A stretch of DNA of 42,673 nt from Paenirhodobacter populi (lineage in GTDB: Bacteria; Pseudomonadota; Alphaproteobacteria; Rhodobacterales; Rhodobacteraceae): NCBI RefSeq assembly GCF_004022215.1, contig NZ_SAUZ01000031.1, positions 1 through 42,673 on the forward strand, read 5' to 3'. A model generated the notes under the pieces. It did no database searches, was not told the origin of the DNA, and saw only the letters and a program-made list of their open reading frames with translations. Positions 1-42,673 of the stretch are shown piece by piece; within the stretch, counting starts at the first letter, position 1; every line of letters begins with the position of its first letter. A program made the position numbers and the translations under genes.

Positions 1-282
1 CGCGACCCCATGGCGCACTTCCTCTTCAGCAGTCAGGTTCCCCGGCAACACGCTGAAGACGCCATAAGCATCTTCCATGGCTGCGCGGATGACATCCCTG
101 TCCTCGAATGAGCCTTGCATAAGCTCGACGCCAGCATTCCGCAGCCTCAAGGATGCGGTCCCGGCGGCGTCCAATACAAGCGCGCGAACGGGCCACCTTG
201 CCTTCAGCAAGGCTTTGGCGACAGATCCTCCCTGCCGCCCGGTGGCACCGAAAACCAGCATGGGTCTTTTGTCATCGGTCAT
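1..282 (-). CDS. NmrA-like NAD(P)-binding protein, N-terminal part (runs off the window edge)
   Basis: Ninety-four open codons are visible and continue beyond base 1. Right after the start comes a beta strand and dinucleotide-binding loop reading MLVFGATGRQGGSVAKALL, the GxxGxxG form typical of NmrA/atypical SDR proteins that act as NAD(P) sensors or quinone oxidoreductases. Further on, ELMQGSFEDRDVIRAAM fits the family's second half-Rossmann unit (the segment usually reading G-D-x-x-D). The start ATG (280-282) has a GAGGG-type ribosome site just upstream. The gene is transcribed away from the HxlR regulator at 372, a common arrangement in which the regulator controls the oxidoreductase. The C-terminal substrate region is outside the window, so specificity cannot be judged. 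Confidence 0.7.
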   Translation of the reverse strand, partial: MTDDKRPMLVFGATGRQGGSVAKALLKARWPVRALVLDAAGTASLRLRNAGVELMQGSFEDRDVIRAAMEDAYGVFSVLPGNLTAEEEVRHGVA

Positions 283-371
283 TGGATACCCTCGCATAGA
301 ACAAGGGCTATCCATATATACCAATATAAACCTGCCGGAAGACGGCACATTTTTCTGCATCAGGCACAAGG
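283..371. promoter_or_regulatory. divergent promoter region of the NmrA-like and HxlR genes
   Basis: This 89-bp region lies between two divergent starts and contains the only AT-rich stretch nearby (about 309-332, with TATCCATATATACC). By location it should hold both promoters and the HxlR operator. No unambiguous -35/-10 pair was identified. Confidence 0.4.
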
Positions 372-785
372 ATGATACCCTTGGACGAACAGATACATGC
401 CGACGCACCACAAGGGTCTGGGGATAGCCGGGTGTTCAGGCCCGTTCCATCAAACGGGGTCTGCGCGCTGCTGAGTGACAAATGGACTGTTCCAGTCCTT
501 TGGCGGCTTTCACTCGCGGAGGGACATCGGCTCCGCTTCTCAACGCTCAAAAAGGAGGTGGACGGTGTCACTCAGCGCATGCTGACACTCACGCTCCGCA
601 ACCTTGAGCGCGATGGGCTGATTGCCCGCTACTATTTCCCGGAAGTGCCCCCGCGCGTCGAATATGAACTGACCGACATGGGTATCGGCGCCTTGCGCGC
701 TCTTGAAGGGCTTAACTTCTGGGTCCGCGACAACCTGCATTCCATCAGAGAAAACCGCCGCGCTTACGACGAAGTGAGATTGTAA
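372..785 (+). CDS. HxlR family winged-helix transcriptional regulator
   Basis: This 137-residue protein has the size and pattern of the HxlR family. A conserved CALLSDKWTVPVLWRL segment lies at about residues 31-46. It is followed by the winged-helix core, with FSTLKKEVDGVTQRMLTLTL as the recognition part at about 56-75 and the wing VPPRVEYELTDMG at about 92-104. The Cys at residue 31 sits where redox- or aldehyde-sensing HxlR proteins (HypR, YodB) carry their reactive cysteine; a redox role is only inference. Divergent placement from the NmrA-like gene suggests local control of that gene. The start at 372 has only a weak AAGGA close to the ATG, so translation could begin slightly differently. 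Confidence 0.85.
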   Translation: MIPLDEQIHADAPQGSGDSRVFRPVPSNGVCALLSDKWTVPVLWRLSLAEGHRLRFSTLKKEVDGVTQRMLTLTLRNLERDGLIARYYFPEVPPRVEYELTDMGIGALRALEGLNFWVRDNLHSIRENRRAYDEVRL

Positions 786-857
786 CCCCATATCATTCAG
801 GTCGGACGCCAGAAGCATACGGTCCCCTCGCCGGGCTTGACCAAACGACCGCTTTAG

Positions 858-1127
858 GCTCCAGACCCATTGATTTCAGCCTTCTTGCGTGATTCAGGCT
901 ACGCAAGGAGACCTGATTGATGAGCAATCTTTACTGGCTGACCGACGCCCAGATAGAGCGGCTGAAGCCGTTCTTCCCCCCAAAGCCATGGCAAACCCCG
1001 CGTCGATGATCGCCGTGTTATCAGTGGCATAATCTTCATCAATCGCAATGGCTTGAGGCGGTGTCATGCGCCGAAGGAATACGGACCCGCCAAGATCCTC
1101 TACAACCATTGGAAGCCCTGGAGCGAC
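858..1127 (+). mobile_element. IS5-family (IS427-like) 5' fragment, frameshifted
   Basis: The left end of an IS5-type element and the start of its transposase are present, closely matching the copy at 34978-35385. Both copies begin after a TAG triplet and share the sequence GCTCCAGACCCATTGATTTC and the ATG at 920 (MSNLYWLTDAQ). A run of six C near 985-990, against five in the other copy, puts the reading frame out after about 22 codons. Similarity stops abruptly at about 1127, so the 3' half is missing. This copy is dead. The bases from 1128 to 1216 match nothing I recognise. Confidence 0.8.
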
Positions 1128-1216
1128 AGCCGCCGTGCAATTGTCCCCACTGCCGTAGGGAGTGGCTAAAAATGCTCAACAGACTTCTGCCGAAGCAGCG
1201 CGAGTACCTCCATATG

Positions 1217-2005
1217 TTACGAAAACACCATTCCGCCATCGATGACCAGGCTTTGCCCGGTCATGTAGTCCGACCCCGGCGAGGCGAGAAAGATTGCGAC
1301 TCCGACGAGATCTTCCGGCGTGGACGGACGGCCGAGCGTGACGCCGGTCAGGGCCTGCTCGAAAGCGGCATCGTCGCGGGTTGTCATCCCTTCGTTCCTG
1401 AAGCCCTTGCCGATGGCATCCCACATGTCGGTGGCGACGATACCGGGGCATATCGAATTGACGGTGATGCGATGTGCGGCATAGGACTGGGCGGCGGCCT
1501 GCGTCAGTCCGATCACGGCGAATTTGCTGGCGGAATAATGTCCGAGCGCCTCGGAACCCCGCTTGCCCGCGACCGAAGCCGTATTGACGATCTTGCCTCC
1601 CCCTCCTTGCGCGATAAACTGAACCGCGGATTCCTGTATTCCGATCAGAACACCCAGCCCGTTGACATCCATCATCCGGCGCCAATCCGCCTCGGTAATG
1701 TCGCCGAAACGCCGGACCTGAGCGATGCCCGCGTTATTGAACACCACATCCAGACGGCCATATTCCGCGACGCTATGAGCGATCATTCGACGCACGGCCA
1801 CCCGATCGGTCACATCAACGCCGACAGCCGTGGCCCTGCCGCCCATTGCCAGAATATCGGCTGCCGTCGCCTCGGCCGCCGCCTGATCGATATCGGCGAT
1901 CGTCAGATTGGCCCCGGCCGCAGCCAGACCGGCCGCCATGGCCCGTCCGATCCCCCTGCCGGAACCCGTCACGATGATCGAAAGTCCCTCTACGCAATTG
2001 CCCAA
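1217..2005 (-). CDS. SDR family oxidoreductase (acetoin reductase/butanediol dehydrogenase-like)
   Basis: A classical short-chain dehydrogenase/reductase of 262 residues. The cofactor motif TGSGRGIG lies at about residues 13-20, NNAG at about 90-93, and the catalytic pair YSASK at about 159-163. The C-terminal SDYMTGQSLVIDGG is typical of the family. It is a clear paralogue of the SDR at 28742-29530 in the acetoin locus, sharing long identical stretches such as MTGQSL and FNNAGIAQV, so a small hydroxyketone or diol substrate is plausible. It lies downstream of the flavin monooxygenase on the same strand, separated by a strong hairpin (2103-2147), so it may be a separate transcription unit. 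Substrate is unproven. Confidence 0.85.
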   Translation of the reverse strand: MGNCVEGLSIIVTGSGRGIGRAMAAGLAAAGANLTIADIDQAAAEATAADILAMGGRATAVGVDVTDRVAVRRMIAHSVAEYGRLDVVFNNAGIAQVRRFGDITEADWRRMMDVNGLGVLIGIQESAVQFIAQGGGGKIVNTASVAGKRGSEALGHYSASKFAVIGLTQAAAQSYAAHRITVNSICPGIVATDMWDAIGKGFRNEGMTTRDDAAFEQALTGVTLGRPSTPEDLVGVAIFLASPGSDYMTGQSLVIDGGMVFS

Positions 2006-2102
2006 TTTCTTTTCCTCACTGGTTCGTCCGGCCCGATGCGACGACAGCCATTACATTCGGATTCAGGAAATATGTGGCGCGCGGGGCACGCCATGAAACG
2101 GC

Positions 2103-2147
2103 GCGTGTTCATCGGCGAAGCCGTCGCGGCGTCGCCGATGAACACGC
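2103..2147 (-). terminator. 16-bp perfect inverted repeat, probable terminator after the monooxygenase gene
   Basis: Two perfectly complementary 16-base arms (GCGTGTTCATCGGCGA at 2103-2118 and its reverse complement at 2132-2147) are separated by 13 bases. The hairpin sits between the monooxygenase stop (2160) and the next gene's start (2005). Flanking ACGGC/GCCGT bases extend the pairing. On the minus strand it is followed only by GCCGTTT, with no long T run, so termination is likely but not textbook. Confidence 0.5.
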
Positions 2148-2159
2148 TAATCCGCCGTT

Positions 2160-3974
2160 CTATCTGGTGTGATGCGGCGCGCTCAGGTCCCAGACGGGTG
2201 TATAGAGGCCTGCCTCCCGCGCCTTCAGTTGCAGCGCCAGATACCGGGAATAATGGCGCGACTGGGAAAGGTTGCCGCCGTGGAACCACAGGCCTTCCTG
2301 CATCGTCGGCTTCCACATGTTGCGCAACTCGCCCTCCCACGGTTCCGGATCCCTGGTGGTGCCCGACCCGAGCCCCCAGCATCTGCCAACCTTGTCCGCG
2401 ACCTCCTGACTGATCAGCTCGGCAGCCCATTCGTTCATCGGGCCGAAACCTGTCGCATAGACCACTAGGTCGGCGGGGAGTTCGGTGCCATCCGACAGGA
2501 CTACCGCGTCTTCGGTCAGCCGGTCCACACCCACGCCGGATTTCAGCTTGATCGAGCCGTCGATCACCAGATCGCAGGCGCCCACGTCGATGTAATAGCC
2601 CGAGCCCCGGCGCATGTATTTCATGGCAAGGCCGCTGCCGTCCTCGCCGAAATCCAGCATGAAGCCCACCTTCTCCAAAGCGGTGTAGAAATCAGCGTCG
2701 CGCCTTCTGATCTCTTCATATTCCCGGATGCCGATTTCGGGCAGCATCGCATATGGAATCGACGCCGCCGTCAGGTCCGCCTTCTCAGTCGTGATCCCTT
2801 TGGCCAGGGCCTGTTCGGAATAGCTGTCCTTCATGCAGACATCCATGAGCGTGCTGGACTTCACGACAAGCGTCGAGGACCGCTGCACCATCGTCACATC
2901 TGCCCCGCCTTCCCAAAGTGCCGCGCAGATGTCGTGGGCCGAGTTGTTGGAGCCGATCACCACGACCTTCTTGCCGCGATAAGCGTCGGGGCCGGGATGC
3001 TGGCTGGAATGCTGCTGTTCGCCCCTGAACACGTCCTGACCGGGGAAGCGCGGAATGCTCGGCTTGCCCGACATACCTGTCGCCATGACCAGCTGTTTCG
3101 GGTGCAACGTCACTTCCTGACCATCCCGATCTACGGTGACGGTCCATTCCTTCCTGTCGTCGTTCCAGCTTGCCGATTTCGCCCTGGTCTTCGACCAGTA
3201 GTTCAGCTCCATCACTTTCGTATACATTTCCAGCCAGTCGCCGATCTTGTCCTTGGGGGTGAAGATCGGCCAGTTGGGCGGGAAGGGAATATAGGGCAGG
3301 TGATCGTACCAGACCGGGTCGTGCAGGCACAGAGACTTGTAGCGACTGCGCCATTGGTCGCCGGGCCGCGCATGCCTGTCGATGATGATCGTCGAAACGC
3401 CTAACTGCCGCAGCCGGGCGCCAAGGGCGATTCCCCCCTGTCCGCCACCAATGATCAGAACGTAGGGCTGTGTCTCATATCCAAGGGTCGCGGCCTCATC
3501 CGCCAGTTTCTCCTTCCAGGTCCGCCGTTTTGGGTCGTGGCCATGCTCCGCTCCGAAGGGGCGGTGCGAGCCGCAGGTTTCCTCATGCCCCTTCAGTTCA
3601 TGAAGAGCGGTCATGAAGGTCCATATCTCACCATCCTTTATGCGGATATGACCGACGCCGCGGCCTGTTTCGGTCTCGAACGTCAGCCAGCCTTCCACCA
3701 CCCCGTCCGTCGAGGTGATCGGCTCGGACAGGTTCAGCCTCAATGAACGAGGCCGGATCGCGGGCAACTGCGCATCCGCCATGTCACGGATCGCAGTGCG
3801 GCCTTCGCAGGTTTTGATGTTCCAGGTGAATGCGGTCAGATCGCGCCAGAAACCGCTTTCCGCGAACAGGCCGGCGACCCGCTCGGCATCCTGCGCAATC
3901 AAGGCATCCTCAAGCTTTGTGACCAATGTGGTAAGCGCTTCCTGGGAGGACGAATCCAGCATGATCTTCTCCAT
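2160..3974 (-). CDS. flavin-containing monooxygenase with N-terminal SnoaL-like domain
   Basis: This protein of about 604 residues has two parts. Residues about 8-130 resemble a SnoaL/NTF2-like domain (LTTLVTKLEDALIAQDAERV then an FWRDLTAFTW stretch). The rest is a class B flavin monooxygenase. The FAD motif GGGQGG is at 176-181, an FxGxxxH fingerprint at 316-322, and the NADPH motif GSNNSAHD at 341-348. The final YATGF-type motif (VVYATGFGP) is near 510. Such enzymes insert oxygen into ketones, amines or sulfides using NADPH. The start at 3974 (MEKIM) was preferred over a longer frame because the domain begins there. A second ATG at 3962 is possible, and neither has a strong ribosome site. 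Downstream lies an SDR, so a ketone/alcohol pathway is plausible; the substrate cannot be told. Confidence 0.85.
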   Translation of the reverse strand: MEKIMLDSSSQEALTTLVTKLEDALIAQDAERVAGLFAESGFWRDLTAFTWNIKTCEGRTAIRDMADAQLPAIRPRSLRLNLSEPITSTDGVVEGWLTFETETGRGVGHIRIKDGEIWTFMTALHELKGHEETCGSHRPFGAEHGHDPKRRTWKEKLADEAATLGYETQPYVLIIGGGQGGIALGARLRQLGVSTIIIDRHARPGDQWRSRYKSLCLHDPVWYDHLPYIPFPPNWPIFTPKDKIGDWLEMYTKVMELNYWSKTRAKSASWNDDRKEWTVTVDRDGQEVTLHPKQLVMATGMSGKPSIPRFPGQDVFRGEQQHSSQHPGPDAYRGKKVVVIGSNNSAHDICAALWEGGADVTMVQRSSTLVVKSSTLMDVCMKDSYSEQALAKGITTEKADLTAASIPYAMLPEIGIREYEEIRRRDADFYTALEKVGFMLDFGEDGSGLAMKYMRRGSGYYIDVGACDLVIDGSIKLKSGVGVDRLTEDAVVLSDGTELPADLVVYATGFGPMNEWAAELISQEVADKVGRCWGLGSGTTRDPEPWEGELRNMWKPTMQEGLWFHGGNLSQSRHYSRYLALQLKAREAGLYTPVWDLSAPHHTR

Positions 3975-4139
3975 TATGTGTGTATATCCGTGAAGGCCCG
4001 CAGGCCTTCCTGTCCGCTTGCCGCCATATCCCCGAGGATACGGTTCAGATTTCCGGATTCCCGCGATCCCTGCTGTCATGCCGGTTTTGTATGAGAACAT
4101 CCCCGGCCGTTGACCATGTCGCGAGGTCCCCCGGTCTTG

Positions 4140-5252
4140 TCAGCCGTACCGGATTTGCCCGGTGCTCAGGTTCCAGAAATCATTCCAGTCATAGGTCGGA
4201 ATGGAATCAACGAAATTCGCCTTGAATTCGGCCGCGTCGTCCTGGGTTATCAGGATCGCAGGACCATAGAATTCGCGGTGTTCGTTCGGTTCTTCGGACG
4301 GTTTGAAAGTGCCGATGGCCGCGTGATAAGCCAGAGAGAGCAGGATGCCGCCACTCCAGTAGGGGTTCCCGAATCCGGTCACCAGCAATCTTCCATCCAG
4401 CACGGCGTTCACCGCCTCGGGACTGCCGTCACAGCACACGATGGGCATGCCCTCGATGCCTTCGGCACGCAGCGCCTCGATCACGCCATAGGCCATCTGA
4501 TCTGAACCGCAATGTACACCCGTGATCTGGTCTCCGTAGCGCGTCAGGAAAGCGGACATCAGCGCAGCAGCCTTGGTCGTATCCCAGTCGGCGGGCTGCG
4601 CATCCAGCAGTTCGATATCCGGGAAATCCTGCAGCGCATTCTTCAGTCCCTGAAGGCGTTCGATCGCCGGTTGGTTCGCCGCAATCCCGCCGACATGCAC
4701 GATGCCGCCCTTACCACCCATCGCCTTGCACAGGATCCGCGCCGCATCCTCGGCGGGCTTCACACTCGACCAGGTCATGTGGCAGACGTAGTTATCCCCA
4801 AAGTCCCAGGGATGCAGATCGTCTGTCTTGTTCCACATCGTCGAGATATAGGCGTTGGCGGCTCTGACCGCCTCGACGACTGGACGGGCATTTGGACTGT
4901 CGTTCGGATCGCAGGCGATAGCACAATTGCCATTGCTTTTGGCAAGGAACGACTTGATGTCACTCAGGGATTTCTCTGAGGACCCTCCATTGACCAGATT
5001 GACCAAGTCCGATTTCGGCTTGCCCAGAGACTGGACGAATGTCTCGCCGCTGTAGACGATCGAGTTCCAGTAGGTGTCCACCCGGTCGCGATAGCTCCAT
5101 GCCAGCGACGGATCGCCCGGTGCGGCGAGCGCCCGGTCATACCTGAAGGCCCCCGGTACGGTCATCGCACCCAATCCGGCCGCACCGGCAAGCAATAGCC
5201 TGCGTCGGTTCAGTGTTTCCTGTGCGATGAAATCCTTGATAAATGTCGTCAT
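4140..5252 (-). CDS. Tat-exported periplasmic sugar-type binding protein (Peripla_BP_4)
   Basis: A 370-residue protein with a twin-arginine leader (NRRRLLLAG at residues 15-23, hydrophobic stretch to about 34, AxA-type cleavage near RALAA at 40-44). The mature part resembles LacI-type periplasmic sugar binders. It has the alternating alpha/beta fold and the late motifs GVHCGSDQMAYGVIEALRA and VTGFGNPYWSGGILLSLAYH seen in RbsB-like proteins. No ABC permease or ATPase of the sugar type lies next to it, so it is an orphan here. It precedes the monooxygenase on the same strand with a 165-bp gap, which suggests it captures the substrate or product of that pathway; this is inference. Confidence 0.8.
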   Translation of the reverse strand: MTTFIKDFIAQETLNRRRLLLAGAAGLGAMTVPGAFRYDRALAAPGDPSLAWSYRDRVDTYWNSIVYSGETFVQSLGKPKSDLVNLVNGGSSEKSLSDIKSFLAKSNGNCAIACDPNDSPNARPVVEAVRAANAYISTMWNKTDDLHPWDFGDNYVCHMTWSSVKPAEDAARILCKAMGGKGGIVHVGGIAANQPAIERLQGLKNALQDFPDIELLDAQPADWDTTKAAALMSAFLTRYGDQITGVHCGSDQMAYGVIEALRAEGIEGMPIVCCDGSPEAVNAVLDGRLLVTGFGNPYWSGGILLSLAYHAAIGTFKPSEEPNEHREFYGPAILITQDDAAEFKANFVDSIPTYDWNDFWNLSTGQIRYG

Positions 5253-5392
5253 TCAACCCCTCCCTGTCGAACGCGGCACATTCGGATGCGGGTCGCGACA
5301 AGGCCTCCTCAAACCTTGCCGCACATCCATTGAATGTGCCATTAACAACTATCTAGTTACTTTCTTGCCGTTTCTGGAGTCAAGCAATTTCA

Positions 5393-5610
5393 TTGCACCG
5401 GCAGGATAGCTCAGACAGTCTGGCAGCGAAGGTGCGCCCGCTGCGGTCAATGTCTGGCATTGGTCCTGTTCCCATAGCGATGCTGATCCCCGAGATGGCG
5501 GAACTCGGCGGAATGACCGCAAATCGGGCTTCGTTATCCCTGATCATGCACGCGTTTCGCACAACCCGTGGCGCAATGCGCGCCAAGATAGTAATTATCA
5601 GAGGCGACGA
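5393..5610 (+). pseudogene. remnant of an IS110-family transposase (C-terminal Transposase_20 part)
   Basis: The plus-strand reading contains LRSMSGIGPVPIAMLIPEM followed by AELGGMT and, after a degenerate stretch, FRTTRGAMRAKIVIIRG. This matches the order and spacing of the C-terminal transposase domain of IS110 elements (LRSxPGxGPVTAxxLIAEMPELG, then a glycine/arginine-rich RGxR segment). Everything before and after is missing, so it is a scar. The remainder of the 5253-5644 gap shows nothing else I can support. Confidence 0.6.
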
Positions 5611-5644
5611 GCGTGGTGACAGGTCACGGCCGCCTCGCGCGGGT

Positions 5645-6655
5645 TCAGCGCGAAACCGCATCTGCACCGTCCGCGATGCCAATCCCGGCGAGCACCCGGT
5701 CCATCGGGCCGAAATCGGCCCATTGGCCAATATGAACCAGATTCACTGATCCCCTCTTGATGCCGACATTGAACCAGTCTTCGGCAAAGGCCAGTTCCCT
5801 GCGCTGGAACCCGCCGTTCACGGTCCAGCTTGCGGCATAGAGGCGCGAGAGCTGTGCCAGTGTGTCGGGCGACACATCCGGGCGCGCCCTGCGCATCGCC
5901 GCGATCCATGCCTCCGGGGTCTCGGCGAATGCGCGCGCGGCGAGGGTCAGGGCCGTCAGCACCCGGTCCAGATCGTCGCTCCGGTCACGCAGCGTCTCAG
6001 CCCTGACCACATCGACCTTGGACACCACGGGGGCGGCGGCGAAATAATCCGGAACATCGATCAGCACTTCGGCCCGGTCATGGTCGGGCAGCGACAGATA
6101 GGTGCCGATCGACAGGGTCGTCGCGTCGATCCGCCCGGCCAGCAGCGCCTGCGCGCGGACCTCGGGCTGGCCAAGGGGAACCATGTCCAGCGCGCCGACA
6201 TCGACGCCCTTGCTGGCCAGAACCGCCGAGGACAGCATGTGATCGAGGCTGTTGGGCCGCCCGATTCCGAACCGCCTGCCTGGCAGGTCTGCCAGTGTGA
6301 TCCCCTTGCAGGCGACGATCACATAGGGCAGCGCCTTGTCCGAGGAATGCACCGCGACGATGTCCTTTGCCCCTTCGCGGTGCAGCATCAGCAGGCTTTC
6401 GAGCGAGATATTGGCCATCTCTCCCTGACCGGATTGCAGGGCTGCGACGGCCATCGGCGTCTGCTGGACGCGGATCAGTTCGACTTCGACCCCGGCGCGC
6501 CGGAAATATCCCTCCTGCACAGCAAGGCTCAGCACGGAATTTGGTACAAGGGGGGTGTCCGCCTCGGTCACGATGATGCGGAAGGGCTGCGCCCCGACCT
6601 CGGCGGCGGAGACGGCGGCCAGAAGCGCGAAAAGGATACGGCGGAGCAGGATCAT
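5645..6655 (-). CDS. ABC transporter substrate-binding protein, NitT/TauT (NMT1/THI5-like) type
   Basis: A 336-residue protein starting MILLRRILFALLAAVSA, a Sec signal peptide with a probable cut after AEVGA. The mature part has the family layout: a first lobe ending in GYFRRAGVEVELIRV, then QSGQGEMANISLESLLML, and a DLPGRRFGIGRPNSLDHML second-lobe motif. This is the SsuA/TauA fold binding sulfonates, thiamine precursors or aromatic acids. The start was set at 6655 because the ATG overlaps the stop of the permease as ATGA, implying translational coupling; the longer open frame extends antisense into nothing useful. Ligand unknown. Confidence 0.85.
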   Translation of the reverse strand: MILLRRILFALLAAVSAAEVGAQPFRIIVTEADTPLVPNSVLSLAVQEGYFRRAGVEVELIRVQQTPMAVAALQSGQGEMANISLESLLMLHREGAKDIVAVHSSDKALPYVIVACKGITLADLPGRRFGIGRPNSLDHMLSSAVLASKGVDVGALDMVPLGQPEVRAQALLAGRIDATTLSIGTYLSLPDHDRAEVLIDVPDYFAAAPVVSKVDVVRAETLRDRSDDLDRVLTALTLAARAFAETPEAWIAAMRRARPDVSPDTLAQLSRLYAASWTVNGGFQRRELAFAEDWFNVGIKRGSVNLVHIGQWADFGPMDRVLAGIGIADGADAVSR

Positions 6656-7566
6656 GGTTGTGTCCGGTCTCGGGATCTCGAGGGCAGCCCGCGGCGCAGC
6701 GGGGGCGGGGTCAGCAGGCGCTCGGCCATGCCCAAGGCAGCGGTTGTCAGGATGCCGATCCCCGCAAGGGTCAGGACGACGACGAAATACTGATCCATGC
6801 GGAAGCTGTTGCCATAGACCTGCAGCAGCGCGCCCAGTCCCGTCATCGCGGTGTAGAAATCGGCGATCACGCTGGTGACAAGGCCAGTCGTTGCGCCAAG
6901 CCGCAGCCCCGCCATGATTGCTGGAAAGGCTGAGGGTAGCAGCACGCGGAACAGGCAACGCAACCAGCCGAGCCGGTAGGCGCGTGCCATCTCGATCAGG
7001 TCGGGGTCGGTCTGACGCACGCCGAGGTAGCTGTTCACGATCACCGGCATGACCACGCCAAGCGCGACGATCACGATCTTGGCCTGTGTGCCGAGGCCGA
7101 GGAACAGGATGATCATCGGGATCAGCGCGATCAGCGGCGTGGCGGCCAGCGCATTGACGAAGGGATTGAGTGCCCGTCCCAGCAACGGCACCACGCCCAG
7201 CAGAACGCCCGCCGGAATCCCGATGATGGTGGCCAGCGCCATTCCCCCCAGATAGACGCGGAGGGTTTCAAGGATCGCGCTCGGATATTCCCGCCGCTGA
7301 TCGTGAAGCATGTCGTGAAGCGCGCTCAGCGTCTCGCCTGGAGTGGCGAAAAAGCCGCGCGGTAGGACGCGCCCGAGCCATGACCAGAGCGCGACCATAA
7401 GGATCAGGCACAGAAGGCGCAGCCACAGATGGGCGGGCCTGCGGTGCAGCCATCCGAAGGTATCGTGCAGACCCTCGACGACGTCCCGCAGATCCCGGCC
7501 GAGTCCGCGGATCATCCGCATGGCCAGAGGTGTCGCGGGGGCGGGGGGTTTCTCCATCATATGCAT
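6652..7566 (-). CDS. ABC transporter permease, TauC/SsuC type
   Basis: This inner-membrane permease of 304 residues has about six transmembrane segments. A first long helix (LLCLILMVALWSWLG) is followed by a periplasmic PRGFFATPGETL segment, as in SsuC/TauC. The cytoplasmic EAA-type loop reads EMARAYRLGWLRCLFRVLLP. The ATG options at 7566, 7560 and 7557 cannot be separated. It pairs with the binding protein downstream (4-bp overlap). No ATP-binding subunit is present in the neighbourhood, so the transporter must borrow one encoded elsewhere or is incomplete. The PQQ dehydrogenase upstream (46-bp gap) is on the same strand, suggesting one transcript. Confidence 0.88.
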   Translation of the reverse strand: MHMMEKPPAPATPLAMRMIRGLGRDLRDVVEGLHDTFGWLHRRPAHLWLRLLCLILMVALWSWLGRVLPRGFFATPGETLSALHDMLHDQRREYPSAILETLRVYLGGMALATIIGIPAGVLLGVVPLLGRALNPFVNALAATPLIALIPMIILFLGLGTQAKIVIVALGVVMPVIVNSYLGVRQTDPDLIEMARAYRLGWLRCLFRVLLPSAFPAIMAGLRLGATTGLVTSVIADFYTAMTGLGALLQVYGNSFRMDQYFVVVLTLAGIGILTTAALGMAERLLTPPPLRRGLPSRSRDRTQP

Positions 7567-7612
7567 ATCGCGGTGGCGGCCTCCCCCGGTCGGCGGGGAA
7601 GGCCGGTTCCTG

Positions 7613-10051
7613 TCAGTTCGTCACCGGTTCGGGCAGGGCGTAGGCGATGAAGTAATCGCCCTCGGCGGTGTGCATGTAGTGATGCCCGCCTGCCATGATG
7701 ACCAGATATTGCCGACCGCCGGTTTCATAGGTCATCGGGGTTGCCTGCCCGCCAGCGGGAAGGACATCGCTCCACACGACTTTACCTGTCCTGATGTCGA
7801 TGGCGCGGATCAGATTGTCCGTTGCTGCCGCGATGAAGATCAGGCCGCCCGCAGTGATGATCGGTCCGCCGTTGCTGGGCACGCCGAACTGGATGGGCAG
7901 GCCGGTCTCGATGCCGAACGGGCCGTTCGCCCGCGCGGTGCCAAGCGGCTGTTCCCAGAGCACCTTGCGCGTATGCATGTCGATGGCCGAGATCATGCCG
8001 TAGGGTGGCTCGTAGCATAGCACGCCGGTCAGCGGATTGTCGAACACCTCGACCGAGATCGCATAGGGCGCACCCACCTGTGCGCCGGGGCCTTCGGCAC
8101 CGCCGCCACCCGGACGCCAGTTCGGATCGTCATAGGCCTGAAGTCCGCGCCGCTCCGCGTCGTCGCGCGGCAGGAGCTGGTTGTACATGGCGACGATGTT
8201 CCAGTTGGAGACGAGCACGCCCGTCTGCGGATCGTAGGCCATGCTGCCCCAGTCCACGCCGCCGTTGTTGCCGGGATATTGCAGCCACGGCTGGCTGACG
8301 GTCGGGTTGGTGAACTCGCCGTCATAGCGGGCTTTGCGGAACTTGATCCGGCAGTAGAGCTGGTCGAGCGGCGTCAGCCCCCAGGCGAAGGATTCGGTGA
8401 AATCCCTGATGCCAAGACGCGGCATGCCGACGGACCAGGGCTGCGTCGCGGGATGGGGATCTTCCGTCACCTCGTTGTAGGTGGGGGCGGGACGTTCCTC
8501 GACCTCCGTCAGCGGCTTGCCGGTGCGGCGATCCAGAACGAAGGTCTGTCCCCGTTTGGTCGGCATGATGAGCGCCGGGACCGATCCGCCATCGGCGGCC
8601 GGGAAGTCGAACAGCGTCGCCTGCGAACCGATATCATAATCCCAGACATCCTTGTGCACCGTCTGGAATACCCACCGCTGTGTGCCGGTATGCACGTCCA
8701 GCGCGACCACCGCCGAGGAAACGGCATTCTCTTCCGGCGACCGCAGCGCGCTGTAATAGTCGATCGCGGCATTCCCGGTGGGCACGTAGACGAGGCCGAG
8801 CTTGTCATCCCCCACCAGCGCGCCCCAGGAATTCGGCGTTCCGGGGCTGTAGGTCTCGCCCTCGGGCGGCAGGCCCTTGCGGTCCGGGCGCTTGACGTCC
8901 CAGGCCCAGAGCAGGTCCCCGGTTTCGGCGCTGTAACCGCGGATCACGCCCGAGGGCGCATCGCGGAGCTGGCCATCCAATACCTCGTGGTTGGTGACGA
9001 CGACGCCATCGACGATCGCGGGAGGCGCGCCTTCGGACACCATGCCCGGAACGGCACGGCCCATGCCGGCCAGAAGGTCGACCTGACCGTCATTGCCGAA
9101 GCCCGTGCAGGCCTTGCCCGTCGCCATGTCCACAGCGATCAGCCGCCAGCCCTTGACCGCGTCGTTCACCGTCGCCTCGATCAGGCGGTCGTGACAGGGC
9201 TCGCCCTCGGGGATCGTAGGGGAAACGTAATAGGCGAGACTGCGGCAGGTCGCGGCAAAGCGGGTGTTCTGCCATTCGACGCCCGATTCATAGCGCCATA
9301 CTTCCTTGCCCGTTCTGGGGTCGAGCTTGACGATATCGTTCAGCGCCGAGCAGAGGTAAACCCCGTCGCCGATCTTCAGCGGCGTGGTTTCGGCACCGCG
9401 CACATTCACCTGTCCGGGCGGAGTCATGTCGCCGGTGCGGTATTCCCAGACCTTCTTCAGCCCGCCGACATTCTCTGCCGTCAACTGCGTCAGAGGCGAG
9501 AAACGCGTGGCGTTCTTGTCGCGCCCGAACGCGACCCAGTCGCTGTCCGGCGCATCCGTCGTGGTTTGTGCCTGCGTGACGAGGGGCTTGTCCGGGAAGG
9601 TACCGGCGGCGACATCGGACCGGCCGGGCAAAAAGGCCGCCGCTGCGCCGAGGACGATGACGGCCGCCGGGAACGTAGCCAGCACCAATGACAGCCTGCG
9701 CGAGACCCCGCCGCTCAACCGCGGCAGCAGCAGCGCCAGCACCAGTGCGAGGGGCACCAGAAAATCAAGCCGCGCGACCCAGGCCCAGTAGGCAAGGCCG
9801 CGTTCCCAGATCGTCCAGATGATGCTCAGTGCCAGCACGGAGGCGAACCACCACGCCCCCGACATCCGCTGCCGCCAGAGCAGGATGCCCGAAATCAGCA
9901 ATGCTATCCCGGAGATCAGATAATACCACGATCCGCCGAGCGTGATGAGCCGGACACCACCCGCCCCCGTAGCGATGCCGTAAAGGGCCAAAAATATGGC
10001 CAGAACACTTAACCAGAATCCTCTCGAGATTCCGGTCGTTTCGGATGGCAT
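7613..10051 (-). CDS. membrane-bound PQQ-dependent dehydrogenase (glucose/quinate/shikimate family)
   Basis: This protein of about 812 residues has the two-part family build. Five hydrophobic helices fill roughly residues 10-135 as the quinone-binding membrane anchor. A periplasmic eight-bladed PQQ propeller follows, starting DWVAFGRDKNATRFSPL. Blade motifs such as LDPRTGKEVWRYESG and LDVHTGTQRWVFQTVHKD recur, and the C-terminus reads GHHYMHTAEGDYFIAYALP. It oxidises a sugar or polyol in the periplasm and passes electrons to ubiquinone. Of two nearby ATGs, the one at 10051 is preferred because AGGAGG lies 7 bases upstream; from 10057 the spacing is only 1 base. Neighbours are the ABC genes downstream and a divergent IclR regulator. 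The exact substrate cannot be read off. Confidence 0.9.
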   Translation of the reverse strand: MPSETTGISRGFWLSVLAIFLALYGIATGAGGVRLITLGGSWYYLISGIALLISGILLWRQRMSGAWWFASVLALSIIWTIWERGLAYWAWVARLDFLVPLALVLALLLPRLSGGVSRRLSLVLATFPAAVIVLGAAAAFLPGRSDVAAGTFPDKPLVTQAQTTTDAPDSDWVAFGRDKNATRFSPLTQLTAENVGGLKKVWEYRTGDMTPPGQVNVRGAETTPLKIGDGVYLCSALNDIVKLDPRTGKEVWRYESGVEWQNTRFAATCRSLAYYVSPTIPEGEPCHDRLIEATVNDAVKGWRLIAVDMATGKACTGFGNDGQVDLLAGMGRAVPGMVSEGAPPAIVDGVVVTNHEVLDGQLRDAPSGVIRGYSAETGDLLWAWDVKRPDRKGLPPEGETYSPGTPNSWGALVGDDKLGLVYVPTGNAAIDYYSALRSPEENAVSSAVVALDVHTGTQRWVFQTVHKDVWDYDIGSQATLFDFPAADGGSVPALIMPTKRGQTFVLDRRTGKPLTEVEERPAPTYNEVTEDPHPATQPWSVGMPRLGIRDFTESFAWGLTPLDQLYCRIKFRKARYDGEFTNPTVSQPWLQYPGNNGGVDWGSMAYDPQTGVLVSNWNIVAMYNQLLPRDDAERRGLQAYDDPNWRPGGGGAEGPGAQVGAPYAISVEVFDNPLTGVLCYEPPYGMISAIDMHTRKVLWEQPLGTARANGPFGIETGLPIQFGVPSNGGPIITAGGLIFIAAATDNLIRAIDIRTGKVVWSDVLPAGGQATPMTYETGGRQYLVIMAGGHHYMHTAEGDYFIAYALPEPVTN

Positions 10052-10468
10052 GTTCATTCCTCCTGCGATGTCGGTTTCGCGTTCGTGTCAGCGGCAGCCC
10101 TCCGGCGCTACGTGCGGAAACGCTCTGGTTTCCGCGCAAGCGACCGATTGAGTCTGGCTGGCTGATAAACCCGAGTGCCACGCCCGGCAGACGTGGAATC
10201 CATGGCCCGGACCGGCGCATGACGCGGCGATATGTCGCTCATCTCTTCGGGCTGCACGATAGATTCCTGCAGTCTCGGGCATGGAAACCGCATTTGTTCA
10301 TCCATATTGAATTCTGCAGGGATTTTCAGCGCACCGCCTCACCGGAATATGCTCGCAGATCCTGCAATGCTGGGGAATTTGGGCATTTTCCCACTGTATA
10401 TCCTACAATGTTGAATTTTCTTGGATACTGCGTATTCTGCACCGCAACTGGCAGGCGGAAAGACGGAT
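10052..10468. promoter_or_regulatory. divergent intergenic region between the PQQ dehydrogenase and IclR genes
   Basis: About 410 bp without a credible gene. It carries the AGGAGG ribosome site of the dehydrogenase at its left end. An AT-rich stretch at about 10300-10435 should contain the promoters and probably the IclR operator. A loose dyad (GTATATCC at 10396-10403 against GGATAC at 10423-10428) is a weak candidate site. No other structure was recognised. Confidence 0.4.
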
Positions 10469-11203
10469 ATGGACGGGCGGATGAAAGACCACGACGGGCG
10501 GCTGATCCAGTCGATCGAGCGGGCCGTGGCGATGCTGGAGGTTATCGCGCGCGAGGGCGGCTCGGCGCATCTGCGCGATATCGCCGCGCGCACGGGGCTG
10601 GGCAAGACGACGGCGCACAACATCCTGAAGACGCTCGACGCGCTCGGCTATGTGCAAAGGCGGGTGGGCGACACGCGCTATCATCTTGGCGGGCGCATCC
10701 TGAACCTCGCGCGGATCGTCGGCGACGACGAGGCGCTGCGCAACCGGCTGCGGCCCGCGCTTGAAACCATCGCGCAGAAGACCGGCGAGACGGTCTATCT
10801 GGCGGTGCCGAGCGGTGACGAGGCCTATTACCTCGATGTCGTCGAATCGGATCGGTCGCTGCGGACCTCCTGCCCGGTGGGCGTGCGGGAACGTCTGGAA
10901 GGGTCCGCCATCGGGCTGGTGTTTCTGGCCTTCATGCCCGGGCTGGCGAAGAACGTTCTGGCCGCGCGGGCGGATGCGCTGAGCCCCGACATCCGGCAGG
11001 AGATCGCCCGGGTCGAATCCACGGGCTTCGCGCTCGATCTGGAAAACTACGAGCCCGGCCTGAACTGCGTCGCGGTGCCCTGGCGCGAAAAGGGCGAGGT
11101 AAGGGCGGCGCTCGGCCTCAGCGGGCCGTCCGTCCGCCTGCCGCGCGAAAAGCTGGTCGGGATCGCCTGGATGATGATCCGCGAGGCGGAAAAGGTGAAA
11201 TAG
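10469..11203 (+). CDS. IclR family transcriptional regulator
   Basis: A regulator of about 244 residues. The N-terminal winged helix begins with SIERAVAMLEVIAREGGSAH and continues with LRDIAARTGLGKTTAHNILK (about residues 14-55). The IclR effector domain follows, with ETVYLAVPSGDEAYYLDVV, then VGVRERLEGSAIGLVFLAFM, and near the end CVAVPWREKGEVRAALGLSG. This is the standard family order. The start at 10469 has a GGCGGAAAG stretch upstream; a longer frame beginning with TTG at 10421 lacks a ribosome site. IclR proteins bind small catabolites and often control a divergent operon. Here the PQQ dehydrogenase/ABC genes on one side and the MFS genes 270 bp downstream are both possible targets. Confidence 0.9.
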   Translation: MDGRMKDHDGRLIQSIERAVAMLEVIAREGGSAHLRDIAARTGLGKTTAHNILKTLDALGYVQRRVGDTRYHLGGRILNLARIVGDDEALRNRLRPALETIAQKTGETVYLAVPSGDEAYYLDVVESDRSLRTSCPVGVRERLEGSAIGLVFLAFMPGLAKNVLAARADALSPDIRQEIARVESTGFALDLENYEPGLNCVAVPWREKGEVRAALGLSGPSVRLPREKLVGIAWMMIREAEKVK

Positions 11204-11314
11204 GCCGAAGTTCAACAGTATTGAAAATACGACGATTCCGCATTTCCGGGATTTTGCCTGCCGTGGCCGAGCCTATTTTCTCGTTCTCTTTCATCCGAAG
11301 ACGAGAATACAATC

Positions 11315-11455
11315 ATGAACGTCGTTATCGCGGTATCGCCCACGGCCCCGGCCGGGGCGAATGCGCAGCGGGAGTGCTGCGCTGTCGTGGCCCCCTTGCC
11401 GGGATGTTCCGGCGCATGTCAGACGACCGCCCACCCGGCCGCCGCCCGCCCGTAA
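11315..11455 (+). CDS. possible small Cys-rich leader ORF upstream of the first MFS gene
   Basis: An open frame of 46 codons from ATG at 11315 to TAA at 11453-11455, ending 15 bases before the MFS start. The peptide has four cysteines, a CC pair followed by two single cysteines (ECCAVVAPLPGCSGAC). Its ribosome site is weak and no relatives are known to me, so it may be non-coding. Its position just ahead of an efflux gene is what makes it worth recording. Confidence 0.25.
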   Translation: MNVVIAVSPTAPAGANAQRECCAVVAPLPGCSGACQTTAHPAAARP

Positions 11456-11470
11456 TCGCAGGAGGCGGAT

Positions 11471-12640
11471 ATGCCACTTGGGCTTTTTGCTCTGACGGTG
11501 TCGGCCTTCGCCATCGGCACCACGGAATTCGTCATCGTCGGGCTGATCCCGGAAATGGCGGTGGATCTGGATGTCTCGATCCCCACCGCCGGCCTGCTGG
11601 TCAGCCTCTATGCCTTTGCCATCGCGATCGGCGCGCCGATCGTTACGGCGCTGACCGGCGGGCTGCCGCGCCGGGCGCTGGCCATCGGGTTGATGGGTCT
11701 GTTCACGCTTGGCAATCTGATCGCCGCCGTGGCGCCGGGCTATGCGGTGCTGATGGCGGGGCGGGTCGTTACCGGGATCTCGCACGGGGTGTTCTTTTCC
11801 ATCGGGGCGACGATCGCGACATCGCTCGTGGACAGGTCCCGCGCCGGGCAGGCGGTGGCGCTGATGTTCGCGGGGCTGACGGTGGCGATGGTCGTCGGCG
11901 TGCCGTTCGGGGCCTTTGTCGGGCAGCATTTCGGCTGGCGCGCGCCGTTTCTGGCGGTCGCCGGGCTGGGGCTGATAAGCGTGGCTGGGCTGTTTCTCTG
12001 GCTGCCGGGGACGATCCCGCACAATCCGCCGACGGGGCTGCATTCGCAGCTGGCGCTGCTGGCAAGGCCGCAACTGCTGGCGATGTATCTGGTCACGGTC
12101 TTCGGTTTCGGCGGATCCTTCGTCGTCTTCACCTATCTGTCGCCGTTGCTGACGGATGTGACCGGGGTGAGCACCGGCGGCGTCAGTCTGGCGCTGATGC
12201 TGTTCGGCGTGGCGACGGTGATCGGCAATCTGCTGGGCGGCAAGCTGGGCGACCGGATCGGCACGCGCAAGGCGCTGAAGGTGGTGATCACCGGCCTTGC
12301 GCTGTCGCAGGCGGCGCTGTTGCTGACGGCCAGCCATCCGCTGGCGATGTTCGCGAACCTCGTCACATGGGGGATCTTCGCCTTTGCGATCTCGCCCATC
12401 GTGCAGTCGGGCGTGGTGGCGGTCGCGACGGCCGAGGCGCCGGACGCGATCGACGCGGCCTCGGGCTTCAACATCGCGGCCTTCAGCCTTGGCGTCTCGG
12501 GGGCGTCCTTTGCCGGAGGGCTGATCGTCGCCGGGGTGGGGCTGATGGCGACGCCATGGGCCGCGGTGGCATCGACGCTGATCGCGCTGGCGATCGCGCA
12601 ATGGGGGCTGCGGCCGCATCACGGTTACATGTCCGTCTGA
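11471..12640 (+). CDS. MFS transporter, DHA1-type efflux (AraJ/YdhP-like), first copy
   Basis: This 389-residue protein has twelve hydrophobic segments. The opening SAFAIGTTEFVIVGLIPEMA is characteristic of the DHA1 sugar/drug efflux subfamily (AraJ, YdhP, PbuE-like). The motif-A-like loop between helices 2 and 3 reads LTGGLPRRALAIG, and motif C-like GITHG-type residues appear as VVTGISHGVFFS. An AGGAGGCGG ribosome site precedes the ATG. It is followed by a GlcG/HbpS-like gene and a second MFS gene of nearly the same sequence, a local duplication. Proton-driven export is expected from the family; the substrate is unknown. Confidence 0.9.
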   Translation: MPLGLFALTVSAFAIGTTEFVIVGLIPEMAVDLDVSIPTAGLLVSLYAFAIAIGAPIVTALTGGLPRRALAIGLMGLFTLGNLIAAVAPGYAVLMAGRVVTGISHGVFFSIGATIATSLVDRSRAGQAVALMFAGLTVAMVVGVPFGAFVGQHFGWRAPFLAVAGLGLISVAGLFLWLPGTIPHNPPTGLHSQLALLARPQLLAMYLVTVFGFGGSFVVFTYLSPLLTDVTGVSTGGVSLALMLFGVATVIGNLLGGKLGDRIGTRKALKVVITGLALSQAALLLTASHPLAMFANLVTWGIFAFAISPIVQSGVVAVATAEAPDAIDAASGFNIAAFSLGVSGASFAGGLIVAGVGLMATPWAAVASTLIALAIAQWGLRPHHGYMSV

Positions 12641-12709
12641 GCGCTTCACGCTGTCCGGGCACGGGATCGGGCAGCGTCAACCCTAATGATATTCAGCATC
12701 ATTGAATAA

Positions 12710-12727
12710 ATTATCTTCTATGATAAT
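12710..12727. promoter_or_regulatory. operator-like inverted repeat in an AT-rich promoter
   Basis: ATTATC and GATAAT form perfect 6-bp arms around 6 bases (ATTATCTTCTATGATAAT), inside an AT-rich stretch at 12684-12750 upstream of the GlcG/HbpS-like gene. It is a plausible promoter/operator for that gene and the second MFS gene. The binding protein is unknown. Confidence 0.35.
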
Positions 12728-12794
12728 CATTGTTCCGTTTCATGGATTTCCCCCTAGGTTCTGGCTTCCACGCAACATGATGAAAGGAAGCCCG

Positions 12795-13190
12795 ATGAAC
12801 CTCTCCACCGCGGAAAAGCTGATCGCCTGCGCCAGAGCCGAGGCCGAAAAGGGCGGCTTCGCCGTTTGCATCGCCATTGTCGACGCCGCAGCACATCCCA
12901 TCGCCTTCGTGCGGATGGACGGCGCAAATATCGGCCCCGCCGATGTCAGCCAGAAAAAGGCCCGCACCGCCGCGCTGTTCCAGACCGACAGCCTGCAGCT
13001 TGGTCAGGCCGCGCAGCCGGGCGGGGCGATCTACACGCTTGAGCACACCAACGGCGGGCTCATCAGCTTCGGCGGCGGTGTCGTCCTGCGCGACCGGAAC
13101 GGCGCGGTCATCGGCGCGGTCGGCGTCGCCGGCGCGACGACCGAGGCTGACGAGGCGATCGCCCAGTCCGTCGCCGCTTCGCTGCGCTGA
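12795..13190 (+). CDS. GlcG/HbpS family protein (DUF336, heme-binding type)
   Basis: This 131-residue protein matches the GlcG/HbpS/PduO-C fold. LSTAEKLIACARAEAEKGG opens it, then VCIAIVDAAAHPIAFVRMDGA, KKARTAALFQTDS, a GGLISFGGGVVLRD strand and GAVGVAGATTEADEAIAQS at the end. Members bind heme or corrinoid, or are accessory to glycolate and aromatic catabolism; no role can be assigned directly. The start at 12795 has AAAGGAAG nine bases ahead. The next MFS gene starts 10 bases after the stop, so the two are surely co-transcribed. Confidence 0.85.
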   Translation: MNLSTAEKLIACARAEAEKGGFAVCIAIVDAAAHPIAFVRMDGANIGPADVSQKKARTAALFQTDSLQLGQAAQPGGAIYTLEHTNGGLISFGGGVVLRDRNGAVIGAVGVAGATTEADEAIAQSVAASLR

Positions 13191-13200
13191 GGGCAGTGGT

Positions 13201-14367
13201 ATGCCGCTCGGTCTATTCGCATTGGCGGTGTCGGCTTTCGCCATCGGCACCACGGAATTCGTCATCGTCGGCCTGATCCCGGAAATGGCGCGGGATCTGG
13301 GTGTGTCGATCCCGAGCGCGGGGCTGCTGGTCAGCCTCTATGCGCTGGCGATCACCATCGGCGCGCCGGTGATCTCGGCGCTGACCGGGCGGCTGCCGCG
13401 CCGCGCGCTGGCCATCGGGCTGATGATCCTCTTTACCATCGGCAATCTGATGGCGGCCTTTGCGCCCGGCTATGGGCTGCTGCTGGCCGGTCGGATCGTG
13501 ACCGGGGTGGCGCATGGGGTGTTCTTCTCGATCGGGGCGACGGTGGCGATGTCGCTGGTCGACAGGTCGCGCGCGGGGCAGGCGGTGGCGCTGATGTTCG
13601 CGGGGCTCACCGTGGCGATGGTCGTCGGCGTGCCGTTCGGGGCGTTCGTCGGGCAGAACTACGGCTGGCGCGCGCCGTTCCTTGCGGTGGCCGGTCTGGG
13701 GGCGGTCAGTGTGGCTGGCCTGATCGTCCTGCTGCCAGGGGCCATCGCCCATACGCCGCCCTCCGGCCTCCTGTCGCAACTGGCGCTGCTGGGGAAGCCG
13801 CGCCTGCTGGCGATGTATCTGGTGACGACTTTCGGTTTTGGCGGTTCCTTCGTCGTCTTCACCTATCTGTCGCCGCTGATGACCGAAGTGACGGGTGTCA
13901 GCGAAACGGTGGTCAGCCTTGCGCTGATGCTGTTCGGCGTGGCGACGGTGGCGGGCAACCTGCTGGGCGGCAGGCTCGCCGACCGGATCGGCACACGCGC
14001 GGCGCTGCAGGTGGTGCTCAGCGGGCTGGTGCTGGCGCTTCTGGCGCTGCTGGTGACGGCCAGCCATCCGCTCTGGATGTTCGCCAATCTGGTGGTATGG
14101 GGCGTGTTTGCCTTTGCCGTCTCGCCGATCGTGCAGGCGGGCGTCGTCGCGGTGGCGGAGGCCGAGGCCCCGGATGCCGTCGGCACCGCCTCGGGATTCA
14201 ATATCGCGGCGTTCAATCTGGGGATCTCGGGCGCGTCCTTCATCGGCGGCCTGATCGTGGTCAGAGCGGGGGTGCCCGCTACCCCTTGGGCCGCGGTCGC
14301 GGCCACGCTGGTCGCGCTGGCGATCACGCAATGGGGCCTGCGCCGCGGCAGATCCGCCCCGTGTTAG
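13201..14367 (+). CDS. MFS transporter, DHA1-type efflux, second copy
   Basis: A 388-residue paralogue of the MFS protein at 11471. By eye the two are about four-fifths identical, and also very similar at DNA level (for example the shared stretch around SLVDRSRAGQAVALMFAGLT). All twelve helices and the opening SAFAIGTTEFVIVGLIPEMA are retained, so both are expected to work. The ATG at 13201 follows GAGGGCAGTGGT at short spacing, suggesting coupling to the upstream GlcG/HbpS-like gene. Main differences are in the loops and C-terminal tail (RRGRSAPC here, RPHHGYMSV in the first copy). Confidence 0.9.
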   Translation: MPLGLFALAVSAFAIGTTEFVIVGLIPEMARDLGVSIPSAGLLVSLYALAITIGAPVISALTGRLPRRALAIGLMILFTIGNLMAAFAPGYGLLLAGRIVTGVAHGVFFSIGATVAMSLVDRSRAGQAVALMFAGLTVAMVVGVPFGAFVGQNYGWRAPFLAVAGLGAVSVAGLIVLLPGAIAHTPPSGLLSQLALLGKPRLLAMYLVTTFGFGGSFVVFTYLSPLMTEVTGVSETVVSLALMLFGVATVAGNLLGGRLADRIGTRAALQVVLSGLVLALLALLVTASHPLWMFANLVVWGVFAFAVSPIVQAGVVAVAEAEAPDAVGTASGFNIAAFNLGISGASFIGGLIVVRAGVPATPWAAVAATLVALAITQWGLRRGRSAPC

Positions 14368-15180
14368 GACAGGGAACCGCCAGCGCGAGGATGCCTTCTG
14401 ATTTCTGAAATTGCCGTGATGGTGAAGTTCCCGTCAGCCCACGCATGACGGGATTGGCGTGTCGCCCCCGGCCGTGAACCTGCCAAGCCAGTTTTCGATA
14501 TCGGTGGTGGAACTCATGTCTGATCTGGTCCGGTGTTCAGGTATATGGCGGCAAGTTGGCAGGCGAAGCGGATGCATCCGGCCCAGGACCGGGCAGGTAG
14601 CCTCTTGCCTCCGGCCGAAGTTCTGGGCCGATCCAATCGGATCCGCACGTAGGATTCCAGTCCGATCGGGGTGTTCCGGATGCTGGCCTGCATACCCTTG
14701 GGTCGGATGGCCGCAAACACTGTCGGGCTGGCCGAGGCCTGCGCTATAGGCGGACCGGTCGCACTGAGCCTCGCCTTGACCGTGCTGATCGTGCTCCCAT
14801 CCATGGGCCGCTATTACGAGGCTGCGGTGACATCGGCCGGGTTCGGGGGATCACGCAGGGATCTACCGCCACCGCCAACATAACTGCGGTTGCACAGCAA
14901 TATGGCGCAGCGCACCGCGCCTTCGTCATCTGGCAGCCGCCATTCCGGCAACACTGCCGATCATGGTCAGGGTGCGAAGTGGCGCCCTATTGCAGAAATG
15001 CCCCCTCGGGTCTCTACTTATCGGTCCCGTCCTCAGTGGCAGGGATGTGAAAGCGCAACCTCCGAAATCATGCGGATCGCACCGTGACCATCCGGGTGTG
15101 TCGATGGGCCACGAGGTACGTCCCGTTGTCGACAAAGGATGTGCTTCGGGGCATCGGACGCCACCGGGATGAACGGGTTG
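14368..15180. other. gene-poor stretch with a possible MFS remnant
   Basis: No intact gene is visible in about 800 bp. The only suggestive piece is plus-strand 14653-14883, where MLACIPLGRMAANTVGLAE and a following hydrophobic run resemble the last helices of an MFS exporter (the PLG...G-L motif of EntS-like carriers); a stop just upstream shows it is not a full gene. Reading frames on the minus strand near 14429-14517 are too short to support. The rest shows nothing I can name. Confidence 0.35.
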
Positions 15181-16053
15181 CTATCCCCGGGGGCTGCCTC
15201 CGCGCAGCCACCGCCCCAGGAAGCCGCCCGGAGGCGGGGGACCGCCTGCCGTGTTGCGGTCCGCGGTGAAAGCCACCGGGATTGTGACCGTGCCCCTGTA
15301 ACCCGCCGCCGGATCCCCGCTCAGTGCCAGCATCTGCTGTGCCAGTTGCGCCTCGGTATTGTCACTAAATACATTGTCGCGCGCGAGCGTGATCCGGCCC
15401 AGATTGCGGGTGCCGTTGGAATAGCGCGTGTCCTGCGCATAGACCGCCGCGCAATCCGTCTCGGGCAGGGCGATCTGCGCCGTCAGCAGCGAGGCCGTGC
15501 CTCCGACTGCCGCCTCAACGGTCTCGAAGACCTCGAAATGGATATGCGGCCAGCGCCCGTCATAGCAGCCGGGAAAAATGGTGGTGAAGCGCACCTTGCC
15601 CTCGGCGTCGGACAGGCCGACGCCGCGCAGCCAGTTGGCTTGGGGCACATCATAGAGTGAATAGAGCCCCGTCGTGTCGCAATGCCAGATATAGATGGCG
15701 TGACCGGCGAGCGGCGTGCAGCCCTCGCTGTTCTGCAAGGTCAGTTCCAGATCCAGCGTCACCCCGTCTGCCGCCACCGACATGTCCCCAAACGAGGGGC
15801 GCAGGTCGCTGCGGATCACCCCGCTCTGGGTCAGGGCGTTGACGGTCTGACCCCGGCGCGTGTTGCTGCCGTCCGCCGGATAGGGCCCGGCGGTCTCCCA
15901 GGGCGGGGCCACGCAGTCCAGCGCCGCCGCCGGACCCGCCGCTGCCGTGACAAGGCCGACTGCACCCATTACCGCCAGCATGTTGCGGCGGCCGAGCATC
16001 CTCGGCAGGTCATGGGCAAAGCCGTGATCGTGGTCGTGGCGGGAACCGGGCAT
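15181..16053 (-). CDS. exported intradiol ring-cleavage dioxygenase-like protein
   Basis: This 290-residue protein has a twin-arginine-like leader (LGRRNMLAVMG at 20-30, hydrophobic to about 45, AxA-type site near AAALD). The body has the intradiol dioxygenase core, with GHAIYIWHCDTTGLYS at 118-132 and GCYDGRWPHIHFEVF at 162-176. Tyr131, Tyr164, His170 and His172 are the expected iron ligands. Intradiol enzymes open catechols between the hydroxyls using Fe(III). This exported subgroup lacks a firmly known substrate. A Gly/Pro-rich tail follows the core. The gene is downstream of the ruined metallo-beta-lactamase-fold gene on the same strand, with debris between them. Confidence 0.85.
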   Translation of the reverse strand: MPGSRHDHDHGFAHDLPRMLGRRNMLAVMGAVGLVTAAAGPAAALDCVAPPWETAGPYPADGSNTRRGQTVNALTQSGVIRSDLRPSFGDMSVAADGVTLDLELTLQNSEGCTPLAGHAIYIWHCDTTGLYSLYDVPQANWLRGVGLSDAEGKVRFTTIFPGCYDGRWPHIHFEVFETVEAAVGGTASLLTAQIALPETDCAAVYAQDTRYSNGTRNLGRITLARDNVFSDNTEAQLAQQMLALSGDPAAGYRGTVTIPVAFTADRNTAGGPPPPGGFLGRWLRGGSPRG

Positions 16054-16098
16054 ATCTCTTTCCTCGATGAGCGTGGGGCTCGACTGGGCAATGACTGT

Positions 16099-16308
16099 TC
16101 AACGCATGTCTGCGGAATTTTCGTCGCGCTGGAACCGGATCTCCGGCATCGGGCCTGTCACGTTCCCGTGCGGCCGCAACGCCCGAGCCGTCCGGTTTTC
16201 TGCAGCGGAGGAAACCGCGCGACACCGGGGGTGGCCGGCCTCATGCGCACACCGATCCCCTGCGCGCCGCCTGTCGTCAGCGGCCTGCAGATCGCGGAAT
16301 ATGCTCAT
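16099..16308 (-). CDS. small unassigned ORF, possibly debris
   Basis: An open frame of 69 codons (MSIFRDLQAADDRRRAG...) starts with an ATGA overlap on the stop of the broken metallo-beta-lactamase-fold gene and ends 45 bases before the dioxygenase start. It has no hydrophobic segment or motif I know and is rich in Arg/Ala, as random high-GC frames are. The coupling geometry is the only argument for it. Confidence 0.2.
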   Translation of the reverse strand: MSIFRDLQAADDRRRAGDRCAHEAGHPRCRAVSSAAENRTARALRPHGNVTGPMPEIRFQRDENSADMR

Positions 16309-16875
16309 GACGAAAGCTCCTGTCCGGCCCGGGCGAACTTCCCGAACAGCGCCAGGTCATGCGAGCAGATGATGTCGAGGCCGGGATCGGTGCTGGCATA
16401 AAGCTCCGCGAGTCGGGCATGGTTATTCCGACCTGCCCGAAATCGAAGGCCAGCAGCCTCGCCTGGATGCGGACAAGCAGCGGCACCGTCAGCAGGCCCG
16501 ATGCGATGTCATCAGGACCTTGACTCCGGTGAAACCGCGCCAGAGCTCATTGCCCGGGGGTGCCGGACGATCTTCGGGCCATAGGCCCATTGCCGCGAGT
16601 TGTAGCGCTGGCTCTCGGTAAAATACGGGTAGTGGATCGCGCCTTGCGCTTCGGTCGATGTCAGGTGAACCTGCACCTGCGGAAAGTCCGACAGCCCAGG
16701 GATATGGTCGATGTCGAAATGCGTTAGCATGATATAGTGGATGTCGTCCGGTCGGAAGCCAAGCCGCTCGACCTGACGGATGGCGGTCTCATTCGGATCC
16801 AGCACCGGGCGGATGACATGGCGGAACGGGCCGGATCGGCGATGTCAGCAAGGCCGAAGCCGCTGTTCACCAGCA

Positions 16876-17304
16876 CTAGGTGACCGACTCATAACTTCGC
16901 AACCAGATGCGGATTGAAGCGAGTTGGACGGAGGCGAGGAAGTTGTCGTCGCGCTTGTCGTATCGCGTGGCGACTGCTCTGAAGTGTTTGAGTTTGTTGA
17001 AGAACCGCTCGACCTCGTTGCGCTGGCGGTAGACGGAGGCGCTGAACGGGAAGGTTTTGACGCGGTTGGGCATGGCGCGGATGTTGGCCCATGCGCCCCG
17101 CTCGGCCATGGCGGCGCGCAAGGCATCGCCGTCATAGGCGCGGTCGGCGAGCAGGATGTGACCGGCCTCAATCGTTTCGAACATGTCGGCGGCCGAGCGT
17201 CCGTCATGCGCCTGGCCTTCGGTCAGCTTGAGGCGGATCGGCCGGCCTTCGGCATCGACAAGCGCATGGATCTTGGTGGTCAGGCCGCCGCGCGAGCGAC
17301 CCAT
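16876..17304 (-). CDS. IS5-family transposase, C-terminal part (orfB)
   Basis: A frame of 142 codons carries the second half of the DDE transposase. MGRSRGGLTTKIHALVDAEG opens it; the middle Asp is in HILLADRAYDGDALR and the catalytic Glu is in YRQRNEVERFFNKLKHFR. ATRYDKRDDNFLASVQLASI closes the domain. It overlaps orfA by 25 bases, so full transposase is probably made by programmed frameshifting near 17290-17304, as in other IS427-type elements. Its TAG stop uses target DNA at the insertion junction. Probably active. Confidence 0.85.
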   Translation of the reverse strand: MGRSRGGLTTKIHALVDAEGRPIRLKLTEGQAHDGRSAADMFETIEAGHILLADRAYDGDALRAAMAERGAWANIRAMPNRVKTFPFSASVYRQRNEVERFFNKLKHFRAVATRYDKRDDNFLASVQLASIRIWLRSYESVT

Positions 17305-17721
17305 GCAACGGGATCGCGCGTCTTTTTTTGACCGTTGGCGGCATGCTGATGCACCCGGATCGAGGACGAGTCGATCATCTGCACATCGCCGTCATAAGCG
17401 GCTGATACAGCTTCGAGAATGCGCGCCCAATGGCCAGCCCTGCGCCAACTGTTGAAACGGTTGACGCAGGTCGTGTGCGGACCGTAGCGCGCCGGAATGT
17501 CCGCCCAAGGCGCTCCCGTGCGAAGCCGCCAGAAGATGCCGTTCAGAACCTTGCGGTCATCGGCGCGCGCCACACCGCGTATCTTTGTCGGCAGAAGCGG
17601 CTGGATCACCGACCACTCGAAATCCGTCAGATCGAAACGCGCCATGATCACCTCCTGCCGTGTGCAGCAAGGAATCATGAACAGCCTCCGCTGGAAATCC
17701 CATTTATGGGTACGTGACTGG
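16879..17721 (-). mobile_element. complete IS5-family element (IS427-like group), about 843 bp
   Basis: The ends were placed from the target gene: removing these bases rejoins ETEDG and LVLVNSG in frame. The terminal sequences are imperfect inverted repeats; GTCACGTACCCATAA at the right end and GTGACCGACTCATAA at the left end match at most positions. The element carries two overlapping ORFs in the usual IS427 arrangement. The target was probably (C)TAG. No clean target duplication is visible, perhaps from later mutation. Confidence 0.75.
17280..17645 (-). CDS. IS5-family transposase, N-terminal part (orfA)
   Basis: A protein of 121 residues starting MARFDLTDFEWSVIQPLLP, the standard DUF4096 opening of IS5/IS427 transposases. 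The first catalytic Asp lies in VQMIDSSSIRVHQHAA. The ATG at 17645 has AGGAGGTGATC just ahead. The frame ends shortly after the point where orfB begins. Function comes from the orfA-orfB frameshift product. Confidence 0.85.
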   Translation of the reverse strand: MARFDLTDFEWSVIQPLLPTKIRGVARADDRKVLNGIFWRLRTGAPWADIPARYGPHTTCVNRFNSWRRAGHWARILEAVSAAYDGDVQMIDSSSIRVHQHAANGQKKTRDPVAWVARAAA

Positions 17722-17817
17722 CCCGTCCTCCGTCTCCAGCAGCAGCACATGATGGACCATCGGCGTGCCCGGCAGCAACCTGCCGCAGCTCAGGTGATGG
17801 ACCTGGACAGCCACGGC

Positions 17818-18063
17818 TCAGGCTGCAATCAGGAATCGCTGGCCCGGGAATTCGGGATGGGTGGCGAGATCCAGCGGCCCGGTCGCGACATTGGCGAAGG
17901 TCCCCTTGGGCAGGCCGAGCACGTGATCCACCTCCTCCATCCGTTTCACGGTGACATGTGCCGATGGCGATGCCTCGTGCAGCATGGCCGGATAGACGGT
18001 CACCCAGTTCAGGCTGGAGCGGGACAGCAGCTTCAGCTTCTCGGCCTCGGTCTTGAAGGGAGA
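17818..18063 (-). pseudogene. C-terminal remnant of an unidentified gene
   Basis: About 80 codons of protein-like sequence (PFKTEAEKLKLLSRSSLNWV to ATHPEFPGQRFLIAA) end in TGA at 17818-17820, three bases before the start of the broken metallo-beta-lactamase-fold gene. The upstream side is cut off by the IS701 fragment at 18066, so the N-terminus is lost. I do not recognise the family. The open frame continues beyond the junction to 18588, but that part is antisense transposase and unrelated sequence. Confidence 0.5.
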
Positions 18064-18065
18064 AC

Positions 18066-18400
18066 ACTCGGTCGGGGTTGCGCCACAGTATGCGTCATCC
18101 CTTTGAAAGACCGCGAATTGCCAGTCGCTGGTATTCGGTGACGCTGGCCTCAGGGGAAGCTTCGGTAGAGGTGGGGCTGCGACTGTTTCTGCCTGAAGCC
18201 TGGACGGATTACCTCGCCCGCATGGCCTGCACCCGGTGGCGCAAGAGCGGCAAATCGCCTTGAGTAAACCGGAGATTGCCATATCACCGAGATCGACCGG
18301 GTACGGGCCGCAGGCGTCCGCTTCAGCGGTCTGGCCACGGTGACGATCAGCACCGGCTACACCACGCTGTGGGGCGCTATCAATGGGTGCCGTGCTTCTT
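18066..18400 (+). mobile_element. IS701-family transposase fragment
   Basis: Plus-strand reading gives GVAPQYA, then VTLASGEASVEVGLRLFLPE with W after it. After a shift comes LSKPEIAI and a GVRFSG segment. This is the order of the middle of IS701 transposases (after the first catalytic Asp; then LPExW, then KPEIALxEIDRVRAAGVRF). Start and end are both missing and the frame is broken. A very similar fragment lies at 23850-24058 with the same starting point. Confidence 0.7.
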
Positions 18401-18684
18401 GTCCTTAAGTCGATCAGCAGTTGCACTTCCTCGATCAATTTTGTGCCATCTGTGTCGGTTCGAGCTGCACAAACTGCTCGTTCTCGCGCTGAAAATCGAA
18501 ACTTTTGCGCCGGTAAAAATCGCTCTCGACCGTGGTCAACATGCGCTTCGTCGCCTCTCTTCGGGTCTGTTCTGGCCGTAGTTGTCACGGACGAGATCGC
18601 AGTGGGTTTTCAGGGTCCTTTCCTCCGCCTTTTGGCGCGTCGGGCCGCCTGTTCGGCGCCCCGGACAACCACGAGGGAGAGGGC

Positions 18685-18714
18685 AAAATCGTGCGGTCGA
18701 AATCACACGATTTT
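18685..18714. repeat. 9-bp perfect inverted repeat
   Basis: AAAATCGTG at 18685-18693 is repeated in reverse complement at 18706-18714 around 12 bases. It lies six bases before a second palindrome, which suggests a protein-binding or hairpin cluster rather than chance. Confidence 0.6.
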
Positions 18715-18719
18715 GGAGC

Positions 18720-18740
18720 AAAAAATACAGCGTATTTTTT
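18720..18740. repeat. AT-rich hairpin, 9-bp arms and 3-base loop
   Basis: AAAAAATAC, a 3-base loop (AGC) and GTATTTTTT form a perfect hairpin, with another T following. On the plus strand the T run could act as a bidirectional terminator. The stem is almost purely A/T, which is unusual for a terminator in such a GC-rich genome. Confidence 0.6.
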
Positions 18741-19165
18741 TCTCGCCTGCCAAGCTTACCTTAAGTGCCTCCGCGACACGGAAAAAAAGTAGTAGATTGT
18801 GCCTCCGCGACTCGAGTCAGAAACACACTTCTTCAACGATCCTTTTGGAGCGTTGGAGCGGAGATCAAATCCGGTCAGACTGCCAGACCGGTGGTTGGCA
18901 GGGCCGTCGAAGAAGGGGCGAAACGCGCAGATTTCTCGCCGTTGCGAGCCTGAATTATGCTAATTCCGCAAAATCTCCCGGAGCGGGCCGCCTGATGCCC
19001 TCTAGGGTCTGGTGCACTACTGCCCTAGCGGGCATACCTCCAAAGCCGCCTGATCGGGCCTCTCCGTGGCTCCTTGCGCGTGATATCCCCCATACAATCC
19101 CCCTCCTGACTTCATCTACTCATTTCCTGTCGGGGCGACTAAGGGGTTGTCAGGCGTCTCCCTCT

Positions 19166-19222
19166 GGGCCATCTTGGGCCATCTTGGGCCATCTTGGGCC
19201 ATCTTGGGCCATCTTGGGCCAT
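19166..19222. repeat. 10-bp tandem repeat, 5.7 copies
   Basis: Five exact units of GGGCCATCTT are followed by a partial GGGCCAT, without a single mismatch. Units of one helical turn are typical of iterons or arrays bound by one protein on one DNA face, but a simple slippage repeat would look the same. No coding frame makes sense of it. Confidence 0.85.
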
Positions 19223-19586
19223 GAGCCGGTCTCCCAAGTATGCAGGTAACCGCTTCAGATGTTGCTTGGTGGCTGTCCTGAAAATGGCCACTCATTACCG
19301 ACGCCGCATTTCCCTATGTGAATGGCTGATGGCTGGACTGTTGGGCTGATGTGTTTCATCTTTGGTTTGCATGCCGCACCAGTTTCGCTTGGTCAGTCGC
19401 AGGGAAACCATGCCACCAACCCCACCCGCGGACATCACGAACATTGCGTCGGGTAACTTTGCTGTGCTGTGTGCAGCATGCCTTCCAGGACGGCCATCCC
19501 AGGCGGGTTGCCGGATATGTTGGGCACCTGGCCGAGCGTGGCCCCACCCTGGCTTTTCGGTCGGCTCCGCCCGGCCAAACCGCGTG

Positions 19587-20630
19587 TCATCTCTCCCAGT
19601 AACTCGAAAAGTAACCCTCCGCCCGGCCAAGCGCATGGTTTTCCCGGAACCATTGTTTCGCTTCCCGCACAAGCGCCTGTTCGGCCGCGATCCAGACGAA
19701 ACGTGACTGGCCGACGGCGGGCAGGTCGGCGGTGCGCAGTCCTTCGGCGAGTGTTACCGTCCCGCCGCGCGTGAACCAGCGCAGGGTGATGCCTGGGGGA
19801 ATGGTGGCGGGGTTGATCGCGACAGTATCCGCCGGATCGCCGACTTCGATCATGGCCACACCGCGGCGTCCGGGCGCAGATGTTTCCAGAATGCGGCGGA
19901 TCGCGGGCAGGGCCGTCTCATCCCCCCCGAGCAGAATAAAATCTCCGGGCGGGAAGTCGCCGCCGCCCGGCCCCATGACGGCCACGATGTCGCCGGGACG
20001 GGCGTGTCTGGCCCATTCCGGTGTCGGGCCGTCCTCGTGCATATAGACATCAAAGACGATCCTCTGCCTATCGAGATCGAGACTGACGAAGGTATAACCG
20101 GCCCGGTGCGGCGTGCCCGGCCCTTCGGGCCAACGTGTCCGGCCTCGTTCATCGAGCACAGGCCAAAGCGGCACCTCGCCTTCAGGTGGCAGAAGAAGCG
20201 AAAAGTGCATACCACCTGTCGACAGTGCCCCGATCCCCTCGACGTCGAGCTCGACGCGCAGGAAACTTGCCGCGAAAGGCACCACCGACACGACATGCGC
20301 AAGATGGAAATTCGGCGGCGCGCCCGGAGCGGGAGTGGAACCGGACCAGATCATTGTCGCTGTGCAGTCAGGCAGGACATGGTCGAGCAGGAACATCGCT
20401 CCCTCGCGCGCCTGATGCAGATGCGCCGCGTTGGCCGCCGTGATCTCAAGCGTGAAGCCCTCGGGGCAGGTGGTCAGCGTCAGCTCGGCACCGGGCCAGG
20501 TCAGCTCAAGCCGCTCTTCCGTGCGGGACATCTGCGTGCCGTATTCCAGCAGATGCCGTTCCAGATGCACAAGAAGATCGGCTGGCGGGGAACCGGTATA
20601 GCGACCAGAAGATCGTTCAGGATAGAGCAT
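19587..20630 (-). CDS. siderophore-interacting protein (FAD-binding ferric-siderophore reductase, SIP type)
   Basis: A 347-residue protein. The C-terminal two-thirds has the SIP/FAD-reductase pattern. RAGYTFVSLDLDRQRIVFDV lies in the FAD-binding barrel, HARPGDIVAVMGPGGGDFPPG is the flavin phosphate loop, FILLGGDETALPAIRRILE begins the NAD(P)H domain, and the final helix has the EGYFSSYW signature of ViuB/YqjH proteins. The N-terminal about 110 residues include a DUF2218-like segment (TCPEGFTLEITAANAAHLHQ). Such enzymes reduce iron released from siderophores in the cytoplasm. It lies 14 bases after the ABC ATPase on the same strand, completing an iron-uptake operon whose upstream genes are lost. 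Confidence 0.88.
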   Translation of the reverse strand: MLYPERSSGRYTGSPPADLLVHLERHLLEYGTQMSRTEERLELTWPGAELTLTTCPEGFTLEITAANAAHLHQAREGAMFLLDHVLPDCTATMIWSGSTPAPGAPPNFHLAHVVSVVPFAASFLRVELDVEGIGALSTGGMHFSLLLPPEGEVPLWPVLDERGRTRWPEGPGTPHRAGYTFVSLDLDRQRIVFDVYMHEDGPTPEWARHARPGDIVAVMGPGGGDFPPGDFILLGGDETALPAIRRILETSAPGRRGVAMIEVGDPADTVAINPATIPPGITLRWFTRGGTVTLAEGLRTADLPAVGQSRFVWIAAEQALVREAKQWFRENHALGRAEGYFSSYWER

Positions 20631-20644
20631 GGCGACCTCGGCAG

Positions 20645-21415
20645 TTAAAGGGGGAAAACCATTGGTGCACCGGACACCGGATCGGGGTGAATTTCGGCCT
20701 TCAACCCAAAGGCGCGACCGAGATTGGGCGCGGTCAGCACCGTATCGGGCGACCCTTCGGCCACCAGACCGCCGGAGCCGAGCAACACCAGCCGGTCCGA
20801 AAATCGCGCGGCAAGGTTCAGGTCGTGCAACACGCTGATGACGCTCAACCCAGTTTGCCTGTTGCGTTCACGCAGGAGCCGCAGCACCTCGATTTGATGC
20901 GTCAGATCAAGGAAGGTGGTCGGCTCGTCCAGCAGCAGCAGGGAGGTGTCCTGCGCCAGCACCAGCGCGATCCAGGCGCGCTGCCGCTGACCGCCCGAAA
21001 GTTCCTCGATCGGGCGCGTGGCTTCGGTGCTCAGCCTCACCACCTCGATCGCCTCGGCGCAGGCGATGCGGTCGGCGGCGCTCCAAGGACTGAGCAGGCC
21101 GCGCCACGGCAGCCGCCCGCGCCGGACCAGATCGGCAACCGTGATGCCCTCAGGCGCAAGAGGCGATTGCGGCAGGATGGCCATCCGCCGCGCCACCGCC
21201 CGACTGTTCAGCGCGAAAAGATCGTCGCCATCCAGCGTCACGCGACCCGCCTCGGGTCGCAAAAGACGGCCGAGCGCACGCAGCAGCGTGGACTTGCCGC
21301 AGCCATTCGGGCCGAGGATCGTCACCATCTCTCCGCCGGGAAAGGACAGGTCCAGCCCCTCGATCACCCGCCGCCCGTCATATCCAAGCGTCAGCCCCTC
21401 TGCGCGTAACGTCAT
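20645..21415 (-). CDS. ferric-siderophore ABC transporter ATP-binding protein (FecE/FepC type)
   Basis: A 256-residue ATPase with all the motifs: Walker A GPNGCGKST, Q-loop in AILPQSPLAPEG, signature LSGGQRQRA, Walker B LLLLDEPT and switch His in VLHDLNLAARFSDRL. The Q-loop region with ITVADLVRRGRLPWRG is diagnostic for the iron-siderophore/cobalamin subfamily. The start at 21415 overlaps the stop of the truncated permease as ATGA, so the two were translationally coupled. Since the permease has lost its N-terminal part, this subunit is probably an orphan here unless a partner is encoded elsewhere. Confidence 0.9.
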   Translation of the reverse strand: MTLRAEGLTLGYDGRRVIEGLDLSFPGGEMVTILGPNGCGKSTLLRALGRLLRPEAGRVTLDGDDLFALNSRAVARRMAILPQSPLAPEGITVADLVRRGRLPWRGLLSPWSAADRIACAEAIEVVRLSTEATRPIEELSGGQRQRAWIALVLAQDTSLLLLDEPTTFLDLTHQIEVLRLLRERNRQTGLSVISVLHDLNLAARFSDRLVLLGSGGLVAEGSPDTVLTAPNLGRAFGLKAEIHPDPVSGAPMVFPL

Positions 21416-21827
21416 AGCGTGCCTTTCTTCATCTCGCGCGACAGGCGGGCCAGCAGGTAGGGCGCACCCAACAAGCCGGTCATCACCCCGGCCGGCAGCT
21501 GTATTCCCGGCACGGCCGACCGCGCCGCGACATCGGCAAATGTCAGGATCGCTGCGCCCGCCGCCCCGGCGGCGATCAGCCGTCCGGGCAGGCCGCGCGC
21601 CTGCGTCAGTGAAACCGCGACCGGCAACGCCATCAACGCGACGAATGGCACCGGCCCAGCCACGGCTACGCCGGTTGCAGCCAGCAACACCGCCGTCGCC
21701 GCGATCCACCGCCGCGCCGCGCCCACGTGCAGCCCAAGCCCCGCCGCCATATCCGCGCCCAGTTCGATCGCGCCGAGCCTGCGCAGCTGCACCAGCGCCA
21801 GCACCGTCAGAACCGCGCCGATCCCCC
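21412..21827 (-). pseudogene. FecCD-family siderophore permease, C-terminal fragment
   Basis: Only the last about 139 codons survive, from about GIGAVLTVLALVQLRRLGA to the stop at 21412. The ELGADMAAGLGLHVGAAR motif, the helix with GPVPFVALMALP and the ending PAGVMTGLLGAPYLLARLSR are hallmarks of FecCD/BtuC permeases (the last motif reads GxxTGLxGxPxFxxLL in relatives). The upstream half is replaced by an IS5 fragment starting at about 21828 on the other strand. Without helices 1-6 it cannot form a channel. Confidence 0.85.
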
Positions 21828-22434
21828 AACCGTTGGAAACGGTGGAGCGACAAGGGCATCTTTGCGCGGATGATGGACGGACTGGCCTCCGAGGCCACCG
21901 CTCCGAAGACGGTGATGATCGACGCGACCTACCTGAAGGCGCACCGCACGGCGACCAGCCTGCGGTCGAAAAAGGGGGCTCCGGCGACCAAAGGGGCCGT
22001 TTGATCGGCCGAACCAAGGGCGGCATGAACACCAAACTGCATGCGGTCACCGATACCGAGGGCCGTCCGATCCGGTTCTTCATGACCGCCGGTCAGGTCA
22101 GCGACGACACCGGCGCAGCAGCGCTGCTTGGCAGCCTGCCTTCGGCCGAATGGCTGCTCGCAGATCGCGGCTATGATGCCGACTGGCTCAGGGATGCCTT
22201 GAAGGACAAGGGGATAAAACCCTGCATCCCGGGCCGAAAGTCGCGCGGCAAACCCCTCAAATACGACAAGCGTCGATACAAGCGCCGCAACCGCATCGAG
22301 ATCATGTTCGGCAGGCTCAAGGACTGGCGACGCGTTGCAACCCGTTACGACAGATCACCCGTCGTCTTCCTCTCCGCGATCATCCTCGCCGCAACCATCT
22401 TGTTCTGGCTGTGAAATTCAATGAGATGCCGTAA
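21828..22434 (+). mobile_element. IS5-family (IS427-like) 3' fragment
   Basis: The transposase begins in mid-domain. NRWKRWSDKGIFARMMDG and DATYLKAHRTATSL are in one frame (orfA). After an A5G5 run at about 21972-21981 the second frame reads LIGRTKGGMNTKLHAVTDTE, WLLADRGYDADWLRDALKDK and RRNRIEIMFGRLKDWRRVA to a stop at 22414. All catalytic residues (Asp, Asp, Glu) are present, but about the first 65 codons and the 5' end are missing. The 3' end, TGAAATTCAATGAGATGC, resembles the terminal sequence of the copies at 858 and 34978. The loss of both the IS 5' end and the permease 5' end at one point suggests an IS-adjacent deletion. Confidence 0.8.
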
Positions 22435-22526
22435 CGGGGCCTGCGTCGCGACCCGCCCGTTACCGTTGCAAGATTGAGGGCAAGCTGGCGCCATTCCCGT
22501 ATCGGATCCACATAGAGGACTGCGGG
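22415..22526 (+). other. non-coding 5' region of the IS110 element, possible bridge-RNA/left-end sequence
   Basis: About 110 bases between the IS5 end and the IS110 transposase ATG. It contains GGATCCACATAG at 22504-22515, ending 11 bases before the ATG. The same 12-mer stands at 42612-42623, ending 10 bases before the other IS110 ATG, so it belongs to the element. IS110-type elements encode a guide (bridge) RNA in such non-coding ends; whether one is here was not tested. Confidence 0.4.
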
Positions 22527-23603
22527 ATGAAGCTGTTTGTCGGGCTGGATGTGTCGCTGGAGAAGACCGCGATCTGCGTGATCAGCGAGCATGGGAAGAT
22601 CGTGAAGGAGGCGCAGGTGGCCAGCGAGCCCGAAGCGCTGTCGTGCTGGATCTGCGACCAGGACGGCGCAATTGCCGCCGTCGGGCTTGAGGCCGGCCCC
22701 TTGTCGCAGTGGCTGCATCGCGGGTTGTCAGATGCGGGACTACCTGTCGTTCTGATGAAAACCAGACAGGTAAAAGGCGCCCTGAAGGCCATGCCGATCA
22801 AGACGGACCGGCGGGATGCAGAGGGTATTGCACGTCTGCTTCATCTTGGTTGGTTCCGACCCGTTCATTGCAAATCGGTGTCTGCACAGGAGGTTAGAGC
22901 GGTGCTCAGCGCTCGTAAGGCTGTGCAACAAGGGTTTATCACGCTGGAAATGTCACTGCGCGGGCTGCTGCGGAACTTCGGGCTCAAGGTTGGCACCATA
23001 TCCCGTGGCAGGTTCGAACAGCGTATCCGCGAACTGGCGGCGGGCAACCCGATGCTGGAAGCGGCAACCGAACCCATGCTTCGCGCGCGCTCGGCGCTGC
23101 GGCGAGAGTTGGCAGGTCTTGAACGCAATGTCCGTCAACTCTCCCAGGAGGATCCGGTCTGTCGTCGGCTGATGTCGATGCCCGGGATCGGCGCCGTCGT
23201 GGCGTTGACCTATCGATCTGCTGTCGATGATCCCGCCCGCTTCACATCCTCGAAGAAGGTCGGACCGTGGGTCGGCCTGATGCCGTCTCGCAACCAGTCG
23301 GGCGAGCGCGACGTCTTGGGAGGGATCACCAAGGCAGGCGACGTCAACCTTCGACGCGCGCTGTGCCAGGCGGCAACCGTCATGATGTATGAGGAGGGTC
23401 AGAAAACAGTCCGGGGGACTGTTTTCCCGACGATTGGTGGACGGGCGAGCTGGCTGCGAACCTGGGCGGCAAAACTTGCGCGCCGTCGTGGTGCCAAGCG
23501 CGCGATGGTTGGGCTGGCCCGCCGCATCGCCGTGATCCTGCACCGGATGTGGAAGGATGACAGCGACTTCCGTTTTGACATTCCCGTGCTTCATGCCGGC
23601 TGA
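22527..23603 (+). CDS. IS110-family transposase (bridge-RNA-guided recombinase type)
   Basis: A full-length protein of 358 residues. The N-terminal RuvC-like DEDD domain opens with FVGLDVSLEKTAICVIS (Asp8), then GLEAGPLSQWLHRGL and KTDRRDAEGIARLLHLGW. The C-terminal Transposase_20 domain reads LMSMPGIGAVVALTYRSAVD, then RNQSGERDVLGGITKAGD with the conserved serine, and a KLARRRGAKRAMVGLARRIA tail. The ATG has GAGGACTGCGGG ahead. A 25-bp palindrome at 23402-23426 adds residues around QKTVRGTVFPTIG in frame, at a place where relatives have none. Apart from that insertion it looks intact and possibly mobile. Confidence 0.9.
   Translation: MKLFVGLDVSLEKTAICVISEHGKIVKEAQVASEPEALSCWICDQDGAIAAVGLEAGPLSQWLHRGLSDAGLPVVLMKTRQVKGALKAMPIKTDRRDAEGIARLLHLGWFRPVHCKSVSAQEVRAVLSARKAVQQGFITLEMSLRGLLRNFGLKVGTISRGRFEQRIRELAAGNPMLEAATEPMLRARSALRRELAGLERNVRQLSQEDPVCRRLMSMPGIGAVVALTYRSAVDDPARFTSSKKVGPWVGLMPSRNQSGERDVLGGITKAGDVNLRRALCQAATVMMYEEGQKTVRGTVFPTIGGRASWLRTWAAKLARRRGAKRAMVGLARRIAVILHRMWKDDSDFRFDIPVLHAG
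23402..23426. repeat. REP-like palindrome inside the IS110 transposase gene
   Basis: GAAAACAGTCC (23402-23412), GGG, then GGACTGTTTTC (23416-23426) form a perfect 11-bp stem with a 3-base loop. The palindrome and its flanks look like an insertion of about 45 bases that keeps the reading frame. The antisense reading contains ENSPPDCF, a string I associate with spurious proteins in Rhodobacteraceae, suggesting a dispersed palindromic repeat family. Confidence 0.65.
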
Positions 23604-23849
23604 AGACACAGTTTCCAGACTGCTGCCTGCCTGATCGCGGGCCTTCGAGGTCCCCACGGGACGCGGTTCCGGTGATGCCGTGCTCAGGACTGATGCCGAT
23701 CGTATCGAGCAAGCCAATGAGATGGGCACATCGGAATTGCATTGAACCAGCATCATGTTGGCAGCCACAGCGCTGACCACGGACCGAAGCATGCACCCGG
23801 GTCGATCTCCGGCGAAGGCTGCCGAACAGGGAAGCAGATCACTTTCTCA
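23604..23849. other. IS110 3' non-coding end and unassigned sequence
   Basis: About 245 bases between the IS110 stop and the IS701 scar. The first 100-150 bases probably form the right end of the IS110 element. The boundary could not be placed because IS110 elements lack clear inverted repeats or duplications. No gene is visible. Confidence 0.35.
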
Positions 23850-24058
23850 AAGAACAAGGCCGCCCGCTCCGGCGGCACATCCCGTATACGCAAAACCGCT
23901 TGACTGGGACGACCCCGTTACCGAAGTCCTGACCCTAAGCTTCGGGCAGAAGCAGCCGCAGCCCCACCATCTTCCCCTGAGATTAGCCTCACCGAGACCA
24001 GCGACTGGCAATTCGCGGTCATTCCAAGCAATGAGGCATACTGCGGCGCAACCCCGAT
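23850..24058 (-). mobile_element. second IS701-family transposase fragment
   Basis: The minus strand reads GVAPQYASLLGMTANCQSLV, then SVRLISGE and, after a shift, VGLRLLLPEA, and further debris similar to the downstream part. It matches the fragment at 18066 closely at DNA level and begins at the same base (TCGGGGTTGCGCC), immediately after the acoR stop codon. Several frameshifts show it is dead. Confidence 0.7.
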
Positions 24059-24063
24059 ACATT

Positions 24064-25920
24064 CTATTTCGACTTGCGCAGGCGCCTGTAGAATGTCGAT
24101 CTGTCGATTTTCGCCGCCCGGGCCGCAGCGGTAACATTCCCACCATACTCATTCAGAAATTGCAGCAATGCATCCTCCGACGTGCCATTTGTCGGTAAAC
24201 TGGCGGAGGAGGCACGATCCGTTATCACTGCCGGAAGGTGGATGGGCAAGACAGAAGCACCATCGCACATTGCCGCGGCGAGTTCGCAAAGATTGATGAT
24301 CTCCCGCACATTTCCGGGCCAGGCGTAGGACAGCAGCAGGTCCATCGCCTGAGGCGAGAAGCATGGTTTGCCTTCAGTGGCGGCGGAGATATTCTGGATC
24401 AGCCACTCCAAGTCAGTACGCGCGCGGACCGGTGGAATGTCAAGCACCAGCCCGTTCAGCCGGTAATACAGATCCTGCCGGAACTGTCCCTGCGCCACCA
24501 GTTCAGCCAAGTCGCGATGCGACGCAGAGATCACGCGGACGTTCACCGGTTCGGCCTTCGTGGCACCGACAGGCAGCACTTCTCGTTCGGACAGCACGCG
24601 CAGCAGCCGTGCCTGCAAGCCCATCGGCATGTCGCCGATCTCGTCCAGAAACAGCGTGCCACCATTCGCCTCGCGGATGAGACCTTTCTTGCCGCGGGCA
24701 TGCGCGCCGGTAAAGGCGTTGGGGGCGTAGCCGAAAAGCTCGCTTTCGATCAGCGCCTCGGGCAGGGCCGCGCAGTTGATTGCGACGAAAGGCCCGCGTC
24801 GGCGAGAGGAGTCATGCATGGCCCGCGCAATGAATTCCTTCCCGGTGCCGGTCTCGCCCCGCAGGATGACACTGATCTGCCGGTCCACGACCCTGGCGGC
24901 ACGTTCCGCCAGATGACGCATGGCGGGATCCCCGTCATGTATAGCCCGCAACGGCTTTGGCACTGCGTGCTCGACGGCCCGGCGAGGCGGCGCGGTCGGC
25001 GGGACCGAGCGTGCGAAGATGAAGCCGCCGGACTGCATCTCCAATGCGCCATCTACCGGAGCCATCGCGCGCGAGAGCTTGGGCAGATCGTCCAGATCAT
25101 AAGAAAAAATCTCGTCGAACCGCTGACCGATCAATGCCTTGCTTGATTTTTGACCAAGAAGTGCAAGCGCATTGTTGGTCATACCCGCGATGCATCCATC
25201 CGCGCCGATGGCCAGCGCCGCCATCGGATCCACATCAAGAAATTCAGACGACAGGTTCAGCCGCAGGATCCAGTCCGCGCGATGACATCGGACGAGGTTC
25301 GCCATCTCTATCCGCCGGGCGCAGGATTTCATCACCTCCAGCGTCAGGGCCTGGCTCATCTTGTCCTGAGGCGGCTCCAGATGCGACAGATCCAGCGCCC
25401 CCACCAGCTTTCCCTGCGCGGAGTGGATCGGTACCGCGGTGCAGGAAAGGGACGTCAGTGCCATGTCGAAATGGTCGCCGCGATGCACGGTAATGGGCCG
25501 CCCGGTGGCGAGGCAGGCACCCACTCCATTCGTGCCGACATTGCTCTCGTGCCATTCCGAGCCCGAAATCAGCCCTGCATGGCGCACCTCCCGGTCCAAT
25601 TCGGTATCGCCGATGGTATCGACGGTGACGCCGTGTGCATTCGCGAGCATCAGCACATAGCCCATCGCGTTTACCCGGCGATAGAGATCCTCCATACCGT
25701 GCCGAGCCATGCCCAGCAATTCCTCTGAATCCTGCCGGTGGTTGTTCAACTCCTGTGCGGTGACGATTCGTGGTCCCGTATGTCTGCCCGGATCCAACTG
25801 ATGTTCAATGACGCAGCGTCGCCAAGAGGCCAGCACATCCGCATCCCGACGCGAATTCTGCCCTTCGGCCACGCCGATGACTTCCAGGACATGCGCCCCG
25901 GCGTTCGACCTTCCTCCCAT
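24064..25920 (-). CDS. acoR: sigma-54-dependent activator of acetoin catabolism, AcoR-like
   Basis: A protein of about 618 residues built as AcoR. An N-terminal sensor opens DVLASWRRCVIEHQLDP, with a GAF domain at about 60-205 (WHESNVGTNGVGACLATGRP). A PAS-like linker follows, then an AAA+ domain with Walker A GETGTGKE at 355-362 and Walker B GGTLFLDEIG at 420-429. The C-terminal Fis-type HTH reads NVTAAARAAKIDRSTFYRRL. The sigma-54 contact loop reads NAFTGA (401-406) instead of GAFTGA. The ATG at 25920 has GGGAGGAGCC ahead, so it was preferred over a frame start at 25956. The gene follows the butanediol dehydrogenase gene by 81 bases on the same strand. It is expected to activate the sigma-54 promoter at 33750. 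Confidence 0.9.
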   Translation of the reverse strand: MGGRSNAGAHVLEVIGVAEGQNSRRDADVLASWRRCVIEHQLDPGRHTGPRIVTAQELNNHRQDSEELLGMARHGMEDLYRRVNAMGYVLMLANAHGVTVDTIGDTELDREVRHAGLISGSEWHESNVGTNGVGACLATGRPITVHRGDHFDMALTSLSCTAVPIHSAQGKLVGALDLSHLEPPQDKMSQALTLEVMKSCARRIEMANLVRCHRADWILRLNLSSEFLDVDPMAALAIGADGCIAGMTNNALALLGQKSSKALIGQRFDEIFSYDLDDLPKLSRAMAPVDGALEMQSGGFIFARSVPPTAPPRRAVEHAVPKPLRAIHDGDPAMRHLAERAARVVDRQISVILRGETGTGKEFIARAMHDSSRRRGPFVAINCAALPEALIESELFGYAPNAFTGAHARGKKGLIREANGGTLFLDEIGDMPMGLQARLLRVLSEREVLPVGATKAEPVNVRVISASHRDLAELVAQGQFRQDLYYRLNGLVLDIPPVRARTDLEWLIQNISAATEGKPCFSPQAMDLLLSYAWPGNVREIINLCELAAAMCDGASVLPIHLPAVITDRASSASLPTNGTSEDALLQFLNEYGGNVTAAARAAKIDRSTFYRRLRKSK

Positions 25921-26001
25921 TGGCTCCTCCCAAAGCCTCCGGGGCGAAAATAGCACGTTCTTCGCCCCGGTGTGGAACTGTATTACATGATCAGCCCTCT
26001 T

Positions 26002-27126
26002 TCAGCGTGAAAGATCGATTAGGATCTTGAGCTGCGTTCCGGCCGGGTCCAGCAACGCCTCGAACCCCTCGGCCACGGCCTGATCCAGGGCGATCCGCTT
26101 CGTCACCACCCGGCTGGCAGGGATCGCCCCCGAGGCGATCAGCTCGATGGTGCGGGGCCAGCTATGCGTCGGATAGCACCACGAACCCCGGATCTCGACA
26201 TTCTTGAAGGTCAACTGGAAGAAATCCACACTGCCCTTACCCGCCATCAAGCCGGTCTGCACGATCACGCCCTGCTTTCTGACGGCGTCGAGACAGGATT
26301 GCAGCGCGCGCTCGTTGCCCACGCATTCCAGCGCCACATCGCAGCCGATGCCGTCCAGTGTGGCCGCGCCCACCACGTCGCCCACGTTTTCCCTGGCGGG
26401 GTTGATGGTGATGACGCCGGGCACCACCTCGCGCGCCAGGGCCAGCCGCGTCTCGTTCACGTCAGAGGCGAAAAGCCGTGTCGCGCCGAAGGCCCGTGCC
26501 GTGAGCAATGCAAGGATGCCGATGGGACCGGCGCCGGTAACCAGCACCGAATCGCCCGCTGTCACCCGACCCCTGTCGCAGGCATAGACCACCACGGCGG
26601 TCGGCTCGACCAGCGCGGCTTCTTCATCCGACATCTCGGCCGGGATCTTTTCGACATTGTAATCGTTCAGCAGCGCCATTTCCGACATGCCGCCCGAATG
26701 CCAGCTAAGCCCGACCAGCGCGAGACTGCCCGACAGGTTATGCCAACCGCGATCGGCGAAATACTCGCCGCCGCGCGGCATGATCAGCGGCTGGACAGCG
26801 ACGCGGTCTCCCACCACGACTTTGGTGACGCCTTCGCCCACGGCCACGACCTCGCCCCCGAACTCGTGGCCCAGCACCTGCGGATAAACCGCGCCGGAAT
26901 AGGGATGCGGCTCGGTCGGGACAAAGATCGGGCCGCTGGCATATTCGTGCAGGTCGGTGCCACAGATGCCGACGAAACGATTGCGGATCAAGACCTGCCC
27001 CGGTCCGGGCTGCCCGGGCCTGGCGATGTTCTCGATCCTCAGATCCTTCGCGGCGTGGAAGCGCAGCGCCCGCATGGTTCTGGTCTCCGCTGAGGCGCGC
27101 GTCATGGTTGCGTTCTCAATCGACAT
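26002..27126 (-). CDS. 2,3-butanediol dehydrogenase-like, medium-chain (zinc) dehydrogenase
   Basis: A 374-residue MDR-family enzyme. The catalytic zinc Cys is in VGICGTDLHEYASGP, followed by the GHEFGGEVVAVGEG motif, VEPTAVVVYACDRG, and a Rossmann motif VTGAGPIGILALLTARAFGA. The DLHEY motif is typical of butanediol dehydrogenases, which interconvert 2,3-butanediol and acetoin with NAD(H). The segment where many relatives hold four structural-zinc cysteines reads PRGGEYFADRGWHNLSG and has none. The ATG at 27126 overlaps the end of the membrane-protein gene by 11 bases. Its place in the acetoin locus supports feeding butanediol into the acetoin dehydrogenase. Confidence 0.88.
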   Translation of the reverse strand: MSIENATMTRASAETRTMRALRFHAAKDLRIENIARPGQPGPGQVLIRNRFVGICGTDLHEYASGPIFVPTEPHPYSGAVYPQVLGHEFGGEVVAVGEGVTKVVVGDRVAVQPLIMPRGGEYFADRGWHNLSGSLALVGLSWHSGGMSEMALLNDYNVEKIPAEMSDEEAALVEPTAVVVYACDRGRVTAGDSVLVTGAGPIGILALLTARAFGATRLFASDVNETRLALAREVVPGVITINPARENVGDVVGAATLDGIGCDVALECVGNERALQSCLDAVRKQGVIVQTGLMAGKGSVDFFQLTFKNVEIRGSWCYPTHSWPRTIELIASGAIPASRVVTKRIALDQAVAEGFEALLDPAGTQLKILIDLSR

Positions 27127-28177
27127 CTTCCCAACTCCCTGAAGTTTTCTGACCTGCCCAGAGGTAGGGCCGGTCGTTTCCGAATCCGAAAAGCAGCGCG
27201 ATCACAAAGGACCAGTGCGTGCCCATGTATGCGTATGTCAGCGCCTCGTTCATGTCGGTGAAGACTGACCCGACCAGGCTGGCGAGAAAGAGGGTGACAA
27301 TGGTTGTCACTATCACGCAGAACAGACAGGCGAGAATGCCGCCCCAGGGCATCGGGATGAGCGTGAAGGGCCAGTTCCTGAGCTGGATCAACAGCGCGTA
27401 AGAGACCGAGCAGGCCACCATGAACCACAGAAGCCAACGCGGGTCGGAAAAGTAGCCGATCGTCCAGAACGTCCCCACCCCGGGCGCTTCCGTGTCCCAG
27501 ACCCCGATGCCCGAACTGATCGCAAGGAAGCAGATGACGACGAGGAACAGGATCCCGATTTGCGCCAGCGCCTTGCCCGGCTGGGTCATGCGCCGGGTCA
27601 GATAGGCGAGCACTCCCGAAGCCGAGCCCATCTCGATGAAGGGAAACCACCAGGCCGGGATCCAGCGGATGCTGGAATTCGTGACCACATAGGTCAGGAA
27701 TGCGATCATCACCAGCAGGATGAAGAACTGCCGATGCGGCGGCATTCCCGCCACGATCCAGTTCTCGCCCGCGAACGAAAAAAAGGCGATGAAGAAAAAG
27801 ATGCATCCGATGATTGGAAACACCCAGTCCGCATCAAGACCCGCCCAGTAAATGCCCTTGGCCGACAGCCATCCGACCAACCACGCCACCGCCAGCGTGA
27901 CGAACCCGCGCGTCACCGGGTCTTCTATCCGATGGAAGGGAAAGCCGCCGCTCACCACGCTGAGGAGCACCCACCAGAGCGCCATGAGCTGCCAAGTGAC
28001 GTTGTCGAGCCAGTACATCTCCGCAATCTGATCGCCAGCCCAAGGGCCGATCGGTGCGGCCTTGACGATCAGGTTCACGACGAAGCATGAGACGATGCCC
28101 AGTCCGAAGATCAGGCCGAGCCCTCCGAGCGCGTTTGGCAACCGCGCAGGCGCCACCTCTATAGCTGTTGTTTGCAT
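27116..28177 (-). CDS. polytopic membrane protein of unknown function in the acetoin locus
   Basis: A 353-residue protein with about nine or ten hydrophobic segments (for example LGGLGLIFGLGIVSCFVVNL, FPIIGCIFFFIAFFSFAG, GILACLFCVIVTTIVTLFL), rich in Trp and Phe. No transporter-family signature was recognised. The unusual aromatic-rich loops (EMYWLDNVTWQLMALWWVL) suggest a specific ligand or lipid role. It is translationally coupled to the butanediol dehydrogenase (11-bp overlap) and has a GGTGAGGAC ribosome site. Location suggests uptake of acetoin or butanediol, or a membrane step of their oxidation, but that is guesswork from context. Confidence 0.75.
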   Translation of the reverse strand: MQTTAIEVAPARLPNALGGLGLIFGLGIVSCFVVNLIVKAAPIGPWAGDQIAEMYWLDNVTWQLMALWWVLLSVVSGGFPFHRIEDPVTRGFVTLAVAWLVGWLSAKGIYWAGLDADWVFPIIGCIFFFIAFFSFAGENWIVAGMPPHRQFFILLVMIAFLTYVVTNSSIRWIPAWWFPFIEMGSASGVLAYLTRRMTQPGKALAQIGILFLVVICFLAISSGIGVWDTEAPGVGTFWTIGYFSDPRWLLWFMVACSVSYALLIQLRNWPFTLIPMPWGGILACLFCVIVTTIVTLFLASLVGSVFTDMNEALTYAYMGTHWSFVIALLFGFGNDRPYLWAGQKTSGSWEDVD

Positions 28178-28336
28178 GTCCTCACCTGTTCTTGTTCGGT
28201 TTGGTCTCTGCCCCCCGAGGGGTGGGCCGGAACGCAGATGTCTCCCTCCTCTGCCGGCTCGCTGCCGGATTCATGATTCGGCACCTGAAGAAAAATCACT
28301 TCGGAAAAGCGATATCGGGGCGCCCGGCCGGGATCG

Positions 28337-28351
28337 CCCGCCAGCGGCGGG
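28337..28351. promoter_or_regulatory. small GC hairpin in the 220-bp gap within the acetoin locus
   Basis: CCCGCC and GGCGGG pair around a 3-base loop inside the only large gap of the locus (28178-28400). It could be a transcript-processing or attenuating hairpin. No T run follows. Other short G/C palindromes lie nearby (about 28320-28333 and 28367-28383). Confidence 0.3.
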
Positions 28352-28400
28352 GGATGCCCCTGGCCCGCGGGTCCCTTCGCGGGATGGAGGTGCTGCGCTT

Positions 28401-28745
28401 TCATGAGGGGCCTCCATCCAGTTCGTCAAAGGCCGCCAGCGCCTTGGCGGCATAGACCGTGCCCGGCCCGCCGGACATCTCGATGGCGATGGCAAGAACC
28501 TCGATGAATTCGTCGCGGCTGGCGCCATGGGTCTTGGCCTCGGCGGTGTGGAAGATGATGCAATCCTCGCAGCCACGCCCGATGGCGACGGCAAGGGCGA
28601 TCATCTCCTTGATCGCCGGACCGAGCCTGCCCTCGCGGCTCGCGGCGGCCATCAGCCCGCGGAATGCGGACATGGTTTTGCCGTCGGCTTTGTAGAGCAC
28701 GGCCGCGCGGGCGTTCGCCTCGGCCAGTTTCTGTTTCGCGCTCAT
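28401..28745 (-). CDS. AhpD-like / carboxymuconolactone decarboxylase-family protein
   Basis: A 114-residue protein with the AhpD/CMD helical fold and its redox motif: KEMIALAVAIGRGCEDCIIF gives the C-x-x-C pair, followed by HT, as in peroxidase-partner proteins. The ending YAAKALAAFDELDG is usual for the family. The start at 28745 overlaps the SDR stop as ATGA. Members act as disulfide reductants or peroxidases, and family proteins of this kind are often found beside dehydrogenase operons. A role in protecting the lipoyl enzyme complex is conceivable but not shown. Confidence 0.85.
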   Translation of the reverse strand: MSAKQKLAEANARAAVLYKADGKTMSAFRGLMAAASREGRLGPAIKEMIALAVAIGRGCEDCIIFHTAEAKTHGASRDEFIEVLAIAIEMSGGPGTVYAAKALAAFDELDGGPS

Positions 28746-29530
28746 ACCAGCACCATGCCGCCGTCCACGACCAGACTTTGCCCGGTCATGTAGTCCGACC
28801 CGGCCGAGGCGAGGAAGATCGAGACCCCGGCCAGATCCTCGGGGTGCGAGGGGCGGCCCAGCAGGATGCCGGCGGAAAACCCCTCGAATGCCTCGTTGTC
28901 GCGGCTGGTCAGGCCTTCGTCCTTGAAACCCTTGTCGATCAGCTTCCACATGTCGGTGGCAACCACGCCGGGGCAGATGGCATTGACATTGATGCGGTGC
29001 TTGCCAAAGGCGCGGGCGGCGGCCTGGGTCAGCGCCACCACGGCGAATTTGCTGGCCGAGTAATGCGCCAGCGGCTCGTAGCCCTGCTTGCCGGCGATGC
29101 TGGCGGTGTTGATGATCTTGCCGCCACCGCCCTGCGCGATGAACTGTTTCGAGGCCTCCTGAATGCCGATCAGCACGCCCATGGCGTTCACGTCCATGAC
29201 ACGGTGCCAGTCGTCCTCGGTGATGTCGTTGAACTGCTTGACCTGTGCGATGCCGGCATTGTTGAACATCGCATCCAGCCGTCCGTAGCTGCTGACGGTC
29301 CGGGCGATCAGCGCCCGGGTGCTGGCGCGGTCGGTGACATCGACCGCGAGGCCGATGGCCTGCCCTCCGGCTTCGCGGATCTCGGCGGCGGTGGCCTCTG
29401 CGGTTTCGGCGTTGATGTCGGCGATGACCACGCGGGCGCCAGCCTGCGCCAGCCCCTCGGCGATCGAACGGCCGATGCCGCGGCCCGAGCCGGTGACGAT
29501 GATCGACCGGTCTTCAATGGAATTGCTCAT
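28742..29530 (-). CDS. SDR family acetoin reductase / butanediol dehydrogenase-like protein
   Basis: A 262-residue classical SDR with TGSGRGIG near residue 13, FNNAGIAQV near 89, YSASK near 159 and a SDYMTGQSLVVDGG ending. Overall it is like the meso-butanediol/acetoin (diacetyl) reductases of the BudC/ButA type. It sits directly after a terminator hairpin at 29548-29576, with GGGAGGAAAGAC as ribosome site, and its stop is coupled to the AhpD-like gene. With the zinc dehydrogenase at 26002 it gives the locus two unrelated enzymes for the acetoin/butanediol step, perhaps for different stereoisomers. Confidence 0.87.
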   Translation of the reverse strand: MSNSIEDRSIIVTGSGRGIGRSIAEGLAQAGARVVIADINAETAEATAAEIREAGGQAIGLAVDVTDRASTRALIARTVSSYGRLDAMFNNAGIAQVKQFNDITEDDWHRVMDVNAMGVLIGIQEASKQFIAQGGGGKIINTASIAGKQGYEPLAHYSASKFAVVALTQAAARAFGKHRINVNAICPGVVATDMWKLIDKGFKDEGLTSRDNEAFEGFSAGILLGRPSHPEDLAGVSIFLASAGSDYMTGQSLVVDGGMVLV

Positions 29531-29547
29531 GTCTTTCCTCCCTCTGG

Positions 29548-29576
29548 AAAAGGCCGCCCCGCGCCTCGGGGCGGCC
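29548..29576 (-). terminator. intrinsic terminator between acoC and the SDR gene
   Basis: On the minus strand GGCCGCCCCG, a 5-base loop and CGGGGCGGCC form a perfect 10-bp G/C stem followed by TTTT. It stands 8 bases after the acoC stop and just before the SDR ribosome site. It should end most acoXABC transcripts, with some read-through, or be controlled. Confidence 0.8.
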
Positions 29577-29583
29577 TGCTGTT

Positions 29584-30687
29584 TCAGGCGATGAAATCGC
29601 GGATCAGCCGGTTCACCTCGGCGGATTGCTCCATCTGGACCATGTGGCCGGCGTTGGGGATGATGCTGGTCCGGGCTCCCGGCAGGGCACCGGCATGGGC
29701 GGCGGGGATGATGGCATCCGCCTCGCCCCAGATCACCTGCGCCGGCACCCCGCCGGCGGCCAGCCCCGCGCCGATCTGCTGCGCCTGCCGACCGCCCTTG
29801 AAGAGGGCCGCCGACAGGTCGGACAGGAAATCCTGCACCCCGTCCAACCGCTTGAACTTCAACAGATCCTCTACCATCGCGCGGCTGACCAGCCCCTGAT
29901 CCTTGAACAGATGCGCCAGCACGGGTTTCAGATCCCTGCGCCCGGTCGCGGCGACGAAGCCGTCGATATAGCCGGCGTTGATTTCATCCCCCAGTCCGGC
30001 CGGGCAGATCAGCGTGACCGAGGCCACACGCTCGGACGCGCTGATCGCCACCGAACCCGCGATCAGCCCGCCCATCGAGTGGCCCGCCAGATGCACCCTG
30101 CCGGCACCGATATGGTCAAGAAAGGCCAGAACCGTATCCACCATCAGCCCCAGCCCGGCCGGCCGCGCCGACTTGACCGACTGGCCATGGCCAGGCAGGT
30201 CCAGCGCATAGACCGGCGCGCTTTCGGCCAGGACATCAATGTTGAACAGCCAGTTGTCCAGATCGCCGCCAAAGCCGTGGATCAGCACCAGCGGCACCCC
30301 TTCGCCCGGGCGTTCCGCATAGCGGATGCGGCCGGCAGGCAGCTCGACGAATTGATAGGCGGGGCCTTCATCGTCTTCCTCGCCTCCGGCAGAAGGTGTC
30401 TCATAGGCGGCGACATAGGCGTCGATTTCCGCGTCCGGCACGCTCGCCGGCGCCATCACTCCCAAGAGGGCGCGGACGGGATAGGTCTCGCCCTCGACGC
30501 CGACGCGACGGCGCAGCAACCCGCCATCCGCCGCCTCGACGACATTGGCGATCTTGTCGGTCTCGACATCCATGATCTCGTCACCCGGCGCGATGACCGC
30601 GCCTTCGGCCACATGCCATGCGGCAAGTTTGCCCTCTCGCATCGACAGACCCCATTTCGGCATCAGGATGGGGGTGATTTTCTCCAT
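29584..30687 (-). CDS. acoC: acetoin dehydrogenase E2 component (lipoyl domain plus alpha/beta-hydrolase fold)
   Basis: A protein of about 367 residues in the AcoC layout. A lipoyl domain comes first (LMPKWGLSMREG, lipoylation Lys45 in DVETDKIAN). An acidic linker (GGEEDDEG) follows, then an alpha/beta-hydrolase fold with VLIHGFGGDLDNW, nucleophile motif GHSMGG, an acid in VIWGEADAIIP and His in NAGHMVQME. AcoC transfers the acetyl group from the E1-bound intermediate of acetoin to CoA, giving acetyl-CoA, while E1 releases acetaldehyde. The ATG at 30687 is one base from the acoB stop. No E3 (dihydrolipoyl dehydrogenase) gene is in the locus, so a shared one must serve. Confidence 0.93.
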   Translation of the reverse strand: MEKITPILMPKWGLSMREGKLAAWHVAEGAVIAPGDEIMDVETDKIANVVEAADGGLLRRRVGVEGETYPVRALLGVMAPASVPDAEIDAYVAAYETPSAGGEEDDEGPAYQFVELPAGRIRYAERPGEGVPLVLIHGFGGDLDNWLFNIDVLAESAPVYALDLPGHGQSVKSARPAGLGLMVDTVLAFLDHIGAGRVHLAGHSMGGLIAGSVAISASERVASVTLICPAGLGDEINAGYIDGFVAATGRRDLKPVLAHLFKDQGLVSRAMVEDLLKFKRLDGVQDFLSDLSAALFKGGRQAQQIGAGLAAGGVPAQVIWGEADAIIPAAHAGALPGARTSIIPNAGHMVQMEQSAEVNRLIRDFIA

Positions 30688-30688
30688 G

Positions 30689-31696
30689 TCAGTTCTCCAG
30701 CGTCTTGCGAACCGCCGCGGCGATGCGTTCGGCAGAGGGCACATAGATATCTTCGAGCGCGGGCGAGAAGGGCACAGGCGCATGCGGCGGCGTCACCATC
30801 TGGATGGGCGCCTTCAGCGATTCAAAGGCGTCCTGCGCCACGTTGGCCGAGATATCGGCGGCGATGGAACAGCGCGGGTTCGCCTCGTCGACGCAGATCA
30901 GCCGGCCGGTCGTCTCGACGCTTTCAAGGACCGTATCCATGTCGATGGGCGACAGCGTGCGCAGGTCGATCACCTCCACCTCAATGCCGTCCTTTTTCAG
31001 CATCCCGGCCGCTTCCAGCGAACGCCCGACCATCTGGCCATAGGTGACGATGGTGGCGTCGCGGCCCTCGCGCACGATATTCGCCTCGCCAAAGGGAATG
31101 GTATAGGGTTCCTCGGGCACGTCGCAGGTGCTGGCATACAGATTCTTGTGCTCAAGAAAGATCACCGGATCGTTGTCGCGGATCGACTGGATCAGCAGGC
31201 CCTTGCAGTCATAGGCGTTCGAGGGGCAAACGACCTTGAGCCCCGGCAGATGCGTGAACAGCGGCGTGAGCATCTGGCTGTGCTGGCCCGCCGCGCGAAA
31301 GCCCGCGCCGCACATCGCCCGGATCACCACCGGGGTTTCCGCCTTTCCGCCGAACATGTAGCGGAACTTGGCCGCCTGGTTGAATACCTGGTCCAGACAG
31401 ACGCCGATGAAATCAACGAACATCAGCTCGGCCACCGGCCGCAAGCCCGCCGTCGCCGCCCCCACTGCCGCGCCGACATAGGCGCTTTCCGACAGTGGAG
31501 TGTCGATCATCTGTCCGGGGTGCTTGGCGTAAAGCCCCTTGCTGACGCCAAGGACGCCGCCCCATGCGTCATCCTCGCCCTTCGCGCCGGCGCCGCCGAC
31601 GATATCCTCGCCCATCATGATCACGGTGGGGTCGCGGGTCATTTCCTGATCCAGCGCCTCGTTCACCGCGTCCTTCATGCTGATGATGCGTGCCAT
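30689..31696 (-). CDS. acoB: acetoin dehydrogenase E1 component, beta subunit
   Basis: A 335-residue transketolase-like beta subunit. It shows VIMMGEDIVGGAGAKG near the start, then DTPLSESAYVGAAVGAATAG and the FVDFIGVCLDQVFNQAAKFR segment. ATIVTYGQMVGRSLEAA opens the C-terminal half. It pairs with AcoA to form the thiamine-diphosphate E1 that splits acetoin (oxidatively, using an artificial acceptor in assays and lipoate in vivo). Gaps to acoA (13 bases) and acoC (1 base) are operon-like. Confidence 0.94.
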   Translation of the reverse strand: MARIISMKDAVNEALDQEMTRDPTVIMMGEDIVGGAGAKGEDDAWGGVLGVSKGLYAKHPGQMIDTPLSESAYVGAAVGAATAGLRPVAELMFVDFIGVCLDQVFNQAAKFRYMFGGKAETPVVIRAMCGAGFRAAGQHSQMLTPLFTHLPGLKVVCPSNAYDCKGLLIQSIRDNDPVIFLEHKNLYASTCDVPEEPYTIPFGEANIVREGRDATIVTYGQMVGRSLEAAGMLKKDGIEVEVIDLRTLSPIDMDTVLESVETTGRLICVDEANPRCSIAADISANVAQDAFESLKAPIQMVTPPHAPVPFSPALEDIYVPSAERIAAAVRKTLEN

Positions 31697-31709
31697 GGTC
31701 TCTCCTCCC

Positions 31710-32690
31710 TCAATAGGACACGTAAACGTCGGTGGTCAGTTGCTCGGGTCGGGGGTGCGGCGCGGCGATGGCCTCGTCCACGGCCGCGTTGATCAGCGCG
31801 GCGACCTCGGCATCGATGGCGTCAAGCTCGGCCGCGTCGATCACCCCGACCTCGGTCACTTTCTGGCGGAAAAGCGTCAGGCAATCATTGTGCGCGCGGT
31901 TGTATTCGTTCTCACCCGGCGCCTTGTAGGTCTGGGCATCGCCCTCGAAATGACCGAAGAAACGGACGTTCTTGCATTCCAGAAGCGTCGGTCCCGCGCC
32001 TTCGCGGGCGCGCTTGATCACCTCGCCCGCGGCCTCGTAGACTGCGAAGAAATCAAGGCCATCGACGGTGATCCCCGGCATGCCGAAGCCGGTCGCCCGG
32101 TCCACATAGCTGTCCGAGGCGGTGGCATAATCCACCGAGGTCGATTCCGCGTAACCGTTGTTTTCCACGACAAAGATCACCGGCAGGTTCCAGATCGCCG
32201 CCAGGTTCATGCTTTCCAGCACGGTGCCCTGGTTCGAGGCGCCATCGCCGAAAAAGGTGATGCCCACGCCGTCATGCTTCAGCTTCTGCGCCGCCAGCGC
32301 CGCGCCGCAGACCAGCGGCGCACCAGCGCCCAGAATGCCGTTCGCCCCCATCATGCCAAGCGACAGGTCGGCGATATGCATCGAGCCGCCCTTGCCGGCG
32401 CAGCAGCCGGTGGCCTTGCCATAGATCTCGGCCATCATCGCCTTGACGTCGACGCCCTTGGCGATGCAATGCCCGTGTCCGCGATGGGTCGAGGCGATGC
32501 GGTCGCGGTCGTGCAGATGCGCCATGATGCCCACCGCCGTCGCCTCTTCTCCGGCGTAGAGGTGGACAAATCCCGGAATCTCGCCGCGCGAGAAATCGAC
32601 ATGCAGCCGCTCTTCGAAATCGCGGATGGTGCGCATCTTTCGATAGGCGTCCAGAAGCTGCTCTTTCGGCAGCGGAAACGGATTGGACAT
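31710..32690 (-). CDS. acoA: acetoin dehydrogenase E1 component, alpha subunit
   Basis: A 326-residue protein with the E1-alpha pattern. Early it reads MRTIRDFEERLHVDFSRGEI and GFVHLYAGEEATAVG, then RGHGHCIAKG with GGKGGSMH-like GKGGSMHIAD, and the thiamine-diphosphate motif beginning GDGASNQGTVLESMN and ending VENN about 28 residues on. It binds ThDP with AcoB. The gene follows acoX by 20 bases. Nothing looks truncated. Confidence 0.94.
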   Translation of the reverse strand: MSNPFPLPKEQLLDAYRKMRTIRDFEERLHVDFSRGEIPGFVHLYAGEEATAVGIMAHLHDRDRIASTHRGHGHCIAKGVDVKAMMAEIYGKATGCCAGKGGSMHIADLSLGMMGANGILGAGAPLVCGAALAAQKLKHDGVGITFFGDGASNQGTVLESMNLAAIWNLPVIFVVENNGYAESTSVDYATASDSYVDRATGFGMPGITVDGLDFFAVYEAAGEVIKRAREGAGPTLLECKNVRFFGHFEGDAQTYKAPGENEYNRAHNDCLTLFRQKVTEVGVIDAAELDAIDAEVAALINAAVDEAIAAPHPRPEQLTTDVYVSY

Positions 32691-32710
32691 GAACTCCTCC
32701 CTGGTGTTCG

Positions 32711-33724
32711 TCAGTCTGGGTTGCGGATGAACAGCCCGGCCAAGGCCGCATGGGCCATGCAGGCCGGCACGTCGATGGTGCGAAAGGCGTCGGGCACCAG
32801 ACGCACGGAAACCTCGTCGCTTTCGGTGAAGATCAGCTCGCGCTCGCCATCAAAGGCCAGCGCGCCGGCCGGGATCGAGGGGCGGTGCGCCGCGCCGGGC
32901 CGCATCGTCTCGATGCCCGCGATTCCGACCCGGTCGATCAGGCCCGGCGCGATCGGGGCCAGCAATCGGCGCGGCGCGTCGGGGGACAGGCGGATATGCC
33001 GCCCCTCGGGGGCGGCGCGGTCCACCGGGTCCAGCAAGCCGGCAATCGCGGACATGCCGATGGCCTGCGGCAGGCCGAAGGTCACGAACAGGTCACGAAA
33101 TCCGTTGGTTTTCCAGATGGCGCGGGTGCCGACGAAACGGTCTTCGACCACTGCGACGTCGACCAGCGCAATTTCGCGCCGGTCGTTCAGCGCGACCTCC
33201 AGCCATTTGTTCGGGCGAAAAGCGGTGGTGGGCGGCACCTGTCCGGTCGCCGCCAGCCCGACGGCCAGCCCGGTGATCGTCGGTTCCCGCAATTCGGGAA
33301 AGGCGTTGTTGGTTCCCGTCGACACACCGGCCACAGGGACCCCGCCACAGGCACCGACGACGACACGATTGGTTCCGTCACCGCCCAGAACCACGATGGC
33401 CGCGACCCCCCCTTCGGCCATCATCCGCGCGGCGCGGGCGCTGTCCCCGGCTGTCGCCGTCACCGGCATGTCCAGATAGCGAAGTTGCGGAAAGCTCATG
33501 TGCCCCAGCCGCAGCTCGCGCTGGATGATGCGCTCCAGATGAAAGCGGATACCACCATTCTCGGGCATGACCACGACCTCGTCCACGCCGGTAGCGGCCA
33601 GTCCGGCCATCATGCGCAGAACGATGTTGGCACGGTCGTTGATGGGCAGATTGCCCGCATGCGAGATCACCCGGCGAATATCGCGGGCAGAAATCGGATT
33701 GGCGATAATACCGACCTTGACCAT
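32711..33724 (-). CDS. acoX: AcoX, ATP-NAD kinase-family protein of acetoin operons
   Basis: A 337-residue protein beginning KVGIIANPISARDIRRVISH, with VVLGGDGTNRVVV at the NAD-kinase GGDGT motif and GVSTGTNNAFPE at the second conserved site. AcoX accompanies acetoin dehydrogenase genes in many bacteria; its true substrate is not established. The ATG at 33724 has GGAGGAACAGA ahead; an upstream frame start at 33766 would overlap the promoter. It is the first gene after the sigma-54 promoter at 33750-33765. Confidence 0.9.
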   Translation of the reverse strand: MVKVGIIANPISARDIRRVISHAGNLPINDRANIVLRMMAGLAATGVDEVVVMPENGGIRFHLERIIQRELRLGHMSFPQLRYLDMPVTATAGDSARAARMMAEGGVAAIVVLGGDGTNRVVVGACGGVPVAGVSTGTNNAFPELREPTITGLAVGLAATGQVPPTTAFRPNKWLEVALNDRREIALVDVAVVEDRFVGTRAIWKTNGFRDLFVTFGLPQAIGMSAIAGLLDPVDRAAPEGRHIRLSPDAPRRLLAPIAPGLIDRVGIAGIETMRPGAAHRPSIPAGALAFDGERELIFTESDEVSVRLVPDAFRTIDVPACMAHAALAGLFIRNPD

Positions 33725-33749
33725 TCTGTTCCTCCCTGCAAATCTAACA

Positions 33750-33765
33750 AGCAACAGGGATGCCA
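33750..33765 (-). promoter_or_regulatory. sigma-54 (-24/-12) promoter of the acoXABC operon
   Basis: On the minus strand TGGCATCCCTGTTGCT matches the consensus TGGCAC-N5-TTGCW at all positions but one (T for the last C of the -24 box), with the correct 10-base GG-to-GC distance. A start point about 12 bases beyond the GC would give a 5' leader of about 15 bases before the acoX ATG, including its ribosome site. The presence of AcoR and an rpoN gene in the same locus supports it. Confidence 0.85.
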
Positions 33766-33803
33766 AACTAAACGGATAGTTTTTTCAGGGTTTTTGAAGG
33801 CAG

Positions 33804-33830
33804 GTGTAGCATTCGATGCAACACTGTTGC
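33804..33830. promoter_or_regulatory. overlapping palindromes, candidate AcoR enhancer site
   Basis: Two palindromes overlap. GTGTAGCAT-TCG-ATGCAACAC (33804-33824) has 8 of 9 matched pairs, and GCAACA-C-TGTTGC (33818-33830) is perfect with 6-bp arms. They lie about 65-90 bases upstream of the expected acoX start point and 22-48 bases before the rpoN ATG. This is a suitable enhancer distance for AcoR and could also let the same protein control rpoN. Binding is inferred. Confidence 0.55.
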
Positions 33831-33851
33831 GCAGCGGACAGAGGGCAGCCG

Positions 33852-35012
33852 ATGCAAAGGCAGGAACAGCGCCAGATCAGGAGTTTATCCCTCAGTCTGC
33901 AAATGCGGCTAGCGCTGGATGTGCTGCATATGGATACGGGGCGGCTCAGGCGCCGGATCAGGCTGGAACTGGCAAGAAACCCGGCGCTGACCTGCTCGGA
34001 CCCCGAGCTCTTGCCGCAGGCGGAGGATGCGCGCGCCGCTCTGATTGCCCAGATCGGGCTGCTGCGCCTGACGGTCGAGCAAAGACGGTTCGCGCGGGAG
34101 TTGGTGCATTGCCTCGACGACCGCGGGCTGCTGGTCGATCCGCTGGCCGAGATCGCCGCATGGCTGGGCACGACCCATGACATGCTGAACGATCTGCTGC
34201 CGCATCTGCACCAACTGGAGCCGCCGGGGGTGTTCGCCCGCGATATCGCCGAGTGCTTCCGCCTGCAACTGCGGGCGAAGAACCGTCTGGACCCGTGGAT
34301 GGACCGGCTGCTGGACCGACTGGATCTGGTCGCGGCAAATGATCTTTCGGCCATCGCCGCATTTTTGGGAACGGATCACGAAGACTCGCGGGAGATGGTC
34401 GCGGATATCCGCAACCTTTCTCTGGCACCCTTCTTGGGCAGCGCCGAACCTGAAGGGCCTCCGCCCGAACTGGAACTGACGGCCGAGGGTGTGCTGCGCC
34501 TCGGAACGACGCTGAAACTTGTGCAGCACGACGGAGGAGAGAATGCCGAAGCCCGGATCTCGGCGCAAAATCTGGCCGCGGCGGTGGAGGGCCGGGCGGC
34601 AAGCCTGTTGCGGATCGGCACAGCGATGGTTGAGCTCCAGTTGCCCTGGCTGCTCGGTGGCGGCGCATGCCGTCCTTTGACGATGACCGCGCTCGGCGCG
34701 CAACTTGGAATGAGTAAAAGCACCATCAGCCGCGCTGTCGCCGGCGTTGCAATGCGGACGCCCAACGGGATCGTGCATTTGAGAGATCTTCTGAAAACCC
34801 CCGTCAGTCCTCAAAATCCTGACCTCGATCGTGAAGCTGTGGCAAAGACGCTTCGCAATATCATGGACAACTGGCCTGCGGCACCCAGAATGACGGATGC
34901 GCTTCTTGTCAAGGAGCTTGCGGCGAGAGGTATCCGCCTTTCACGCCGTACAGTCGCAAAATATCGTCTTGAGCTAGGCTCCAGACCCATTGATTTCAGG
35001 CTTCTTGCGTGA
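33852..35012 (+). CDS. rpoN: small RNA polymerase sigma-54 factor paralogue; C-terminus overwritten by an IS end
   Basis: A 386-codon sigma-54. Region I is SLSLSLQMRLALDVLHMDTG and RLELARNPAL. The acidic region II is nearly absent, as in some alphaproteobacteria. The core-binding part starts LIAQIGLLRLTVEQRRFAR. The -12 helix region has LGAQLGMSKSTISRAVAG and the RpoN box reads SRRTVAKYRL (consensus ARRTVAKYRE). The start at 33852 (MQRQEQ) fits region I; an ATG at 33816 would lie inside the palindromes. After YRLELG the last ten residues (SRPIDFRLLA) are encoded by the left end of an IS5 element, so the native tail is lost. It faces acoX divergently and may be dedicated to this locus. Confidence 0.88.
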   Translation: MQRQEQRQIRSLSLSLQMRLALDVLHMDTGRLRRRIRLELARNPALTCSDPELLPQAEDARAALIAQIGLLRLTVEQRRFARELVHCLDDRGLLVDPLAEIAAWLGTTHDMLNDLLPHLHQLEPPGVFARDIAECFRLQLRAKNRLDPWMDRLLDRLDLVAANDLSAIAAFLGTDHEDSREMVADIRNLSLAPFLGSAEPEGPPPELELTAEGVLRLGTTLKLVQHDGGENAEARISAQNLAAAVEGRAASLLRIGTAMVELQLPWLLGGGACRPLTMTALGAQLGMSKSTISRAVAGVAMRTPNGIVHLRDLLKTPVSPQNPDLDREAVAKTLRNIMDNWPAAPRMTDALLVKELAARGIRLSRRTVAKYRLELGSRPIDFRLLA

Positions 35013-35385
35013 TTCAGGCTCCGCAACGAGACCTGATTGATGAGCAATCTTTACTGGCTGACCGACGCCCAGATGGAGCGGCTGAAGCCGTTCTTCCCCC
35101 AAAGCCATGGCAAGCCCCGCGTCGATGATCGCCGTGTTCTCAGCGGCATAATCTTCATCAATCGTAATGGCTTGAGGTGGCGTGATGCGCCGAAGGAATA
35201 CGGACCCGCCAAGACCTTCTACAACCGTTGGAAGCGCTGGAGCGACTACGGTGTCTTCGCCCGGATCATGGTCGGCCTGGCCGCCGAGCACGCCGCGCAC
35301 AAGACCATCATGATCGATGCGACCCACCTCAAGGCGCACCGCACGGCGTCGAGCCCGTGCGTGAAAAAGGGGGGCTCGAACGTCA
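34978..35385 (+). mobile_element. IS5-family (IS427-like) 5' fragment inserted in the 3' end of rpoN
   Basis: The element starts just after CTAG (34974-34977), a typical YTAR-type IS5 target. It begins GCTCCAGACCCATTGATTTC and carries the transposase N-terminal frame from ATG 35040 (MSNLYWLTDAQMERLKPFFP), with VDDRRVLSGIIFINRNGLRW and DATHLKAHRTASSP. This frame is intact through the A5G6 slippage run, where it would pass to orfB. There the element is cut off and IS66 sequence begins, so it cannot move by itself. Confidence 0.82.
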
Positions 35386-35851
35386 GCCCGTCATGACCTT
35401 TCCGGAAGTCGATCGCTTTCGTCGCGACCATGATCCGAACCCGGTTCGACGGGAAGATCATGTGCCAGCCGTCAGCGCGCGGGCCACCGATGCTTATCCG
35501 ATCTGCCGAGGCCCCGGCTTCCAGGCGGATGGTCACGGCACCGACGACGAGCTCGGCCCTCTCCGCCACAGGCCGCACGACGACAGGGCGCGGCTCCTCG
35601 CCTGGGCCCAGCATCAACGTCGCAAACTCTACGGGATCTTCCGGCGCGGGCAGAACCAGCCGCCCTTTCCGCGCCAGCGTTCGCCACGATGATACATGGT
35701 TTGCAGGCAAGCCGTGCCGTCGCGCCACCTCATTCACCGTTGCGCCAGGCTCCAGCGTTTCCGCCACGATCCGCGCCTTCACCTCATCTGGCCACTTCCG
35801 GTTCCGACGGCCGCGGCCGCCAGCCGGGAGAACCTCCAATGCAGTCTCCAT
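35386..35851 (-). mobile_element. IS66-family remnant (tnpA fused to the start of tnpB)
   Basis: From ATG 35849-35851 the minus strand reads RKWPDEVKARIVAETLEPGA and VNEVARRHGLPANHVSSWR, the helix-turn-helix of IS66 TnpA. LVVGAVTIRLEAGASADRIS at the end is the usual TnpA tail. Without a stop the frame continues into MIFPSNRVRIMVATKAIDFR and KGHDGL, the first 26 residues of IS66 TnpB (ATG at 35459-35461). There it is cut by the IS5 fragment. The two genes normally overlap in different frames, so a small deletion has fused them. The left end of the element probably extends to about 35930. Confidence 0.8.
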
Positions 35852-36063
35852 GGAGAAACTCCGTCCTGATCATCACGAATATCCAATGCGACAATCAGGC
35901 CGCAGGCTGGAAGGTGAGGTCCAGCCGCCGCTTACCAAACTTCTGCTATAGTGGTGCTATTAATTACAGGCCATTAATCCCAATAGATTTACTGTGGAAA
36001 TCCCGCTTTCCGGGGACTTCTACAACAATGCTCAGCCAGTGCCGCAAGCACAAATCGCACAAA

Positions 36064-37017
36064 TCAATGCGTGGCGGGCAACACGGACTCTTGCGTCAGG
36101 TCCCGACGCGCAGCCGATCTGTAGCGCTTGGGAGCCTTGCCCGTGACACGCTTGAAGGCAACACTGAACGCGCTTTCGGACGAATAGCCGAATGCCTCCG
36201 AAAGCTGTGCGAGCGATACATTGCTTTCACGCAGTGCACGCTCGGCCAAATGCATGCGCCATTGCGTCAAGTAGGTCAGTGGCGCTATGCCAGCGACGGA
36301 CTTAAAGTAGCTGGCGAAGACCGTCCGTGACATTGCACATGCCTTGGCCAACTCGGCGAGATGCCATGCCCGTGCTGGATCGGTATGCATGAGACGAACA
36401 GCCGGCTCGATACGCGGGTCGCTGATCGCCCTCAGCCGCCCAGCCATGATCGCATCGGAGCTTTCGAGATAGCCACGCAGGATGTGCAGGAACATGAGTT
36501 GCGCCAATTGCGCCGCAGCGAAGTCGGCGCCTGGCCGATCTTTCCGGTGCTCTCGCACCAGTTGTTCGATCAGCCAGCCGATTGCATCGGCTTCGGCGGT
36601 GCCCGCGCGCAAATGGATCACGGGCGGAAGATTGTCGATCAGCAATTGCCCGCTGGCCGAGTCCAGTTGCACGTGTCCGCCGAGGAAGAAGAAGTCCGCC
36701 TCCTCCGTGCCTATGTTCAGGATTTGATGCGCCTCGCCGGCGTACAGGGCCACGGCCTCGAGGCGGGGCAAGGCCGGATCGCTGGCGAGCGAAAAGCCGC
36801 GTGTGGCGGTCAGCAGGAAGGCGTCCCCCTCGCTGAAGCGAATGGGCTCTTCGCCGTCAATGGTCAGCCAACATCCGCCGCGCGCAGCGATCAGGAACTT
36901 CACGCGCTCAGGCGGCGGAAACTGCACCGCCCAATCGCCGCCCGCCAGAAAACCGCCCGAGATGACCGAGCGCGCATTGACCAAGGAGAGCATGCCTGAG
37001 AAGGGATCTGGATTCAT
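36064..37017 (-). CDS. AraC family transcriptional regulator (cupin-type sensor)
   Basis: A 317-residue regulator. The N-terminal part is an AraC-type cupin sensor (GGCWLTIDGEEPIRFSEGDA and FLLTATRGFSL). The C-terminal AraC HTH pair is at about 210-305, with HLAELAKACAMSRTVFASYF then LAQLSEAFGYSSESAFSVAF and a KRVTGKAPKRYR ending. This is the group often found beside oxidoreductases (AraC_binding_2/cupin 6 type). It is divergent from the SDR array, 99 bases from the first SDR start, and is the likely controller of that array. Confidence 0.9.
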   Translation of the reverse strand: MNPDPFSGMLSLVNARSVISGGFLAGGDWAVQFPPPERVKFLIAARGGCWLTIDGEEPIRFSEGDAFLLTATRGFSLASDPALPRLEAVALYAGEAHQILNIGTEEADFFFLGGHVQLDSASGQLLIDNLPPVIHLRAGTAEADAIGWLIEQLVREHRKDRPGADFAAAQLAQLMFLHILRGYLESSDAIMAGRLRAISDPRIEPAVRLMHTDPARAWHLAELAKACAMSRTVFASYFKSVAGIAPLTYLTQWRMHLAERALRESNVSLAQLSEAFGYSSESAFSVAFKRVTGKAPKRYRSAARRDLTQESVLPATH

Positions 37018-37116
37018 GTCCGGACTATCGCAAAGAAAATCGAGACTGACAACTATTCCGAGTTCTACTCAGGGCGAATAAGTTCGGAGCATACCAGCAA
37101 GAACCAGGTTCGCTCC
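37018..37116. promoter_or_regulatory. divergent promoter region of the AraC regulator and the SDR array
   Basis: Ninety-nine bases between two divergent starts, slightly AT-rich at 37040-37080. By position it should contain both promoters and the AraC-type operator. No clear core promoter was found. Confidence 0.4.
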
Positions 37117-38145
37117 ATGCCGACAACCGTATCACCATCTCCGCAGTGTCCGATCCAGTCCGGGTTCACCGCGGCCTCGACGACCTCCGACGTCATCGCC
37201 GGCATCGATCTGGCCGGGAAAGTGGCGATCGTCACCGGCGGCTATGCTGGCCTCGGCCTCGAAACCGCGCGAACGCTAGCCGCGGCCGGGGCATCGGTCA
37301 TCGTCCCCGCACGTGATCTTGCCAAGGCGCGCGCGGTGCTCAACGGTATCGAGCGCGTCGATATCGAGTCCATGGACCTGCTCGATCGCCATTCCATAGA
37401 CACCTTCGCCGACAGGTTCTTGGCTTCAGAGCGGCCACTGCACATCCTGGTCAACAGCGCGGGCATCATGGCGCTGCCGACCCTGACGTTGGATGCGAGG
37501 GGCTACGAGCATCACTTCGCGGTCAACCATCTCGGCCACTTCCAACTGACCCGGAAGCTCCTGCCGGCGCTGCGCAGAGCTAACGGTGCGCGTGTCGTCT
37601 CCGTGTCGGCGTGGGCACATAGACTCTCGAACGTGGTGTTCCACGACCCGTTCTTCCAGGGTCGTGAGTACCAGCCGATGCTGGGATACGCCCAATCGAA
37701 AACGGCCAACATCCTGTTTGCGGCCGGCCTCGACATGCGCGAGCAGCGGCATGGCGTGCGCGCCTTTTCATTGCATCCGGGAAGCATCGTGACGACCGAT
37801 CTTGGCCGCAACTTCGATCAGGACCAGTTGAGGGCATTCGGTGTCATAGACTCGGAAGGCCGGCCGATTCTCGATCCTCAAAAGCAGCTCAAGACGGTCG
37901 AACAAGGCGCCGCCACCCAAGTCTGGTGCGCGACCAGCCCGCAGCTCGATGGCATCGGTGGTGTCTACTGCGAGAACGTCGAGGTCGCGCGGCTGGTGCC
38001 CCCCGAAGAAAGTACGAACTGGGGGCCGGCCGATTCCACGAAGAAGCTGGGCGTCATGCCGTATGCGGTCGATCCCGATGGTGCGGAACGCCTGTGGGCG
38101 CTCAGCGAAGCACTGCTCGATGCGACGCCGCGGCAATCCGCCTGA
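37117..38145 (+). CDS. SDR oxidoreductase, retinol-dehydrogenase-like, array member 1
   Basis: A 342-residue SDR with an N-terminal extension (STTSDVIAGIDLAGK) before the cofactor motif TGGYAGLG at 40-47. NSAGI follows at about 113-117, the catalytic Ser164 lies in VSVSAWAHR, and the Tyr191/Lys195 pair is in YAQSK. The long C-terminal part (GAATQVWCATSPQLDGIGG, then PYAVDPDGAERLWALSE) is typical of the plant/fungal WW-oxidoreductase/retinol-dehydrogenase-like group. It starts the array after the AraC regulator. Substrate unknown. The gene is collinear with the next two and shares their plan throughout. Confidence 0.88.
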   Translation: MPTTVSPSPQCPIQSGFTAASTTSDVIAGIDLAGKVAIVTGGYAGLGLETARTLAAAGASVIVPARDLAKARAVLNGIERVDIESMDLLDRHSIDTFADRFLASERPLHILVNSAGIMALPTLTLDARGYEHHFAVNHLGHFQLTRKLLPALRRANGARVVSVSAWAHRLSNVVFHDPFFQGREYQPMLGYAQSKTANILFAAGLDMREQRHGVRAFSLHPGSIVTTDLGRNFDQDQLRAFGVIDSEGRPILDPQKQLKTVEQGAATQVWCATSPQLDGIGGVYCENVEVARLVPPEESTNWGPADSTKKLGVMPYAVDPDGAERLWALSEALLDATPRQSA

Positions 38146-38173
38146 ACGTCACCAGGATATTTGGAGAACCACA

Positions 38174-39187
38174 ATGACTACTCCCCAAACCCCAATCAAT
38201 TCAGGTTTCACCGCCGCATCCACGACTTCCCATGTCATCAAGGGCATCGACCTGGTTGGCAAAGTGGCGATCGTCACTGGCGGCTACTCCGGGCTCGGCC
38301 GCGAGACCGTGCGCACCTTCTTGTCCGCGGGCGCTCGCGTCATCGTCCCGGCGCGCGATGTGGAGCGAGCGCAGAAGGCGCTCGAAGGCTTGTCGGCAGC
38401 CGAAGTCGAGGACATGGACCTGCTCGATCCAGCGTCGATCGATGTCTTCGCCAAGCGCTTCTTGGCGTCAGGGCTCCCGCTCGACATCCTGGTCAACAGC
38501 GCCGGCATCATGGCTCTTCCCGAGCGGACCCTGGACGCGCGTGGCTACGAACTGCAATTCGCCACCAATCACTTGGGCCATTTCCAGCTGACCGCACGCT
38601 TGTGGCCCGCGCTTCAGCGAGCGGAAGGTGCTCGGGTGGTCTCGGTATCGTCCATGGGCCATCGCTTCTCACCGGTCGTCTTCGATGACATCAACTTCGA
38701 AAGCCGCCCATACGACCCGTGGGCAGGCTACGGCCAGTCCAAGACCGCCAACATCTTGTTCGCGGTCGAACTCGACGCCCGCGGCCAGAAGGACGGCGTG
38801 CGCGCCTTCTCTCTGCATCCGGGCGGCATTCCCGGCACTGGCCTGGAACGGCATGTCCCGGTTGCGGATCTGATCGCCGCTGGCGTGATCGATGAACAGG
38901 GGGTTCCGCAGATCAATCCCGCCAAGGACATCAAGTCCATCCCGATGGGCGCTGCCACCCACGTATGGTGCGCAACCAGCCCGCAATTGGCCGGCTTGGG
39001 TGGGGTTTTCTGCGTCGATTCCGACATAGCGCCCCTGATGGACGCCGCCCCGAAGAATTTCTCGATCGCTGAAAGTCAGTCAGGACACCGCACCAATGGC
39101 GTCGCGCCTTACGCCGTCGATCGAGAAGCGGCCAAGCGGCTGTGGGATCTCAGTGAGCAACTGACCGGCGTGCGCTTCCTCGACTGA
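38174..39187 (+). CDS. SDR oxidoreductase, retinol-dehydrogenase-like, array member 2
   Basis: A 337-residue paralogue of member 1 with the same opening (SGFTAASTTSHVIKGIDLVG), TGGYSGLG motif, NSAGIMALP stretch, YGQSK active site and PYAVDREAAKRLWDLSE ending. The start at 38174 follows a TTTGGAGAACC ribosome site; a longer frame upstream is the shadow of member 1. The insert before the C-terminus (MDAAPKNFSIAESQSGHRTN) differs from its sisters, suggesting different substrate range after duplication. Confidence 0.88.
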   Translation: MTTPQTPINSGFTAASTTSHVIKGIDLVGKVAIVTGGYSGLGRETVRTFLSAGARVIVPARDVERAQKALEGLSAAEVEDMDLLDPASIDVFAKRFLASGLPLDILVNSAGIMALPERTLDARGYELQFATNHLGHFQLTARLWPALQRAEGARVVSVSSMGHRFSPVVFDDINFESRPYDPWAGYGQSKTANILFAVELDARGQKDGVRAFSLHPGGIPGTGLERHVPVADLIAAGVIDEQGVPQINPAKDIKSIPMGAATHVWCATSPQLAGLGGVFCVDSDIAPLMDAAPKNFSIAESQSGHRTNGVAPYAVDREAAKRLWDLSEQLTGVRFLD

Positions 39188-39248
39188 TGCTCAGCCTCCG
39201 GTCTCACCGGCCTGGCCGTTTCATCACAACTATTGGGAATGAACCATC

Positions 39249-40262
39249 ATGAGTAACCAGTCTCCCCTCGGCACAGGCTTCGGTCGCGCCTCGACTACGT
39301 CCGATGTCATCAAGGGCATCGATCTTCGCGGCAAGATCGCCATCGTCACCGGAGCGAATGCCGGCCTCGGTCAAGAGACAGCTCGCACTCTGGCGGGCGC
39401 CGGAGCACATGTCATCGCGGCGGTGCGCGATGTCAAGAACGCACAGCGCGCCCTGGCTGGCGTGGACGGCCTGGAGTTCGACACGCTCGACTTGATCGAC
39501 TCCAAGTCGATTGCAGCGTTCGCCGAGCGGTTCCTGGCCTCCGGGCGTGCGCTGGATATCCTGGTTAACAACGCCGGGATATTCTGCCGACCGTTCGCTC
39601 TCGATTCTCGCGGAATCGAGTCACATTTCGCGGTCAATCACCTAGGCCATTTCGAACTGACGACGCGGCTTTGGCCGGCGCTGGTCAAGGCCAATGACGC
39701 GCGGGTCGTCACGGTCAGCTCGCTGGCCCACCGGATTGCGCCAGTGAGCTTCGAGGACATCAACTTCGAACGACGCGAGTATCAGCCAATCCTGGGATAC
39801 GCGCAGTCCAAGACGGCGAATGCCCTGTTTGCCGTCGAGCTGGACCACCGTGGACGTGATCAGGGCGTACGCGCCTTCGCCGTTCATCCCGGCGTGATCG
39901 TCGAGACCGACATCATCGATCACCTGAGCGACGACGAGAAGCATGCGATCGGCGAATGGACGCCTGACGGCCGGCCCGTGATCGATCCGGCGAGCGGCTA
40001 CAAGTCTATCCCGCAAGGCGCGGCAACAGCCGTCTGGTGTGCGACCAGCCCACTGTTGGAAGGTCTGGGGGGCGTCTACTGCGAAAGCAGCGACATCGCT
40101 CCGGTTGTCTCGCCGGAGTTGGTTGCGAGTTGGGGCGGGATTGCCGCCGATCCCTCACATCCCGCGGGTGTCATGCCCCACGCCATCGACCCAGTGGCGG
40201 CTGAGCGCCTGTGGACCCTCAGCGAGGAACTGACGGACACTCGGCTGTCGCAGTCCGAATAG
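39249..40262 (+). CDS. SDR oxidoreductase, retinol-dehydrogenase-like, array member 3
   Basis: A 337-residue third member: GFGRASTTSDVIKGIDLRGK, cofactor motif TGANAGLG, NNAGIFCRP, YAQSK and the ending PHAIDPVAAERLWTLSEELT. It is the only one of the three with NNAG instead of NSAG. It lies 61 bases after member 2, with AATGAACC ahead of the ATG and no strong ribosome site. The three genes form a head-to-tail series from old duplications, since DNA identity is clearly below that of the MFS pair. Confidence 0.88.
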   Translation: MSNQSPLGTGFGRASTTSDVIKGIDLRGKIAIVTGANAGLGQETARTLAGAGAHVIAAVRDVKNAQRALAGVDGLEFDTLDLIDSKSIAAFAERFLASGRALDILVNNAGIFCRPFALDSRGIESHFAVNHLGHFELTTRLWPALVKANDARVVTVSSLAHRIAPVSFEDINFERREYQPILGYAQSKTANALFAVELDHRGRDQGVRAFAVHPGVIVETDIIDHLSDDEKHAIGEWTPDGRPVIDPASGYKSIPQGAATAVWCATSPLLEGLGGVYCESSDIAPVVSPELVASWGGIAADPSHPAGVMPHAIDPVAAERLWTLSEELTDTRLSQSE

Positions 40263-40349
40263 AACGAAGCGGGATCACGCACTCTGCGATGAACGGCCCA
40301 CATTGCATCCATGCGGTTCGATCCATGTAAACCGAAGAAGGATCATAAA

Positions 40350-41135
40350 ATGACTGTTGAACAGATCAATCCTGCCGGCGCACCCAGTCCTTGGAAGGAC
40401 AAGGTTGCAATCGTTACCGGAGGCTCAAGAGGCATTGGCCGGCGTATCGCCGAGCGTCTCGCTCAAGAGCGGTGCCGGGTCGTGATTGTCTATCAAAGCG
40501 ACGCGACCAAGGCGAACGAAGTCGTGGCCGCTATTTCCGAAAGTGGCGGTATCGCGCGCGCTGAGAAGGCAAATGTGTCTGATGAAGCGGCTATCGCCGC
40601 GATTTTCGAGAACGCCGAACAAGAGTTTGGCGGCATTGATATTGTCGTCCATGCAGCTGCCATCCTGCCTGTAAGCACGCTGGCCGAGGTCGACCTGGCC
40701 GAGGTCGACCGGGTACTGCAAACCAACCTTCGCGGCACCTTCGTCGTGAACCAGCAGGCTGCGCGCAGAGTGCGCTCCGGAGGGTCAATCATCAACATCT
40801 CCAGCGCGATCACGCGCCAACTCGTGCCCGGATACGGGGCCTACGCCGCATCGAAAGCCGGCATGGAAGCGCTCACGGTCGTACTGGCGAGAGAACTCCG
40901 AGGCCGTGGGATCACTGTGAACGCGGTGGCTCCGGGGCCGACCGACACAGAGATGCTTACGCAGACGCTTGAAAGCAGCAGCGACGGCGTGGCGATGCGC
41001 GAAGCCCTTGTCAGCGCCATCCCCCTGGAGCGCATCGGAACGACCGATGACATTGCTGACGTCGTACTCGCGCTCACAGGAACCGTGCGGTGGGTCCATG
41101 GGCAGGTAGTCCATGCCAGTGGCGGAATGGTCTGA
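40350..41135 (+). CDS. SDR oxidoreductase, FabG-like, array member 4
   Basis: A 261-residue classical SDR with TGGSRGIG at 23-30, Ser152 and the Tyr165/Lys169 pair in GYGAYAASKAG, and the FabG-type NAVAPGPTDTEML stretch. The usual NNAG is replaced by HAAA (VVHAAAILPV), which could disturb the central scaffold. The start at 40350 has GAAGAAGGATC upstream, preferred over a frame start at 40311. It is closer to member 5 than to members 1-3 (both share SSAITRQLVPGYGAYAASKA). Confidence 0.87.
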   Translation: MTVEQINPAGAPSPWKDKVAIVTGGSRGIGRRIAERLAQERCRVVIVYQSDATKANEVVAAISESGGIARAEKANVSDEAAIAAIFENAEQEFGGIDIVVHAAAILPVSTLAEVDLAEVDRVLQTNLRGTFVVNQQAARRVRSGGSIINISSAITRQLVPGYGAYAASKAGMEALTVVLARELRGRGITVNAVAPGPTDTEMLTQTLESSSDGVAMREALVSAIPLERIGTTDDIADVVLALTGTVRWVHGQVVHASGGMV

Positions 41136-41193
41136 CCGCAGCAAACGCTTGCCGCGACTTTGCCGCACTTCTCAAATCGAGCAGCTAAGGATT

Positions 41194-42072
41194 ATGGACA
41201 TGACAGACAAAATCGACACGCATCGACGCAACGCGATGATTGGCGTTGCGGCCGGCGCGGCGGGAATGATGACTCTGCCTGTGGCGGCCCAAGGGGCCAG
41301 AGAGAGCGATGCCGAGCAGCAGAAACCTTTGACTGGCAAGATCGCGATCGTCACAGGCGGTTCGAGAGGTATCGGCAGACGCATCGCCGAACGGCTGGCC
41401 CAGGAAGGATGCCGAGTGGTGCTTGTCTACCTAAGCAACACGGCGGCTGCGAATGAGGCTGTAGCGGCCATCTCGCAGCAGGGTGGTGTTGCCCGAGCGG
41501 AGAAAGCTGACGTTGCGGATGAAAAGGCCATCGCGGCGGTATTCCAACGCACGCAACAAGATTTCGGTGGAATCGATTTCGTCGTCAACGCCGCCGGCAT
41601 CCTGCCAGTGAGTTCGATCAGCGAGGTAAGCTTGGCAGAGGCGGATCGGGTCTTTCAGACCAACCTGTGGGGAACGCTTGTCGTTGACCAGCAAGCGGCC
41701 CGAACTGTCAGGGCCGGCGGGTCGATCATCAACATCTCCAGCGCAATCACGCGCCAGTTGGTTCCCGGATATGGCGCCTATGCCGCTTCAAAGGCCGGTG
41801 TTGAAGCGCTTACCGTGGTGCTCGCTCGCGAACTTGGCGGCCAAGACATCACCGTCAATGCCGTGGCCCCCGGCCCAACCGACACGCAGATGCTGAACCA
41901 GACGCTTGAAAGCAGCGGAAACGCCGAACAAATGCGTCAGGCGCTCATCAGTGCGATTCCGCTTGGGCGGATCGGGCGGACAGACGACATCGCCTCTATC
42001 GTCCTGGCGCTCATCGGACCCAATCGGTGGGTCCACGGCCAGGTCATTCATACGAATGGCGGCATCGCGTAG
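41194..42072 (+). CDS. SDR oxidoreductase, FabG-like, with twin-arginine leader, array member 5
   Basis: A 292-residue protein. The first about 45 residues form a leader: HRRNAMIGVAAGAAGMMTLP holds a twin-arginine at 11-12, a hydrophobic stretch and an AQGA cut-site-like end. The SDR body follows (TGGSRGIG at 54-61, NAAGILPV, YAASK). The body is very like member 4, so the leader is an addition. Tat export would place an NAD(P)H enzyme in the periplasm, folded with its cofactor bound; similar leader-bearing SDRs exist, but function outside the cytoplasm is unproven. The ATG at 41194 has only a weak AAGGA ahead. Confidence 0.87.
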   Translation: MDMTDKIDTHRRNAMIGVAAGAAGMMTLPVAAQGARESDAEQQKPLTGKIAIVTGGSRGIGRRIAERLAQEGCRVVLVYLSNTAAANEAVAAISQQGGVARAEKADVADEKAIAAVFQRTQQDFGGIDFVVNAAGILPVSSISEVSLAEADRVFQTNLWGTLVVDQQAARTVRAGGSIINISSAITRQLVPGYGAYAASKAGVEALTVVLARELGGQDITVNAVAPGPTDTQMLNQTLESSGNAEQMRQALISAIPLGRIGRTDDIASIVLALIGPNRWVHGQVIHTNGGIA

Positions 42073-42633
42073 ACGGTTCGAGCGAGAAGACCCTTATGCG
42101 CTGGCTGGCATCCGCGCTAAGGTCACTTTCATGCCATGGCGTTTACGCTGGTGGTGCGGTCAGTTCAACGTCGAAGGCTTTCAAAGCTATTAGAGGCCGT
42201 CCGCTCAGGGCTCTTCACGTCGATCTGACCGCTCTGCCTGTGGCTCACGCGTTGGACCATCCCAGCGGCCGAAGCTATGCGGACAAAGCCGCCGGTCGCT
42301 GTCGCGGCATCGGGACCAACTGCTTTACAGCCTAACAGACCAACAGGGCGGAAAGCCTACTGTGAGGCACTGCGGCACGGCAGCCGCAGCGAGACTGGGA
42401 AAGCGGTCGTTCGTTCATGGCGCAGCAATCACCCAGCCCTGCCACCCGCAAGGGCGGGAAGTGGTCTAACGGCAGTACGGCATAGCGGTGGCGACGACCT
42501 TGGCAAAGCGGCCGTTCAAGCATGGCATAGCGGGGCGTCTTTTCATGTGTGCAGGGCTTTGATGATGTGACCGCCCTCCGACGGCATCTGTGTGCCAAGG
42601 TGGGCCTGCAAGGATCCACATAGGAGAGCGGTC
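42073..42633. other. non-coding stretch with an imperfect direct repeat, left side of an IS110 element
   Basis: No credible gene in 560 bases. Two copies of a 31-base imperfect repeat are visible at 42397-42427 and 42502-42532 (core AAAGCGG-C-GTTC, then CATGGC). The 12-mer GGATCCACATAG at 42612-42623 recurs before the other IS110 gene. The right part, from about 42530, is probably the IS110 left end. Confidence 0.45.
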
Positions 42634-42673
42634 ATGTCGGAGATTACCACTGTCGGGCTCGATCTGGCGAAGA
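42634..42673 (+). CDS. IS110-family transposase, first codons (cut by the window edge)
   Basis: The window ends 13 codons into a frame reading MSEITTVGLDLAK, the standard opening of IS110 transposases with the first catalytic Asp. TAGGAGAGCGG precedes the ATG. It is a different subgroup member from the gene at 22527, whose opening reads MKLFVGLDVSLEK. Confidence 0.75.
   Translation, partial: MSEITTVGLDLAK

What the first reader, a model, noticed from the sequence alone, without database searches (positions are those of the whole stretch)
33725..33851. Self-contained sigma-54 circuit for acetoin use: promoter, enhancer palindromes, sigma factor and activator in one locus
The 127 bases between acoX and the divergent rpoN paralogue hold a correctly spaced -24/-12 promoter (TGGCATCCCTGTTGCT on the minus strand) and two overlapping palindromes about 65-90 bases upstream. 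The locus also encodes AcoR, the activator expected to use them. Known: sigma-54 plus AcoR control of aco operons, and multiple specialised RpoN copies in Rhodobacter sphaeroides. New here is a sigma-54 gene that seems dedicated to acetoin catabolism and shares its control region with its own target operon, which would allow feedback.
Basis: partly seen in the sequence, partly recalled or inferred. Interest (0 to 1): 0.8.

Follow-up and report, generated by a model that had tools for sequence, protein, structure and literature searches.

The report
Acetoin operon carrying private sigma-54
A bacterial gene cluster for eating acetoin carries its own sigma-54 switch protein, its own activator and the matching promoter, and in this genome that sigma-54 appears to serve nothing else, so the whole controlled pathway could work in bacteria that have lost general sigma-54.

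Summary
The 127-base gap between acoX and rpoN has a -24/-12 site (33750-33765, minus strand) and an inverted repeat about 75 bases upstream of the expected start. The promoter lies at -39 to -44 from acoX in 15 of 17 loci compared; in a 16th a transposase insert separates it from acoX; the 17th, without it, has no rpoN found in its genome. Correction: this rpoN is no paralogue. It is the only rpoN found in the 4.78-Mb draft assembly, and of 18 activator-domain hits there only AcoR keeps FTGA in its loop. The same holds in 11 of 14 other genomes with an aco-linked rpoN (strong hits read); two of the remaining three have two rpoN and two FTGA activators. Sixteen aco-linked RpoNs form one clade. 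Of 394 family genomes, four have acoX, three have this RpoN type, and all three RpoNs lie within 5 kb of acoX. The locus has IS elements on both sides and was probably acquired. One sigma-54 per activator is known in Cereibacter; a sigma-54 tied to a catabolic operon was not found in nine paper searches. Feedback is untested.

The parts
33750..33765 (-). -24/-12 (sigma-54) promoter of the acoX operon, TGGCATCCCTGTTGCT; start expected near 33740
   Evidence: exact consensus match; at -39 to -44 from acoX in 15 of 17 loci
33805..33823 (.). inverted repeat TGTTGCA-N5-TGCTACA (minus-strand reading), probable AcoR site
   Evidence: 0 of 300 shuffles as good; a like dyad 58-60 bases before the -24 element in 8 of 10 Paracoccus-type loci, weak in L077 and L079
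33852..35012 (+). rpoN (sigma-54): regions for activator, core and DNA binding; RpoN box intact; last residues from an IS
   Evidence: PF00309, PF04963, PF04552 above cut-off; alignment A1
32711..33724 (-). acoX, first gene of the operon
31710..32690 (-). acoA, acetoin dehydrogenase E1 alpha
   Evidence: PF00676; 94% identical to P. denitrificans
30689..31696 (-). acoB, E1 beta
   Evidence: PF02779 and PF02780
29584..30783 (-). acoC, E2 acetyltransferase (longest ORF; true start probably near 30687)
   Evidence: lipoyl and alpha/beta-hydrolase domains
28742..29530 (-). SDR dehydrogenase, acetoin/diacetyl-reductase-like
   Evidence: best NCBIfam hit TIGR02415, 282.1 bits, below its cut-off of 304.35
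28401..28949 (-). carboxymuconolactone-decarboxylase-like gene (longest ORF; true start probably near 28745)
   Evidence: PF02627; same order in P. denitrificans
26002..27126 (-). 2,3-butanediol-dehydrogenase-like zinc enzyme (true start probably near 27075)
   Evidence: PF00107, PF08240; 89% identical to P. denitrificans
24064..25956 (-). acoR: GAF, AAA+ and HTH_8, NAFTGA loop; last gene in the operon's direction (start probably ATG near 25920)
   Evidence: PF01590, PF00158, PF02954; loop
27066..28364 (.). 1.3-kb insertion within the gene row, nature unknown
   Evidence: absent from P. denitrificans; four ORFs tried without Pfam match
34979..35396 (+). IS5-family insertion that ends the rpoN reading frame (limits approximate); IS66-type sequence follows
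   Evidence: homology to P. denitrificans ends at 34978; PF13340; IS66 matches from about 35384

Best explanation
The locus is a self-contained sigma-54 module for acetoin and probably 2,3-butanediol use. AcoR, presumably on sensing acetoin with its GAF domain, binds the dyad about 75 bases upstream of the start and makes RNA polymerase with the locally encoded RpoN open the -24/-12 promoter of acoX, acoA, acoB, acoC and the genes behind them. Shown from sequence: the parts and their order, the conserved promoter and dyad, one rpoN and one FTGA-loop activator in this draft assembly and in 11 others, and one clade of aco-linked RpoNs. Inferred: this is the whole sigma-54 regulon of these cells, and the module can travel, bringing sigma-54 to hosts that lack it. 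Only possible: AcoR or sigma-54 polymerase bound in the shared region also limits rpoN, which is read the other way.
For: One PF04552 match in G000. Of 18 PF00158 stretches in G000 only AcoR keeps FTGA; others read GAFAGA or GAFPGA, lack the loop, or are other AAA proteins. In 11 other genomes the sole PF04552 match is the aco-linked one, and of their 63 PF00158 hits at E up to 1e-20, 11 keep FTGA, one per genome, each the AcoR-like protein (73-92% identical to the window's in this domain; in G223 on another contig). G227 and G229 have two rpoN and two FTGA activators each. RpoN is held in 14 of the 80 best acoX loci. The 16 aco-linked RpoNs are one clade, SH-aLRT 100. Of 394 family genomes 4 have acoX and 3 the RpoN type (486 bits or more; next 294), at 0.1, 2.5 and 4.7 kb from acoX; the fourth acoX genome has neither RpoN nor promoter. 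That fourth genome is the one of L090, and one of the three is the one of L085, so they are not new cases. RpoN dN/dS 0.17-0.28 in three Paracoccus-type pairs. AcoA 94% and AcoX 89% identical to P. denitrificans although rpoB is 85%.
Against: No expression, binding or growth data. Assemblies are drafts; a missed rpoN is possible. L080 (a MAG) has the promoter and an NAFTGA AcoR, but no rpoN in the 0.7 kb held upstream of acoX, and the only PF04552 match of its genome falls outside the aco clade. RpoN misses the NCBIfam TIGR02395 cut-off (185.8 against 277.35 bits), and its dN is about two to eight times that of AcoX, AcoA and AcoB. A 1.3-kb insertion may cut bdh and acoR off from the promoter here. 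The promoter match alone is near chance. The dyad is weak in L077 and L079.
Confidence: 0.82

Rival explanations
1. The rpoN is simply the general sigma-54 of this organism, sits beside acoX by history, and also serves promoters elsewhere.
For: It is the only rpoN found in the assembly, and three further exact promoter matches exist in the genome.
Against: No other PF00158 hit in G000 keeps the FTGA that contacts sigma-54. Genome matches are 4 against 2 for the control pattern. 14 of 17 other genomes of the genus have rpoN matches; those put in the tree fall outside the aco clade.
Confidence: 0.1
2. The rpoN is decaying here: an IS replaced its end and its sequence drifts fast. The operon is then silent or read from another promoter.
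For: IS junction at 34978; RpoN 71% identical to P. denitrificans against 89-94% for AcoX and AcoA; insertion in the gene row.
Against: RpoN box and recognition helix are intact and relatives have short, variable tails too. dN/dS against P. denitrificans is 0.28. The promoter keeps the consensus.
Confidence: 0.08

Closest known systems
Cereibacter (Rhodobacter) sphaeroides pairs RpoN1-NifA, RpoN2-FleQ, RpoN3-AprX
   Same: One sigma-54 with one cognate activator for one set of genes, in a related bacterium (PMC11999139, passages).
   Different: There four rpoN coexist, serving nitrogen fixation, flagella and a regulator; RpoN4 had no role reported in those passages. Here one copy serves a carbon-source pathway beside its promoter. 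The four RpoNs of G051, perhaps a Cereibacter (inferred from its four copies), fall outside the aco clade.
AcoR and sigma-54 control of aco operons in Bacillus and Cupriavidus (Cupriavidus recalled; Bacillus AcoR named in PMC3162934, passage)
   Same: AcoR-type activator, -24/-12 promoter, aco genes.
   Different: Those use a general sigma-54 gene elsewhere (recalled). In the DNA held for 66 of the 80 acoX loci, some with short flanks, no RpoN match was seen.
Genomes with a single sigma-54 activator (Francke et al. 2011, PMC3162934, passages)
   Different: In the passages seen it is not linked with acetoin genes or with the position of rpoN.

Membership tests
sigma-54 (RpoN) | activator-interacting, core-binding and DNA-binding domains | tested here: met
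   PF00309, PF04963, PF04552 above their Pfam cut-offs
sigma-54 (RpoN) | RpoN box and recognition helix (motif names recalled) | tested here: met
   SRRTVAKYR and KSTISRA, aligned with 12 relatives
sigma-54 (RpoN) | NCBIfam TIGR02395 equivalog cut-off, 277.35 bits | tested here: not met
   185.8 bits; a divergent member by Pfam, not an equivalog by this curated score
sigma-54 activator (AcoR type) | GAF, AAA+ and HTH_8 domains | tested here: met
sigma-54 activator (AcoR type) | GAFTGA loop | tested here: inconclusive
   NAFTGA: FTGA kept, first G changed; listed as a substitution of a validated activator in PMC3162934 (passage)
sigma-54-dependent operon | -24/-12 promoter with an upstream activator site | tested here: met
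   by sequence only
sigma-54-dependent operon | transcription needs rpoN and the activator | not testable with these tools
   needs deletions and start mapping
mobile cassette | same block in unlike flanks and host genera | tested here: inconclusive
   IS sequence on both sides; a 10,079-bp block 99.4% identical in P. kondratievae and on a Brucella pseudintermedia contig, where contamination is not excluded

The most novel reading that the evidence does not exclude
The aco RpoN and AcoR are an insulated pair that has co-evolved away from general sigma-54: the activator loop begins with N or H in all 15 AcoRs read at rpoN-linked loci and in L080, against 4 of 32 at loci without rpoN (shared ancestry and near-copies inflate this), and the RpoN clade has a long stem. 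It would be a portable, orthogonal sigma-54 regulon that installs enhancer-dependent control where sigma-54 is absent and does not cross-talk where a resident rpoN exists.
Probability: 0.35. Interest if true: 0.8.

Novelty: new variant of a known kind. Interest (0 to 1): 0.64.

Why it matters
Sigma-54 is usually a shared sigma factor with many activators. Here it looks reduced to one activator and one pathway and packed together with both in a locus that was probably acquired. That gives a simple natural system to ask how sigma-54 specificity evolves, how a lineage can lose general sigma-54 and regain it piecemeal, and whether insulated sigma-54 pairs could serve as parts for gene circuits in laboratory strains.

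Tried and rejected
Rejected: that this rpoN is an extra copy. Rejected as proof: the single promoter match and the 13-base palindrome; conservation was used instead. The dyad test used an arm picked after seeing the alignment; in L077 and L079 it is weak (40 and 45 of 300 shuffles as good), and TGTGGC...GCCACA stands there instead. dN/dS: of six pairs run, I quote three; the other three are near-identical pairs with few changes (RpoN 0.68, 0.26 and 0.07), and the AcoR value of one pair failed. The first rpoB comparison took wrong frames and was redone. G186 and G241 turned out to be the genomes of L085 and L090, so they are not counted as new cases.

A strict rule of one activator per rpoN does not hold in the own genus (17 other genomes, PF00158 hits at E up to 1e-50). 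G046, G204, G205 and G211 have two rpoN and two FTGA activators; G208, G209, G198, G210 and G212 one and one; but G201 and G206 have one rpoN and two, G199 and G200 one and three (probably NifA-type copies, inferred). G207 has three rpoN matches, one a fragment at a contig edge, and two FTGA activators. G202, G203 and G213 have no rpoN; none has FTGA, but G202 has GAFSGA.

Literature: nine searches showed, in the rows listed, no paper tying an rpoN gene to acetoin genes; some searches listed only part of their hits, and the library holds open-licence papers only. Passages were read in PMC3162934, PMC11999139, PMC12316311 and PMC5107571; no paper was read whole.

Full report
What is there. acoX (32711-33724, minus) and rpoN (33852-35012, plus) point away from each other across 127 bases. 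The minus strand of the gap has TGGCATCCCTGTTGCT at 33750-33765, spaced as a -24/-12 promoter. Upstream lies TGTTGCA-N5-TGCTACA (33805-33823), overlapping the palindrome GCAACACTGTTGC at 33818-33830. Behind the promoter run acoX, acoA, acoB, acoC, an SDR dehydrogenase, a carboxymuconolactone-decarboxylase-like gene, a butanediol-dehydrogenase-like gene and acoR, the order of P. denitrificans plasmid 1. No sigma-70-type site was found in 33650-33950 (0.2 expected), and no -24/-12 site pointing at rpoN, so what transcribes rpoN is unknown.

More than chance? The promoter match alone is not: 6 matches with up to one mismatch in the window against 2.77 expected, and 4 exact matches in G000 against 2 for the reversed pattern. 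Conservation is the evidence. Of 17 loci aligned (the window, L076-L090, L094), 15 have a 10-11 of 11 site at -39 to -44 from the acoX start. L079 has it beside rpoN, with a DDE transposase gene between it and acoX. L090, the last, has no PF04552 match in its genome. In 8 of 10 Paracoccus-type loci (two pairs of them close kin) a dyad lies 58-60 bases before the -24 element and at most 1 of 300 shuffles does as well; in L077 and L079 40 and 45 do. The arm was chosen after seeing the sequences.

One sigma factor, one activator. PF04552 finds one gene in G000. PF00158 finds 18 stretches. Aligned, only AcoR keeps FTGA, as NAFTGA; L003 reads GAFAGA, L004 GAFPGA, and the rest lack the loop or are other AAA proteins. 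Then the 16 genomes behind L076-L090 and L094 were searched. In 11 (G214-G217, G219-G221, G223-G226) there is one PF04552 match, the aco-linked one. Their PF00158 hits at E up to 1e-20 number 63; 11 keep FTGA, one per genome, each the AcoR-like protein, 73-92% identical to the window's over that domain (in G223 it lies on another contig than rpoN). G227 and G229 have two rpoN and two FTGA activators each. G222 (Brucella pseudintermedia) has two rpoN; two of its six hits were read, both GAFTGA. G228 has one hit, no FTGA and no rpoN. G218 was not read. In all 81 of 91 hits were read. Weaker hits were read in G000 only.

How general is the link? Of the 80 best acoX loci (of 407 found), 14 hold an RpoN match: L076-L079, L081-L089, L094. 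The other 66 show none in the DNA held, which for some is short. Against a strict link, L080 has the promoter and an NAFTGA AcoR but no rpoN in the 0.7 kb upstream, and its genome's one PF04552 match is of another clade. Among 394 family genomes (393 genera) acoX is in four and the aco-type RpoN in three of these, at 0.1, 2.5 and 4.7 kb. G186 and G241 of that set are the genomes of L085 and L090. In a tree of 71 RpoNs the 16 aco-linked ones form one clade, SH-aLRT 100, stem 1.07 (quick method, no bootstrap). Sigma-54 is patchy in the family: 62 of 198 genomes have a match over the cut-off.

Wider form. In L085-L088 (Nioella twice, Defluviimonas, Ruegeria) rpoN is divergent from another -24/-12 site, 24-42 bases from its start. 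In L087 and L088 that site heads CoxG-like and molybdenum-hydroxylase genes, in L086 an aldehyde dehydrogenase gene, before acoX. In L086-L089 a further site heads a solute-binding-protein gene beyond acoR. Three of six exact genome matches in G225 and three of seven in G226 lie in the aco locus. So a sigma-54 promoter close to the start of rpoN is kept in both layouts, though the gene it drives differs; this is what makes feedback plausible.

Origin and state. AcoA is 94% and AcoX 89% identical to P. denitrificans, while rpoB is 85% identical, against 89-93.5% to four genomes of the own genus. The locus was therefore probably acquired. Homology to the P. denitrificans plasmid covers 24064-27065 and 28365-34978, with IS5-family and IS66 sequence on the rpoN side, an IS110 transposase on the acoR side and a 1.3-kb insertion of unknown nature between. 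RpoN dN/dS is 0.17-0.28 in three Paracoccus-type pairs, against 0.04-0.18 for AcoX, AcoA and AcoB and 0.14-0.24 for AcoR; three near-identical pairs are uninformative. RpoN is constrained, but less than the enzymes. A 10,079-bp block is 99.4% identical in P. kondratievae and on a B. pseudintermedia contig; an IS5 on that contig is identical to one of Paracoccus sp. MA, so transfer and contamination both remain open.

What is known. In C. sphaeroides each studied RpoN works with a particular activator (PMC11999139, passages). Francke et al. 2011 state that the only activator of P. denitrificans and R. pomeroyi has N for the first G of the loop (PMC3162934, passages). PMC12316311 does not use the words acetoin or Paracoccus in its main text. 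The nine searches named under tried and rejected listed no paper tying an rpoN gene to acetoin genes.

Verdict. Shown from sequence: anatomy, conservation, a single pair. Inferred: exclusive use and mobility. Untested: start site, feedback, orthogonality.

Noticed in passing
window 34979-35012: The stop codon and last residues of rpoN come from an inserted IS5-family element; the RpoN box just before it is intact.
   Followed up: yes
window 27066-28364: A 1.3-kb insertion absent from P. denitrificans, four ORFs without Pfam match; part is 66% identical to a hypothetical gene of Paraburkholderia phenoliruptrix.
   Followed up: partly
L003, L004 and relatives: Activator-like proteins with GAFPGA, GAFAGA or no loop are common in these genomes, so annotations as sigma-54-dependent regulators may often be wrong.
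   Followed up: partly
L088 5313-5328, 9958-9973, 17097-17112: Roseobacter-type aco loci carry three -24/-12 sites, before CoxG/molybdenum-hydroxylase genes, acoX and a solute-binding-protein gene.
   Followed up: partly
L084: A Brucella pseudintermedia contig holds a 10,079-bp block 99.4% identical to Paracoccus kondratievae: transfer or contamination.
   Followed up: partly
L079 4201-5918: In Paracoccus alkenifer a transposase gene lies between the sigma-54 promoter and acoX.
   Followed up: yes
G202:C1:229632-230129: A genome of the same genus without any rpoN match keeps an activator-like protein with a GAFSGA loop.
   Followed up: no
window 7613-10057: A PQQ-dependent dehydrogenase-like gene lies on the same contig.
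   Followed up: no
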